Both the position numbers and the translations under genes were made by a program. Below the pieces are notes generated by a model. That model had not been told where the DNA came from. It worked only from the letters and a program-made list of their open reading frames with translations, and made no database searches. Shown here piece by piece: positions 1 through 64,000 of a stretch of DNA of 64,000 nucleotides; the first letter of the stretch is position 1; every line of letters starts with the position of its first letter. Location: positions 1,860,001 to 1,924,000 of the forward strand of contig JAXQJY010000033.1 in NCBI GenBank assembly GCA_037042185.1, read 5' to 3'. The DNA comes from Sordariomycetes sp. S80-01Y. Its lineage: Eukaryota; Ascomycota; Sordariomycetes.

Positions 1-747
1 GCCGAGTATGCCACCGTCTGGGAGGATGAGACCCTTCGCTTCTTCGAAGTTGAAGTTCCTGAAGACCAAGCCCAATCTCTTGTTGAGGAATACGTTAGCT
101 CGAACGAATTCCCCTTCCCCTCGAATAGCGAGCAAATTAATTCCACAGTGCACTACTATGGGTTAGCTCTCGAGGGCAACAACGGGCAGGATCTCGTCAA
201 GGTCATGAACACCGATGACTGTTTCCGCCATTTCCTGCTCAACACCACCAACGAAGCCCAGCTCACGTCCTTCATCAGTCAGACGGCCGACCACATTCTC
301 GCGCCCTATCCCATTGGACTCACCACGGATGTTGGTCTTCTGGTCGCCAACCCCGCTTACGGCGGCGACCCCATCTACTCCGCCAACTTCACCAACGCAG
401 CCTACCACGGCACCGTCGTCTGGTCGTGGCAGCTCTCCATGATGGCCAAAGGACTCGAGGGGCAGCTTCAGCGTTGCGACGCGCAAAGCAGCCCGGATTT
501 CTGTCAAGACGACGCTGTGCACGAAAAGGTTCTCTCGGCTTACAACCGTCTCTGGGACGTCATTGAGGACAACACTAAGCTGCTCAGCGGAGAGGTCTGG
601 AGCTGGCGCTACGAGAATGACAAATTCGTTCCAATTGCGTTGGGCGAGCTGCCACCACCCGATGGGGTCAATCCGACAGAGAGCAATGCTCGGCAGCTGT
701 GGAGCTTAACGTTCTTGGCCGTAGGTAGAAATGATTCTTTGCGTTAG
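1..747 (+). CDS. Debranching-enzyme-like six-hairpin glycosidase, 3' part
   Basis: The frame is open from the first base of the window and ends at TAG 745-747, so this is the last 248 codons of a gene that starts outside. Codon 50 is GTG inside the reading frame, not a start. Readable segments include ALEGNNGQ, VMNTDDCFRHFLLN, YHGTVVWSWQLSMM and ESNARQLWSLTFLAV. From memory these resemble fungal proteins annotated as glycogen-debranching-like, which fold as (alpha/alpha)6 six-hairpin glycosidases. Several N-x-S/T sites fit a secreted protein, but the signal peptide would lie outside the window. The exact substrate cannot be read from this fragment. Confidence 0.75.
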   Translation, partial: AEYATVWEDETLRFFEVEVPEDQAQSLVEEYVSSNEFPFPSNSEQINSTVHYYGLALEGNNGQDLVKVMNTDDCFRHFLLNTTNEAQLTSFISQTADHILAPYPIGLTTDVGLLVANPAYGGDPIYSANFTNAAYHGTVVWSWQLSMMAKGLEGQLQRCDAQSSPDFCQDDAVHEKVLSAYNRLWDVIEDNTKLLSGEVWSWRYENDKFVPIALGELPPPDGVNPTESNARQLWSLTFLAVGRNDSLR

Positions 748-1136
748 GGAATAGTACTCAAGTAGTTGAGCCACGAGTTCGTGCGTCAGTCAAGTTGTAG
801 GCCCTAGAGTTGGGTGATTCCAAATCCGAGGGTGTTAGTCCTAAACAATGATGACAGGCGCTCCACGGTACGAAGATCCAATAGCTCGTGGATTACTAAA
901 CAGTTTCCATCACCGCTCAACGCCGCGAGAGCCACGCCCTTCGCTGATCCATCGGTCCGCTCCCGGGACTTGTAGATGCCGTAACCATGCATCCGTTTCC
1001 CCGCTGCCCCCGCTTCTGGTCTTCTCTTTAAAAAGCCCCTGTGCGCTGGGTTAAGCTGTCCTGAGAACCTTGATGTCTTTATTCGAACCAATTACTTGCC
1101 AGTGTCGAAAGCTCATATAGTACTAGCATCGTCAAC
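748..1136. other. Intergenic, 389 bp
   Basis: This holds the 3' flank of the glycosidase and the promoter of the GFA gene. Small ORFs on both strands lack any recognisable family. No clear TATA box was seen. Confidence 0.5.
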
Positions 1137-1701
1137 ATGTCTACCAAGGGAAGCTGCATGTGTGGGGAGACGGCCTTTGAGTTCACCGGTACGCTTCCGA
1201 TTCGACCATAACAATGGCGTGCTGACTGGGGTGCAGGAGAGCCGGCTGCCAAAGCACTCTGCCACTGTATCGACTGTCAGAAGGTGCTTCCCCTTATCCC
1301 TCCATCATAAACCAAGCTGACAGTAGCAGTGGTCTGGGGGTGCCTTTACTTCCAACGTTGTTGTACCGAGGACTTCATTGAAGGTTACCAAGGGTAAGAA
1401 ACGGATCAGAAATCTGATGCCAGGAGGAAGCCGCTAATTAGCCCTAGGGTCCCCTAAGACCTACGATGCCATTGGCGACTCTGGCAAGGTGAACAAGCAC
1501 TTCTTCTGCGGCAACTGTGGATCCAGCATGTACACCGAGCTGGAGATCATGCCCGATGTGGCGTGTGTGAAGGCCGGAAGTCTGGACGGCGGCGCCGCCA
1601 ACATGGGAGGCGAGGTCGGTGTTGAGTTCTACACCAAGGACAGACCGACATATTTGAAGGCCACCGAGGGTGCTAAGCAAGAGCCCAAGTTTGGATCTTG
1701 A
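1137..1701 (+). CDS. GFA/CENP-V domain protein (glutathione-dependent formaldehyde-activating fold)
   Basis: Four exons, 1137-1188, 1237-1283, 1330-1393 and 1448-1701, give 138 residues, the usual size for a single-domain GFA protein. The three introns are 46-54 nt with GT..AG ends, and CTGAC branch sites are visible in the first two. The zinc-binding pattern is complete: C7-x-C9, C26-x-C28-x2-C31 and C75-x2-C78, in SCMCG, LCHCIDCQK and FFCGNCGSS. Family members are small beta-rich zinc proteins, some described as glutathione-formaldehyde adduct enzymes; most fungal copies are uncharacterised. The start at 1137 is the only one that places the first CxC motif near the N-terminus. A single-ORF reading would find only the last exon. 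Confidence 0.88.
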
Positions 1702-2011
1702 ACAACCCAGACGGACAGAAAATCGAACCACAACTAGCAACAGCAGTATAGGCAATTGATGGTTCAGAATTCCGATTTCGCCTCTCCCTGTGACGGCTTC
1801 CTCGGTTGATGCCGTTCGTCAGGTCTACTGATAGGCTGAGCTGCTGCAAAATGATCAAAATGTAAAAGGGCGCCCATGATCAACTCCTCACGTTCCCACA
1901 AAGCCGCCATACAAGGCCGCACAATAGACCTCAATCACATCAGCAAACAGCTCGAGCTCTTTGTGAGATTGCTAAAAGTAGAGACACAGAAACATCCTAC
2001 AAGCAAGAATT
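1702..2011. other. Intergenic, 310 bp
   Basis: This is the 3' flank of the GFA gene, running up to the left border of the inverted-repeat unit. No gene was seen. Confidence 0.5.
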
Positions 2012-2017
2012 GGTATA

Positions 2018-2078
2018 GTAAAAGGCGAAATGGGTGTCGCTGGATTTTTAGTTAACTTTTTTAAGGAGGGTGGGGTAG
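2018..2078 (-). repeat. Left terminal inverted repeat
   Basis: This is the inverted partner of 4391-4452. The outermost 23 positions match exactly. The inner part differs at about a third of positions, with both transitions and transversions. It lies about 260 bp upstream of the HET start codon, so it is also part of the promoter region. Confidence 0.65.
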
Positions 2079-2340
2079 ACCTGTGGTTGATATGGCTTGC
2101 GGGACACGCCTGTAGTGTTGACGTATTTGAGGGGCAACACCTAATAGAGCCAGAACTGGCTGTTTTACCCCACTGAATTAGTGAATACTGGTCGTACACT
2201 TTCGCCTTACACACCTAGAAAAACAATTTACCGGAGTGCAACCGGAATCAGGCGCCAAGGTGGCAGCCAGATGGGATCTGGCGGTGCCCAGTTGCCGTTA
2301 GATACAATCGCTGCCATTACAACTGAGAAACCGAGCAAGC

Positions 2341-4125
2341 ATGAGCGCAAACCAGTCACGCCGGCGGGTTGATTCGGGACCAAGCTCCGCGAGTAGTATC
2401 AAACCCGCGGTAGACAAGACGCTGCCTTATCAAGGGAGAGAGCTCGACAAGGACAGCCTACGGCTGGTTCAGATACAGCCGGCCGTGCACGAGACAGATC
2501 TCGTAATCTGTACGCTCGGTGAGGTCACCTTCGGTAGCAGACCCAAGTTCGAGGCGCTATCGTACACTTGGGGTACCGAGAGGGCCGACGATGCCATTAT
2601 CCTGAATGGTCACCCGTTCGAGGTTAGAAGGAACCTTCTGGATGCCCTCCTCTTCCTCCGTCGCCAGGTCGCATCCGGAAAGGGGCAGCAGCTGTTTTGG
2701 ATCGACGCTATCTGCATCAACCAGAGTGATGTAGATGAACGGAATCGGCAGCTCCGAATCATGGACCAGATCTACTTTAGGGCCACCACCGTTGTAGTCT
2801 GGTTGGGGAACAAGTACACAGAGTTTCAAAGGGAGTTAGTGGGGAAAGTGAAGCCTGAGGAGGGTGAGGAGCGAGCGGAAGACTCCTCACAGAACGGCAA
2901 CAGCGTCCAGCAGCAGATGGTCCGACACTTGAGAACCGACGCATACTGGGACCGCCTATGGATCCTTCAAGAGATTGGGCGGGCGAAGAAGCTCCGAGTT
3001 TGCTTCGGAGACGAGTCCTTCTCGTGGGCGCGCTTCATGGACCTCATCACCATGCACAACAGCGATGGGAACACCGGGCCGCTGAGGCTGGACAGGCTAC
3101 TCCGTCAGGAGAAGTACAACGACTCGCACACCCTCAAGAGGCTGCTCGAAGAGCACAGAGAAGCAAAATGCTCCGAACCACGAGACAAAGTTTACGGGCT
3201 CGTCGGGCTTGCTTCAGACGCCGCAGAGTTTCCGATGGACTATACCAAGTCCCTTTACGAGGTGTGGAAGGATACGATGGTGTTCATGAATCAGTGGGGC
3301 TTGTTCAAGGAAGAATCCCAAATCCTCCCGATTGGGGCGCTAGTGAAGACGGCCCTCATGGAGGACTACGGCGACCCCTTAAGTCAGATCTCCAGAGAGC
3401 ACGAGGACCAAGTTGACCCGACCCAGCTCATCGAAACCAAGGAGAGTCGTCTGGTTTTCTGCCTCAAGGCAGTTCCGCTTGGGTGTGTCATCCACGTTGG
3501 ACCATCAGCCAGTGATGTTATTTCCAGACCTAACGAGGCATCAGCGTGGCGCATGGCTACCCAGCGCTTATTTCCAGCGACCGAACTAGGACTGGCTCAT
3601 CGGGAGCACGACAGGTTGCTCCACGCGCTCCTCGAATGCGACGAATCAGAAATTGAAACGAAATGCTTCAACAGGCCAAGTACTGTCGTCTGGGAGGACT
3701 CGGAGACATATCCCCAATATCAAAACGCGCAAAATTACATCAAGCAAGTTCGAAACGGCATAGATACCACAACGTTCCAGTTACCACAGATGCCACAACA
3801 AGCCACAGGCAGATTAGCATCTGTCCAGCCCCGGCTATACTTGGCTAAGAAATGGGGCGGTTCCACTCCACGGAAGATGGGAGTCGCCTCGGGTCTCGTC
3901 CAACAGGGAGACCTTGTTTGCTGGGTCCGCTCATCGAGGAAAGCCCTCTTGATCAGGGTTGTTGGAGAGGGCAAGGCGAGAGTGTTCGGAACGGCATTGG
4001 CGACGGAGGATATATATATCTCGACGGCAGACGACAACTACGCGCAACGATGGGAATCACTAAAACATGAGTGGAGTATAAACGCCAAGATAGATGCGGG
4101 CACAATATTCATACTCTTAGAGTAG
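2341..4125 (+). CDS. Heterokaryon incompatibility (HET) domain protein
   Basis: Intronless, 594 residues. The HET core is plain in order: FEALSYTWG near residue 78, LFWIDAICINQ near 120, the run MDQIYFRATTVVVWLG near 140-155, WDRLWILQEI near 205, and CSEPRDKVYGLVGLA near 280. These are the three conserved HET blocks plus the usual W-I-x-Q-E and D-K-V-Y-G-L elements. HET proteins trigger cell death when genetically different hyphae fuse. Partners are often NLR-type receptors, and one of that class lies 18 kb away. The C-terminal half (about 330-594) has no motif I know. Start: ATG at 2341 is the first ATG of the frame. The whole gene lies inside an inverted-repeat unit, which suggests it moved as cargo. 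Confidence 0.93.
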   Translation: MSANQSRRRVDSGPSSASSIKPAVDKTLPYQGRELDKDSLRLVQIQPAVHETDLVICTLGEVTFGSRPKFEALSYTWGTERADDAIILNGHPFEVRRNLLDALLFLRRQVASGKGQQLFWIDAICINQSDVDERNRQLRIMDQIYFRATTVVVWLGNKYTEFQRELVGKVKPEEGEERAEDSSQNGNSVQQQMVRHLRTDAYWDRLWILQEIGRAKKLRVCFGDESFSWARFMDLITMHNSDGNTGPLRLDRLLRQEKYNDSHTLKRLLEEHREAKCSEPRDKVYGLVGLASDAAEFPMDYTKSLYEVWKDTMVFMNQWGLFKEESQILPIGALVKTALMEDYGDPLSQISREHEDQVDPTQLIETKESRLVFCLKAVPLGCVIHVGPSASDVISRPNEASAWRMATQRLFPATELGLAHREHDRLLHALLECDESEIETKCFNRPSTVVWEDSETYPQYQNAQNYIKQVRNGIDTTTFQLPQMPQQATGRLASVQPRLYLAKKWGGSTPRKMGVASGLVQQGDLVCWVRSSRKALLIRVVGEGKARVFGTALATEDIYISTADDNYAQRWESLKHEWSINAKIDAGTIFILLE

Positions 4126-4390
4126 ATTCGAGGTTATTAGTTGTACTACAGTTATGAGCATAAGTAGCTTCCTCTAAAAACAAATATCCATATTGTTAAA
4201 ATCTCCACATACCGGTAGCACTCCCTAACAGTCATCCAAACGTCGGAGGAAATGTCCACAACCTTTGGGGGGAAACCGGCGCAAGCCGCCTTTTACAGTG
4301 TTCGGCAGGATTTAGTCTAACAGCGCACGGCTCCTGTCAGGGACTTGACGCCTCAATACCTGGCTGCTACAGGGCTTTACATTACAAATG

Positions 4391-4452
4391 CTGCCCCGCA
4401 TCCCTTAACAAAGTTATTTAACGCTTTTGGCGACACCCATTTCGCCTTTTAC
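4391..4452 (+). repeat. Right terminal inverted repeat
   Basis: This is the inverted partner of 2018-2078. It ends 15 bp before the sirtuin stop codon, so the element border nearly abuts the end of the convergent sirtuin gene. A second copy of its terminal word CGCCTTTTAC lies inside the unit at 4287-4296. Confidence 0.65.
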
Positions 4453-4467
4453 GGTACACTCAATTAC

Positions 4468-5836
4468 TCAGAGTTCCATTAACCAGTCTGGCCTTTCGAG
4501 CTTCTGCCCCCGCGCTCCTTGGTCGTGTACATCGGCCTTATCCGTGTCCGCCGTGAGATCAACAGTATCCATCATTGTCCCCAATTCTTCCGGCGTTGGG
4601 TTCCCATGCAGCTCTCCCAGCTTCTGCAACCGCCAGTTCCCGTCTTGCGGGTCGAACTCGAGAAGATAGCGCGTCTCTTCAGTGCCGTCATAGTCGTGCG
4701 TCAGCTGGAGATCGGGCTCGCTGTAGTGACCCATGAACTCCAGCCCGAGGTTGACTTGCATGCCAGGCTGCAAGCTGTCCCGTACGTTGATGACAAATGG
4801 CTCTGCTCTGACAATTCTTCTCGTCCCTTCCAGCCTGACCGATTGCAGAAAGGTTTGCGGTGTCCCATCTGTGTCGACCCCGGTGGCTGTGATCCGATAC
4901 CGGTCTTCCTCTTGGATCTCAATCTTGACAACCAGCAGCCTCCTCAACTTGAAGGACGGGATGGTCAGCCCGAGCTTTTGCATAACCTTGGTCATCAGGA
5001 TATCCCCTTCCGTAAACACTCGCACCTCGCAGAAGCCGTCAATGTCAGTCTTCTGCAGGTTGCAGATCACCAAGTCCGCCTTCCTCCTCTTACCTACCGT
5101 CTCGGGGATCTCGTTCGCAGGCGGCACCGTTAACGAGCTCCCAAGCACAAGACAGAGATCTGCTTCCTTGGCATGGTCCCGCGCAAGCTGCAACACCTTC
5201 TCCGGCAAAAACTCCCCGAAGTTAACGATGGTGTCGTGCAGCGCCCCTCCGCAGAGAGCGCATTTACGGCCGGTGCGGTGATCGTGATCCGAGTGCTCGT
5301 AGCTTGCGACGGCGCGAAAGTCTCGAAGGTACTCTTTGCCGCAGTCTCGACATGTTTCGCGATTGCTGTTCCCGTGTAGTTCGGAGATGTTTTCCTGCAC
5401 ACGGTCAGCGCGGCAGAAGTGGTGGTATCGTCGCGCGGACCGGAAGTATCCCGCTTCGTCGATGAAGACCATCACAGTTCTGGCTGACGAGATACTTCAG
5501 TATCCCCTTGTTCTGAAGCTCGACGAGTGCCATGTGAGTCAAAGTTGGAATCGCCTGAAGGGTGTTGGCAGTCTTCGTCCTGGCCCGGCCCTGGGCTCTC
5601 AGTGTCCAGTTGCCATCAGGACCCCTAAAATCAGGGATGCCTTCTCGCTGTCAAACGCATTCCCACTTGTGCACCGTGGGCGAATTACCAGCTGAAGTTG
5701 ATACACCTGCGCCCGTGAACGCGATGAAGTGCTTGCTCTTGCTGATGAGAGCCGCGAGCGCGTCTGCCTTCTTGTCCACGGCTTCGTCAGGTTCGCGTCG
5801 CTCTTTCGCCGCTTTCGCAGGCGCGATGTCAGCCAT
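4468..5836 (-). CDS. SIRT6/7-type NAD-dependent protein deacylase (sirtuin)
   Basis: Three exons on the minus strand, 5836-5689, 5640-5441 and 5394-4468, give 424 residues. Introns of 48 nt and 46 nt were placed by reading across frames. NAD-binding GAGVSTSAGIPDFRGP spans residues 42-57, QNCDGLHRRSG lies around 103-113, the catalytic histidine is H123 in ELHGN, and the zinc ligands are C131, C134, C161 and C164. The spacing and the GGALHDTIVNFGE and LGSSLTVPPANEIP segments resemble class IV (SIRT6/7) enzymes, which act on chromatin. About 165 residues follow the catalytic core without a known domain. The stop codon lies 342 bp from the convergent HET stop. A poly-T run sits just upstream of the start, at about 5890-5899. 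Confidence 0.9.
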
Positions 5837-6556
5837 GTTGGAAATTTGGAGAGCTCGAATGAGCAGAAACGGTGGTTTGGAAGTGGCTAATGTCGGCTTT
5901 TTTTTTTTATAGTCCCCAGTGTCAGACCCGCGTGAGAAAAGTCACGGCGCGGGGCAGCTTCTGCGGGGGACGATCACGCCAATAAGCGAGGGCAGGCGAC
6001 ATTTCGCACGCGATATTGCCTGAGATGATGGCGCCAAGAGAACTTGGGCAGCGTGAAACGGGTAAAAGTGGAACTGAAGAGGGCCTGGCATTATCTAAAG
6101 CTCACCTGCGGGTTGGTCTGAACCGTGAAGATATCAACGGTGATAAGTCATATGGAGATCTGGACGACGCCAATCCCGAACTCCGGCCAAGACATAACAG
6201 CAGGCTCTCCTCTGTTGGTGCCAGTCTGTCGGGTGCACGTGGGTAATGATGGATATGCAAGGTACTTAAGTATGATCTGGGTGCTCCCCGAGCAAGATGA
6301 GTCAAGTCGTAAGTCATCATCATCATCATCATTGGAAGTAAACACTGCTCTTCCTAGTTGAAGCTTTGCGCCCAAAGGTCCAGGCCACTAGGCGACGGTC
6401 CCTTGAGCACATGCACAAAACACGCTTCCACCGACATTGTTAGATCATGGTGAAGGTATTTCAACGAAGCACTTCGAGTCTCTCCAGGCACGTGTTCGAA
6501 GCTTGGTTGCGCACCCTAGAGGCACTGGCTCCGATGTGGGCAGCTGGACGAACGGC
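5837..6556. other. Intergenic, 720 bp, with a (CAT)6 microsatellite
   Basis: This is sirtuin promoter plus the 3' flank of the methyltransferase gene. A T-run lies at about 5890 and six CAT repeats at 6315-6332. No gene was recognised. Confidence 0.5.
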
Positions 6557-7728
6557 TTATTGTGGTTTTCGTCCCACGACAACATTTCTGCAGTTGATTA
6601 GTCTTGCGTCATCGGGCATATGCACATCTCGACCACTTACACGAGGATGTAGGGGCAGTCCGACTTGGTCCGGATGGCTTGACGCATCTTGGCCACCAGG
6701 ACCTGGACCTCCTCCTTGCTCCAGCCCAAGAGCTGAGTGCAGGCAAACATAGAAAACCCCTCCATGTCTCTTTCCAGTGCATAGTGGAAGAGGGTGCCGG
6801 CATGCTTCAGTTTGGTGTCCTTAGCCCAACTGTTGACGGGCAGCTTCCACCTGTGCTCCTGGATGTCTTCAAATCCAGCCTCCAGCATGTGCTTCTTGCT
6901 CTCGCCGTCGAGGCAGATAGTGAAGGGGCGACCCATCTTCTCCCCGGCCTCGTAGAAGGTGTTAGCCCAGGTGTGGAAGACGTGGTCGGGTCCCAGCTCG
7001 ACATGATCCGACATGCCTTGACAGCCAATCTCCACGTGCTCGTAGTAGCCGCCTGGTTTCAGGTGCTTCAGGACTTTCTTGTTAAGGTCCGTCCAGTCTG
7101 GTATCGAACCGTACAAGCAGCGCGCGTGTATGAAGTCAAAGTAGTTTTCATCCCACGTCCAGTCCAACAGGCAGTCATCCACTTCAAACTTCAGATTGGG
7201 GGGCACCCAGCTGGGCTGCATCGGGCTCAGGTCAGTGCCGATGACCTCGGCCGAGGGGAACTCATCAGCGAAGTCGAGTGCCCAGATCCCGGTGCCAGTG
7301 CCGATATCCAGCACTCGGCCAGGGTTTCTCTTGTTGATGGGGGCGACAAACAATCTGTCGCCCAACAGAATGGTGAGGGCATTATGAATCAGGTCAAGAC
7401 CCTCACTCTGTCGCTCGTCGTTAGGGCCCCAATAGTCACCGCTCTTAGCGTTGGCATAGGTCCTTCCATGTAATTGACGGTACTCCAAGATGCTGGGAGT
7501 CAAGGATTCGGTCGACAGGAGGCTACCAGATTCGATGGCCGAGTCAGCATCATCGTCCCGCACATCAGCCTCGAGAGGCTGCTCTGCTTCTAGGGCTGGG
7601 GTGTTTGCAGCTTCTGGTTGAGGCGGGGAAGCTGGTGTATCGGCCGCAGGCGCAGCAGGGGGCGTTGCGGCGGTGGCGTCCTGGCCTGCGGACGGCGCCG
7701 CGTCTGCCGGGGGATCAGTAGCCGTCAT
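6557..7728 (-). CDS. LaeA-like SAM-dependent methyltransferase
   Basis: Two exons, 7728-6641 and 6587-6557, give 372 residues. The 52-nt intron has GTAAGT and CTGCAG ends. It restores the typical C-terminus NVVVGRKPQ in place of a premature stop directly after the donor. Residues 1-75 are Pro/Ala-rich and disordered. SAM-binding motif I, LDIGTGTGIWALDFADEFP, lies at about 140-158, followed by VIGTDLSP and LKHLKPGGYYEHVE. This is the layout of the LaeA/TAM-like methyltransferases that are numerous in filamentous fungi. LaeA itself forms the velvet complex and controls secondary metabolism; most paralogues have no assigned substrate. No biosynthetic backbone gene lies in this window, so a cluster-specific role is not supported. 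Confidence 0.92.
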
Positions 7729-10349
7729 CGCGCCGGCGTGAAGCTGCTATCAATATGGCAATAATAGAGTGGGAGCTCAGAGGAGCCACACAAGACGGGA
7801 GCTAAAAGTCGGACGCTTGCCTTTGCCAACGATGTGGGCACCCACTCAGTGATATGGGCCTAAAACCCAAAGCCCAAGTGGGGGTTTTGGACATGGCGAT
7901 CCATCCTTAAACTTCCGTCGGTCCAGCTGAGCTGTTCTCGCTGCCTCGTCTACAGTAGCGAACCGTCGGACGTCCCTGTCGCAGTCGAGGGTTGCGAGGT
8001 CATGGCGCGCGCAAAATGCAGGTGGGTGGACAGGTGGGACACGTCGAACAGCTCACGACGCCAACTGTCAAATCACCACCATCTGTTCCCAGACAGCCCA
8101 TGCATCGAGGATGGCGTACCGGCAAGGATTGTGGCCCGCGCCCTCGTCTAATTGGTCCCGCGGGCGGTGAGGTGATTCCGCTGTTCTTCAAGAAGAGTGA
8201 CAGATCTGATTCTCCCTCGAATTCGCGGCCCAGCCAAGACCCGACCCCGACCGTTACCACGTATTACTCTGACTTTGCCATGTGGACGACGTCTGCGGAC
8301 GGGGAGTGCCGTATTACGAGGACGCGTCTCGTAACTTGATACTCCATGGACAGGGCAAATTTCGACAATTCTACTCGAGGGCGGGGTCCTCGTCTGCATC
8401 GGTGCTTGGGCTATATGCAACAACGCCGGGAGCGCGCTCCGCCTTCTGCCCACAGGTCAAAGCGGCACGTACTGCTCATCGACCTAACAGTACCTCTTAA
8501 GACGGAGAGACATTTCTGCGCCGTTAATAGGTACAGCCGTGCATTTGCCTCTTTTTTTTTTTTTTTTTTCTGGACATAAACTTGATCTTGAACGAGAATG
8601 ATCTGTGACTTCGCTGGAGACGACCCAACCACGTCCGTCCAACCAGCTCGCTTCGCACGGTCGAGCAGTCTTTCACCACCACTTTTGGATCAAAAACAAA
8701 GGTCACGATCCACGCTTTATTGGTTGCTCTTCTTGTCAGATGTCACTAGTCTCATCACAGTGTCTCTTTTTCCAGACTTAGGTGCAATTAATCACGCGTC
8801 AAAGCTCAAGGCACCTGTCCGCATCAAATTGCATTGACACTGGAGTAGTGTTTAATTAGATACCACCGAGGTTCGAACATAAGCTTGTGTACTACTATCC
8901 AGCCGTATCCATCATCAAACTGCAAAGGACGAAGCTTCGGGGTATTCCACAGTCGTTCAAATCATCGCAGCCAGCTTTTCAATCCTTTGCACGTTGCGTA
9001 GGTCACATCTGTAAGCACGCAGGGAACCGCTAGTGCCCTGTTCGCCATCGGATTGGAAGCAACATCATTCAAAAACCAGAGTTCTTCATATTACCGCCTC
9101 AGAATCTTATCTAATGTGGGAGCCAACCCCAGGAGTAGGCTGCAGTTTCGGCCAATGCCGGCAGCGTGATGGGTCGGACAAGGCCACTGGCTCTGGGCGA
9201 CGGCCAGAGTCTTACTGTGCTCCCGGCTTCGACCACTGGTGTAGCAGTGAATCTGGTAAGCTGTCATATCGATCGCCAGGCAGGTATCGGGCCAATATGG
9301 CCATCGTGCGACCTCTGCCGTTCAACATATTTCGAGGAGATAGTCTCCGAGTGTGCGTTGAAAACGCCCCGTGTTCTTGGTCGACCTTTACGCATTGTAC
9401 GTAGCAACGAATTAGGGAGGTGAACTCCCGTGGCGAGAAGCTGACAGGACCGCCGCTGTGACAATCATCCGGCTCACCTATGTGTTCTTCATCGGCGACA
9501 TAGCAACCATGGATGGCCATGCAAGCAGCGACATGATACAGGGAATACATACCACATCCGGTATCAGTACATACCCAACCGGCAACGTTACAAAAACCTG
9601 ACGAAATCTCATTTCATCCATCGAGATATGATCGGGGTATTGCCGTCTTGCTGTGACGGTTGCTTGGCCATCTATAGACAGGGCGACTTGGTTGTTGCAC
9701 CTGGGCCGTTCCAGCTAAGGTTCAAGTCAAGTCAGCCTGGTAACGTCTTGGCAGATGTCGCCGGCCAAAGCAGTGAAAAATCAGGGTCTCAGGCGAAAAG
9801 AGACAGACAAGAAGTTGGAAGCTCTAGAAAGCTTGATTAGCATATCCGACCGCCTCTATCCGTAGCACATGGCCGCTCAGACCACTTATCGCTCAGCGTC
9901 ACACCGCAGCATCAAGTTCAGAAGCGCGCAATTTAATCTCGTGACGCAATGAAGGCCTGAAACCAATGGGAACGTCAGACACTCCCCTTGCATGTGCTTA
10001 CCAGGCGGAGGCAATCGAAGATTTCCCAGAGAGGCGCTCGGGGTTGGGATTCAGACACATCTGAACAGGTCTTCCGCGCCTCGATGGAAGAGCTGGGCTG
10101 CGCACGGCCTCGTCAGTCTCGCAGGTGGTCTTGAGCCCCTCTCAACCCCAGAGGAGAACAAGCTTTTAACGCTAACTTCATGCTTAAAGCGAAGCCGCTC
10201 GGCTCCGACAGATCATGGGCGGTGTTTTCCAAGGAAGAGCCAAGTAAGACCCTTCCGATCTTCCCGCAGGCACCAATTAATCAGAGCAATCGGCGCAAAT
10301 GGCAACAGGACTTCTAGAAAGAACTAAAGATGCGGGCACATTAACGTCA

Positions 10350-10367
10350 TTGCCCCACGTGGGGCAA
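10350..10367. promoter_or_regulatory. 18-bp perfect palindrome with CACGTG core
   Basis: TTGCCCCACGTGGGGCAA is self-complementary over 18 bp. It contains an E-box (CACGTG, the bHLH/bZIP type of site). CCCCAC/GTGGGG arms match the CreA-type half-site SYGGRG. It lies 258 bp upstream of the TATA box and 403 bp upstream of the start codon of the small stress-type gene. Confidence 0.6.
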
Positions 10368-10624
10368 GGGACCAACTACCGATGACGCAGCTCCCGCACG
10401 TCGCAAACCAGCAACTTTGATTAAGTTTGGGCCTCTCTGTTGCAACGGTCGCACTAGGCAAGGCGACGCTGGATGGAATTTCGATCTGGAGCCTGTGCTT
10501 TGGGCCACAGCAGCGGTGGCGCGCACTGCCTGGTGTCCACTATGACGAGGCTATGAAGTAACCAGTCCGCTTTGCAAACACAAACCACACCGTGACGCGC
10601 CTCAGGGTCCTCGAGGCGGCTACC

Positions 10625-10631
10625 TATAAAA
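10625..10631 (+). promoter_or_regulatory. TATA box of the small hydrophilic protein gene
   Basis: TATAAAA is followed by a CT- and CA-rich leader, with ATG 139 bp downstream. This is the best core promoter in the window and suggests a strongly or sharply regulated gene. Confidence 0.6.
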
Positions 10632-10769
10632 GTAAGCTTGTGCTAAAGCCCACTTCCCGGTTCATCTGAGACATCCTCTTCATCTGCCGAAACGAACTCC
10701 AAATCTTCCAACTGCAGAACAACACAAACACAAAACCAAACAACCAAACACTACGCAGCCACTACCATC

Positions 10770-11150
10770 ATGTCTGGCCTCGTCAACAAGGTGAAGGATA
10801 CCCTTGGTTCCAACCACCAATCCACCACCCACGACAACTCCCACACCACAACGACCGGCACCGGCGCCGCCACTACTAGTACCACTGGCGCCCCCGGAAC
10901 CCACACCGAGGTTCACAAGACCGGCCCTGTCCACCACAATGAGATGCTGAACAAGGTCGATCCTCGCGTGCACGAGACCAAGACCACCACCACTTCTGGA
11001 GCTCCCATCGACCCCGGTAATGCCGCGCACGTTCCTCCCTCGGTCATGCAGCAGCACGTCGGCGAGCCTTCCATCGAGCACGACTACCCTCATGACAGCA
11101 CGCACAAGAGGCATTCCGTCAGCCACCAGGAGAACCACTTGATGAAGTAA
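10770..11150 (+). CDS. Small hydrophilic Thr/His-rich protein, stress-type
   Basis: Intronless, 126 residues, with no signal peptide or membrane segment. The N-terminus MSGLVNKVKDTLGSN is amphipathic. Residues 17-50 are a Thr/Ser/Gly-rich stretch. The motif NEMLNKVDPRVHE near residue 60 resembles a short block seen in several small, highly expressed fungal proteins of unknown function. The composition is like LEA or hydrophilin proteins, many of which accumulate in conidia or under stress. A strong TATA box and a CACGTG palindrome upstream fit regulated expression. A long antisense ORF (11291-10680) is a product of the repetitive ACC/CAC codons and is not called. Confidence 0.75.
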   Translation: MSGLVNKVKDTLGSNHQSTTHDNSHTTTTGTGAATTSTTGAPGTHTEVHKTGPVHHNEMLNKVDPRVHETKTTTTSGAPIDPGNAAHVPPSVMQQHVGEPSIEHDYPHDSTHKRHSVSHQENHLMK

Positions 11151-12321
11151 GGGTTGAAGGTGGATGCCGTGGAAGTAATGAGATTTTTGTACCATAGTCA
11201 TACAGCCATGAAGACATGAGGTTATGATATACACACGAATTCTGACATTGAACGTTTCTACCGTGACTTTGATTACATGAAGTGAAAGCATCGACCTTGT
11301 GGAAATTAGGCGCTTGGAATAATGACTGGGCGGCTGGTAAAGCGAGTTCGAGAGTCAGTGGTGGTGTGGTGAAGACGCTTCGACTATCTCAAAGCCAACA
11401 AAGCCTAGGCCGGGATTGTGCGGCTCTGTGACCTATCCCGGCCGAGAGAAGGTCGTGGTGATATTCGATCTTGGCCGTATCTCCAGCAAGCGCCTTCAAA
11501 CAAAACGCTGAACTTGGACTGGGCAAGCAAACAAACAACTGCTCCTTTGTCGACCTCTCTCCGCCTTGGATGCCCTTCATGAACAGTGACCGAACGTGCG
11601 CGTGTCACAGCCATCAATTGTGCGTGTTGTCCTGGAGGGCTCAGAAGCAACGCGCTTATGCACCATTGTACGCTTAAACTCAATGAGGTCCACAGCTATC
11701 GCGCGAAGTGCGATGTCTTGTTACATGCCCCGAAACATCGGAGAGAACAGACAAAAGCATAACCATCGTGCTACGTGCCGTCCCTCTCTCCACATTGCAG
11801 CCATGCACGAGCGCAAACATGATTCGAGTGGCGGGGAAGGTCGGCGCTGATTCTGTCGGGAAGCATAGCGGACTCCATTTTCAGGAGTTCGTGACGACTT
11901 TCGCGCGCCAGTCGTGCTTTCCACCCGAAAGACCCACGATTCCATCCGAGTTGGCGCTCGTCCGCTGATTGGGCCGGCTAATAAAGCTGGATAAAATGTC
12001 TCAGCCCCCCACAGTCGCTATTGGGGGAACGAGCGACCCAGCGCAGCTATCGCGGGGCTTTACGTGCTCCTCCCCGACATCGCGTCCAGAACTTCACGTA
12101 GCGGGGCGCTTTTGTCACGAGGATTTCATGGTATTTGCCTGAAGTCTGGCAAGTCTTTCTTCTCAATTTTCTGAGATTGTCTTCCTCAACTCCCTCCCGC
12201 TTCTGCATTGTGTGTCGAACGTTGCGAGATTGTGAAATCATTTTCAGCGACACCCCGCCATTGCCCCTCAGTCGCGTTTACATCACCGGATATCCCACGT
12301 CTTCCACAGCTCACAGACAAA
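11151..12321. other. Intergenic, 1.2 kb; promoter of xylitol dehydrogenase
   Basis: The left half is the 3' flank of the small gene. The right half carries candidate XlnR and CreA sites (listed separately). Small ORFs at 11405-11968 overlap on both strands and show no family. Confidence 0.5.
11976..12028 (+). promoter_or_regulatory. Candidate XlnR (GGCTAA) and CreA sites upstream of xylitol dehydrogenase
   Basis: GGCTAA at 11976-11981 matches the XlnR/Xyr1 core site. CCCCCCAC at 12005-12012 and TTGGGGGA at 12021-12028 contain CreA-type half-sites facing each other, about 300 bp before the start codon. XlnR activation and CreA repression of pentose genes are established in Aspergillus and Trichoderma; occupancy here is inference. 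Confidence 0.45.
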
Positions 12322-13454
12322 ATGGCGGCTCCCAACAAGGACGATCTCAGCGTAAGCGCATAAACACATGGTTGGCGCAGGCAAACGCTAAATGGATTCA
12401 GAACCTCTCCTTCATCCTCAACAAGCCTCACGATGTGACCTTCGCTGAGCGCCCCAAGCCCTCGCTGGCCTCATCCCACGACGTCCTCGTCGCCATCAAC
12501 TACACTGGTATTTGCGGATCCGATGTTCACTACTGGGTTCACGGAGCCATCGGTCACTTTGTTGTGAAGGATCCCATGGTTTTGGGTCACGAGTCTGCCG
12601 GTACCGTTGTCGAGGTTGGCAAGGACGTCGACTCACTGAAGGCCGGCGACCGTGTCGCCATCGAGCCTGGATACCCGTGCAGGAGGTGCCATGACTGCCG
12701 CGCAGGACACTACAACCTCTGCCCTGACATGCAGTTTGCCGCTACACCTCCATATCATGGTACCTTGACGGGTCTGTGGTCCGCCCCAGCAGACTTCTGC
12801 TACAAGCTTCCCGAGGAGGTCTCCCTCCAGGAGGGTGCTCTGATCGAGCCTCTCGCCGTGGCTGTCCATATTGTCAAGCAAGCCACCATCACCCCAGGCC
12901 AGTCCGTCGTCGTCATGGGCGCTGGGCCCGTCGGTCTCCTCTGCGCTGCCGTCGCCCGTGCTTACGGTGCTTCCAAGGTCGTCAGCGTCGACATCGTCCA
13001 GTCCAAGCTCGACTTCGCCAAATCTTTCGCCGCTACCCACACGTACGCCTCGCAGCGCATCTCGGCGGAGGACAACGCGAAGGCCATCAAGGAGCTCGGG
13101 GGCTTCCCCCGCGGTGCTGACGCCGTCATCGATGCCAGCGGTGCCGAGCCGAGTATCCAGACCAGCCTGCACACCGTGCGCATGGGCGGAACCTACGTGC
13201 AGGGTGGCATGGGCAAGTCGGATATCAACTTCCCAATCATGGCCATGTGTTTGAAGGAGGTTACAGCAAAGGGCTCGTTCCGTTACGGTGCGGGTGATTA
13301 CCAGCTTGCCGTCGAGCTGGTCGCTACGGGCAAGGTCGACGTGAAGAAGCTCATCACTGGCGTCGTCAGCTTCAAGGAGGCGGAGGAGGCGTTTAAGAAG
13401 GTTAAGGAAGGAGAGGCAATCAAGGTTCTCATTGCTGGACCGAATGAGAAGTGA
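12322..13454 (+). CDS. xdh1: Xylitol dehydrogenase (NAD, medium-chain zinc dehydrogenase)
   Basis: Exons 12322-12351 and 12402-13454 give 360 residues; the 50-nt intron follows codon 10. An ORF scan starting at 12135 reads through the 5' leader and intron. The protein oxidises xylitol to D-xylulose in the fungal pentose pathway. Catalytic zinc ligands C48, H73 and E74 and structural zinc ligands C104, C107, C110 and C118 are present. The nucleotide motif GAGPVG is at 184-189. Asp208 in VVSVDIV indicates NAD rather than NADP. Long blocks such as TGICGSDVHYWVHGAIGHF, ATPPYHGTLTGLW and FRYGAGDYQLAVELV match Trichoderma Xdh1 as I remember it, with few changes. Confidence 0.95.
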
Positions 13455-14317
13455 TTGTCGGGCGGTCGGAGAATCGGAGAATTGGAGTATGTGGCCAGGC
13501 CACCTTGGGTTTTTGACAGTTGGGTAATGACAGCGGGACGGCGATAAAAAAAAGGATCCTTGCCCGAAAAATGGGAACTTTGTTACTTTGCGTGCCCTTC
13601 GATTTGCAGGGTCCTGGGGACGACAAGGTGATCTTCAGTGTCATTCCTGCATTTGGTGGCGAGATCACTCAATTCTTAGGCCTCGATTCCGCTATAGCAG
13701 GGGTCTATTCCGCGCGCCAGCGATAGCTTTCCACAACTGCAGCTGTGGCTTGGGAAAGCGCCCAATGGTCTGCGCAGCAGGATCAAGCTGAATCCTACGT
13801 CCGGCCTCAATCTTGCTTTTTGGGCCTGTTCGTGCGGCATTGAGTTTTGCGCGGCCGACGTAGAGACCGCTCGACCGTGGCCGCTCGTCTAAGCTCTTCA
13901 ACTGCGGCCGCTCACCTATACATCCAGACAAGCTTCCGATCCCGAGATCGGGCTGCATGGCAATCGTAAACCCTGTCAACTCCATGCGAGGCCCAGCCCG
14001 GCTCCAAGGGGCAATTCGTCCTCGCCAGCCGCACCTCTTGGCAAGCCGCGGAAACGACGCTGGCAAGAAGATGCCGACGGGCCCTCCCATGCGGCTGAGG
14101 GTCAGCAGTGCCAACAGGCAGTCGATAGCGCGGGCTGTCAAAAGCACGAGTCCCGCGCGGGAATCTGCCTTGCCCCGTCCGTAGGGCGGAGTTTCGTAAA
14201 TAGGTGTCTGGGCAGCATGTTTAATAGAAGCGGTCCCACGCATGTTTTCCTCTGCTTGGCTTGAACCGTGAACGCCAAAGTTAGTTTTCGCGAACACTGA
14301 GTTGGACGATAGCAGCC
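13455..14317. other. Intergenic, 863 bp
   Basis: 3' flank of xylitol dehydrogenase and promoter of the MARVEL-like gene. A minus-strand ORF at 14327-13692 (211 codons) has no family features and is treated as chance. Confidence 0.45.
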
Positions 14318-15464
14318 ATGTCTTCAACCCACCAAGTCGAGGGCTCTGAGCATGTGCTCAAGACGCCTATCTGGATCACAGTTATCCGAGGCTTTCAGTT
14401 CCTCCTCTCTCTCATCATCGTCGGTCTCGCGGGTCGGCTGATCCACGATGCCTACCTTGACGAAAACGGTCTCGCTATCGCCACGGCAAGCTCCCCTCCG
14501 TTGTTGTGTGCCCTCTTTCAATTGCTGACCCTCTACAGTCCTTGATCACCTGGGTTGTCGTCGCATACGTCGTCCTCACCGAGAAGATGCCTTCCATGCA
14601 CAAAGCGTACCATGTCATCGCCGTCCTCGCCCTCGATGGCTTCTTGGTCATCATGTGGCTCGCAACCTTCGCCGCTGTGGCAGCCAAGAGGGCAGGCTAC
14701 ATCTACGACGTCGACGTCAGCTCGTGCTACTCGGACGGCAGCCTCGTCGACAGCAAGACTTGTTTTACCAAGCGCGGCGTCATCTTGTTCGAGAGCGGTC
14801 TGGCCATGATGGCCGCCATTGCCGGCCTAGGCGCTTTGGTCTGGTACGTCTGCCCAGCAGCACGGTGCGCGAGGATTGACTGACACACGACAGGCTCCTG
14901 TTCATCGCGACCTTCGCCTGGGGAATGACGATGTTCTTCCGAGGGCGCAAGCAAGGCCGTTTCATGTTTGCGGCCGGCTCTAGCGACCACCAGATGGAAG
15001 CGCAACCCCACGCGCACGCGGCGACGGGACCAGGCGGCGAGAAAATAGTCGGCAGCCCCGAGCAGCAACCGCTGCAATCTCAGATGTCGGGCGGCTACCC
15101 GCCTCCAGTTGCAGGCACCTACCCCCAGCAAAGCCAGTATCCCCAGGGCCAGTACCCTCAAGAACAGTACCCTCAAGGCCAGTACCCGCAAGCCGGGTAC
15201 CAGCCTCCTGTGAGCCCTTCGCCTGTGAGCGTCCATCATCACCCAGCACCATACTCGCAAGCCCAGGAGTTGCAAGGCCAGCAGCACCAGCAGCAGTACG
15301 ACCAGTACCCTACGCAGCAGGGCTATCCAGCTCAACAATACGGGTATCCTCAGCAGACGACATCACCGCACAGCAATGAGCTGGACGGCCAGGTTCATCA
15401 GCAGTATGAGATGCCTTCACCACCAGCAGCTTCGCCACCTCCACAGCAGCAGCATCAGCAGTAA
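14318..15464 (+). CDS. MARVEL-like four-TM membrane protein with Gln/Pro/Tyr-rich tail
   Basis: Exons 14318-14485, 14539-14843 and 14894-15464 give 347 residues. The first intron (53 nt) has a GCAAGC donor, so it is a GC-AG intron; no GT donor keeps the frame. Four hydrophobic segments are visible: about 18-40 (IWITVIRGFQFLLSLIIVGL), 57-69, 77-100 (VIAVLALDGFLVIMWLATFA) and 145-168. This fits the membrane-associating (MARVEL) domain found in many fungal plasma-membrane proteins. The cytosolic tail (about 190-347) is rich in Q, P and Y, with tandem YPQGQ/YPQEQ units at about 230-250. Function is unknown; related proteins take part in membrane apposition or cell-wall sensing. Confidence 0.8.
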
Positions 15465-15960
15465 AGGAGTAGAAGTCGGGATTGGCGTGAATGGAGTCGG
15501 TAGTCATTTCAACGTTGCGAATAAACAGTACCTAATTTGAATTTACGTACTTTACTTGTTACCGAGTTCGGTCATCACGACAATGACTATAGTACGACTG
15601 AAAATCCCATCGATAAGCATTAGTAGCACCTAAGCCGCGATGAATTAAGGAGTGAGTTGTGCTTTGGTGTTGAAACGAAGAGGTCGAAGTTGTGAGCGCG
15701 AAAGAGCAAGTTGTCGAGGTCTGTCGTGCAAGGCTGTTATTGGTCACTGGGTTCGAAAGTGGGGTACAGTTCGATTGAACATGGCCTTCAGTTCCGCCGA
15801 AACTTGAAGCTCGCCTCGAGAGCTCGCAGCCACCTTCGCAACCAACAATAGAACCCGCCACGGGCGCCTCCTCGCGCCGTTCGCTACTGTCTCGGTCAGC
15901 CGTCTACGCGGATACGACTCCCTGTTCTCGCGACTTCTCGGCTGCTCAATCGCCCTCCCC
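15465..15960. other. Intergenic, 496 bp
   Basis: 3' flank of the MARVEL-like gene and leader of the CX9C gene. Nothing else was recognised. Confidence 0.5.
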
Positions 15961-16512
15961 ATGGCCGCAATGGCCGCCGACAAACCCGAAGCTCCTACGG
16001 AGCGCCTCGGCGTTCCCTCGCGCAACCCGTTACCACTCTCGGCATCCCAAGAGTCCCAGGTCCGCGACATCTACTATGCGCGCGTACGCAAGAACTGCAC
16101 CGAGGAGATCAAGGGTTTGTCCTCGCCCGCGAGATCCCGTTCCCGGCATCCAGCTGACCAAGACACAGCCTTCGCAGCATGCGCCCTCGGACGAACATTC
16201 ACCGTCTCCTTCGCCTGCCGAGCCGAGCACCGCGCCATGAACGGCTGCATGACACGCCACGCCACCCAGGCCGAGCACGACGCAGCGAGAGAGGAGTGGT
16301 TCGCGATGCGGATCGAGCGACAGAGGCAGCGTGAGCGGAAGCAGAAGATGGCGCAGGCGCAGGAGGAGTTCATGAGGGACTGGTGGGGGCTGCCGGAGGA
16401 CGTGAGGTTGTCCAGGCAGAAGGAGATGGAGAAGAAGGGAGAGAGGATTGGCGGAATGCCGGCCCAGGAAAGACCGCACAAGGAAGAGGAGGTGAAGCGA
16501 TGGGGGACCTGA
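15961..16512 (+). CDS. Twin CX9C mitochondrial protein (CMC1 family, cytochrome c oxidase assembly)
   Basis: Exons 15961-16114 and 16169-16512 give 165 residues. Splicing creates two exact CX9C motifs: C46-x9-C56 (CTEEIKAFAAC) and C68-x9-C78 (CRAEHRAMNGC). This is the helix-hairpin signature of intermembrane-space proteins imported by Mia40. The Cmc1-type family helps copper delivery to, and assembly of, cytochrome c oxidase. The intron is 54 nt with no in-frame stop, so an unspliced ORF looks intact but has 18 extra residues that break the first CX9C. The C-terminal 85 residues are charged and helical (RIERQRQRERKQK), longer than in yeast Cmc1. The distinction from Cmc2 or related CX9C proteins is not secure. 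Confidence 0.85.
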   Translation: MAAMAADKPEAPTERLGVPSRNPLPLSASQESQVRDIYYARVRKNCTEEIKGLSSPARSRSRHPADQDTAFAACALGRTFTVSFACRAEHRAMNGCMTRHATQAEHDAAREEWFAMRIERQRQRERKQKMAQAQEEFMRDWWGLPEDVRLSRQKEMEKKGERIGGMPAQERPHKEEEVKRWGT

Positions 16513-17715
16513 TGGACCACAGAGGAAGACTGCATTTCCAAGGCGTTCTGGTTAGGCGACGTGTATACTAACTGCGTATCTATGTGTATCAGTATGGCGA
16601 TGGCGCTGATTACGTTCAAGATCTAGACAAATGAGCAAACCCCTCTGCCTCAGTCACCGGCCGTGACAGTGACGTCCGAGCAGACAAGGCACGCACGCGA
16701 ACGAGCGAGATGAAGGTAGGTTGACGTGTATCCCGCAAGATCTCGAGCTGTTGGAGCGGCGACAGCGCCCGCGCTCCCTCTCCTCCAGATAGGCGAAGAC
16801 TCGAGATATTCCAGTGCTGCCAACCTTGGCCCGACGCGGTATCAATGATGGGAAGTGGCTGACCGCCACCCGCGGTTGAGGCCCGTAGCGCTTGACGCGA
16901 ACAGCTGGCCAGCTTGGGGTCGCATGGGTCACCCGTCAGACTGCTTGGATACCACGGTCAAACGACCCTTGAAGCGGCCTAGAAGTGCCGACAGGTGACT
17001 GACCAGCCGCATGTGGGAGACGATCGGCCATAGTGATTTGCGACTCGCCAATGATGGCACTTCCAGAAGGAAAAGCGGCTTCTTCTTCCTCGAGCTGCAC
17101 GACTCAGGTTTTCTACCGCGCAACACGGTCAGGGAGTGTCATCGCCGCCGCAGGCAATTCGTCGACTCCGGCACCGCGAAAACCACCCAACATCCCGATA
17201 CAATCAATCTACAGAGCGTAAGCGCCCTCTCACCACCCAAACGGCCATCCAAAAGGGTCGGGACGTCTCCTCATTCGACAGCGCACCGCGTTTGCGTCGG
17301 GCGCTTAAACCCTCGCTGCAGTGTGATGCGGCCCCTCATTGGACCCCCCGATCTGCCGCCCCTGAGTGGTGCTATTTTTGGGCGACACCCCGCGTCGGCC
17401 GAGTCCACATCGCTTCGGATCCCTGCAGAGGTCAAGTCGAGGCGCCTAGTTGCGACTTTTGATATATCATCCAGTGCTCGCTGGGCTTTGCTGGGCAAAG
17501 CCTCCTTTCTGTCAAACCTCATTGACGTTTGAGGTGATATCGCCTCGATTGCGACGCAGACACGGCATCCCGACTCATACCACGACTTACGACCCGAAGA
17601 CGATGAAGCAATAGCGATTTATTGTTCGACATTTTGAGATACCCCCCCAAACTTCGTTGTGCGACGCATCAGTCCCGTAGGCGTATCTGCTTGGTTGCTG
17701 GACAACCACTGAACC
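16513..17715. other. Intergenic, 1.2 kb
   Basis: 3' flank of the CX9C gene and 5' region of the next gene. An ORF at 17011-17532 (173 codons) shows no domain and is judged spurious. Confidence 0.45.
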
Positions 17716-19485
17716 ATGTCGTCTCCCTCGCCTGCACCGCCAGGAAGCTTCTCTCTGTTTCCCAGTCCCAACAGCTCTAGACCGCCGCCCGTCGTACGTG
17801 GTCAGACCCCCCTGGGCCGTCGCTCAGAATCTCGAGAGCGCAGAGCTCCAACACCGCAGAACATGCGTGCCCACACACCACAACAGGCCCCTGAGCCGAG
17901 CTTAGCTGCCTCACCGCCGCGACAGGGGCGATCTCGCGCTCAACACCGTCGGCAGGAGACACCTCTGCAGTTTGACGAGTCTTTGAACCGAGACACCCAA
18001 CCGCAGGGGCCGCTGGACGGCCAGCAGACGTCGAGGGCAGAGACCGCCACGCCTGTTCAGCAATCAGCCTTCCGAAGCTCCATTGCCAAGATGCCCCTCG
18101 AGGACAACACCGATCCCGCACAACCACAAGCCCTACGATCCATCTTCCCCACGTACAACCCCCAAGTGCCGCTGGATCAACAAGACTATGCGCCAACAGC
18201 AAGGAGTCCTACTCGGATACCTAGAGCAGTTATCAGCCGACAGTCGTATCATCACAACGACGATGACAGTCTCCGGAGTCCGGCCCACAGCCCGAGGGCA
18301 AACGAGGAAGTCAATCACCGGTGGGCTCGGCCTCGGCCAAGTGAGCCTCCCGTGGTACCTCAGCCTTGCTCGACAGATCAACTGAAGAGCTTTTGGAAGG
18401 TGGCCAATGGCTGGAAGGCGTCCTCATCTGAGGGCCGCGTCTACTGCATGAAGCTCACGCAAGAAAAGGATGCTCCTGTCTACACACTTTCCTCTGCAAC
18501 TCAACCATTCTACAATGTCCGCCTAGATCCCACGTCGGCCTCCGCAAGGGTTACCGTTATGCGCCACGACCCAAGTAAGCCGTACAAGGAGCCGAAGCAG
18601 GAGAACAGCTCGTCGAGCAGCAGCATCGTTGGAGGTGGCAGCGAAACCCCCTCGAGTGGCAAGATCACCGATGGAAAGCACTGGCAGGAGGCGCTCACTA
18701 CGACCCTTGAGGAGGAGTCTCGGAAACATCAACCGGAAGACGGCCTCGTCGCCCTGCTCATGCCCACGCCAGCCACCAAGATGGCGCTCGAGAAGGCCAA
18801 CGACCCCCAAGCCGTCGCAATGGCCGAACATGAGTGCGCACGCCTGGTCTGGGACGACGACAGCGAAAGCTACTTCCTCGTCCATCCCGCCCTAGCCACC
18901 CCCTTCTGCGTCACCATCGAGCGCTCCCCAGCGTGGAATCGGGTGGAATACACCCTCGAGCACCACGAGTCGCCCAAACACCTCGCCAAACTCACCCGCG
19001 ACGCAACCGGTGGCGGCTGGCTCGAGCTTGACACCGGGTTGGCCTCCAAGATCGAATCTTTCTACATCGTCGACGTGGCGATCACAGCCCTCATGCTCGT
19101 CTCCTCCGCCGACGAGAGGAACCAGCCCGCCGCTGCCGAAGCGTTCGAGCCGCCGCCCCTGATCCCGCCCATGGCCGTGCTGCAGCAGTCGCGGCACACA
19201 AAATCCAAGTCCTCGCTCAGCAAGCTCGTCTCTTCAGGCAAGAAGAAGCCCAAGATGGAAGCTTTCGAGATTGATCTCGAAAGCCAGGATGATAGCCTGG
19301 GCAAGGGCAGCAAGAACCGCGTCAAGGTTAAGGAGGGAATTGATCGTTTGCCGTTCGTGATCAGGATACCGGTCAAGATAGTTAAGGCGTTCGCGAAGTG
19401 TGTGCTTTGGGTGTTGACGATTATGTTCAAGTGTTTGAAGTTGGTGTTTACGCCTTGTTACCGGCTGGTTGGGTCAAAGTATTAA
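17716..19485 (+). CDS. Conserved-looking fungal protein, disordered N-terminus, basic hydrophobic C-terminus
   Basis: Intronless, 589 residues, from the first ATG of the frame. Residues 1-210 are Pro/Ser/Arg-rich and disordered. A mixed alpha/beta region follows at about 220-480 (DQLKSFWKVANGW, VYTLSSATQPFYNVRLDP, AEHECARLVWDDDSESYFLVHP, VEYTLEHHE). Two Ser-rich linkers interrupt it. The last 45 residues are amphipathic and hydrophobic (FVIRIPVKIVKAFAKCVLW, then VLTIMFKCLKLVF), suggesting a membrane-bound or reticulon-like tail. I do not recognise a named domain and do not assign a function. Placement of a regular beta-rich block between linkers hints at a lipid- or protein-binding module. 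Confidence 0.75.
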   Translation: MSSPSPAPPGSFSLFPSPNSSRPPPVVRGQTPLGRRSESRERRAPTPQNMRAHTPQQAPEPSLAASPPRQGRSRAQHRRQETPLQFDESLNRDTQPQGPLDGQQTSRAETATPVQQSAFRSSIAKMPLEDNTDPAQPQALRSIFPTYNPQVPLDQQDYAPTARSPTRIPRAVISRQSYHHNDDDSLRSPAHSPRANEEVNHRWARPRPSEPPVVPQPCSTDQLKSFWKVANGWKASSSEGRVYCMKLTQEKDAPVYTLSSATQPFYNVRLDPTSASARVTVMRHDPSKPYKEPKQENSSSSSSIVGGGSETPSSGKITDGKHWQEALTTTLEEESRKHQPEDGLVALLMPTPATKMALEKANDPQAVAMAEHECARLVWDDDSESYFLVHPALATPFCVTIERSPAWNRVEYTLEHHESPKHLAKLTRDATGGGWLELDTGLASKIESFYIVDVAITALMLVSSADERNQPAAAEAFEPPPLIPPMAVLQQSRHTKSKSSLSKLVSSGKKKPKMEAFEIDLESQDDSLGKGSKNRVKVKEGIDRLPFVIRIPVKIVKAFAKCVLWVLTIMFKCLKLVFTPCYRLVGSKY

Positions 19486-20357
19486 TGATATGACGTCTGG
19501 GACGAATTTTCTGCCTCATATATCTGCCTTGTCTGCCCCGTGACATGTCTCTTGGGGTTACTCGACAACTCGGCCGAAATTTGTATGACCCCCTAAAGCC
19601 TCTACCGCCTTTAGCCGGGGTGCTGGGTCGCACGTTGCTGTCGATCAGGCGGATGACACGCTTCAAGCACGACACGGCCCACGGATGTATTGAATGCGTC
19701 CCCAATCTTGGCACCAGAATCACTGTAAAAGGTGTCCTTCCTTCTTCGCTAAAGGAAACCAGCTCAGCAATGACGCCCAACCCTTGGCGTCCGGCCTTTT
19801 CAGCCTTGGGCATCGGCGCATCAAGCTGGCTGCCTTCTCCGCCTCACTATCCAGCCACAGGAAATGGAAGCCTCATGACCGAGCCGACCCATATTCAAAA
19901 CCACAGCTGTGTGTGTACTAGCTAGATGCCATCTGTGAGAGGGTCTCATCATATAACCGCCGCGTCCCGCCTCCGGGTTCTGGGCGACCTCTCGGCTGGG
20001 AAGATGTCTCTGTACCCCTCCTTTACCATCGCACGTGAGCGCACTCCAGAGCCTCATCTCACATGTTGCGCATGAGGCTTTAGGAGCTATCCGCTTTCCT
20101 ATCCCAAGGTGACTGACTACGAGAGGTGGCTGTCGACTAGTCCGCTTAGGCACCTGGCGCGAGCTTCCGTTCCCAAGAGATATACCACAGCCAGCGCGCC
20201 GAGCCATCAACGACCTCAGAGAGCGGAAGTAACGCCTAGGAGGTCCCATTCGCTGGATCGAAGAGTAAGTGCGCTTTGTGCATAAGGCGACTCCAAGTCG
20301 CAGGCCTAAGTGTAATCCAAACTGACCGCCACGGCAGTGGTAACGGGCGGCGAGTGT
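19486..20357. other. Intergenic and 5' leader, 872 bp, with a likely 5'UTR intron
   Basis: GTAAGT at 20265 and an ACTGAC..CAG acceptor ending at 20337 delimit a 73-nt intron. No ATG precedes it in the adjacent exon, so it probably lies in the 5' leader of the next gene. The rest shows no gene. Confidence 0.45.
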
Positions 20358-21557
20358 ATGAGGATAAGAGCAGCAACTGCATCTCAACATTTTCCGGAGC
20401 TTGGAGACATCATACCGCGGCCGGAGCCCGACTTCAACGATTACGACGCCTGGCTGGAATGGACCAAGGAGTATCAACAATGGAGTCAGGTTCGCTGCCC
20501 ATGCGGGACTGGATACTTTTGCAGAAAGCATGGAGAGTGGATATCAGGCGCAGACATCAAGAGTGGCGATGCGCTCCCGCAACATCAAGAAGAAAAGCAC
20601 TACCATGAATGTTGTCCGCCGCGGCACATGACAGACCCTTCTGCCCAGGACAGTGGATCGCGAGCTATCAGAAAACACCAGAGCATCCAGCGCATGTCCA
20701 AATGCTTGTGTTCTGAGCCTTGCGAGCCGTCAGAAGAGGGAAGATCTCAGCCACCTCCAGGAGATTCAAACAGGCGAGCTTCACTCAAAGACGCGGAACG
20801 CCACAGATACAAAAATAAGCCCGGTACGAGGGTCTCTAGTTCCCAAGACGATAGAGGCAAGGATAGAGACTTTTCTGTTGGATCGAGGTCGTCCCAAGAG
20901 CCATCCTTATATTACTCTGGGGCCCACAGTTCCTCGGCAAGTACCTACACGGACCCTCCAGGCTCGAGCGACCATGAAGGGTATTATCAAACATACTCCG
21001 CGCCTGATTTCGTGCCTTCTGAGGCTAGTCCTCGCAAGCCGCTGCCAGTATTTGACTACAACCCACCGCAGCAGCCATACTCTTACAGGGAAAGTGACGA
21101 CAACCGACGTACATTCAGCGCTCCAAATTACCCCTCGCAAGGTGGATATTTGCAACAGCAAAATGCTCCCGAGTACTACTACGGAGGGAACGAGCGTCCA
21201 TCCAAGGATGACATCGACCATGGTGCGAGAGCGCCAACGGGGCCAGCGGAAGACCTCCCCGGAGAACTGGAGCAGCTGTCTTTAGCCAGTGTTGACGACC
21301 AGGCTTCATATTACGACAAGGGTCATGAGGGTACTCCAGGTCCTCAACAGAGCGAGTTCGAGTATGATTATACTACTTCGAGTGATGGTACGAGCTACTA
21401 TCGCTACAGGACTGTGGTTGGACAGCCCTCGACAACAGGTGGCCCAAGTGCATCGGTTCCCAAATGGTCGGAATGGTCAAATTGGATTCTGACTCCTGAA
21501 CAGCGCAGCCCGAAGGATGGGAAGAAGCGCAAGAGTAAGGGTAAGCACAGACACTGA
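20358..21557 (+). CDS. Low-complexity protein with a Cys/His cluster, function unknown
   Basis: 399 residues from ATG 20358. Seven codons upstream stay open, but that reading begins with GTG at an apparent splice acceptor. Residues 30-95 hold an aromatic/acidic segment (FNDYDAWLEWTKEYQQWSQV) and then C-x-C...C...H...H.H..CC..H (CPCGTGYFCRKHGEW to HYHECCPPRH). This could bind a metal but fits no zinc-finger class I know. Residues 100-399 are Ser/Tyr/Gly/Pro-rich and disordered, ending in a basic KDGKKRKSKGKHRH tail that may act as a nuclear signal. No homologue is recognised. It is a real gene by length and frame rather than by family. Confidence 0.6.
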   Translation: MRIRAATASQHFPELGDIIPRPEPDFNDYDAWLEWTKEYQQWSQVRCPCGTGYFCRKHGEWISGADIKSGDALPQHQEEKHYHECCPPRHMTDPSAQDSGSRAIRKHQSIQRMSKCLCSEPCEPSEEGRSQPPPGDSNRRASLKDAERHRYKNKPGTRVSSSQDDRGKDRDFSVGSRSSQEPSLYYSGAHSSSASTYTDPPGSSDHEGYYQTYSAPDFVPSEASPRKPLPVFDYNPPQQPYSYRESDDNRRTFSAPNYPSQGGYLQQQNAPEYYYGGNERPSKDDIDHGARAPTGPAEDLPGELEQLSLASVDDQASYYDKGHEGTPGPQQSEFEYDYTTSSDGTSYYRYRTVVGQPSTTGGPSASVPKWSEWSNWILTPEQRSPKDGKKRKSKGKHRH

Positions 21558-22451
21558 AGCCTACCAGTATATATAGTAGTTAAGTTCTTTGCACGGATGG
21601 ATCTTTGTTCTTCTCTCTTGTCTTCTCATTCAGCGGGGTTGCGGTGCTACTATCAACTGGACTCGTATTTCTGGCGCACATTTGGTCTCGGCCTCCTCGA
21701 CGCTGTCTTCTAAGCCTCTCGAGGTGGTCGATTATATCTGCTATGCCTTATCTATCTATATTCTTCATAGCTTCTTTCATAAATTCAAATCAACACAAGT
21801 GAGGATCTCAGTGGCCATCATGTGAGAGACAGGGCCCGGGCCACGGCAGCGAGGTATACCTCTCGGCGGTAGGCTTCAGATTTCATGAAACAGCATGGCA
21901 CACGGGAACTCCTCTGCTTTTCGCGCCTTGGGCATGAGTACAGTCTCAATTTTCACACCGAGGCCGTTGCACAGCATTGCTCACTTGACGTCGCGGTCAG
22001 CCACAGCGTTTTGTGCAACCCAAACTGGTGCGCAAGAATGCTCGGGGCCCGAGGCAATGCCACGTCAAGAGTCAGCTAACATCCCGTGAATCGCCGCTGA
22101 TGAACAACCGGGCGGGGTCGCCTCGACTTGGTGTGGCATGTCGCCTAAGTCTGCAGAAACGATGGTGGGACGCGCTGTAGCCTCATTGGGCTTGCTTCAT
22201 TTGCCATTGTACGCCTGATGAAGGGTAAAATGAGTATCGGGCTGGGCGATGAAAAGTGCCAGGGTCGATAAATTTGCGAGCATTCTCGTAAGGCTTCAAA
22301 GCTCTTTGTTGTAAAATACCCGATGTAGGCAATCCAAGCCTCGAAGGGCCGGTTAAAGGTGCACAGCTACCATCATCATTTGCGGCAGGGTGATCGAACT
22401 TCTGGGTTTATATTCTTGATTTCTACTAGTGAAAAAGTGGCTCTCAATGAA
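21558..22451. other. Intergenic, 894 bp
   Basis: 3' flank of the preceding gene and promoter of the NLR gene. Small overlapping ORFs only. Confidence 0.45.
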
Positions 22452-25400
22452 ATGACACAGCCCACAGACGAACCAGATGTTGCTACTTTTCAGTCTCGTG
22501 CCACTACCATTGTAGCACAAGAAACCGCAGCCCAGACTGGAGTTCAACAAGGCTCGCTCATACGTAGAAGCACGGCCAAAGATACAGAGCTCCAGCCAAA
22601 GGATGCCGGTGTCATATCACAATGCTTCAAAGAAGCGATCATCGTAAGTTAGGCTCGCCGCTTTACTCTGACCAAGCAGTGCCGGCAGAAACGAGGACGT
22701 CGATCCGGTCTCCGATACTGATACGGATTTCCAGAGATATAATCGAATGCGAGAAGTGGATGGCGAAGCAAAGTTTAAGAAGCTCTGTACCGACCCGGGT
22801 GCTAACAATGTCGACCCTACCGTCACAGCGTACAATCTTGTGGTCGCGGCCGCAAAAGCACGTTCAAAGTACCTGGAAGGAGGCTCTAGAAAGAGGCTAG
22901 GAGCTTTCTTCGATGATATTATGTTTCATCTAAACAGATACTCACGATCAATTGACGTTCTGATACAGCATGACCCGACAGTGTCTTCCCTGATTTGGGG
23001 ACCCGTCAGGGCTCTACTCGAGGTTGGCAAGACTCCTTACTCTCACCGTTATCTTCGGGTCAGATGCTGATCGCTTGATTGCCATTTATTAGGTAGTAGC
23101 GGACAACCGACAAGCATCGGAGCTGGCTGCCGATGGGGTGCTTGTGGTCGTCCAGCATACCAGTCTGTGGAACAAGGCGGCGGCGCTGTTCGGTTGTGAA
23201 ACAGGCGTTCGTGAAGCTCTCACGAACTTGTACTTGCGCATGCTTGATTTTCTTTTACACGCTGCTGAACGGTTTGGAAGAACACCCCTCAGTCAGTTGA
23301 CGTCCTTTAGCACGCCATTCTTACAATTGATTCACAAGAGGACTTATACTGATCCAGCTGTTCAGAGAGATTCGGCGCATCGCTTTGCTCTGGAGAGCGA
23401 CAAAGAATGGAGGAGAGACTCAAAAAGCTTCAGGAAGCCGCGAAACTCCTAATTTCAGAGGCACAAATGGAAAGTAAGTGACCCTGGGCCGCAAGAATTA
23501 CACCAGCTACGGCGTTGTAGCAGACTGACAGCCATTTGCAGGCAACAGCGACAGTAAGTATAGTCAACACAGCACTTCATCAACTTATGTCGACCTCTTT
23601 TCATCGCCCAATCACTTCGGTCGTTGACTGTGAGCCTAGCCAAGAAAGCAGGAGAAAATGCCTTTCAAAGCATTACCAGTAAGTGTTCCGCCTGACGTAT
23701 TCCTACTGTCCGCGCCAGAAACCTCGTCGAGTTTTCATGCCCAGCTCGAATCCTCTTTTGCTTTTTCAGTTGTTGCCTCAAAGCTCGCAAATCTTCTGAG
23801 CTTGTTGTTCCCTATTTCGCCGCCCAGGCTCCCTTGTAACGCCATAGCTCATTGCCGCACGGTTAGTCCCGTGAAATCATGCATGAGGCTACCTACATGG
23901 GTTTGTGTGAGGCTGGAAATGCAGCCTATAGCAACTGAGTCCAGATCGGCCTCGACGAACGGCCACGATGCGGGGCTGTCCCGGCGATCTCATCGAGGGC
24001 GCACAAGGCTTTTATCCCAACGTCTTTTCTTTACCATCACCAAGCCCTGCAATGCCATGGACGAGTTATATGGCATTCCTCCCCAGGGCTTGCGGCCGAC
24101 CGACACTAATTTGCCGTGTTTCACAACAGGGATCGAGAACGACGTGCGGGCACTTGGGAGGACTGTCGCGGCCTCGTCTACTTTACAAAGTGAGGCTTCC
24201 TGTTCTCCGCCGCCCAGCCTCATTTAAATGAGACTGCAAAGGGCCGAAGCCCCTGTTGTAGATACTGACAATCTCAAGGCCACTTCCAGCACGCTGTCCT
24301 CATTAAGGAATGGATCGGCCGCCAGGCAAATTGCCTGGCAGAGTCGGACGCTCGACTACATACTCCAAAGCCCAGCGATAGGCCGCCTTGGGTTGTACAC
24401 GAGCTCCAGTATTTACAATGGCTGGATCAACAGAACCCGGGCCTCTTGTGGGTCACGGGAAACTCAGGTTAGTGTAGATCAGCCGCGGTTCTTGACTCAC
24501 CGATACAAGTGAGCAGTCGAGGGAGAGCTATGTCTTAGCCTTGCGGTCACGGATAGGTGCTAATGTCTCTGAAGGCACAGGGAAGTCCCATCTTGCAAAA
24601 CGCCTCGCGGAGTTTTTAACAACTTCAAATCCGAGCTGCAAAATCTTGTCCCACGGCTATCAATCTAACTACTCCACGCTGCAGAGGAGTCCCAACGCCT
24701 TGGCCTTTTCGATCATCGACCAACTGTGGCAGAACAACGCGCTCACTGGCCTGCCGCAAAGCACTTTGCATAAGCTATCGGCTCTCTTCACTCACTTTAG
24801 GAGGCATCCAGAGCGCTGCCGCTTCTCGCAGACGTGGGAAATCTGTGTCGACTTGCTCAAGCAACTCAACGATTTCGTGCTGATTGTTGACGGGATGGAC
24901 GAATGCTCCTTTGATGAATGCGAGGACGGCCAGACTCCAGTTGAAGCGCTCGAAGCTCTGCTTGAGTCAACTGACGGGAAAGTCGCCATCTTTTGTCGAC
25001 CAAGCTTTCCGCTGAAAATCGGCACGGATGAGTCTAGCCGACCGAACGAAATAAGGCTCACTACCGAGAAGACACGAGATGATTTCGGGGAAATGTGTGA
25101 ATTTGAGTCTCAAAAATTGAAGTGGGATCCTGGCCTCCGGTCAAAGGCGAAAGAAATGATCATCCTGCGGGCGGAAGGCTCCTTTTTGTCTGCAAAGCTC
25201 AGGTTCGAAGAGCTGTCTAAGCTTCGCGTACATAAGGACATCCATCTGGCAATGGGCGCAACGCTGCCTGATACTGTTCAAGAGTACTACCAACGCGGTC
25301 TGAACCGACTAGTCGACGAGGCTCCCGGGAAGGATACCGAAGCTTGTCGCCATATCCTCCTTGTTCTCCTCGGGACACGCCGCCTTTTGACCTTGAACGA

Positions 25401-27294
25401 GCTCTCCAGCGCTACAGGCTTGATTCCCGCACTTACAGGGCCCCTGATTCCGCAATGGCTTTATCCAATCGTCTCATGGGATAGAGGCATTCCTGTTCTC
25501 GCTCATGCAACGGTCCGCGACTTTCTTTCGGCAGCAGACTACGCTTCGAAAGCTCCTCCTGAATTGCGCTTTGCACCCGATGAGCCTAACTCATTCATGG
25601 CTGAACGCTGTCTGGAATGTCTGTTGGATGAAAAATTTGGGGATCCCGATCGAATTGCTCGACGTTTGCGAGCAAGATTTGGCCTCGAAAAAATAGCAGA
25701 GGACCCGGTTTGCGGCTTCTACGCTTATGCTGCGGCAAACTGGGCTCTTCACCTCATCCAGATCAAGAAGCCCAGTCGTGAGCTAGTGGAGCTAGCGGGG
25801 AAATTCCTTTCTGCTCTCCAGTTTACTTACTGGGCAGAGTATGTCTTCATCGACTTTGGCGATTTTCAGGCCATCCGCGCTACTCAGACGCAACTCCTTA
25901 ACTGGTCAAATCAATTAGAGAAGGACGAGCAGCAAGTGCTGGGCCTAGAGGGCTACTATGAGGTCCCTTATAAGAGCCTTAACCAGCTGTACGAATCGAG
26001 AAAAGAAGACGACAGAACTTTGCCTTGGCTCCCTTTGATGCAGCTAGGCTTTTATTATTTCGATATTGGCAGAATCCATGATATGCAAAAGGTACGGACC
26101 TACGTCGCTGATGGGCTATGCAAGCTTCTTGGCAGAAAGAATCCTCTCACCCTCAGGGCTCGATCAGAGGCCGCATTTGCACTTCTCAATCGAGGGGACC
26201 TCTTTAAAGCACGCAAAACCTGGACGAATGTCGCAGCCGACCAGATGGATACCGTGCCAGAGGAAGACAGGAGCGAACTCTATCGAACCCTGTTCTATAA
26301 AGGAATGGCTGAATACTTGATGAATGACTATACGACCGCCTTACGCACCCTGGCGTACGTGTCGGCCAAATTCCTCGGCTCCAAAGGTCCGACGAGCAAC
26401 CCCTTCTTGGTGGCGGAGCTATGGTACGCCCAGGTGAACGCAACTCGGGGAGAGCTTGAGCAAGCTTCGACAACTATGGAAGACATACGCCAAAAGCGAG
26501 AAGAAAAGTACGGGTCCAGCGATGGGTCTGCAACCCTTACCCTAACATTCCTGAGCGATGTTTACCGCAAACTCGGAGAGCAGGGAAAGGCCATTAAGTA
26601 CTTGGAAGAAGCTCTAAAGCAGCGGAAACGCCTGTGGGCAATAACACATCCCCTCGTAATTGACGCTTCGCTGAGGCTTGCTATTACTTATCGAGACTTC
26701 GACCTGGAGGATGATGCGTGGGACTTGATCGATGAAGTTGAACAAAAGGGGCGCCTAGAAGAGGAGGATAAGTTCTATGAGCTGTGCCAAGCTCGTCATT
26801 TGAAGGGTCTCTTGCAATTTGGGGATGGTAACACAGACGAAGCGATCCTCATCCTACAGCGACTCATCATCGACACCGATCCCAACAAAGTGATCCGGCC
26901 CCTGCACTGGATTCGTACCGACCTTGCAGACATGCTGCGCCATCGCAATCACCCGGGAGATGGAGGCACTGCAAGCATGTTATTCGACGGTGTGATTGTA
27001 GCTCAAGAGACAAGGGCGCAGCAAGATGCGCATCGTGGGTCGGTCGGCGAGCCTGACCCTCCTCAGCAGCTTGAGCTAGCAGAAAAGGCGTTGAGGCTCT
27101 GCCGGTCTGAAAGTCTGAGCAAAGCCCAGAAATTGCTCGAAGACGAGGGGTTTCGGTGGAAAAGCGAACGATCGTTGTGGCTGATTGCGGGGATGCCTGC
27201 AGCAGATACCACGGTGATGAAACCACCGCGGGGGCTTGGGGACAGGTCGTCAGCGAGTCCTTTGATTTCTGATAGCAGTGATACGGAAGCTTAA
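22452..27294 (+). CDS. STAND/NLR-type protein: DUF7708-like N-terminus, NACHT NTPase, TPR repeats
   Basis: Secure exons are 22452-22643, 22735-23022, the start of the next at 23093, a coiled-coil exon ending at 23473, 23542-23553 (12 nt), 23640-23678 (39 nt), one running from about 24279 to 24467, and 24575-27294. The exon borders between 23290 and 23360, and the exons between 23679 and 24278, are not resolved. The N-terminal block (RKRLGAFFDDIMFHLNRYS, SSLIWGPVRALLEVVAD, FLLHAAERFGRTPLSQL) resembles the DUF7708 module that precedes NACHT in fungi. Walker A is GNSGTGKS, formed across the 107-nt intron at 24468-24574. Walker B is FVLIVDGMDECSF. TPR-like helices (LWYAQVNATRGELEQA, SDVYRKLGEQGKAIKYLEEA) fill the C-terminal third. 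Such proteins are candidate self/non-self receptors. A damaged linker cannot be excluded, although the 907-codon last exon is intact. Confidence 0.8.
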
Positions 27295-28310
27295 TGCAGT
27301 ACTCAGCCATAGCCCACGAGTTCTTCGATTTGAACGAGGCGTTCCCTTTTTTTTCTAGGCTGGGGATCCAGATTACGATCAGTATGGAAACGATTTATGG
27401 AATTCTTAAGTCAGCATGAGACAGTCCATTCGAAAAGCAATTACTTGAGGGGCTGAATGTACTCAGTATTATATGGAACGCAGACCATCTCGGTTTGTGA
27501 CGCTGAGAACTCAACAGACGGCAAGCATTAAGCGAATCGTGATGCAGCGTTCACCCCGGCAGATGAAGCTCTCAATGGTTCAAGGGCTCATGCTTTTTCC
27601 GGGACTATCCAGTGTCTCATGCTCGCGAGTCCCTGCTTAAGAGGAAGTGTACCTTAAGGACCTGGTTGTAGAATTGACCAAGTGAAAGCGTATCAATATA
27701 CGTACCCCTAAGCTTGGATCATTTTCAGCTGTGTCGATTTGTGGGGGAGGATCTATTCCTCACCTTCAATTCCCTCTCTCTATTATGTACTTTCTTTCCT
27801 CCTCATCTCCTAGAGTCCGAAGCTTGTCTGAGCAATTGAGTCAACTCGCTCAACTCTCAGCTTCGGCTAAGTTGCCCGGAAAGCCCAAACGTGCAGAGCG
27901 CAATCTCCAGATGGCTCTCAAAGGATCTTCATCTAGTCATAGCCCTAGCCACAGCCCCAATTTCAGCCTCAGCCCCGGGACCTGGCGAAACTTCTGTTGA
28001 TACATCCTACACGGGGGTAGGCTCACTACGCAACACCGTTATCTCGCGCCATCTAACGCTTTTCGGCCGAGCGCTGCGATGAGCCTTTTCGGGTCTAGCG
28101 CAGACCGGGGTTTCAATGAGCTTAATCATAGTCGGCGAATCAGAGCTCACATGGAGATCTCTCTTCATCGACTCGGTATGCGCATAGTCCCGGTTGAAAG
28201 ATGCACTCACAGAATGCATAGATGCTCCTGGGAAGCTTCACCAGCTGTTCAGAGTTAGTGAGAGGGAATGGAAGTATAGTCAAACGAAAATTGCCTCTGG
28301 AGCATGTAAA
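27295..28310. other. Intergenic, 1.0 kb, between convergent genes
   Basis: A 71-codon ORF (27785-28000, Ser-rich, with SHSPSHSP) is present but has no family support. Otherwise nothing was seen. Confidence 0.4.
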
Positions 28311-30042
28311 CTATTGAAACTGACATTCTGAATCGTGCCAGTCCAACTTCTCGTCGGGATACTCGCGGGGTCGGCCATATGCCTGGTCAATCTCCACCCT
28401 CGTCCTGTGAAACTTCCACTGCCACCACCTTGCCTCGCGCGTGTGAATCATTCCCACCTCATTGTACATATCCTCCTCTAGGTCAGACGCGTTGAGACGC
28501 TTCAGTACGTACTCTGCGTACATCCTCTGGCCTTCATCTCTCGTGAGCGCCCAAGCCACGGATACGGCTGGAACGGCATGTGTTGCTCCTAGGGGTCGCA
28601 GGTCGATCGCTCGTTCGCCAACAGAGAGCGAGTCTTGTATGAGTATATCGGCTGTATGTTGGAGAGACTCGTCATTGGGTGCAAATTGTTGCAACAGACC
28701 GTTGATGGCCATCGCCATACCTAGGAGACCACCGAATAGGGTCATGAGTCTGAGGCTGGCGCGGTCTGTGTACAGGTCGCTTTGTGTTATCGGTTGGTAG
28801 ATAATCTCTTCAACTCTTTGAATGATCTGAAATCGGTCTGCAAGGAGGTGGTTATATTTGCGCTCCAGAGAGCTCTTATTCGGCAATGGCTCCCGGAGCT
28901 CTTCAGCTAAGCTTGCCATCTGCCTCAGTGTCATACTCGATGGGTGTGGACTGGCGGGCTCGTAAGGCTGTCTCGATTTGCCGACAATATCTGGTGAGAG
29001 TGGTTCGAGCTTATCGAGCAGTGCCGGTAGCCACCCCTGTGTGTGGAGTTTGTCATTGCTTATGCCCTCCATAAGCTAGAAGCCATTAACACGCCTTTGT
29101 CAGCAATCCGGGGAAGGGCCATGTGGAGCCAAGCTGCGTGACGTACCACAGTGAAGACCATGACGGTCAACATCTCAACCTCGAACGGACTTGCCCAAGC
29201 ACGATTCACGGTTGACTCAAGCAAGACAGCGATGCCCTCGGCATGCGCGCTAGCTGTACCGCTAAGGAAGCCCTGCATCCACGTTAGGATCAAGCCGAAG
29301 GAAGCCTGTATGCGACGGTGGCGCCGTATTTACCGCGGTGATCATGGTAAGATAGATTGCACACATGGTGTCTGAGACGTCTTCCGCCTTGACGGGTGGG
29401 CCACTCAGCGCCTCGCGCAGGGCTCTTAACGCCTCCCCATGCTTGGGATAGGTGTCCAATTGGTTACAACCACGATGCATGTTGGCAAAGGATGTAGCAA
29501 AGGCGTCTGTGGCAGCATCGAGTGCTTTGTTGTGGCCTACACGAGCTGGCACAAAGCGAAGGAAAGCTCCGAAAACTCTGAGATCGAAACGAAGGTCCTC
29601 GACCTCTAGTCTCGAAATCATGCGCCGAGCTACGGTAGACGACTGTGTGCTTGGCATTATGCTCAAAGGATCTGGAGTTGGGGGCTGCGGAGACGTCAAT
29701 GTTGATGACTGTTCCGCGGATGTGGGCTGCTCCGAGTCGAAGACCAGTGCCATAAAGCCCTGAGGGGTCCCCTGGCTGCTGCGTCTCGAGTGTGTCGGTG
29801 ATGATCTATGTATAAATTTGTAGCGCTGCTGGCCAGCGCCGACGCACGGGATACCAAGACGAGCGCATCTGGCGCACGATGGGGCGGCTTGGTCGCACTG
29901 AACGGGGGCCGTTGTGTCAGTTCCATTCTGCGGGTTGCCGTAGACGGACCCCCCGAAAGGGAAAGTTCATGGAATCCAAACTTGCCTTCTTTTTCTGCCT
30001 TCGGCAAGCATCACAGCCCCTTCCCGTTGGAACACCTGGCAT
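28311..30042 (-). CDS. Zn2Cys6 transcription factor with fungal-specific regulatory domain
   Basis: Four exons on the minus strand, 30042-29986, 29897-29334, 29272-29147 and 29075-28311, give 503 residues. The first intron (88 nt) is GC-AG with donor AAG|GCAAGT and splits the zinc cluster just before its third cysteine. Spliced, the cluster is canonical: C10-x2-C13-x6-C20-x6-C27-x2-C30-x6-C37 (CDACRRQKKK, then CDQAAPSCARCARLGIPC). The C-terminal 300 residues (ISRLEVEDLRFDLRVFGAFL, AEGIAVLLESTVNRAWASPF, YAEYVLKRLNASDLEEDMYN) resemble the fungal transcription factor domain of this class. The target is unknown. The small class of about 500 residues often controls nearby metabolic genes, but no gene cluster surrounds it. 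A model starting at 29753 would lose the DNA-binding domain. Confidence 0.87.
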
Positions 30043-30951
30043 GATGGCTATCGTACGTTTCGTGGGCGCACGGCGTGAGCCGCACAAGGACTAGTGTCGT
30101 TGACACAAGATCCCACGGAACTACGGCTCCCAACCGAGTTGTTCGCAGGGTTTTACCGCAAGGAGACGGGTGTCAGATGCGGGATTCGAATAGTTTGAGT
30201 GTCAAACGCGACGGAGCATCAAGAATACGGTCGGGTTTGCTCGTTGAAGCGCCAGCGCGGCTTGACGTTGGTGGGGGGGCGGCCGGGCTTCAAATATGTA
30301 GTTATCGAGGATGGCTTGACAGGGGCGAACGAACGTCTCCGGCTCCCGCTATCAGACACGCCCGCGCTGTCAGGGCTGCTATTCTCAAGTTGCGGCCGCC
30401 GCCAATCTTGGTGCATGGCGAGAATCTTGGGGCTTCAAAAGTCGGAGATGTCCACGAGACCGTGTCGTAACCACCTTCTCTATGCTTCCATTGGCCTCCT
30501 CGCGCGGTTTGCGTGCTCGGGGGTCCGGTGGGGTTGGGATCTGAGCTGAGGACGACAGGGGACCGTGGCGACGGAGTTGGACTCAGCCTTGTGTAGGCTT
30601 AGACTGAAGCCTTGTGGGGCAAGAGAGAACTGAGCTGGCTCTGGATAGGGAGTCCTGGAGCGGCCGCTTTACCGATCGGGTTCTATGCGACGATGTCATT
30701 GGGCGTGCATGTAATACGCCTCTCGGTTGCGTGAGCGAGAGGAGAATACTTATAGCACTCGACTCTGCACACATCACTGAGGCTCGGGCTCGCCGTCTCC
30801 CTCCAGTTTGTCAGCATCTTCTTCATCGACGTCGACCTGCATCGCCAACTTGCGCTTTCTTCCACGAGCGTCGATTCACACCGATTTCCAACCCAAGACT
30901 AAACCTTACCAAATCAACCCTCAGAACAACGACTGCCCTCCGAAGGCAATC
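30043..30951. other. Divergent intergenic region, 909 bp
   Basis: Shared promoter space between the Zn2Cys6 gene (-) and the tubby-like gene (+). The 3' third is pyrimidine-rich leader. No gene was seen. Confidence 0.5.
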
Positions 30952-32073
30952 ATGGACGCACAATCAAAGGGGATGCAACCCTCGTACGCGCCACCACCCG
31001 GACCTCCCCCGTCCTATCACGAACGGTATCAGCAGCCGCCACCACAGTCGCAGTATCAACAGCCCGGCGGCATCCCGCCTCAACATGCCCACAACTCGTA
31101 CTATGCCAGCTTTGGGCATCTCTACGGCACGCAGCCGCAGTACAATCAGAGTCCCGGCTTTCGACACTCGTACGGAGGTTCTCCGAGCCCGAGCCAGCAG
31201 ATGCACTACAACCACCAGCCCAGCCTTAGTCCACAACCTGGCCAGTATCCCCCACCGGGTGGACTAAGCCCACACTCAGCCGACAGTGCACACTTTGGCC
31301 AAAGTCATCACCACACGGCCCATGGACGTCACTCGAGCCATAGCTCCCGGCCGAGTCAGAGCCTCAGCCCGTATGCCAGTCAGCAACGCCCGTCGTCCGC
31401 ATCTTCATACGGCTCGTTTGCCGGTGGAAGCGGCGCCGGCTTCTCGGGCCTGCCCCCGCGTATCGAGGTTTGGTGCTCCAAACGTGGAAGCAGCGGCGAC
31501 AGCTACCACATGGAAATAGGCCCTGAATCGTTTGGACAGGTCTTCTATGCTGCCAAAATGGGGATGGGCAAGCTGAAGATCAAGAAGGGTTTGTACACGT
31601 CCGATGGCCCCGCGGCTGCCGAAGCGGTTGAAAAGGGGTTCCTCAGCTCCAAATCAATCCTCAAGGTGAACGGCTACGAGACAGGCTTCGACGGAGGGAC
31701 CAACTTCTCCTCGGGTGCGAAGGGAACTTTCCAGGCACCGCGCGACGGCCGCACCGAGACGTGGGAGTGGCGAAGAAAGAAGGCAGCCGGAGGTCTCATG
31801 GACAAGCTGTCTCGAGCCATGTCGTCGAAGATGGGAGACTGGGAGCTCTGTCCTGCCGGTGGCTCTCAGGTGGTAGCCACCTGGACCCAGGGCGAGGGCA
31901 ACGGCATGGCCAAGAACAAGACGATGGGGGTTTTGGAGTTCCACGGCCAGGCAGCGATGGGTGACATGGGCGACACGTTTCATAGCGTCGCCATCCTCGC
32001 GATGCTAAGGATTTTGCAGCTGCGCTTCCAGTCCGAAGTGGCTTCGGCAGTTGGGTCTGCAGCCGGCGGGTAG
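30952..32073 (+). CDS. Pro/Gln/His-rich protein with tubby-like C-terminal domain
   Basis: Intronless, 373 residues from ATG 30952; the frame stays open further upstream but without an ATG. Residues 1-165 are low complexity, rich in P, Q, Y, H and S (YQQPPPQSQYQQPGG). Residues 170-360 look like one folded beta-rich domain: IEVWCSKRGSSGDSYHMEIG, SSKSILKVNGYETGFDGG, then RTETWEWRR, WELCPAGGSQVVATW and MGVLEFHGQ. It ends in a hydrophobic helix (FHSVAILAMLRILQLRF). This arrangement of strands followed by one buried helix is that of tubby C-terminal-like (LURP-one-type) barrels. The assignment is from pattern, not from a search. Function is unknown. Confidence 0.72.
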   Translation: MDAQSKGMQPSYAPPPGPPPSYHERYQQPPPQSQYQQPGGIPPQHAHNSYYASFGHLYGTQPQYNQSPGFRHSYGGSPSPSQQMHYNHQPSLSPQPGQYPPPGGLSPHSADSAHFGQSHHHTAHGRHSSHSSRPSQSLSPYASQQRPSSASSYGSFAGGSGAGFSGLPPRIEVWCSKRGSSGDSYHMEIGPESFGQVFYAAKMGMGKLKIKKGLYTSDGPAAAEAVEKGFLSSKSILKVNGYETGFDGGTNFSSGAKGTFQAPRDGRTETWEWRRKKAAGGLMDKLSRAMSSKMGDWELCPAGGSQVVATWTQGEGNGMAKNKTMGVLEFHGQAAMGDMGDTFHSVAILAMLRILQLRFQSEVASAVGSAAGG

Positions 32074-34097
32074 GATAGCTCAAGCAACCTGTAGTTGAGG
32101 CTAGATCTGTGCGTCAGTAGCGTTATGGTCAAACTTTATTAAAATTTGCCCTGTATTCTGGTTCATCGTGCGACGGCATTGGTCGTCACGCCCTGGACGG
32201 GACGGAGGTGGTGTAGTTACGGGGACTGGGTCGGCGAAGTTGACTTGCTCAATCACTGACAGTGGCCCATCGCACGGGGCAGATGCTCCGGCCGGTGGGA
32301 CTGGCTGCGGCCATGAACACCCGATGTTCTCACGCCGTGGGAGCACGGGGTCCGCGGTGATCTCAATCGAGGTTTCAGGGAACCTAATGGCAACACTCTG
32401 CTTCTAGGAAACGGAAATTTGACGGACAAAATATGATAGTTCGCCAGAAATTAAGACAAAGGAGAAAACGAAACGCAGGCGCAAGGGTCACCTCTGCCGC
32501 TCCTCAATCCCACTCGTATAATCCCGCCCAGCCAAGCAACCGAAAATGCCCGCCGCTAGTTCCGCTCGGAGGAGGGCGGGTAAACAGAAGGAGGAAAAGT
32601 CTCCGACCGAGGATTTGTAACCTGAGGAAATGGTTGTAGGGACCTGTTGCGCTGCAATTTTCCTTGTGACGTCCAAAATATCTACGCTTCATGAGTATAG
32701 TCCTACTAAATAGCAGTAGTGGGTAGGAGCTACGATGCAGAGAGTGAAGAAAAGGGCAGGGATTCTACCTTAAGTCAGCAGCAGGTCGATGATGACAGTG
32801 GGCCGCCACGACTATGACGCTCTGGACTTGGAGCAATGACCTGACAGGCCGAGGAGGGGGCTCCGAGGCCGATAACCCACGAGACTCGACCATGCGACGA
32901 GGCTGAAGTTAATTGACGTGACGCGAGCCTGACCTGAGTCCTTCTCCTCTCAAGGTGATGTCGCTTCCCCGCCCCCGATGCATCTACGGTATCGTGAGAT
33001 TGTGGAAGCGAGCGTCGAGAGTCTCGACCAGCAGCATTGGAACTCCTCTTGCTCGTGTGGACAGTGTGTGGACGCTTGGGAGGGTAGCGGCGCACTCCTC
33101 GTCCTGAAAGAGCTGTGATCGTCGTCGACCGTGGAGCCATCCAAGCATCGCGATGGGCCAGGCAAGCCAGGATGGCAAATGTCGATGCGGGCCTTGCATT
33201 TTCCCATGTTCTGACGACAAAACTCGCCATCCGTCCCATCTTGTGCCATGTTATCATTGATTACTGTAACCTCGTCAACACCAGCACCACGGTGACCCTT
33301 CTGGCAATGCATGTGAGGCCGACGGGCGGTTCAAGACTGGGCTGCATCTTCACCATAACCCCAAGCAAGTCATGCGATATCCCACACGGCCCTGTGACCG
33401 TCGCAGCGCATGGAAACAATAACAGCACCAGTCTCGGGCAGATAGAACAGTGAAGTGTGGGTGCTTGATAATGCCATGATGCATGAGCAGTCGATCAGCC
33501 GTAACGTGTGAATTGACCGGTTTCACGCACGGTCTTGAGTCTGGACCGTGGGGCGCTCTCGCCCGCTAGCTGGGCGCTCTGAAGGTCACCGCAGTGGCTC
33601 CGGCAGGGAAAGTGAGGGAGCGCCCACAGTCTTACCCGGCTCCTGCAGACTGTGCCATCGTCAGTGCCCGCGTTGGCGGGACCTCCCCCCAGCCAAGTCT
33701 CTCGCTCCCTCCTCCGATCCTCGATTGGATCCTGAAACTTCAGTCCCCGCCTGAGGTTCAACGCTGTCGCCCTTTTCCATCTTTTCTTGTTGTTTAGGTC
33801 CTTCTCTATCCTTCTTGAATTCCTTTCGCGATCTCCTAAAGCCCTCGTCGTGTCGTGTCGTGTTGTGTCGTGTCGCGCGGCAGTCGCCCCTTCACCTACT
33901 TCGAGTCGCGGCGCCGTTGCTTGCCTTGCTGGGCCAACAATGTGCTAAGTTCCCGCATCGACTACAACCTCCCTCTGCCCACCTTCTCGTCTGCCGCCCT
34001 TCCTAAGCCTGGTTTGGCTTTGGTTTGAGAACGGCAACCTCGCAAGGGCGACTCTCCTGCGAACCGCGAAACTTCTAGGTTTCTCGGCCACATCACC
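32074..34097. other. Intergenic, 2.0 kb; long leader of the phytochrome gene
   Basis: A TGTCG/TGTTG pentamer array lies at about 33846-33875, and the last 400 bp are CT-rich, typical of a fungal leader. Overlapping ORFs at 32775-33312 (minus) show no family. Confidence 0.45.
33846..33875. repeat. Pentamer tandem repeat (GTGTC)n in the phytochrome leader
   Basis: About six units of TGTCG with one TGTTG variant lie 220 bp upstream of the phytochrome ATG. It is probably a simple-sequence tract in the 5' leader. Confidence 0.7.
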
Positions 34098-37000
34098 ATG
34101 GATCCGCCGTCCAACGAGACCGATACTTCTCTTCCTCCGTCCACCCCGCCACCGCCCCCCGATCCAACCGCTGAGACCCCGAGACAAGCGACTGTAGAAT
34201 CAACAGAGGAGAAAACAGCATCGACAGGGCAACTAGATGGATCGAGCCAACCGCAGAGGCAAGCCGCGCCACCTGGCAGGATACAAATATCACCACTGGT
34301 GAGCACTTCAACTGCGTCAGAGCAGAAGCAACAGACTTCGGGGTCCACGAGTCATCGTAACAGTGTGTCCGCTGCCGCTCCTTTCTCGTCATGGAGTGCT
34401 TCATCCGACAGGCAGCTTGGACACATGTCCGCGGGCTCCGATATGTCTGGCGACCGTGTCTTCCCAATCCGATCAGTTATAAGCTTCGATCCAAACACCA
34501 CCAAGCCAATAGGCGAAGACCAGACCTCGGCCGGCGACAACTCCGACACTCGGAAAATTCCCATAACTCGACCTATTCAACAGCGTGGGGAGCAGAGCCT
34601 TGATTTGAGGAGGTCTGAAACGGGACCGCTGTCTCCTCAATCCTCATCATCGCGAGAGCAGGGCTTCCAACCTAGAAGGAAGAGCACTTTTAGCGGAGGC
34701 CATGGCCAAAGCAGCTCACGCCAAAATACCGGATCTGTGCCCTTTCAACTAGATCTTGCCACCTCGGACAAGCAGTCCAGTGAATCTGGTGCCTTGGGGG
34801 ATGCTGCGGGGCCACAAACATCGGGTTTATCGACTACTTCCCAAACCCAATCTGAAGCCGACGTTTCGCTCTTCAACACTCGCTTCACATATATCGAGAC
34901 TGAGGATGGCCACGCCGTCATCACTGGCCGTGACGGTACGCTTCAAAGATGCGAGGACGAGCCTATTCACACTCCAGGTGCTGTCCAAGGCTTTGGCGCT
35001 CTGTTAGCTCTACGTGAGGAATCGGATGGATGTTTTGTCGTGCGATATGTCAGTGAAAATTCGGAGCGGTTACTTGGCTACTCGCCGAAGCAGCTTTTCC
35101 GCCTCAAGAACTTCATGGATATCTTGACCGAGGAGCAACAGGATAACCTGCTGGATCATATCGACTTCATCAGAGATGACGAGGCCGATCCTGCGGGCAG
35201 CGGGCCTGAAGTCTTTAGCTTATCCATTCGTCCACCAAAGACACGCAGCCTGAAGCTCTGGTGTGCTATACACATCAACGATGCCCATTCGGACCTCATC
35301 ATTTGTGAGTTCGAACTGGACGACGACCATGAGTTTCCTCTGCGGCCACCTGAAGAAACCACACCCGACGAACCCCACGATACGCTGCAGGCCAATCCTA
35401 CCTCGGAAGAGTTGGAGGAGAGCACAGAGGTGTTGAGTAAGCCGTTGCGGATCCTACGCAGTGCAAGAAAGCGTCGCGGGGAACAGGGCGCGATGCAAGT
35501 GTTTGACATCATGTCGCAGGTGCAGGAGCAGCTGTCAACAGCTGAGAACCTTGATGCTTTTCTCAAGATCCTCATTGGCATCGTCAAGGAATTGACCGGG
35601 TTCCATCGCGTTATGATATACCAGTTCGACTCTTCATTCAATGGCAAGGTCGTGTCGGAGCTCGTGGATCCCAACATAACGCGCGACCTCTATCACGGCC
35701 TCAACTTTCCAGCATCCGACATCCCCCGCCAGGCTCGGGAGCTTTACAAGCTCAATAAAGTTCGTCTCCTATACGATCGCGACCTCGAAACAGCGCGGAT
35801 CGTATGCAGATCACAGGAGGATCTAGACCGTCCCCTTGACATGAGCCATGCGTATCTTCGTGCCATGTCGCCGATCCATATCAAGTATCTCGCCAACATG
35901 GCCGTCCGGTCGTCCATGTCGATCTCGATCAACGCGTTTAACGAGCTCTGGGGTCTAATCGCTTGCCACTCCTACGGTAATCATGGAATGCGTGTATCGT
36001 TTCCTATACGCAAGATGTGCAGGCTTGTTGGAGATACTGCTTCGAGAAATATTGAGCGGCTGTCGTACGCATCAAGGCTACAGGCCCGCAAGCTCATAAA
36101 CACAGCACCAACGGACAAAAACCCCTCGGGTTACATTATCGCCTCATCCGATGATCTGCTGCGGCTTTTCGATGCTGACTTCGGCCTCTTGTCCATTAAG
36201 GGCGAAACCAAGATTCTCGGGGCCATGGAGCAGAGCCAAGAAGCCCTCGCTATGTTGGAGTACCTGCGCATGCGAGGGCTTACATCAGTGGTAGCATCGC
36301 AAGATATTCGGTCCGACTTTCCCGACCTCCGGTACCCCCCTGGTTTCCAGGTCATTGCAGGCTTGTTGTATGTTCCGTTGAGCGTCGGAGGTAGCGACTT
36401 CATTGTCTTCTTCCGCAAAGGCCAAATAAAAGAGGTTAGGTGGGCCGGCAACCCCTACGAAAAAGTCGTACGCGATGGCACTGCTGGCTATCTAGAGCCC
36501 CGATCAAGCTTCAAAACCTGGTCCGAGACTGTCATAGGCAAGTGTCGCGAGTGGAATGAGGAGCAGGTCGAGACGGCAGCGGTCCTGTGCCTGGTTTATG
36601 GTACGTTCTGGTCCAGCTATCCAACACTTAACCCCAGCTGACGACACTAGGTAAATTTATCGAGGTGTGGAGGCAAAAGGAACAGGCATTGCAGAACAGC
36701 AAGTTGACACGCTTGCTGCTGGCCAATTCCGCTCACGAAGTCCGCACGCCACTCAACGCTATAATCAATTACCTCGAGATCGCTCTCGAGGGTTCACTGG
36801 ACAATGAGACGCGGGAAAATCTGGCTAGATCCCACTCGGCGTCCAAGTCGTTGATTTATGTTATCAATGACCTTCTAGACTTGACAAAGACAGAGGAAGG
36901 TCAGAATCTGATCAAGGACGAAATTTTTGATCTACCTGCTTGCATCAAGGAGGCCACGGATCCCTTCAAGAACGATACTGCAAGGAAGGGCCTAAAGTAC

Positions 37001-38770
37001 GATGTGGTACTTCATCCCGGCCTACCCCGCCTTGTTCACGGCGACTCTCGTCGAGTCCGACAGGCGATCTCCAATGTTGCAGCGAATGCTGTAGCTCATA
37101 CTCACCAAGGATACGTTAGGATTGAAGTCTTTGTATCAGAGCTGCGGGAGGAAAGCAACCAGGCAGTTGTGGACTTTGTCTTCTCAGATTCCGGAGCGGG
37201 CATGTCTCCGACGCAGCTCGACTCTCTCTTCCGCGACCTAGAGCAGGTCAGTACTGAATCTACGGATCACGAGGGTGAGCAGCCACCGGCCGAGGCCCGG
37301 ACTTTGGGCCTGGGTCTCGCGGTTGTCGCACGGACAGTTCGAAATATGGATGGGCAGCTTCGTCTCAAATCAGATGCAGGCCAGGGATCACGGTTCGTTG
37401 TTGAGCTGCCATTCCCGCTTCCAGCTGAGTCGCCCTCGACAGTTGGCGAGAGCACGGCCGAGGCTCCATCGCTATCGCAGTCGCACCAGGCATCCACAGC
37501 ACCTGCTGAAGTTACGGCCGCGCCTGAAGGCGAGATAATGCTTGTGGATCGCGGCGGTGCCATTAACATCAGCACAGAGCCGGACCGGACTTCGGGGCTC
37601 AGGGCGGACATTGCCAGCGGGGAAAGAGGCAGCCGGAAGAGCATGGACAGCGCTCAAAGTCACGGAAGCCACAAAAGCGACGCGGATCGCTTGATCGATG
37701 CTATCCAAACTCCGCTGTCGTTGCACGACCAAGAACCCACATGGCCGTTGTCGAGAGCTAATTCGCGGGGTTCCAGAGGAAGCTCTGCTGGTGGACATTC
37801 AAGAGCATCGCACTCTAAAGATTCGACTGACCCCATGGCCTTGTCCGGCAGTCCCAGCTCTCGTCGTCGCGGACCCTCATCACCCACGCATTCGCGTCAA
37901 GAGCCCGGTACGAGTGCTGTGCGTGACAGCAAGGTGCCCATCAGACCTGTCAAGGTGCCAGACGAGTACACGGACATGCCGCAGCGGCCTCAGGTTGGCG
38001 AGCGGTCTGGTGTGGTCTTCGAGCTACCTAACGAGACACGACCGCGAGCAAACACCGAGAGTGTGACTAGCGGTACCACGGGCGATAATTCTCCGCTGCA
38101 GGTATTGGTTGCTGAGGACGATCCAATCAACATGAAGATCTTGCGGAAGCGATTAGAAAGATGTGGTCACGAAGTTCACCATACTGTGAATGGCCAAGAC
38201 TGCGCATCGGTCTTCAAGGAAAGTTCCGGGGAGTTTGACGTTGTTCTCATGGATATGCAGGTGAGTTGAGCCAGTGTTCCCGCGAGTTGCGTTGAGATTA
38301 ACCGGTAGCAGATGCCCATTGTCGACGGGCTGACCAGCGCTGAGATGATCCGAAATTTTGAGAAGCGCTCGGAGCACAAAGGACACTCACAGCTAGCAAA
38401 AGCCAACGGGCGCATTCCAATCTTCGCAGTCTCCGCCTCGTTGGTGGAGAGTGAGAAGCAGAAGTATGTCGATGCTGGGTTCGACGGCTGGATTCTGAAG
38501 CCTATCGATTTCAAGCGGTTGAACACGCTCTTAGCTGGCATCATGGACGATGAAACTCGGCGCATCTGTCTCTACGAACCTGGAGAATGGGAGCGTGGCG
38601 GGTGGCTCACTGAAAGACAACCAGAACCAGCCGAGCCTTCACCACCCGCTGAGGAGGACACGACACCTACCGGCAAGCTGGAGGAAAAGGATGGGTTAGC
38701 TGCTGCGGGCATTGAAGCCGCCGACCAAGCAGCGAAAGAACACGATGCATCTGTTGCAGGGCCAGGCTGA
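34098..38770 (+). CDS. fphA: Fungal phytochrome, hybrid histidine kinase
   Basis: Exons 34098-36600, 36651-38260 and 38312-38770 give 1523 residues. Order: disordered N-terminus (1-255), PAS (about 258-390), GAF (467-645), PHY (660-830), HisKA (847-920), HATPase (950-1095), Ser-rich linker (1095-1315), receiver (1318-1455), acidic tail. Cys285 in LQRCEDEPIH is the expected biliverdin attachment site of fungal and bacterial phytochromes. FPASDIPRQARELY is the PASDIP motif. The kinase has the H-box AHEVRTPLN with His863, the N-box, DSGAGM and GLGLAV. The receiver has Asp1369 (LMDMQMP), an acidic pair and the conserved Lys. It should sense red/far-red light through biliverdin and relay phosphate internally. 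FphA-type proteins of Aspergillus repress sexual development and respond to light and temperature. Confidence 0.96.
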
Positions 38771-39336
38771 GGTTCTGAGGCCGGCGCATCTGGACGCCAC
38801 ACTCGGGTGGTAGTGGCTATAGCTTCAACTTCTCTCAAGCATGTTCGACGTCGGGGAATGGCGCGGATAACGGAGATGAAGATGGACGGATACGAAATGC
38901 AATGACGGATATACGACAGTCACACGGCACAGGGCCACGGAAGCATATGGCGTTTCAAGGATACAGGAAAACACGGTAATGATTGTTTAGTTGCTCTTTT
39001 GATGATTCACGGAGGCTTTTCGTTGTTCTCCTTCATAGAATGGCGGGCTTGGGACCATTGCTTGTACACGGATAGCATGGGGTACGGTTGAGGCTGGGTG
39101 TTTATTCGGAATGACCTTTCACTGTACGTTTCGGGGTGTGTAGCGTTGGATGCATCGGTTGCGGATTGGGCTTGTACACGTATGCTCAACGTGGATGCGT
39201 CAGGGGTGGCTGGAGCTTGTATACGTATTGCTCACCCTGGCAGAGAGGAATCGCGAGTCCTGGAAGTCAACATCTTCTCCTCGGTTACCATATTGTAGCC
39301 TCCCAATTTCCATCGCTTGTTCGCGTGACCTGGAGC
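38771..39336. other. Intergenic, 566 bp, between convergent genes
   Basis: Tail-to-tail 3' flanks of the phytochrome and ketopantoate reductase genes. No further gene was seen. Confidence 0.5.
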
Positions 39337-40483
39337 TCAGAGCTTCCCCTTGCCTGCCTTTCTCATCTCCTGCGCGGACTTGATCAAAGCATACAGGGTC
39401 TGCAGTCTCGGCAGCTCGACCCCCCTTTCCCGGGCAATCTTGACGGGATTTCCTAGAATGACCTCGATCTCCAACGGCCGCCCTGCGTCCCAATCCAAGA
39501 GCATGCTCGGCTTCGCGCCGACGTTACGCTCTGTGCTCTTGAGTATCTTCTCCGGCCGCGCCATGCTGTCCGGGAAACCCCTCCCCAGGATCTTGGGAAC
39601 CGCATCCCAGATCTCCTGCATCAAGCCGCTCAGATGGAGCCGCAGCTCCGGGTCCACGACCATGGAGGCGTTGCCCTGGCCGCCGGAAAGAACCGAGGAG
39701 GGGTTGAAGGCGGCGTTGATGGTCAGCTTGTGCCAGCGGACCGTCTGAAGCCCGACCTCGTCGTGGGGATCCACGTCCCTGATCTTGCCCAGGTCCGTCC
39801 ACCAGCCCCTCAGCCTCGAGGCACAGTCCGCGCTGCGCTGCTGCAGGGCCGGCGGCCCCGTGGCCAGACCGTCGGTGTAGGGCCCGATGCTGATCCGGGT
39901 CCAGCGGTTCTGCCGTATCACGCCGGGGCTTGTCTGCTCCGCGCTGACGACGGTCACGGCGCTCACGATGGGCGCGCCGGGGAACCTCTTGCGGAAGGGC
40001 TCCTCGACGCCCACGCCGTTCTGTATCAGGACGATGCAGGTGCGCTCGCCCACCAGGGGCGCGATCATGGCGGCATCGTCGCTCACGTCGGGCAGGGCCT
40101 TTGTCGTGACGAAGACGTAGTCCCACGAGCCCTCCGCTTCGGACGCCGCCTGCACGGAAGGGTAGGCTGCGTGCGGGTGGAAGGTGTAGTCGCCGAAGGT
40201 GTGAGTCTGCAGAGCAACGCCCGACTCGGAGATGGCCTTGTAGTTTGAGCGTGCTATCAGAGACACGTGAAGACCTTCTGACGGCTGAAAGGGGAAGTGT
40301 TAGTGCACGGTGCAGCAGAAAAGGGGCTACGTGGACGTTTACGCACGTGATGGAGGCGCGAGGCGTAGAAGCAGCCCACGGCGCCGGCGCCGACAAAGAC
40401 AATGTTAGTCCGCCTATCATTTGGCCGTCAGCCCTGGACATCATAAGAGGGCGGAATGCTGCCACCGACTCGGGTGAAGCCAT
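39337..40483 (-). CDS. 2-dehydropantoate 2-reductase (ketopantoate reductase) family
   Basis: Three exons on the minus strand, 40483-40470 (14 nt), 40413-40347 and 40284-39337, give 342 residues beginning MASPE-RTNIVFVGAGAVG. The dinucleotide-binding GAGAVGCFYASRL near residues 12-24 only appears after splicing. The core shows VFVTTKALPD, CIVLIQNGVGVEEPFR, SAVTVVSAEQTSPGVI, LTINAAFNPSSVLSGG and EIEVILGNPVKIARERGV, the ApbA/PanE N-domain and helical C-domain pattern. The enzyme reduces ketopantoate to pantoate for coenzyme A synthesis with NADPH. Fungi often carry several paralogues, and not all need be biosynthetic. The first exon is short and its donor (GTCGGT) is weak, so the first five residues are less certain. 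A 365-codon ORF on the same strand is a frame shadow. Confidence 0.87.
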
Positions 40484-43400
40484 GATGGCGACAAGGCTGC
40501 GCAGCCTCGTCTTGCACGGCGCGGTGAGGGCCGACAGGAGCGGTGAGATCCGGCTACTCGGTCTGCCGTCGGAGGGGAAGGGTGGTTGGCTGGCTGGCTG
40601 GGCGATGAGAGGCGTGATCAAGCCAAGTGACTGACCGACTGGGTGGCTTCTCTGGCTTGATGTTACGTGACGCTCTTTCGAATGGAAGATGCCGTGCTGT
40701 CGTGCGCGGACGAGCTCGGGGGATCGACGTCGCGGTGGTGGTGGCGGTGGGTGAGCCGCCCCGCTTGACGTGAGTGAGGTCTGGTTCGATACGACGGTGG
40801 CTTCACAGCGCCGCGGGATGATCGTCGCTGATTCAGAGATTGGGGGTAATTAGCATGACATCTTGGATTAAGAACTACCGATGACAACATGTCGATTAGC
40901 TACCTAGAGTAGTGCGAAGCAGCCCCCAGCCGAGGCCATCCTGATCAGCATGGGCTCACTAGCAGCCAGCCGTACCAATGCCGAGATATCTCCTCGGCAC
41001 CTTCAAATACTCTGCCGCACTCTACATGAATGGGACGACATATGAATAACTACTGGTAGTTTGCTAGCATGTGCCTACAGCTGATTCCCGGCTTGTCCAA
41101 GACAGTCAAGACGACATCTCTAAGCCGGGTGCCCAGCAACGAGGCGTAAGAATTCGATCTGTGCCAGAGCAAAAACATCCATGCCAATAGAGAAGCTGGC
41201 GTGAATGCCGATTACGCCGCCCTCGCGGACGACGTGACTGGCAGGGTCGCTGTGACTACGCTGTTAGTTTGGCCTGGAGAGCAGAGGAGAGGCCCGGCGG
41301 CGCCGTCTGTACAGTGACCCAGACGTGGAGGCTCTCCCGGATGGTGGGTGCCCCCTTTCATCGGGCTCGAGCCCACCCTCAGCAATGGCTTCTTTGCTGG
41401 TGGCCGTTGGTGGTGGGTGGTGATGATGTGAACAAGTAGGAAAGGAAAAGGAGGCTGCAGCTCGTCGGAGCGACAGGAACCGGGCATCTCCGCCACCGGT
41501 GCACCCCAACTCGAGCCTGCGCGACGGACCGAAGACGTCCAGATGCAAGTGCAGGACGTCAGATCAAGTCAAGTCAGGTCCCAGTCGACAGAAGGTTGGA
41601 GAAAGAAGGGTGAGAGGAAGAAGAAAAAGTTGATCGCCCGACTTCGGACGTGAGGGACGCGTCGTCGGCGCTTTGGGCGGTTGGGCGGTTTGGTCTGGAT
41701 AAAGCAGCTCGACGTGAATGGAGGGAAAAGGAAGCTCAGGTTTCGATTTCGCGATTGATGCTCGTCACCGAGTGTGGGGGGTCCACCTTTTTCCCATCAT
41801 GATTGAACCAGCCTTTCATTGGAAGTTCGGACTCGGCGTGTCGAGGCGCCGGTGCGGCCTCAGGCTTCAACTTGACCTGGGAGAAAATCTCTGCCGCCCC
41901 CCTTTTCCTTCCAAGAGGTTGCCTACCCTGCGTCTCCGGCTGATGCTCTCTTGCAGAACCGAACATAGCCCTCGACTGTCCCGTGGCCTGCTTGATGTCC
42001 ATTTGGCTAAGCCATCGGATGGTACGGATTGATTACGTCCCTTGGCCCCTCCCTTGACTTACGTGTGGTCGACATGGCCTGTCATTTCTTGACATCATTT
42101 CCTCCGGAAGTCTAGACGCAGAATCGCCACATCGGCTAACGTGAATCAGTCAACAGTGCGTGTGGACCTCGAGCAAGAACGCTTGCGAGCATCGCCCGCC
42201 CCTGGCCTCGTCCCCGGTCCGCCGTCGCACTTCTACAGAGTTGTCATACGTAAAGGCGTAAGCTTTGCTTTCTTGTCCGCGAACAAGTCCCGTCGAAGCA
42301 GGCAGGCGGTTAGAGCGAAGCAACATCACCATCACCATGGCCCGAGCTCTGGTGCTTCAGCAAGCGCGGGACCAGGACAGGGGTCCCTGCTTCTGGAAGC
42401 TTTTTCGAAGCATCTGACAGATCGTGTCCACTGGCACCCACCATCAAACGCACCCACCACCACATGACCTTGACCGTCCCGACGGAAGCCTGGACGGGCA
42501 CCTGCAGCAGTCGAAACTCAATTTTCCAGCGCCCTCTCGTCAATTAGCCTGTCGAGCTATCCCATCGCACGTCGACTTGGCGTTCAAATATTGGTTGGCA
42601 TTTGCAGACGCCGGAGAAAAGGCAGCCCAGCGAAGCGAATAGCAAAGATGTCCCGGACCAGACTGACCCCAACTCCGATAGCCGCCCCTTCACACCCCTT
42701 TCTGAAGTTGTCGGCGAGAATCGGGTGCTGTCAGCCGCTACGGACGGAACCAACGTGGCCGAAACGACCAGGACCAACTCGCCAACGATCTCACCCCCAA
42801 ATAGATGCCCAGCGTTTTGGATGCTGTTCTCACCCGTGGACCTTGGGGGAGTCCTTTGCATCGCGGGGAATGCTCTTTATCCCGCAACGTTGAGCAATTT
42901 CTCCAGGTTCCGATTCACACCGGCCGTCTGACGCCTGTCAAGAATCTGGGGTCGAGATCCATCGCTCAAGCGGCGGTCCAAACCTTGCGCAAACTCAATT
43001 CAAACTCAGAGCACAATCGTGAGACGGCTGGGAGACCAGGGACCGACCTCTGCTGGGCTTCCAGAGCTGCCCGTGCAATCCGCCTGAAAAGCATGATGCC
43101 GTCATCGACGGGGTGACTGCTGACCTGGGGGTTCCTCTTTCGTTGGCTAGAGCGGAACCGTCGACGGCGCCCTACCCTTTGCGCAGAAGCTTGATGCGGC
43201 GTGGAAGATTAAATGTGGTTTCACCATGACTTGCGACCATGTATGTGATTAATTGCGAGTAACCGCGGAATAAGACCGTGGCCGATGCCGATGAAGACGG
43301 CCTTCCATCGTATTCAACGATGCTGGCGATGCCACCTTCCGGGCGTAGATGTCCGCCAAGACAGAAGCTGAAGGCGTTCTAAGTTCCAGTTCATGTCGGG

Positions 43401-46400
43401 AAAAGGAGGCGTTCAGGCGTTGGCTAGTCCATCTTTACAGCCACCTTAGGCGCTTGCTGCCCCAAGCGCCGACGGACAAATACATCCTCGTGTGGTTTGC
43501 TCGAATCCAGCGGTCAATGCGAAGTGTAGCAGGAAGATCTGTAAGCTGTGATTCGCGATGGCTAAATGGGTGCCTTGGGTGGGATCAGTCGCAAGCAGCA
43601 GCCCCGGGCCTGTCCGAGGTCTGTGTGCTTCTGTGCTCCTCCAACGGGCCGAAGCAAGTGAGCTTCGTAACGTCAACACGGCCCGTTGAGTCGGGCTCTG
43701 GGATGCTCGTGAGTACGTCAGTTTGGTGATGCGTCGCTGCGACGCGTCGGTGCCACAATGGATCAGCAGCCGCTTCACCTCGACGACAGCGTCCCAAGCG
43801 TCCTTGTTGGGTTCAAGGTTGACATCTCCGCCCGTCCGCCGCCGTCGCTGGCGCCTGCTCGGCAATTGGGGCTGTTGCGACTAGGACGAAGTACTTCGTA
43901 GAGGCTCGGAGCGACAAGGTCAAGGTGGCATGGGCATGTGCAGGCCAAGTGTCAGAAAGGTGAGCGCGTGAGCAACAAGAAAAGCACAATGATGTCTTCG
44001 GCCCTGGCGCCCTCAGGCCTGCCCCGGTTTAGCCACCTCAGCTAGACGAATCAACCCTGGCCCGCTGCTGTCTTGCAGCGCTCTTGCCGCACCATGCACA
44101 AAATACCCAGACAGGCCAGACAGGCCAGACAGGCCAGACAAACCCTGCCAGTCACTTACGCAGTATGTGTAGGGTCACGGTGGCATGGGCCCTTGGGGCC
44201 GTCGACGCTGGGCCGACAACCTGAATGCGCCTCCAGTCAAGGCTTTCCCCATTGGACTAGTGGTGCCTCTCGTCAACTTCGCTGCAGAGAGGCTAGTACG
44301 GATTCCGTTTCTTAGAAGCGGCCCCCCCACCACCACACGGGGCTCCCAACTCGAGGTTACGAAGGCAACGGAGCACTCGAGACTTGACAACGCCCCGCCG
44401 GGCGGTACGGAGTGCTTGTACGGAGGTACCTGGCGTGGAGGCTACGCCGCAAGGTAAGGTAGCTCAGGTGCAATGTCGGCACCAGCCCGCATACATCTCG
44501 ACTATTGGGCCACCTCCGCAGGACAGGAAAAGTTTTCCTGGCTGCCAGCCTACCTATAGTAGTATGCAGCTGGCAGCGCCAGTGGTGACGGTTGTCACTT
44601 GTGGCGCCCCGAGCTACCGTCACCCGCACCACTGATCTCCACGGCTGTGACACCGTCATCACAGCTTGAACTAATAATGCTTCTAGGGCGGTCGGCAGAT
44701 TGTGCTGGGGGAAGGGGCAAAAGCTTCTCCGGGGGCTGATTCAATGGTTCATGCAGCTGTCTGACACACCGAGGACGGACGCCTTAGTAAAGCATCTCGT
44801 ACACGGACACAAAGGAATGCCATGATTTCCTTCCAGAGCAAGGGCAGGGCTTGACTCCTGGCTCCTGGAGGAGGTGGCCCTGGACCGTACGGGAGGATTG
44901 GTATGACGAGGAGGCTGGAGTCGAGCAGATGCGCCAAGAAATGAGCGATCGAGGTGCCCCTCCACTGGCATGGCCGCGGGGAGCTGTCATGGGAAATCCT
45001 CTCCAGGGCCCTACTTTGGAGGAGAAGGCGGCTGAGGTCAATTGTTATAGCTGGCACGAGGCACTGTCAAGACTCAGAGCAATTGATTTGAGTTAAGCAG
45101 CGACCGAGTCTTGCTAGATCGCCATTCGTGCTAGATCGCCATCCATTGAAGATTTGCGATATCGAGATTGAAGGTAGGTGGACTACAGGTACCAAAGTAG
45201 AGAGCTGCTGCTACCTCAGGTACGCTCGGCCGCGGCTGCCGCAGTTGCATGTCAGTGCATATAGCAGTGAGTTACCTGAGGCAGTACCTCCGCAGACCCG
45301 TAGCACCTCTGTCGGCAGCCAAGCCATCCGCAGCCGCTTAATTAATGAACAGTAACGAGGTCGGTTGAGAGGGCACTCCGTCTGCCTTTCGGTTGACTCT
45401 GGCCATGTACTGTATGTAGTGCTTGCCAGGTGCTGGTACCCCGAAACCGCGGCGTGGATGCTCGCCGTAATGACCGACCGAAGCAAAATGCGTCGACCCA
45501 CCAGCTCACCGATCGTCCGGCCGATGTACTCGTAGGGCGAGTGCGTGACGAGGACGCTTCAACCTCGACACGACTAGCCAACAAGCCATCGCGGACTGGC
45601 CGCCATGGGCAACTTGGCCATCCAATCCGTCTCTGGGAAGCCCACGCCGGCATCCCGCGCGGTGGCTTGCAAATACCAGTACTTAGCTGTGCTGCGTCCA
45701 TCAATCCGTCACTGCAGCGCCGCCGAGCCACTGGTGACCCTGGGCGACTTGTAAGAAGGCGTCGAACCCTGCAGGGCCAAAGCGCCATCCCACTTCGAGT
45801 TGGGTTGATCCCACAGGTCGCCCATTCTCCTGATTCGCAGCCGAGAACGGTCCCCACCCTCACCCTCACCCAGGCGATGCGAGACTGGCCTCGAGGGGAC
45901 CGATGCGAACTTGAAGCACTGGGCAACTGCACTACGACTGTTGCAGCGACCGGGGTGGGCGGTGTAGCGGGTACGAGCGCAAGGCGGGCCGCGCTGGCTG
46001 ATGGGGAGGTATCTGGACTTGACGACACCATGGAACGTGCCTCCCAATTGGCTTTCGACTTGCAAGGCATGGCATGGACCTCCCACGCTTCGCCTTACTC
46101 ATCTGGGCATCGGCTGAGGCTGGTTGAATCTGGGCACACTGGACGTGTCAAAGTCGGGGGACGAGCCTCGAAGCAATCGCCGTCATCTGGTCGCCCAGGT
46201 TAAAGAAGTCCCGATCCCTCGAATCCGTCTCTCCCACCAGTCTGAGTTATCTCCTCTTCAACACGCCGTGCAGCTCTTCCCCAGAAGATACAGATCAAGC
46301 GGCTCGTCGACACGTTGCGGAGCCTCGTCGCGTCTCTGTAATTAATCTGGATACGATACCCTTTCAGGCTAACCGGGGCCATCACAGCTGGACGGACGAC

Positions 46401-47664
46401 AGTCACACGCTCACTGACCTGACGGGCTCAGCCAAGCCTTGCTTTCCCGAGTTCCGCCTTGCACCATTGAGCAGCCGCCGTGACCACCTAGGCCTGTCTA
46501 TGCACCACAGCCGCCGCAGCCAGGAAAGAAACCCTGGGAGGTTGAGGATCAGCATTTAGCCTCTCCTAATGGGCGGTTCCAGTCAAGAGTTGCAGTGCTA
46601 GGAAACTCGGAAAACCGCTGGCCAACAGATCGGGATATTGGCCTATTGCCCTCGCCGAAGACACCCGGCGACTGCTACGGCTGCGCTACCGTACATTACC
46701 TTGCAGTACGTCGCACCCAAGGTACCTCTTCTTAACCTCGTACCGCGCTTCCGGACGTCTCTGCTGGCACGCGGTTGCGTCGCACCATCTCAAATCTTTC
46801 TTCACGGCCTCGTTTCAACCGACTACATATCCTCCTCGGATACTGGATCTGGACTCCACCAACCTTGCAAGACCGATTGGCTGCCGCGAGTAATACTCAT
46901 TACACGGCCAAAAGCCAGACAAAAAGGATAAAAAACCGATCCCCACCCGGTCGAGTCTCCACCCTGGCTCTCCAGTGCCACTGGAAGTGAGTGCCAGCGC
47001 CAGCGCCAGCGCCTGTGTCAGTCCCACGATCCTGAAAACGGATTACGAGGGCAGCAGCAAGAGCAAGAGCGAGGGCAATCCCTACACGTCACCGGGATTC
47101 AGAATCACTTCACCCAGTCGCTGCGTCCAAGGAGATCAAGAGCGAGGAAGACGCAGAGGCAACGAGACAGATCAGCGCCTGCTTTCACGGTCCCGTGTCT
47201 GTCCACCTCAGCCAAGCCAGACAAGCCAGGGCTCCCACTCCCACGCCCACGCCCACTCCCACGTCCACGCCCACAGCAGGTCGAGCGCCACCCACCGAGA
47301 GCGGTCCGGCGCTCTTCTTCAACGGCACTGCAGCAGCCACCACTTGTGCGCCTACAGCGCTCGCTTTGGCTCCAACGGCCCCGTCGACTCGCCCTACCCC
47401 CCGGTCTCCCGTCCGGTCTCAAGCCTCTTCGACTTTCGACTCGCTCCAAACTTGAACCTTCTTCTGCATCGGAACAGCGCCTTGGGAACCTTGACTGGTT
47501 TTCTTGCCATTTGTGTCTCTGGTCCATCGTCTACACAACCTCCCTCTTCGCCCCGAGCACATCGTCCATCTTACATCACACCGTCACCAACCCTCCACTC
47601 TCTCTCTCCCACACCCACCCGCTGAGCCTCGTCCGGCCGCTTTCACCAAACACTTCCGCCGACA
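40484..47664. other. Gene-poor stretch of 7.2 kb upstream of the copper-fist gene
   Basis: I find no ORF with a recognisable domain and no convincing exon chain. The two longest ORFs (45430-46203 plus and 46070-45342 minus) overlap in antiparallel over most of their length and have Arg/Ser/Pro-rich, shadow-like composition. Visible are a 9-bp tandem repeat (about 44111-44137), repeated GGTACCT-type words around 44.4-46.7 kb, a GCCAGC hexamer run near 46993 and a CCCACNC array at 47234-47274. The region is long for a fungal intergenic space. It may hold regulatory sequence, unrecognised non-coding RNA or decayed genes. Confidence 0.45.
44111..44137. repeat. 9-bp tandem repeat, three units of ACAGGCCAG
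   Basis: Three perfect units with partial copies on both sides, lying in non-coding DNA. Confidence 0.75.
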
Positions 47665-49035
47665 ATGATCTTCAAAGGAGAGAAATGGGCTTGCGAAGCC
47701 TGCGTTCGCGGCCACCGTGTCAGCAACTGCAACCACTCTGGTAAGTTTCATTTTGATTTTCTTTTCCTCGCGGTTGAGTGCGCGTGCGTCCGTCGTGGGC
47801 TGTGACGTCTGTCGCGACCCAGGACAGCCGCCAGCCTTGCGCAAACGGTGCCCCGCGAACCCACGAACCGAAGCGTGGCAAAAGCAACCTGCTCGCAACT
47901 CCCGCGCGGTGCCCTTCCTCCATGGAATACCTGCTGACCCAATTGCTCCCGCTCAGACCGTCCGCTTCAGCACATCAACAAGAAGGGTCGTCCTGTCACC
48001 CAGTGCGCTCACTGTCGGGCCCAGCGCAAGTCGCGGCAATCACACGTCAAGTGCGACTGCGGCGAGAAGACTAGCAAATGCGCCCACCTGCAACAGACTC
48101 CCGAGGGACACACCGACACCTGCTGCTGCAATCACGGCGGCAAGTGTTCCTGTTGCGGCAAGCGGGAGCCTGCCCTCGACACGGTTCCAGAGGCCGAAGC
48201 CGACGACGACAACCCGAACAAGGTGCTGCCGCGTCCAAAGCTTCCAAACCGCCGCCGACGAGCAAACACGATCCATTCCGACAACATGATGTCCTTTGAC
48301 GCCAACGGCAACCGAAAGCCCGTTAAGCACAACCGCACCTCCCAGCAGGTTGGCCCTTACCAGCTCAACCGCGTCAACTCTGCTGGCGCCAGCATGGATA
48401 GCTTTACCGAGGGCCGCAAGGGCGTTGACGCCCAGCGACGCGTCAAGTCCGAGGCTACTTCGCCCATGCTGCAAAACTCTGGCTTCCAGATGAACGGCGC
48501 CGTCCCGCCGCTGGATCTGTCCAACATCGACTATGGCTACACCAACAGCGGCCCCCCGAGTGCCTTCGACCTTTTCGGCGCTGGCTTCTCACCCGACAAT
48601 GACGCGCCTCTCTACAGCGCTGGCCTCAACCCTCCCCAGTCTGTTGACTGGGCCCAGTACGACTTCGCTGGCCAGAACGACGCTTTTGGCCCTTCGAGCT
48701 ACAGCGCCGCCGGCACTCAAGGCTTTGGCAATTTCCCCGACTATGCCAGCAACTCGGAATACCTCCCGAACCTGGTGAACACAACGTCCAACTCTGGGGA
48801 TGTCTCTGAGGCGGGCGACTGGAATCCTAATGTTTACAACAACGGTCTGGACATCAGCAATCTCGACCGCGACAGCTTTTACAAGGATGCTGATCAGGAT
48901 CCCAATGCTTTGGGCCAGACCTCCTTCTTCGACCAGGACGCGGTCTTCATCCCAAATTACTACGATGGCCAAGACGGCCTCGCTGATGAGACCATGAATC
49001 AAATGGGAACGGAGACCATGTGGAACATCGCATGA
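47665..49035 (+). CDS. Copper-fist transcription factor
   Basis: Exons 47665-47740 and 47957-49035 give 384 residues; the 216-nt intron lies inside the copper fist. The domain is complete: MIFKGEKWACEACVRGHR, zinc ligands C10, C13, C22 and H24, then the minor-groove motif KKGRP at 34-38 and QCAHCRAQRKSRQSHVKC. A Cys-rich stretch at about 65-105 (CDCG, CCC, CSCCGKR) probably forms the copper(I)-binding cluster, as in yeast Ace1 and other copper-responsive regulators. The basic RRRRA at about 144-148 may be a nuclear signal. The C-terminal 220 residues are Asn/Asp/Ser/Phe-rich and acidic, like an activation region. Activator or starvation type cannot be decided from sequence. A scan that begins at 48223 would miss the entire DNA-binding domain. 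Confidence 0.92.
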
Positions 49036-50716
49036 CCCACGGGCAGTCGTTATGCAAATCGCATCGACACGGTGTAAGCTTGGTTTGCCTGCCAGGCGCG
49101 CCGCAAGCGGTTGGAATTTCGTGGTCGCTGGTATTCTCGGCCGACTAGCCGGATGGGCGCCTGCGGTTCACGCCTAGCGACGGCACCGTTCCGCACACGA
49201 CATTTGACACTTCATTTATCAATTACGCACCGATAGAACTACATAAAGAAGGCTGCGATGCAGTGCGATGCAGAGACTGCTGCGTCCAGGGGAGAAAGCA
49301 ACGTTGATGGAGGCGGCAGGTGATGGGAGTTTACCGGCACACTGGTGTTTTTTGATTTCAGCATCAAAGAAAAAGCAAAGACTTTTGCATGAAACGGATG
49401 GCTCACAGCTGGAAAAGGTTGGCTTATATGCTCTCGCGGGACTGGTACTTGGGGCGTTTTCTTGGGTTTGACGATTATACGGTTCACGTTTTCTCTTCAT
49501 TTCGCGCGACCAGTCAATAGCTGCGTCGTTGCTTTGCTATAGACCATGCTGAATACAGACGTCTTTCGGGTCTTGGAGACTCGCCACGCAAATACCTCCT
49601 AGCTGTGCTCACATCGATGTGCTCCTGCCCCTGCCCCTGTCACTTTAATCATCACTCGAAACATGCATCGTTCACTCCTCGAGACCAGAAACCATCGCTG
49701 AGCGTCTTGGCCTCCTTGCCGAGATTCATCAACTCCGGGCCCGGGCTCGTGGAGTCTCCCCTCCGTCCAGCAGTTGAGCCCTCCACAGCCCCTCCACCCC
49801 ATAATTCATCTCCGACAGCAGGACGAACGAAGAACGCGCCGGGGGGGGGGGGGCACACAGGAACAAACACGACATGGCGGACGCACGAGATGTGCGCTCC
49901 TCGTGCCCCCCCCTGCCTTCCCTTCCCTTCCCTGACCCGTATTAAGTGACACTGAAAAGGACCCCCCCAAACGGCCTGGGTATTTTCGTATTTTCTAGCG
50001 TAGGATCAACACACAGATCCACGACCAGAGCACGGCCAAAAGGGGACATAAAGGGGGCGGGTTACTTAGTAGGGCTCCGAAAAAAAAAAAAACCACATTA
50101 AAAAAAATTGTTTCACAGCAGAGGGCGGTGTGTTGTCCGATTCAGGAGCAGGACGAGGGGGAGTTCGCCGAAGCTTGACGCCACCGCGCGCTGCGCCGAA
50201 ACGTGGGAATTGGGTTTTGACTACGTAGCATGTAGCGGCTGGGGGGGGAGAGGTACAGTAGAGAGGCTCAGAGTGAGGCTCGATGACATGCAGTAGGGCA
50301 TTGGTAAATCAGTCGCCATGTGGGTTTGGCTAGTAGCGTAGCGCGAGGGCTGGATGTGGGTGTGGGTGGGAGCGCTGAGCTAGCATACGGAGTAACAGAA
50401 CCCCGGTGCCAAACGGGCGGAGGGAGGGGAGTAACGTTGTTGGGGGAGGTATCGACGTTGTCGGCGTTACTGGATGGATAGAGCGGGCCTTTGATGGCGG
50501 ATGTGAAGTGAGGCAGAGCAGGGTGGGTGATGCTGAGAAGCAGAGAGATTCATTAAGCATGTTTCTAATTAGTAGTAGTGGTAGTGGTACAGCTCCGCCG
50601 GCGGTTTGAGCGCCCCTTTTTTTTCCCATATCACAAACTCCTGATCATTAGCAGACCCGCGCCGTTTTGGTTGGCTATAATTTACAGTTGTACAAGCTCG
50701 CGTCTATGTGGGCATC
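49036..50716. other. Intergenic, 1.7 kb, with homopolymer runs
   Basis: Convergent 3' flanks. It contains a 13-base G-run (49841-49853) and A-runs at 50080-50092 and 50100-50107. Small ORFs show no family. Confidence 0.5.
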
Positions 50717-53095
50717 TCACACGGCGGTGCTCAGATACCCCTGTGCGAGCGAGTTCCCACCAGCGGCGCCCTCGTCACCACCAGCCCCCGCAGCGCCGGG
50801 ACTGCCCTGATGCGCCGTCGCCAGATCCGCCAGATGCTGCAGGGTCGCCGCATCGACAGCAGACGATGAGGTGGGGCGCATCTGGTCCTGGAGCCTGTCC
50901 CGTATGCTGTCCCAGACGACACCCGGGTTGTCGACGATGCTCCGCGTCAGGTTGGCCGCTTCCTCGCGGGAGCCGTCCATCTTGGAGAGGTTGGAGAGGG
51001 CGAGGGCGATGAGGTAGCCGAAGTGGTTGGTGAGGGGGTTGCGCATCTCCTCGTTGGCCGAGAGGAGGTTGATGAGCTCTTTGGTCGGCCAGAGGAGCTC
51101 CGAGTGGATCGTCTCGGGGTTCAGCATGGTTACGACGAGACGGCAGTGCCAGTAGCAGAGGTGAACTAGGGGGTGGGTCGAGGGCTCGATGTGAGCTGGG
51201 AGGTCCTCGCGATAGTCCTCCAAGTGGTCGTGGAGAATGCCGGCCGTCGTCCTGTCACTCGTCGAGACGCCGGGCTCGAGTGAGGACGTTACGCGCGCAA
51301 TGCGACCCAGAACCTTCGATAACCCTAGGAAATAACGTCAGTGCATGTCATGCTTCGATCTCAGCCGCTACTTACGGAGAAGGTAGAAGCAAGTCTCCCC
51401 GATGATGTTGTGGACGCCGTGAGGGATGACTACGCTGTGGTCTTGGATCATTGTCGGTTTACTGGTTCCGACGGCGTGGAAGCGATCCATCAACACAATG
51501 GACCACCAAATGCGTATGAGCAGGTTGTCCTCGGAATCTGGATCAGACTCAGGATCTATAGCTGTGTACCTCCACAGCTGCATCTGCCCTGCTAATGCCA
51601 CACTACGAGCTAACAAGGACGGCAGTGTCACGGAGCCTCGCCAGTCGGCGTCAATGAGGAGTAGCATCAGCGTCTGCGCATGCACGATTCTCTCAGTCTG
51701 CGACCGCTGAGTCTCGCTGCCCTCAATGTCACTTAGCAGCAAGTTGGCGAGCTTGATGTTGCCGGAAGACGACTGTGCCACGGCCAGGAGGGCGTGCGTG
51801 AACGCTGTTCTGAGGGGCGAGGGACACAACGTGAGTAGTGCCTGTTGATGCGCCGGCGTCGTTGGGAGAATCGGATATAGAACCTGCAGCGTGCCTAGGT
51901 AGTCTTGCAGCACGCCATCATCGAGCTCTGGGACATCTTCGAAGCCTGTCATTGAAATATCCCCTCCTCCACTTGACTTCTGGAAGCCATCTGTTTTTGG
52001 AGGCACTGGTTGAGGTGCAAGCATGGCATTAGTGTAAGGGGTTGTGGGCTGGTCCTGCTGGGCTGTTGCAGGTTGGATAGGCCGATGATCAGAAGCCCAG
52101 GGCGACTGCCGTTGGGCGGCTGGTGACTCGAATTCTCCGCCAGAGATGCTCGAGTACGGTCGCTTCTTACTCGAGTCCTCGCCAGCGTTGCTGAGCCGCG
52201 ACCGGTCTCCGAAGAGAGTACTGAGATCTTCGTGGGATAGTCCTCCTTCAGAGTCGAGCTTGTTCTCGATGCTGTGAATTCGATCTGCAAGCTCTTTGAT
52301 GTACCCTTTGCTAGGGCCTCGCTTTTGGGGCACGCGCGAGAAGAGACACTTAATGTTGGACCGCGAGCAGCTTGAGCATGGCATGTCGCCATTGTCTAGC
52401 TGCGCGTCGCACTTGATCTTCTTGCGCCGACACTCATCGCAAGCACGCGACACCTTGGAGCGTTTCCGGGGGGGGATATTGTCCGCCATGACGTACTGTG
52501 GCGGTAGCTGCGCAGCAATCGAGGCAGGAAGGTCGTGCGGCATCATGGAATTTGATGTTGGCGTGTCGTGCAAGTAGGAAGTGTCATGTTGCTGTTGCTC
52601 GGCTTCGGGCTGAGGCATGATGCTCCTGAGGTTCGGGTCCTCCATGCCCATGTTCGCTTCCATGTTGGCGTTCATATTCGGATCGGTTGCAGGCATCATT
52701 GGTTCGCTTGCGATGTTATGGCCTAGCTGGGCTGCCAGCTGAAGCTCCTCGAGATTTGGCTGTTGATGGTTGTGCTGCTCGTGCTGCTGCTGCTGCTGCT
52801 GATGGTGTTGCTGTTCATGCTGCTGCTGCTGCTGCTGCTGCTGTGCATGCTCCTGGTGATGGTGATCAGACGTGTCGTGCTGAGACATCTCAACCTGCTC
52901 CTGCTTTTGGGCTGGCTCGTGCTCAGCGACATGATCCGCGAGGTGTTGCTCAGGGGTCTGTTCCGGCTGGTGGTGATCTGGCACCTCGTCTTGAGCATTT
53001 GAGTAGAAGGGCCCGGCGTTTGACCCTTCCGCGCCTGGAGAGGGATACGTCATGTTGGCTTGCGCCTCGGTGGCTTCGTCTCTATCGGGACCCAT
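50717..53095 (-). CDS. Zn2Cys6 transcription factor, Q/H-rich, resembling COL-26/BglR
   Basis: Two exons on the minus strand, 53095-51376 and 51324-50717, give 775 residues. The 50-nt intron is inside the regulatory domain. The start at MGPDRDE is chosen because the open frame further upstream has basic, non-conserved sequence. Residues 80-112 are a Gln/His tract coded by CAG/CAC repeats. The zinc cluster is C219-x2-C222-x6-C229-x10-C240-x2-C243-x6-C250 (SRACDECRRKKIKCDAQ), followed by RGPSKGYIKELADRIHSIE, a linker and coiled-coil element. The regulatory domain includes LDDGVLQDYLGTLQVLYPIL and LLIRIWWSIVLMDRFHAVG. The cluster plus the RGPSKGYIKELADRI element recalls COL-26/BglR, a Rgt1-like glucose-response regulator. 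That identity is a memory-based guess. Confidence 0.85.
52773..52842. repeat. CTG/CAG repeat tract coding for poly-Q/H
   Basis: CTG-rich trinucleotide runs on the plus strand, one of nine consecutive CTG units, read as Gln with interspersed His/Glu in the transcription factor. It is a likely length-variable site among strains. Confidence 0.75.
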
Positions 53096-54223
53096 CGCGG
53101 GCGCGTGTTTGCGACGAGGGGAGACGAGAGTTTGGCGCAGTCTCGGGCGGGTCTTGGATCCTGAGAAAGGCCTGAATGCGTACGCGACGACACTTGTCAC
53201 TCGAACCAAGTGCAGTTTACAATCAGCCGTGGTGCTTGACCAAAAGCAGCGCTTCGTGGCTGTCGCGATTTGTCGTTGGGTTGGGAGCAGGAGGCTGCAG
53301 GGAATGGTTAGCAAATCTATGTTGTCACTCGACACGTGCATCATGACGATGGCATCACGAGCGCTGCGCAAATTGCAGCGACGCAACACGATTGCGAAAT
53401 GTTGATGCTCAAAGCCACGTTGATGTTGAGGGTCAACTTACAACCTTGACAGCTTCGACCCGGATGATGATAAATGCGACGCGCCGCGTCTCGTCAACGG
53501 AATAGGAAGAACTCGGCCCCGTGGGAGCTGTGGGTGATTCTGGCTCGTGGGAAGATGTGGCCTGCAGCGCTGCCACCCGGAGATGGAAGAATTTTCGGCA
53601 TCCGGGGCGGGTTCGCTGACTAACATGTCTACCTGACTCATCAGGATCCCATCCCGACCCCTTTTTACCCCTGACGACGCTGATTCAGAGCGTCCAATTT
53701 CTTATCTTCTTGCGGCCGCACGGAGGTCAAGGAATACACGAGATTCAGCGACGAGCTCTGGGACCGACACCATTGGAGATTGTTGGTCGGCTTACGTGTC
53801 CCGCGCATTGTGACTTAGGATGCCGAAAGATTCCCAAGGCGAATCGCGTACGCTGCAGGGCCGAGAAACACACGAACAAGACCTTTGGGAAGGCTGAATG
53901 ATAGAATGGAGGGCTCATGAGATTTCTGAGTTAACTTTATCTCATTGACACGCTTTGCATGGCAACATGAGAGGGCTTATATGCAACTCGGAGATTTTCA
54001 GACCTAGTACCAAGAAAGCAGACGTCCTGTAGAGGAACAAGAACATCACGATCGATAGAGCTGTTCATAGTCTATTCTCAAAAGCTATTGGTCTTGAGAT
54101 GGGAGCTTCTTGGGACCGTCGCTGTTGGCATCAATCGCCATCTCCAGATAGGTGCAAACAACGGATAAGTAAACGAGAACTATATTCGGAGCTATTGGTG
54201 AATGGGTTCTTACTACAGAATAT
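53096..54223. other. Intergenic, 1.1 kb
   Basis: Upstream region of the Zn2Cys6 regulator and 3' flank of the aldehyde dehydrogenase. No gene was recognised. Confidence 0.5.
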
Positions 54224-55780
54224 TTAGAGCCTAAGGCCCATGTTTACATGAACGGCTTTCGTCTGCGAATACCCGGCGAGACCCGCCTCGCCCAATTCGC
54301 GACCAATGCCACTCTGCTTGACACCACCAAACGGCACACGGGGGTCCGAATCGTTCGAGCTGTTGATCCAAACCATGCCTGACTCCATACGAGCAGCAAC
54401 TCTGTGACCGCGCTCAATGTCTCGTGAGAAGACCGCTGCTCCAAGGCCGTACGAGGTGGAGTTGGCCAATCTGATAGCATCCTCCTCAGTCTTGAAGGGG
54501 GTGATGGATACGAACGGCCCGAAAACCTCCTCTTGGAATATCCTCATATCCTCCTTAACATCAATAAAAACAGTAGGCTCAATGAAGAATCCTTTACCCT
54601 TCCCGACGTTCTTGTAAGGTGCCCCGCCGGCAACGAGAGATGCGCCCTCGGCCTTTCCAGTCTCGATGTAACCCAGTATCCGGTCGTACTGCGCACTTGT
54701 GATTTGCGGGCCTTGGAAAGTGTCGTCATCGAATGGGTTGCCGACCTTGTTTTCTTGGCAAATACGCTTGAAGCGCTCCACGTACTCTTGATAGACGTCT
54801 TGTTGCACGAGGATGCGCGAGGTAGCAGTGCAAATCTGGCCTTGGTTCGAAATGATACCGACATGCCCCCATTTTGCAGCCTGGTCAATGTCGGCATCTT
54901 GGAACACGAGAAGGGGAGACTTTCCTCCGGTCTCCAGCGTGATGTTCTTCAGGTTGATGCTCGCAGCCTTCATAACCTGACGGCCAGTGGCAGTCGAGCC
55001 GGTGAAGGCGATCTTGTCGACGTCAGGATGCTCCACGAGTGCGGTGCCAGCCTCTCTTCCAAGACCGTTGACAACGTTGATTACACCAGGAGGGAAGCCA
55101 GCCTTGGATATCAAGGTGGCAAGGTATAGGATAGAGAGGGGGGTCTGTTCAGCCGGCTTGAGGACCACGGTGTTGCCGCAGGCAAGCGCTGGGCCTAGCT
55201 TCCAAGCAGCCATGGCGAGAGGGTAGTTCCAGGGAATAATCTGACCGCAAACACCAATTGGTTGCTTCAGGGTGTACGCAAACTTTTGAGGGGAGGTTGG
55301 AATCGTCTGGCCGTGCAGCTTATCCGCCCAACCGGCGTAATATCGCAATGTGGTGACCACCTCCCCGAGGTCTTCATTCAGGGCAACGCTGTAGGGCTTT
55401 CCGTTGTCCCAAGTCTCGAGCGTAGCCAAAATCTCTTTGTGCTGCTCGATGAGATCGGCGAACTTGTACATGATGTAGCCTCGATCAGTGTTCGAGATGC
55501 CACCCCATTCAGGGGAGCTCAAGGCAGCTCGGGCGGCGCGTACAGCAGCATCGACATCTTTGGCTGATCCTGATTCCACTGAGGCTATCTCACTTTCATC
55601 ACTGGAGAATGTAAGCTACGCTACGTGCCTTCATCGGCCCAGAGGTCCATACCTCGGGTTGATGCTCGTGATCTTGCTTCCAGAGCTACCCTTGACAAAC
55701 TCATTGTTGATGAACAGCCCCGTCGGCAGCTCAATCTGAGTCCCGTTGGGCGCTGTAAGATGGACCGTAGGTGCCGACAT
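54224..55780 (-). CDS. NAD(P)-dependent aldehyde dehydrogenase
   Basis: Exons 55780-55653 and 55601-54224, with a 51-nt intron, give 501 residues, the family norm. Substrate is oxidised by catalytic Cys300 (NQGQICTATSR) with general base Glu266 (LETGGKSP). IPWNYPLAMAAWKLGPAL, FTGSTATGR, EEVFGPFVSITPF and PFGGVKQSGIGRELG are all present. The frame stays open to an ATG at 55939, which would add a 53-residue Arg/Ser-rich, mitochondria-like leader. A TATAAAT at 55953-55947 sits only 8 bp before that upstream ATG, so transcripts driven from it should start downstream and use 55780. Both forms remain possible. AldA-type enzymes act in ethanol and acetaldehyde use, but this LETGGKSP variant could have another substrate. 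Confidence 0.92.
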
Positions 55781-57537
55781 TGCGCGAATGGAGTGATTGG
55801 AACAAACTGAAACCCTGGTGCAAGTGAATGAACTAAATGTTGAATGTTTAGGAGTAGGAAAAGTTTGTGGGTGTGCGACTTTGGTTATCGCTCTGTGAAC
55901 AGCAGGGCGAGCTCGATTGAGCAACCACGCAGGTGCCATTGGCGATATTTATAATCGGGTCAGCATTCATGTAGCTTGAGGAGGAGGAGGGACGGACGAC
56001 GGTGTTGGCGGCGTGTCAATGATTACCACCACTGTCATCCCCCCGCTCTGAGGCTACACTACTTGCTGTACAGGGTAGTCAGAGCGGCGCCCGCGGCGGG
56101 TCCCAGCGGTCGGCAAGGCGACGGATTGGCGACCACACCATCCCCACCATTGAGACGTGATGTGCTGCTCAAAAAAGTAAAAGTAAATCTAGAGCTCTAT
56201 GAGAGATGGCGATATTGACTGGCCGAGTGAGAGAGTTCATCAACTCCATTTGGCTCACTCAATGATCCACTAGTTGCACTTTTTTGCTACCAAGCCTGTG
56301 CGCTCTTGAGAGAGGCGCTTTGTGGTTGAATGGATGGGCCAGCGAGGACTGAAAAGACGAAACGGCATGTCGAGATAGGGAATCATCACTGCTATTTTAA
56401 CATGTTTCTGGGGCCAAATTTCTGCTCAGTCGATGATAGTTTGCGGCGGAGGTGCTATGTGGTGTCACGGCGTTGTCGAGGCCTGATGTTGGCAGACTCG
56501 AGGCACACGTGTTCCCTAATAACGTCAAACACACGTAGATGTGGTTGGCAAAAAAGTGCCAAGAGCAGTGAGTGGGCTGAAAGCTTAAGAGACGATCCGA
56601 AGCTAGTGCTAGACTAGTATTGTTGGAGTGTCCGACGTGTCTCTTGGATTCTTGGTGTGTCTAAGCTGGTTGGAAGGTTCAAAGAACATGGGGGAAAAGA
56701 ATCTCATGGGCCGACCAATGTCATCCTATAGACTATCAATCAACAATTTAGGGCCCTCAGGGACATTATCCCACGAGTGTTCCAGTGACGAAGTTTCAGT
56801 CTTTGCTTGACGCCCACGTAATTCCATGAAGGCTGCCGCGGACGCATTCACACGGTAAGAATATTGTGCACGCAATCAAGGCCGAATCACGTACAAGGAC
56901 GAGCTTTGCAAAGTTGTTATTGAACGAGGGATATTTGGAGGTCTGCGCAATGCTCGCCACTGTCACGGGCATTGGGCACGGTATCGTATCGGCTTCGCAA
57001 CAGATTGAATGCCGAAGCTTTCATGGTGAGTCGAGCATTCAGAGCACGCGTAGATAAAAGCCGGCAGAGAGTTGAATCCCATATGAACAGCTTGTCGGAA
57101 TATTTGATGTATGGACCTTGGTGCTTCTGAATTGCCTAGATTGGGTGATCTTGGTTGCGATGCTGCTGCCTTCTGCTCATCGTCCAGACTTGCCATCTGG
57201 CAGCTCTTCGAAGTCACCTTCCACCCCGAGTGTCTGCTCCCCCATGGTGTTTGGAACCATTGAGTCTTGTGAAAAGTACCCTTTCTTCTCGATTCTCTAG
57301 AACATCATCATCACAGCACTCGTGAGCTACAGCTCACTCGTTACTCCTTGAGAAGGTGAACAATCGTTGTTCCAAGTTAACATTTTCATTTCAGCCTTAT
57401 TGGTAAGCCTCAGGAGTTTAGTGATATTTGATAGATTTGCAGCTAACCGATTTCGAGCATTACATACGTTTCCCTTCGCCGTTTGGAAGCGAAAGTTTGG
57501 TCCAGATACCTCTCGCAGCGATCTCTCGATTATCCAG
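55781..57537. other. Intergenic, 1.8 kb
   Basis: Promoter of the aldehyde dehydrogenase (TATAAAT on the minus strand at 55947-55953) and an unresolved 5' region of the next gene. A minus-strand ORF of 77 codons from 57196 is open but unrecognised. Possible upstream exons of the next gene lie near 57400-57440. Confidence 0.4.
55947..55953 (-). promoter_or_regulatory. TATA box upstream of aldehyde dehydrogenase
   Basis: TATAAAT on the minus strand, 8 bp before the upstream ATG (55939) and 167 bp before the preferred ATG (55780). Its position favours the shorter protein. Confidence 0.5.
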
Positions 57538-58682
57538 ATGCTCCCACGATCCGGCTTTGCGTCCCTCCAAACCACTCAAGATACAAGATATGCGCAAACT
57601 CCTCCCTGGACTCAGTCGCAGGCGGATCCATCTTGGGTTACTGGCAACCCCTTCCAGCCCCTTCCCGCAGTTCGATGGTCAAACACAACCACAATGTGGC
57701 CAGGATACTACAAATCACCAGAACAGTATATAAAGAGGGCTCATTCATCCATCGTACTCCCCCAACGCTATATTCCTCGCGACCTGGGAATCTCTCGCGC
57801 GCTAAAGAGAAACGTCGATAGCGTCACTTCCAACGCGTTTACCGGACATGGAGCCATGTATGGGACCCGGAGTCTAAGCTTGCGTGGTTCAAACATCTCG
57901 AAAAAGCTTATCTAGGAGAAAACAGCGACAGAGGCATCGGCGAGCATCCCGTTTTCCTTGACCTTTGGTGGACACGGGTGACTTGGGCACATGCTGTGCT
58001 GTTTCACTCTCTCTACCCGAAAACCTTCTTTCAAATGCATGTTCTTTTAAACGATTTGGAGGCATACTACCCAGGTTGTGTGAATGTATACCTTCGGGAG
58101 AACATCAGAAAGTCTCAGGGTTTCATTGGCCGACTGACGGAAGACAATCTTTATCTTTTGAGCTTGACACGCGATGGACACCCAGGTCTTCTTTCCTCCA
58201 GGGTCATTGAGGACTAGGTTTCTAATACCGTCAGAAACAGATACGACCAGATGTGTGTTGTCAAACGTCACCAGCAAGCCCGGAGTGTCGATTTGTCACT
58301 TCCCGGGGCCCTCGACAGGTCAACCCTTCTCTCTAATACACATTCAAACAAGAGCAGCCAGTCTTGGCCAGATTGCGAAGCTGTCAGCTCTGTCAAAAGC
58401 CGCAGAGATGAGCTTGACCGACAGATAGAAGAGCTTGAAGGGATTGCGGAGGTTCGAAGGTCAATAGCAAGCGGGGAGGGGGACTATCTTGAGCAAGCCC
58501 AAAAACAGGATCCTCTGAAGCTGACGTCCCGTTTGAGAGCCCTCGACGAGGCAATTGAAACGATAACAACGTGTCTCAATCTTGCTTCTGGCCTGCTTGT
58601 ACCTATAGAGTCCGAGCTGTGGAGGGGAATGACGCGTGTTGCGATAGCAGACTTGGCTCTGGGTGGCCAGGCCGAAGCGTGA
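57538..58682 (+). CDS. Unrecognised protein, tentative three-exon model
   Basis: A consistent model is 57538-57753, 57822-58202 and 58251-58682, giving 342 residues. The middle exon reads well (RTWSHVWDPESKLAWFKHLE, FLDLWWTRVTWAHAVLFHSL, LLNDLEAYYPGCVNVYLREN). The last exon is helical (RRDELDRQIEELEGIAEVRR). Exons 2 and 3 lie in the same frame, separated by a TAG at 58215-58217. A 48-nt intron with donor GTCATT and acceptor GACCAG would remove it, but the donor is weak, so a real in-frame stop is possible. The first exon is the least certain: another frame at 57441-57530 (LTDFEHYIRFPSPFGSESLV) also looks protein-like. No family was recognised. Confidence 0.4.
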
Positions 58683-61335
58683 TGCTCATAGGGGTCTCGT
58701 GGCATGACAACCAGCCTTAATCAAGAAAGCGCAGTCTAGAATTTGCACAGCGGGTACCAGTGTAGTTTGGAGGGCTTTCTGTCCCATGAGAAATTCGTGG
58801 CCTCTTCGAATGGAACAGTCACTTGTAGCTTTGAACATTGAAGTCTCCAACTCACACGGCGCACTAGCCAGGGTGATGGCATGGGCTGAGCACGAGATGC
58901 CTGTTTTGGTGACCGAAGTCGGACGAAGCCTCTTACCTGACCCATCTCGTACAAAAGCCCTCAGTGCTTTGTAAAATGTCTGAAGCTCTTGATTGAATAC
59001 ATGGCAAAGGAATGTTGCGCCATGAGGGTCGGCCAACCCAGCTGTATGGCTCAGCTCTTTAGGTAGCAACCGCAGAGTCGAGCCACATGTGCGCAGTGAA
59101 ACCGAGGATGCCGAGACGGCAGAGATTTGCACGCGCGCCCGCAATGGGCTTCTCCAGTCTGCGCATGTTTTCAGGATACCACGGTGGCGGGGCCCCGATT
59201 CAATAGTCTGGTTCGAGATGCGGCACGCTCTGCCCGGGCGATCATGATGACGGCGGCATTGAGATTAAGGGGCTGGGACATCTACGGTGGCTTTATGCGG
59301 CGAGTCGCAGGACTCTTCGCAGGACTGCTGGTGTTGGCTTTGCCGCATGAGCAGCAACCGGTCTGCTTCAAGTCTTGGGGAACGGATATCGGCTGGTCGT
59401 GGATGCGCACTGCAGTGAAGATGGAGGAGTGCGGACAGGGTTGAGGCACTGGAGGTTGCCGCCCCCCGCATGATCTCCAAGGGTTTGAGGGGATCCCGGG
59501 GAAAGTAGACGAGGGGCGCACTGTGCAGGGAAGGCAAATGCGCCCAGGAGCTCGCAGGATAGCCCAGGATAGCCGTGCGCAGATTCTCAAACACCGTGTG
59601 CAACACCGGTGCCGCTACTGGCCCCTAGTCGGCCGACCCATGATGAGCCCGTCACCTTGAGCTCCGGAGCTCCTCATCAGCATCTCGGCAATCGACAATA
59701 GGGGCTTCATCGTCCTAGCGATAGTCTCGACTGTCGAACGTCTCAACGTGCATTCCACGGTCAAGGCGAATCCGAGACCCCGAGACCCTAGCAACCCAAG
59801 CCCTGGGTGCGAGACACGGATCTTGGGCAAACTCCACGCCGAGCTTGTTCGGTACCGGGCTCACACATACTGTATCAGTAGCTTACAAGCCGGAATGCCA
59901 CGGCGACCGCGGCGACAGCGCTCGCGCTCGCGAACCCGGCTCGACCTGGCCGACACCAGAGCACGTCCCGTCTGCAAGCCAAGCTAATTATGTTGGTGCT
60001 TGTTGTTCGCAGACACATTGATGAGCGTGTGGGCTAGCACAGAGCACCGTGCAGCCAAGCGAGGCACAAGGATGAGCCTGACGGATGGCATGCAGTATGC
60101 GGCTGATCCAGGGCGGCGTGGTGTCTCTTGCGCCAGTGCTCCAAGCTATGCGCCCAAATCGTGTCGGATCAGCAACCCAGAACGCCATGTGAGACAGCCC
60201 AGACCTTGCCCTGGCTCGTGGCTTGTCGCCGTTATCATCATTTGATCAAAGGCTGACAAAGAGACAACCAGAGCTGACACAGTAGGCGAGGCATCTCTGC
60301 GCCGACCTTTTTGAGCGGTCGAGTATCGCGCTTGAGCTACGTGGGAGACAGGTCGTGGCGTGATTGAGCGTTGCGCCCGTTGCTCGACGGAGTTGTCTGG
60401 GAGAATGCCAACTGAGCTGCGTGGATACCAAAGACGACGCAAGATTGAACAGGCTCTGGAAGAGAGACGACGCACCGGAGAGCCATACAAGGCAGCTCCC
60501 ACCGACTGAAGCTCGTGACAGCTGTGGATGGCTGTTGGGGCCATCGCGGTCACGGTTGTCTAGATCTGGGGAAGACGCTGCGGGCCCTCAGCCGTCGCCG
60601 TACAGGGGTTAGCGCAGGCCCCAGTCCCCGCAACCCAGCCACCCAGCCAATGACTGGCAATGCTCATGCGGTTGATCGCCTGTGCTGTCTGTCTTCCTGG
60701 GGCTCTGCCCTTCTGCCGCTGTCTCTCAGAGTCTGGGCGACGTGTTGCACTTCAGCCAGAACGCAAACCCTTGTCTCTCATGATTAATACATATTCCTGG
60801 TCTCTGCGATTCCGGGGGTCCGCGTCGGCTTATCTGACGAGCGCTGCTTCCTGACCTTGGGGACCCTGAACCGGCTGCCACGCTGCCACGCTGCCACGGT
60901 GCACCCTTGTGGTTCTAGTGGATGATCTCCTGATTTCCAGCGCTCACTAGGCCCTGGAGCGTTGAGAGGCCCACCCCAGTCCGCCAAGAGCTGGCAGGAG
61001 CCGACTTCAGCCACTAATAATTCAGGGAGGAGAAGTGGTCGGGGCCAGTGAGAGTGGGACTCGAACTTGGACTTGAAGTGGCAGAACAGAGGGTCTCCAC
61101 CCGTCGCTTCCCGTTAACCGTGACGGGTTCCGCTCCTTCAAGTTCGTTCAATCACTGTCGTTGCCGCTGTCGCCTCCTCCATCGCCAACTGTTCGCCGCC
61201 AGACCGGTCTCCTCTTTTCCTCCTCGCAACCGACGACGCCATCGCGAAAAACCCCCCCCCCACCACCACCCCGAACGACATCAATCACGACGACCCGCGA
61301 ATATCGCCCTGGACTGACGTCGAATCTCGGACACC
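58683..61335. other. Intergenic, 2.7 kb; upstream region of the sugar transporter
   Basis: No ORF has recognisable domains. The last 200 bp are a pyrimidine-rich leader with a C-run near 61250. A long upstream region is common for regulated transporters. Confidence 0.45.
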
Positions 61336-63416
61336 ATGGCGATAGCCATGGCCATGGGTTGGCAGAAGCCCGACAATGTGGCTGGCTCTTCGGCGCCGGC
61401 CATCATGGTCGGGTTGTTCGTCGCTTGTGGTGGACTATTGTTTGGCTACGATACTGGGTAAGGCTTCCGCTCCTCCTTGTCTGGTCCGCCCGATCCTCGC
61501 TTCATTCTTTCGCCTTCATCCGAGTTCGCTATCCCGTTCGAAAATCTGCCGATCGCGCCGCCAAATCTAGCGGCCCCAAGCGACCGTCTCGACGTTGGAG
61601 GCTACCCATAACGAATGTGACCCGCGAGATTCATCTCGTATCGGCCCCGACAGATCGAAGCACGAAGCGAGGATTGCGGCGCTCCTCGGACCATGGGTCA
61701 TAGGCGCAATATCGAGGCTGGCATGGACTCCATTACTAACAGCGTCTCACAGGGCCATCAACGGTATTATGGCAATGCGCGAGTTCAAGGAACAGTTCGG
61801 AACCGGGTGTGTCGATGGCAAAAGCGGCCAGGACGGCATTTGCACACAACACTCAGCAATCATCGTCGCCATTCTAAGTGCTGGCTGCGTGGTTGGATCT
61901 CTGCTGTCAGCCCCGGCTGCTGACACCTTGGGGAGACGGCAGACCTTGCTCATATCGGTTGGAGTCTTCTGCGTGGGTGCGATATGTCAAGTCTGCGCAA
62001 ACGCGATTCCGTTGATGTTGGTGGGGAGGTAAGTGCTCATCTCGTTGCAGGATTGACACACGGATACTAAAGCTCCCCAGAATGCTAGCAGGTGTGGGCG
62101 TAGGCGCCATCTCTGTCCTCGTTCCGCTTTACCAGTCTGAAATGGCACCAAAGTGGATAAGAGGAACGCTTGTTTGCGCGTATCAACTTTCCATCACCAT
62201 CGGGCTACTCGCGGCCTCTGTTATCAACATCATCGCCTCAGACCACATCGAAAGGTCTGCGTCGTACCGGGTACCTCTTGGTCTGCAATTTGTCCCCGCT
62301 CTGATTTTGACGGGTGGCATCCTCGTCCTACCGGAGACCCCCCGGTGGCTCGTCATGAAAGGTCGGCACGACCTCGCAGGTTTATCGTTAAGCCGACTAA
62401 GACGACTCGACATCACGCATCCAGCTTTGATCGATGAGCTGCAGGAAATCAAAGCCAACCACGAATACGAGATGTCACTAGGGAACAGTGGCTACAAGGA
62501 CCTGTTCAGAGGATCACCCCACCTCGGCCGGAGGACCTTTACCGGATGTGGGTTGCAAATGCTCCAGCAGCTTACGGGCATCAACTTCATCATGTATTAC
62601 AGCACGACATTCTTCGATGGCGCCGGTGTTCAGAGTCCGTTCTCGAAATCCTTGATTATGAACACCATTAACGTCGTATCCACGGTGCCCGGACTATTGG
62701 TTATCGAATCGTGGGGTCGGCGGAAGCTTCTCATGGTGGGCGCCTCTGGCATGGCCGTCTGTCAACTCTTCATGGCCACGTTCGCGGCCGCTGCTGGATC
62801 AGATCTCAAAGAGGCTGCCCAGATGATCTTGATCGTCTTCTGCGCAATCAACGTCTTCTTCTTCGCGGCATCCTGGGGCCCTGTGGCGTGGGTCGTGACA
62901 TCCGAGATCTACCCGCTGAAGATCCGCGCCAAAGCCATGTCGGTGTCCACAACATCGAATTGGCTTCTCAACTTTGCTATCGCCTATGCTAGTCCCTTTA
63001 TGGTGGGGAACGGCCCAGGACATGCCGACTTCGGCTCCAAGATCTTCTTCATCTGGGGCACCTTTTGCATAGCGGCCATATTCTTCGTATGGTGTCGCGT
63101 GTATGAGACGAGCAAGATTACGTTGGAGCAGATTGACGAAATGTACGAGCGGGTGAACCATGCATGGAACAGCAAGAACTTCGAACCGAGCTGGAGCTTC
63201 CAGCAGATCCTCGACGAAGGGTGGTCACCGAGCGCCAACCCACCAGCACATGAGCTCCAGTCAACAACGTCCCAGACGAGCGCAGACACCACTCTTGGCG
63301 ACGCCGCATCGTCGGCGACGGCGAACAATAGCGATGCGACATCTTCGAATGACAATTCGACCAACACCGAGAATAAGAATCAACCGATGATGGCGCACGT
63401 CGACTTCTCGTATTGA
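61336..63416 (+). CDS. MFS sugar (hexose) transporter
   Basis: Exons 61336-61457, 61753-62028 and 62081-63416 give 577 residues. The first intron is 295 nt, unusually long for this window. The protein shows the 12-TM sugar-porter pattern: GGLLFGYDTGAINGIM in TM1, DTLGRRQTLL after TM2, PLYQSEMAPKWIRGTL, PETPRWLV before the central loop, QQLTGINFIMYYS in TM7, ESWGRRKLL and PVAWVVTSEIYPLKIRAKAM. The C-terminal tail of about 70 residues is Ser/Thr/Asn-rich and cytosolic. Sequence places it with fungal glucose/hexose porters of the HGT-1 or RCO-3 type. Whether it transports sugar or acts as a sensor cannot be told. Of the early methionines the first was chosen; starting at the third would remove only five residues. 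Confidence 0.93.
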
Positions 63417-64000
63417 ACGCTCAAGCACATGTCTAAATAACGTTATAATGGGTCTTTCATCACATTTCGAATCAGCGACGGAGTTATTAATGGGCTGGAG
63501 TTTGAGGTTGCGTCGGGAGCCAAGAGCTATCATGGTCGGGTAAAACATTTCTCAGGATACCACGTCGTTTCATTGCCATCGCTTTCGGGTTATCATCGAT
63601 GGTGGATGCCATGTTCGCATCGACACAATGTCAGATACTCATCTTCAAAAGACAGATCATGCCCAGGCCTCTACGTCACTTTTGCTGCTGCATGTCTGTG
63701 TGCCATTGATGTAGTATTAAACACGCCGAGCAGGGAGAACAGATGACGTCTATGCTGATATTAATCACGGTCTTAGGTGCTTGAATCAGCCACTCCGTAG
63801 CATAGCCTCGTGACCTTGATGCACAGCTCTGAGCAGACTGCTCGTCATAGGCAGCGGAGTTGTCTATTAAGGTGCGCCGCTCTGCTCTCGCCCTGGACCA
63901 GCTTCTTCACGCCTGTTCTTCTATTTCTTGAAAACTGCCTTTCCGAAAACATCGCCAGTCCAAACCCTACAACCTACCCGTCGGACCTGTGGTCATGTCG
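63417..64000. other. 3' flank of the transporter and possible start of the next gene
   Basis: No ORF of note. The last 100 bp are pyrimidine-rich like a leader and contain ATG TCG at 63995-64000, which could be the start codon of a gene that continues beyond the window. Confidence 0.3.

What the first reader, a model, noticed from the sequence alone, without database searches (positions are those of the whole stretch)
2012..4458. HET gene packaged between inverted repeats with a target-site-like duplication
Identical 23-bp inverted ends (2018-2040 and 4430-4452) sit inside longer diverged inverted repeats of about 61 bp. They are directly bordered by GGTATA and GGTACA. The only gene inside is a full-length HET gene. 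HET genes are known to be patchily distributed and can travel in large mobile elements. A 2.4-kb TIR cassette with one HET gene would be a compact way to move an incompatibility gene.
Basis: partly seen in the sequence, partly recalled or inferred. Interest (0 to 1): 0.75.

Follow-up and report, generated by a model that had tools for sequence, protein, structure and literature searches.

The report
Fungal incompatibility gene between inverted repeats
A fungal self/non-self recognition gene sits between two matching inverted DNA ends, and further copies of that end were found only in front of two immune-receptor-type genes, which suggests but does not prove a small mobile cassette for such genes.

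Summary
A HET gene (594 aa, window 2341-4125) lies between 23-bp exact, 28-bp 93% inverted repeats, far above chance. The claimed target-site duplication is weak: its GTAC core is a palindrome inside the repeat, so it must look duplicated, and it recurs beside the same repeat on another contig.

Searches of the genome (30.9 Mb) found four copies of the end. Two flank this HET gene. Two, on contig C15, lie about 0.6 kb upstream of two paralogous PNP_UDP genes (NLR type), pointing towards them; one equals the right end over 28 bp. Similarity between these two loci starts within 3 bp of the repeat's outer edge, so the repeat marks a unit boundary there too. No convincing inverted partner was found on C15 (92 kb searched).

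Best reading: a 2.4-kb non-autonomous terminal-inverted-repeat element with HET as cargo, from an end family that also marks one edge of an NLR module. Mobility is not shown: the cassette is single copy, no autonomous copy was found, and no sister genome was available for the empty-site test. IR-flanked genes are known in Fusarium; my paper searches turned up no HET cassette of this kind.

The parts
2013..2040 (+). left terminal inverted repeat (28 bp; exact 23-bp core 2018-2040)
   Evidence: the repeat finder; alignment; whole-genome pattern
4430..4457 (-). right terminal inverted repeat; identical over 28 bp to C15:258437-258464
2041..2066 (+). diverged inner part of the left repeat (AT-rich block)
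   Evidence: gapped alignment; inner left/right score reached by 2 of 300 shuffles
4403..4429 (-). diverged inner part of the right repeat
2341..4125 (+). HET gene, single open frame, 594 aa, PF06985 at residues 70-211; the other ATG frames of 60 aa or more inside are 61-152 aa long and overlap it
2012..2017 (.). GGTATA, proposed TSD; more likely the outer part of the repeat
   Evidence: sequence; comparison
4453..4458 (.). GGTACA, proposed TSD; more likely the outer part of the repeat
   Evidence: sequence; comparison
4468..5472 (-). open frame of the neighbouring sirtuin gene (SIR2, PF02146); 10 bases separate its end from the right repeat

Best explanation
The 2.4-kb stretch is (or was) a non-autonomous terminal-inverted-repeat DNA element whose only cargo is a complete HET gene. 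Its 28-bp end (GTACCGTAAAAGGCGAAATGGGTGTCGC) would be the site for a transposase supplied in trans. The same end bounds one side of a second unit on contig C15, made of a 0.6-kb 5' region plus a PNP_UDP exon of an NLR-type gene, whose opposite end has been lost, perhaps when the downstream exons were swapped (NACHT-type and ankyrin in one paralogue, TPR in the other). Shown: the repeats, the intact gene, the four copies found, and the boundary on C15. Inferred: transposition, the transposase, loss of the far end on C15, and any role in incompatibility.
For: 23-bp exact inverted ends far above chance. Of the 23 other HET matches in the genome, 12 were compared and none has a flanking exact inverted repeat longer than 10 bp (11, 1; 5 of the 12 had under 200 bp of downstream sequence). 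Four copies of the end found: two at this gene, two 5' of PNP_UDP genes. C15:258437-258464 equals the right end for 28 of 28 bases. The two C15 loci are 86-98% alike in all eleven 60-bp steps from 258460 to 259119 and unlike outside the repeat; BLAST starts at 258440 and 275427, the first base of the CCGTAAAA form of the end. Left, right and first C15 end share 23 of 23 outer bases while the inner sequence differs, as expected for short transposase-binding ends.
Against: No second copy of the cassette found; the best-scoring HET relative in the genome is 34% identical over residues 36-294, the highest identity 41% over residues 67-200. No convincing inverted partner on C15: the two nearest candidates have 7 differences in 25 (264492-264513) and 6 in 25 (294442-294464, 19-36 kb away), levels that shuffled motifs also reach. 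No reliable TSD. Three DDE_1 transposase matches exist, none by a copy of the repeat; other transposase families were not searched. The single ends on C15 are also what a shared promoter element would look like.
Confidence: 0.5

Rival explanations
1. The 28-bp motif is a host regulatory element shared by a few non-self-recognition genes; the copy behind the HET gene is a second binding site, perhaps for looping, termination or an antisense transcript.
For: All three 5' copies point towards a HET or PNP_UDP gene at 0.3-0.6 kb from its ATG. The 5' region of the C15 pair is 86-98% identical while the PNP exon has 130 third-position substitutions, so it may be constrained.
Against: Of the 24 HET and 45 NPHP3_N matches in the genome (lower bounds, some are pieces of one gene), two genes carry it, plus the second PNP_UDP gene, which has no NPHP3_N match. 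The 3' copy lies between convergent genes. Similarity of the C15 pair stops abruptly at the motif. Gene conversion explains the conserved 5' region as well.
Confidence: 0.17
2. Two independently inserted fragments of an extinct MITE or other repeat happen to flank the HET gene in inverted orientation; a third sat next to an NLR gene and was copied with it.
For: Single ends exist on C15 without a convincing partner. The C15 stretch contains other dispersed repeats.
Against: A dead repeat family would be expected to leave more copies; no further one was found within 3 mismatches of 21 bases or by the gapped pattern, though more diverged ones would be missed. The 23-bp outer ends on both sides of the gene are identical.
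Confidence: 0.15
3. The inverted repeats come from a local inverted duplication or ectopic recombination around the HET gene and never moved as an element.
For: The outer AATTG/CAATT and the inner AT-rich blocks also pair weakly, so the repeat may be longer and older.
Against: Does not explain the exact 28-bp copy on another contig beside an NLR-type gene.
Confidence: 0.1

Closest known systems
Fusarium oxysporum mimp MITEs and IR-flanked SIX genes (SIX12; SIX3/SIX5) (PMC3599309, passages seen)
   Same: Inverted repeats flank one or two non-transposon genes; for SIX12 the authors suggest mobilisation by a transposase that recognises the repeats. The paper also describes mimps, and mimp inverted repeats, upstream of effector genes.
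   Different: Mimps are multicopy (table in the passages: 54, 45 and 4 copies on three chromosome classes) and have a helper family (recalled); here four copies of the end were found and the genes are HET and NLR type. The end sequences were not compared by any search.
Starship giant transposons carrying HET or NLR cargo (PMC9594970 and PMC12134995, passages seen)
   Same: Mobile DNA that carries heterokaryon-incompatibility and NACHT genes; sometimes with terminal inverted repeats.
   Different: Starships are large, have a DUF3435 captain and varied cargo; this unit is 2.4 kb with one gene, and the genome shows only two short partial DUF3435 matches.
Tc1/mariner-type non-autonomous elements (TA target; recalled)
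   Same: Short inverted ends, and TA just outside the ends at all four copies, shifted by one base in one of them.
   Different: No transposase linked; the TA may belong to the repeat itself.

Membership tests
Non-autonomous TIR (class II) element | terminal inverted repeats at both ends | tested here: met
   23 bp exact, 28 bp at 93%
Non-autonomous TIR (class II) element | target-site duplication | tested here: inconclusive
   GGTATA/GGTACA contain a palindrome that recurs beside the repeat on C15; TA possible
Non-autonomous TIR (class II) element | more than one copy of the element in the genome | tested here: not met
   whole element found once; only the end recurs
Non-autonomous TIR (class II) element | autonomous partner with the same ends | tested here: not met
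   no further copy of the end by the 21-mer with 3 mismatches or the gapped pattern; one transposase family searched, DDE_1: 3 matches, none by the repeat. Diverged ends would be missed
Non-autonomous TIR (class II) element | empty site in a relative | not testable with these tools
   the genome has no relatives in the collection (statement)
Starship | DUF3435 captain | tested here: not met
   two short partial matches only, on C3 and C1
HET-domain protein (PF06985) | full-length HET domain over the cut-off | tested here: met
   104.9 bits against 22.5, profile 1-146/146
HET-domain protein (PF06985) | triggers incompatibility or cell death | not testable with these tools
   needs expression and strain-fusion tests

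The most novel reading that the evidence does not exclude
A small transposon end family preferentially moves non-self-recognition genes: it carries a HET gene as sole cargo and supplies 5' regions and effector exons to NLR genes, so that one end sequence serves both arms of fungal allorecognition.
Probability: 0.13. Interest if true: 0.75.

Novelty: new variant of a known kind. Interest (0 to 1): 0.5.

Why it matters
HET and NLR genes vary widely between fungal strains, and how they spread is only partly explained (giant Starships, recombination in clusters). A compact one-gene cassette whose end also marks the edge of an NLR module would be a simple, testable route, and it gives a 28-bp probe that can be run against any fungal genome.

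Tried and rejected
Starship cargo: rejected, only two short partial DUF3435 matches. A general HET/NLR promoter motif: rejected as general, since two genes among 24 HET and 45 NPHP3_N matches carry it, plus one PNP_UDP-TPR gene outside those lists. A near-match by a HET gene on C14 (2 mismatches in 17) was dropped: 10 such two-mismatch places were found against 6 for the backwards control, and it lies inside the open frame of that gene. The other two-mismatch places were dropped as chance; one, C2:384266, fits the 23-mer with 4 mismatches (L008). A partner end on C15: two weak candidates, at the level of shuffled motifs (6 or fewer differences: 1 place in the real 92 kb beyond the two known copies; 3 of 5 shuffled motifs had one). 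Structured RNA: no Rfam match in 1700-4700. Exact 23-mer in viral contigs and in the prokaryote genome collection: no match. HET in the PDB by sequence: none up to E 1. Similarity of the HET 5' region to the C15 5' region beyond the repeat: not significant (19 and 25 of 300 shuffles reach it; BLAST finds only the ends). First HET control used the wrong strand for minus-strand loci and was replaced.

Full report
Observation. The window holds an intact HET gene at 2341-4125 (594 aa, PF06985 E 6e-30, profile 1-146/146). It lies between inverted repeats 2013-2040 and 4430-4457, 28 nt at 93%, with an exact 23-bp core. A gapped alignment extends the pair to 2008-2066 against 4403-4465. No other exact inverted repeat of 16 bp or more at 300-6000 bp spacing exists in the 64 kb, and 20 of 20 Markov simulations gave none. 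As a gene-based control, 12 of the 23 other HET matches of the genome, those whose DNA had been fetched, were examined (11, 1): the longest flanking exact inverted repeat was 10 bp, against 23 here. Five of the 12 had under 200 bp of downstream sequence, so this control is partial. The neighbours are a GFA-type gene and a convergent sirtuin.

Target-site duplication. GTAC is its own reverse complement, so any inverted repeat that includes it looks like a direct repeat too. The first copy on C15 is preceded by GGTACC, and the right end read from outside by TGTACC; the right end and that C15 copy agree for 28 of 28 bases including GTACC. The six bases are therefore better read as the outer part of the repeat. 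A TA duplication is possible but cannot be told apart from the repeat.

Genome-wide copies. The genome is 30.9 Mb in 16 contigs. The whole element was found once. The 21-mer with up to 3 mismatches occurs three times: both window ends and C15:258442 (backwards control 0). A gapped pattern adds C15:275431, for four copies (control 0). More diverged copies would be missed by both.

The C15 copies. The first lies 587 bp before an open frame with a PNP_UDP_1 domain (259052-260014), followed by a frame with NPHP3_N and ankyrin repeats (260115-263330): NLR type. The second precedes a paralogous PNP_UDP frame at 78% protein identity, followed by a different frame with TPRs. That each pair of frames forms one gene across an intron is my inference. 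In both the repeat points towards the gene. The DNA match between the two loci starts at 258440 and 275427, the first base of the CCGTAAAA form of the end and 3 bp inside the 28-bp form, and ends at 259968 and 276987, near the end of the PNP frame. Outside the repeat the two loci are unlike (38% identity in 258340-258399; the best local score is reached by 158 of 300 shuffles). The repeat therefore marks the edge of a duplicated or shuffled unit, independently of the HET locus.

How surprising is the NLR context? The genome shows 24 HET and 45 NPHP3_N matches (lower bounds, and some matches are pieces of one gene). By my arithmetic, 69 genes with 0.7 kb upstream each, in one orientation, cover about 0.1% of the two strands; if any place within about 3 kb of such a gene counted, it would be about 1%. 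The two C15 copies are related by duplication, so this is one independent coincidence, not two.

What does not fit. In 92 kb of C15 (230000-321999) two inverted-orientation candidates for a far end lie beyond the first copy: 264492-264513 with 7 differences in 25, and 294442-294464 with 6. Shuffled motifs do as well: 4 of 4 reach 7 in 32 kb, although the reversed motif does not, and 3 of 5 reach 6 or fewer in the 92 kb. So no convincing partner. The cassette has no second copy; the best-scoring relative of its protein in this genome is 34% identical over residues 36-294, and the highest identity is 41% over residues 67-200. DUF3435 gives only two short partial matches, so a Starship context is not supported.

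An oddity that bears on the regulatory rival. Between the two C15 loci, all eleven 60-bp steps from 258460 to 259119 (the 5' region and the first 68 bp of the PNP frame) are 86-98% identical; the fourteen steps from 259120 to 259959 are 65-88%. The PNP frame has 46, 29 and 130 substitutions at first, second and third positions. A well-conserved 5' region in front of more diverged exons means either recent gene conversion of the 5' region or selection on it. I think conversion likelier, because it covers the whole stretch evenly, but selection is not excluded.

Mechanism and rivals. The best reading (0.5) is a non-autonomous terminal-inverted-repeat element with HET as cargo, served by a transposase that is absent or unrecognised here. 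Rivals are a shared regulatory element (0.17), chance flanking by two relics (0.15) and a local inverted duplication (0.1).

Literature. Ten searches of the held PMC library were used; four returned no paper. Among the titles and abstract beginnings listed by the other six I saw no TIR element with HET as sole cargo; most of the listed papers were not opened. Passages of PMC3599309 describe SIX12 and the SIX3/SIX5 pair flanked by inverted repeats and possibly mobilised by a transposase, and mimp MITEs in effector promoters: the closest precedent. Passages of PMC9594970 and PMC12134995 concern HET or NLR genes in Starships. [quoted passage not shown]

Verdict. Real and non-random; a plausible but unproven compact HET cassette. 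The new and most interesting part is the end shared with an NLR module. Interest 0.5.

Noticed in passing
C15:258440-259968 and 275427-276987 (L024, L032, L033): The 5' non-coding region of two paralogous PNP_UDP genes is 86-98% identical in every 60-bp step, while the coding exon after its first 68 bp is 65-88% identical with 130 third-position changes: recent gene conversion or constraint.
   Followed up: partly
C15:258000-322000 (L024, L032-L035, L038, L039): An NLR-rich stretch with 99-bp (ankyrin-type) and 126-bp (TPR-type) tandem repeats that are much alike, in which the same PNP_UDP exon is joined to different downstream frames.
   Followed up: partly
C15:238114, 250324, 255861, 292342, 297085, 307232: A dispersed repeat of about 200 bp; the four longer copies begin TGTTACGG and all six copies end GTGTTACA. 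It looks like a solo LTR or MITE.
   Followed up: partly
C15:284900-285496, minus strand: A broken fragment of the same PNP_UDP module, without the end repeat.
   Followed up: partly
window 24571-27294: An NLR-type gene with NPHP3_N and TPR matches in the same window.
   Followed up: no
window 4457-4470: The right repeat ends 10 bases from the stop codon of the convergent sirtuin frame; whether the sirtuin C-terminus was altered could not be checked without relatives.
   Followed up: no
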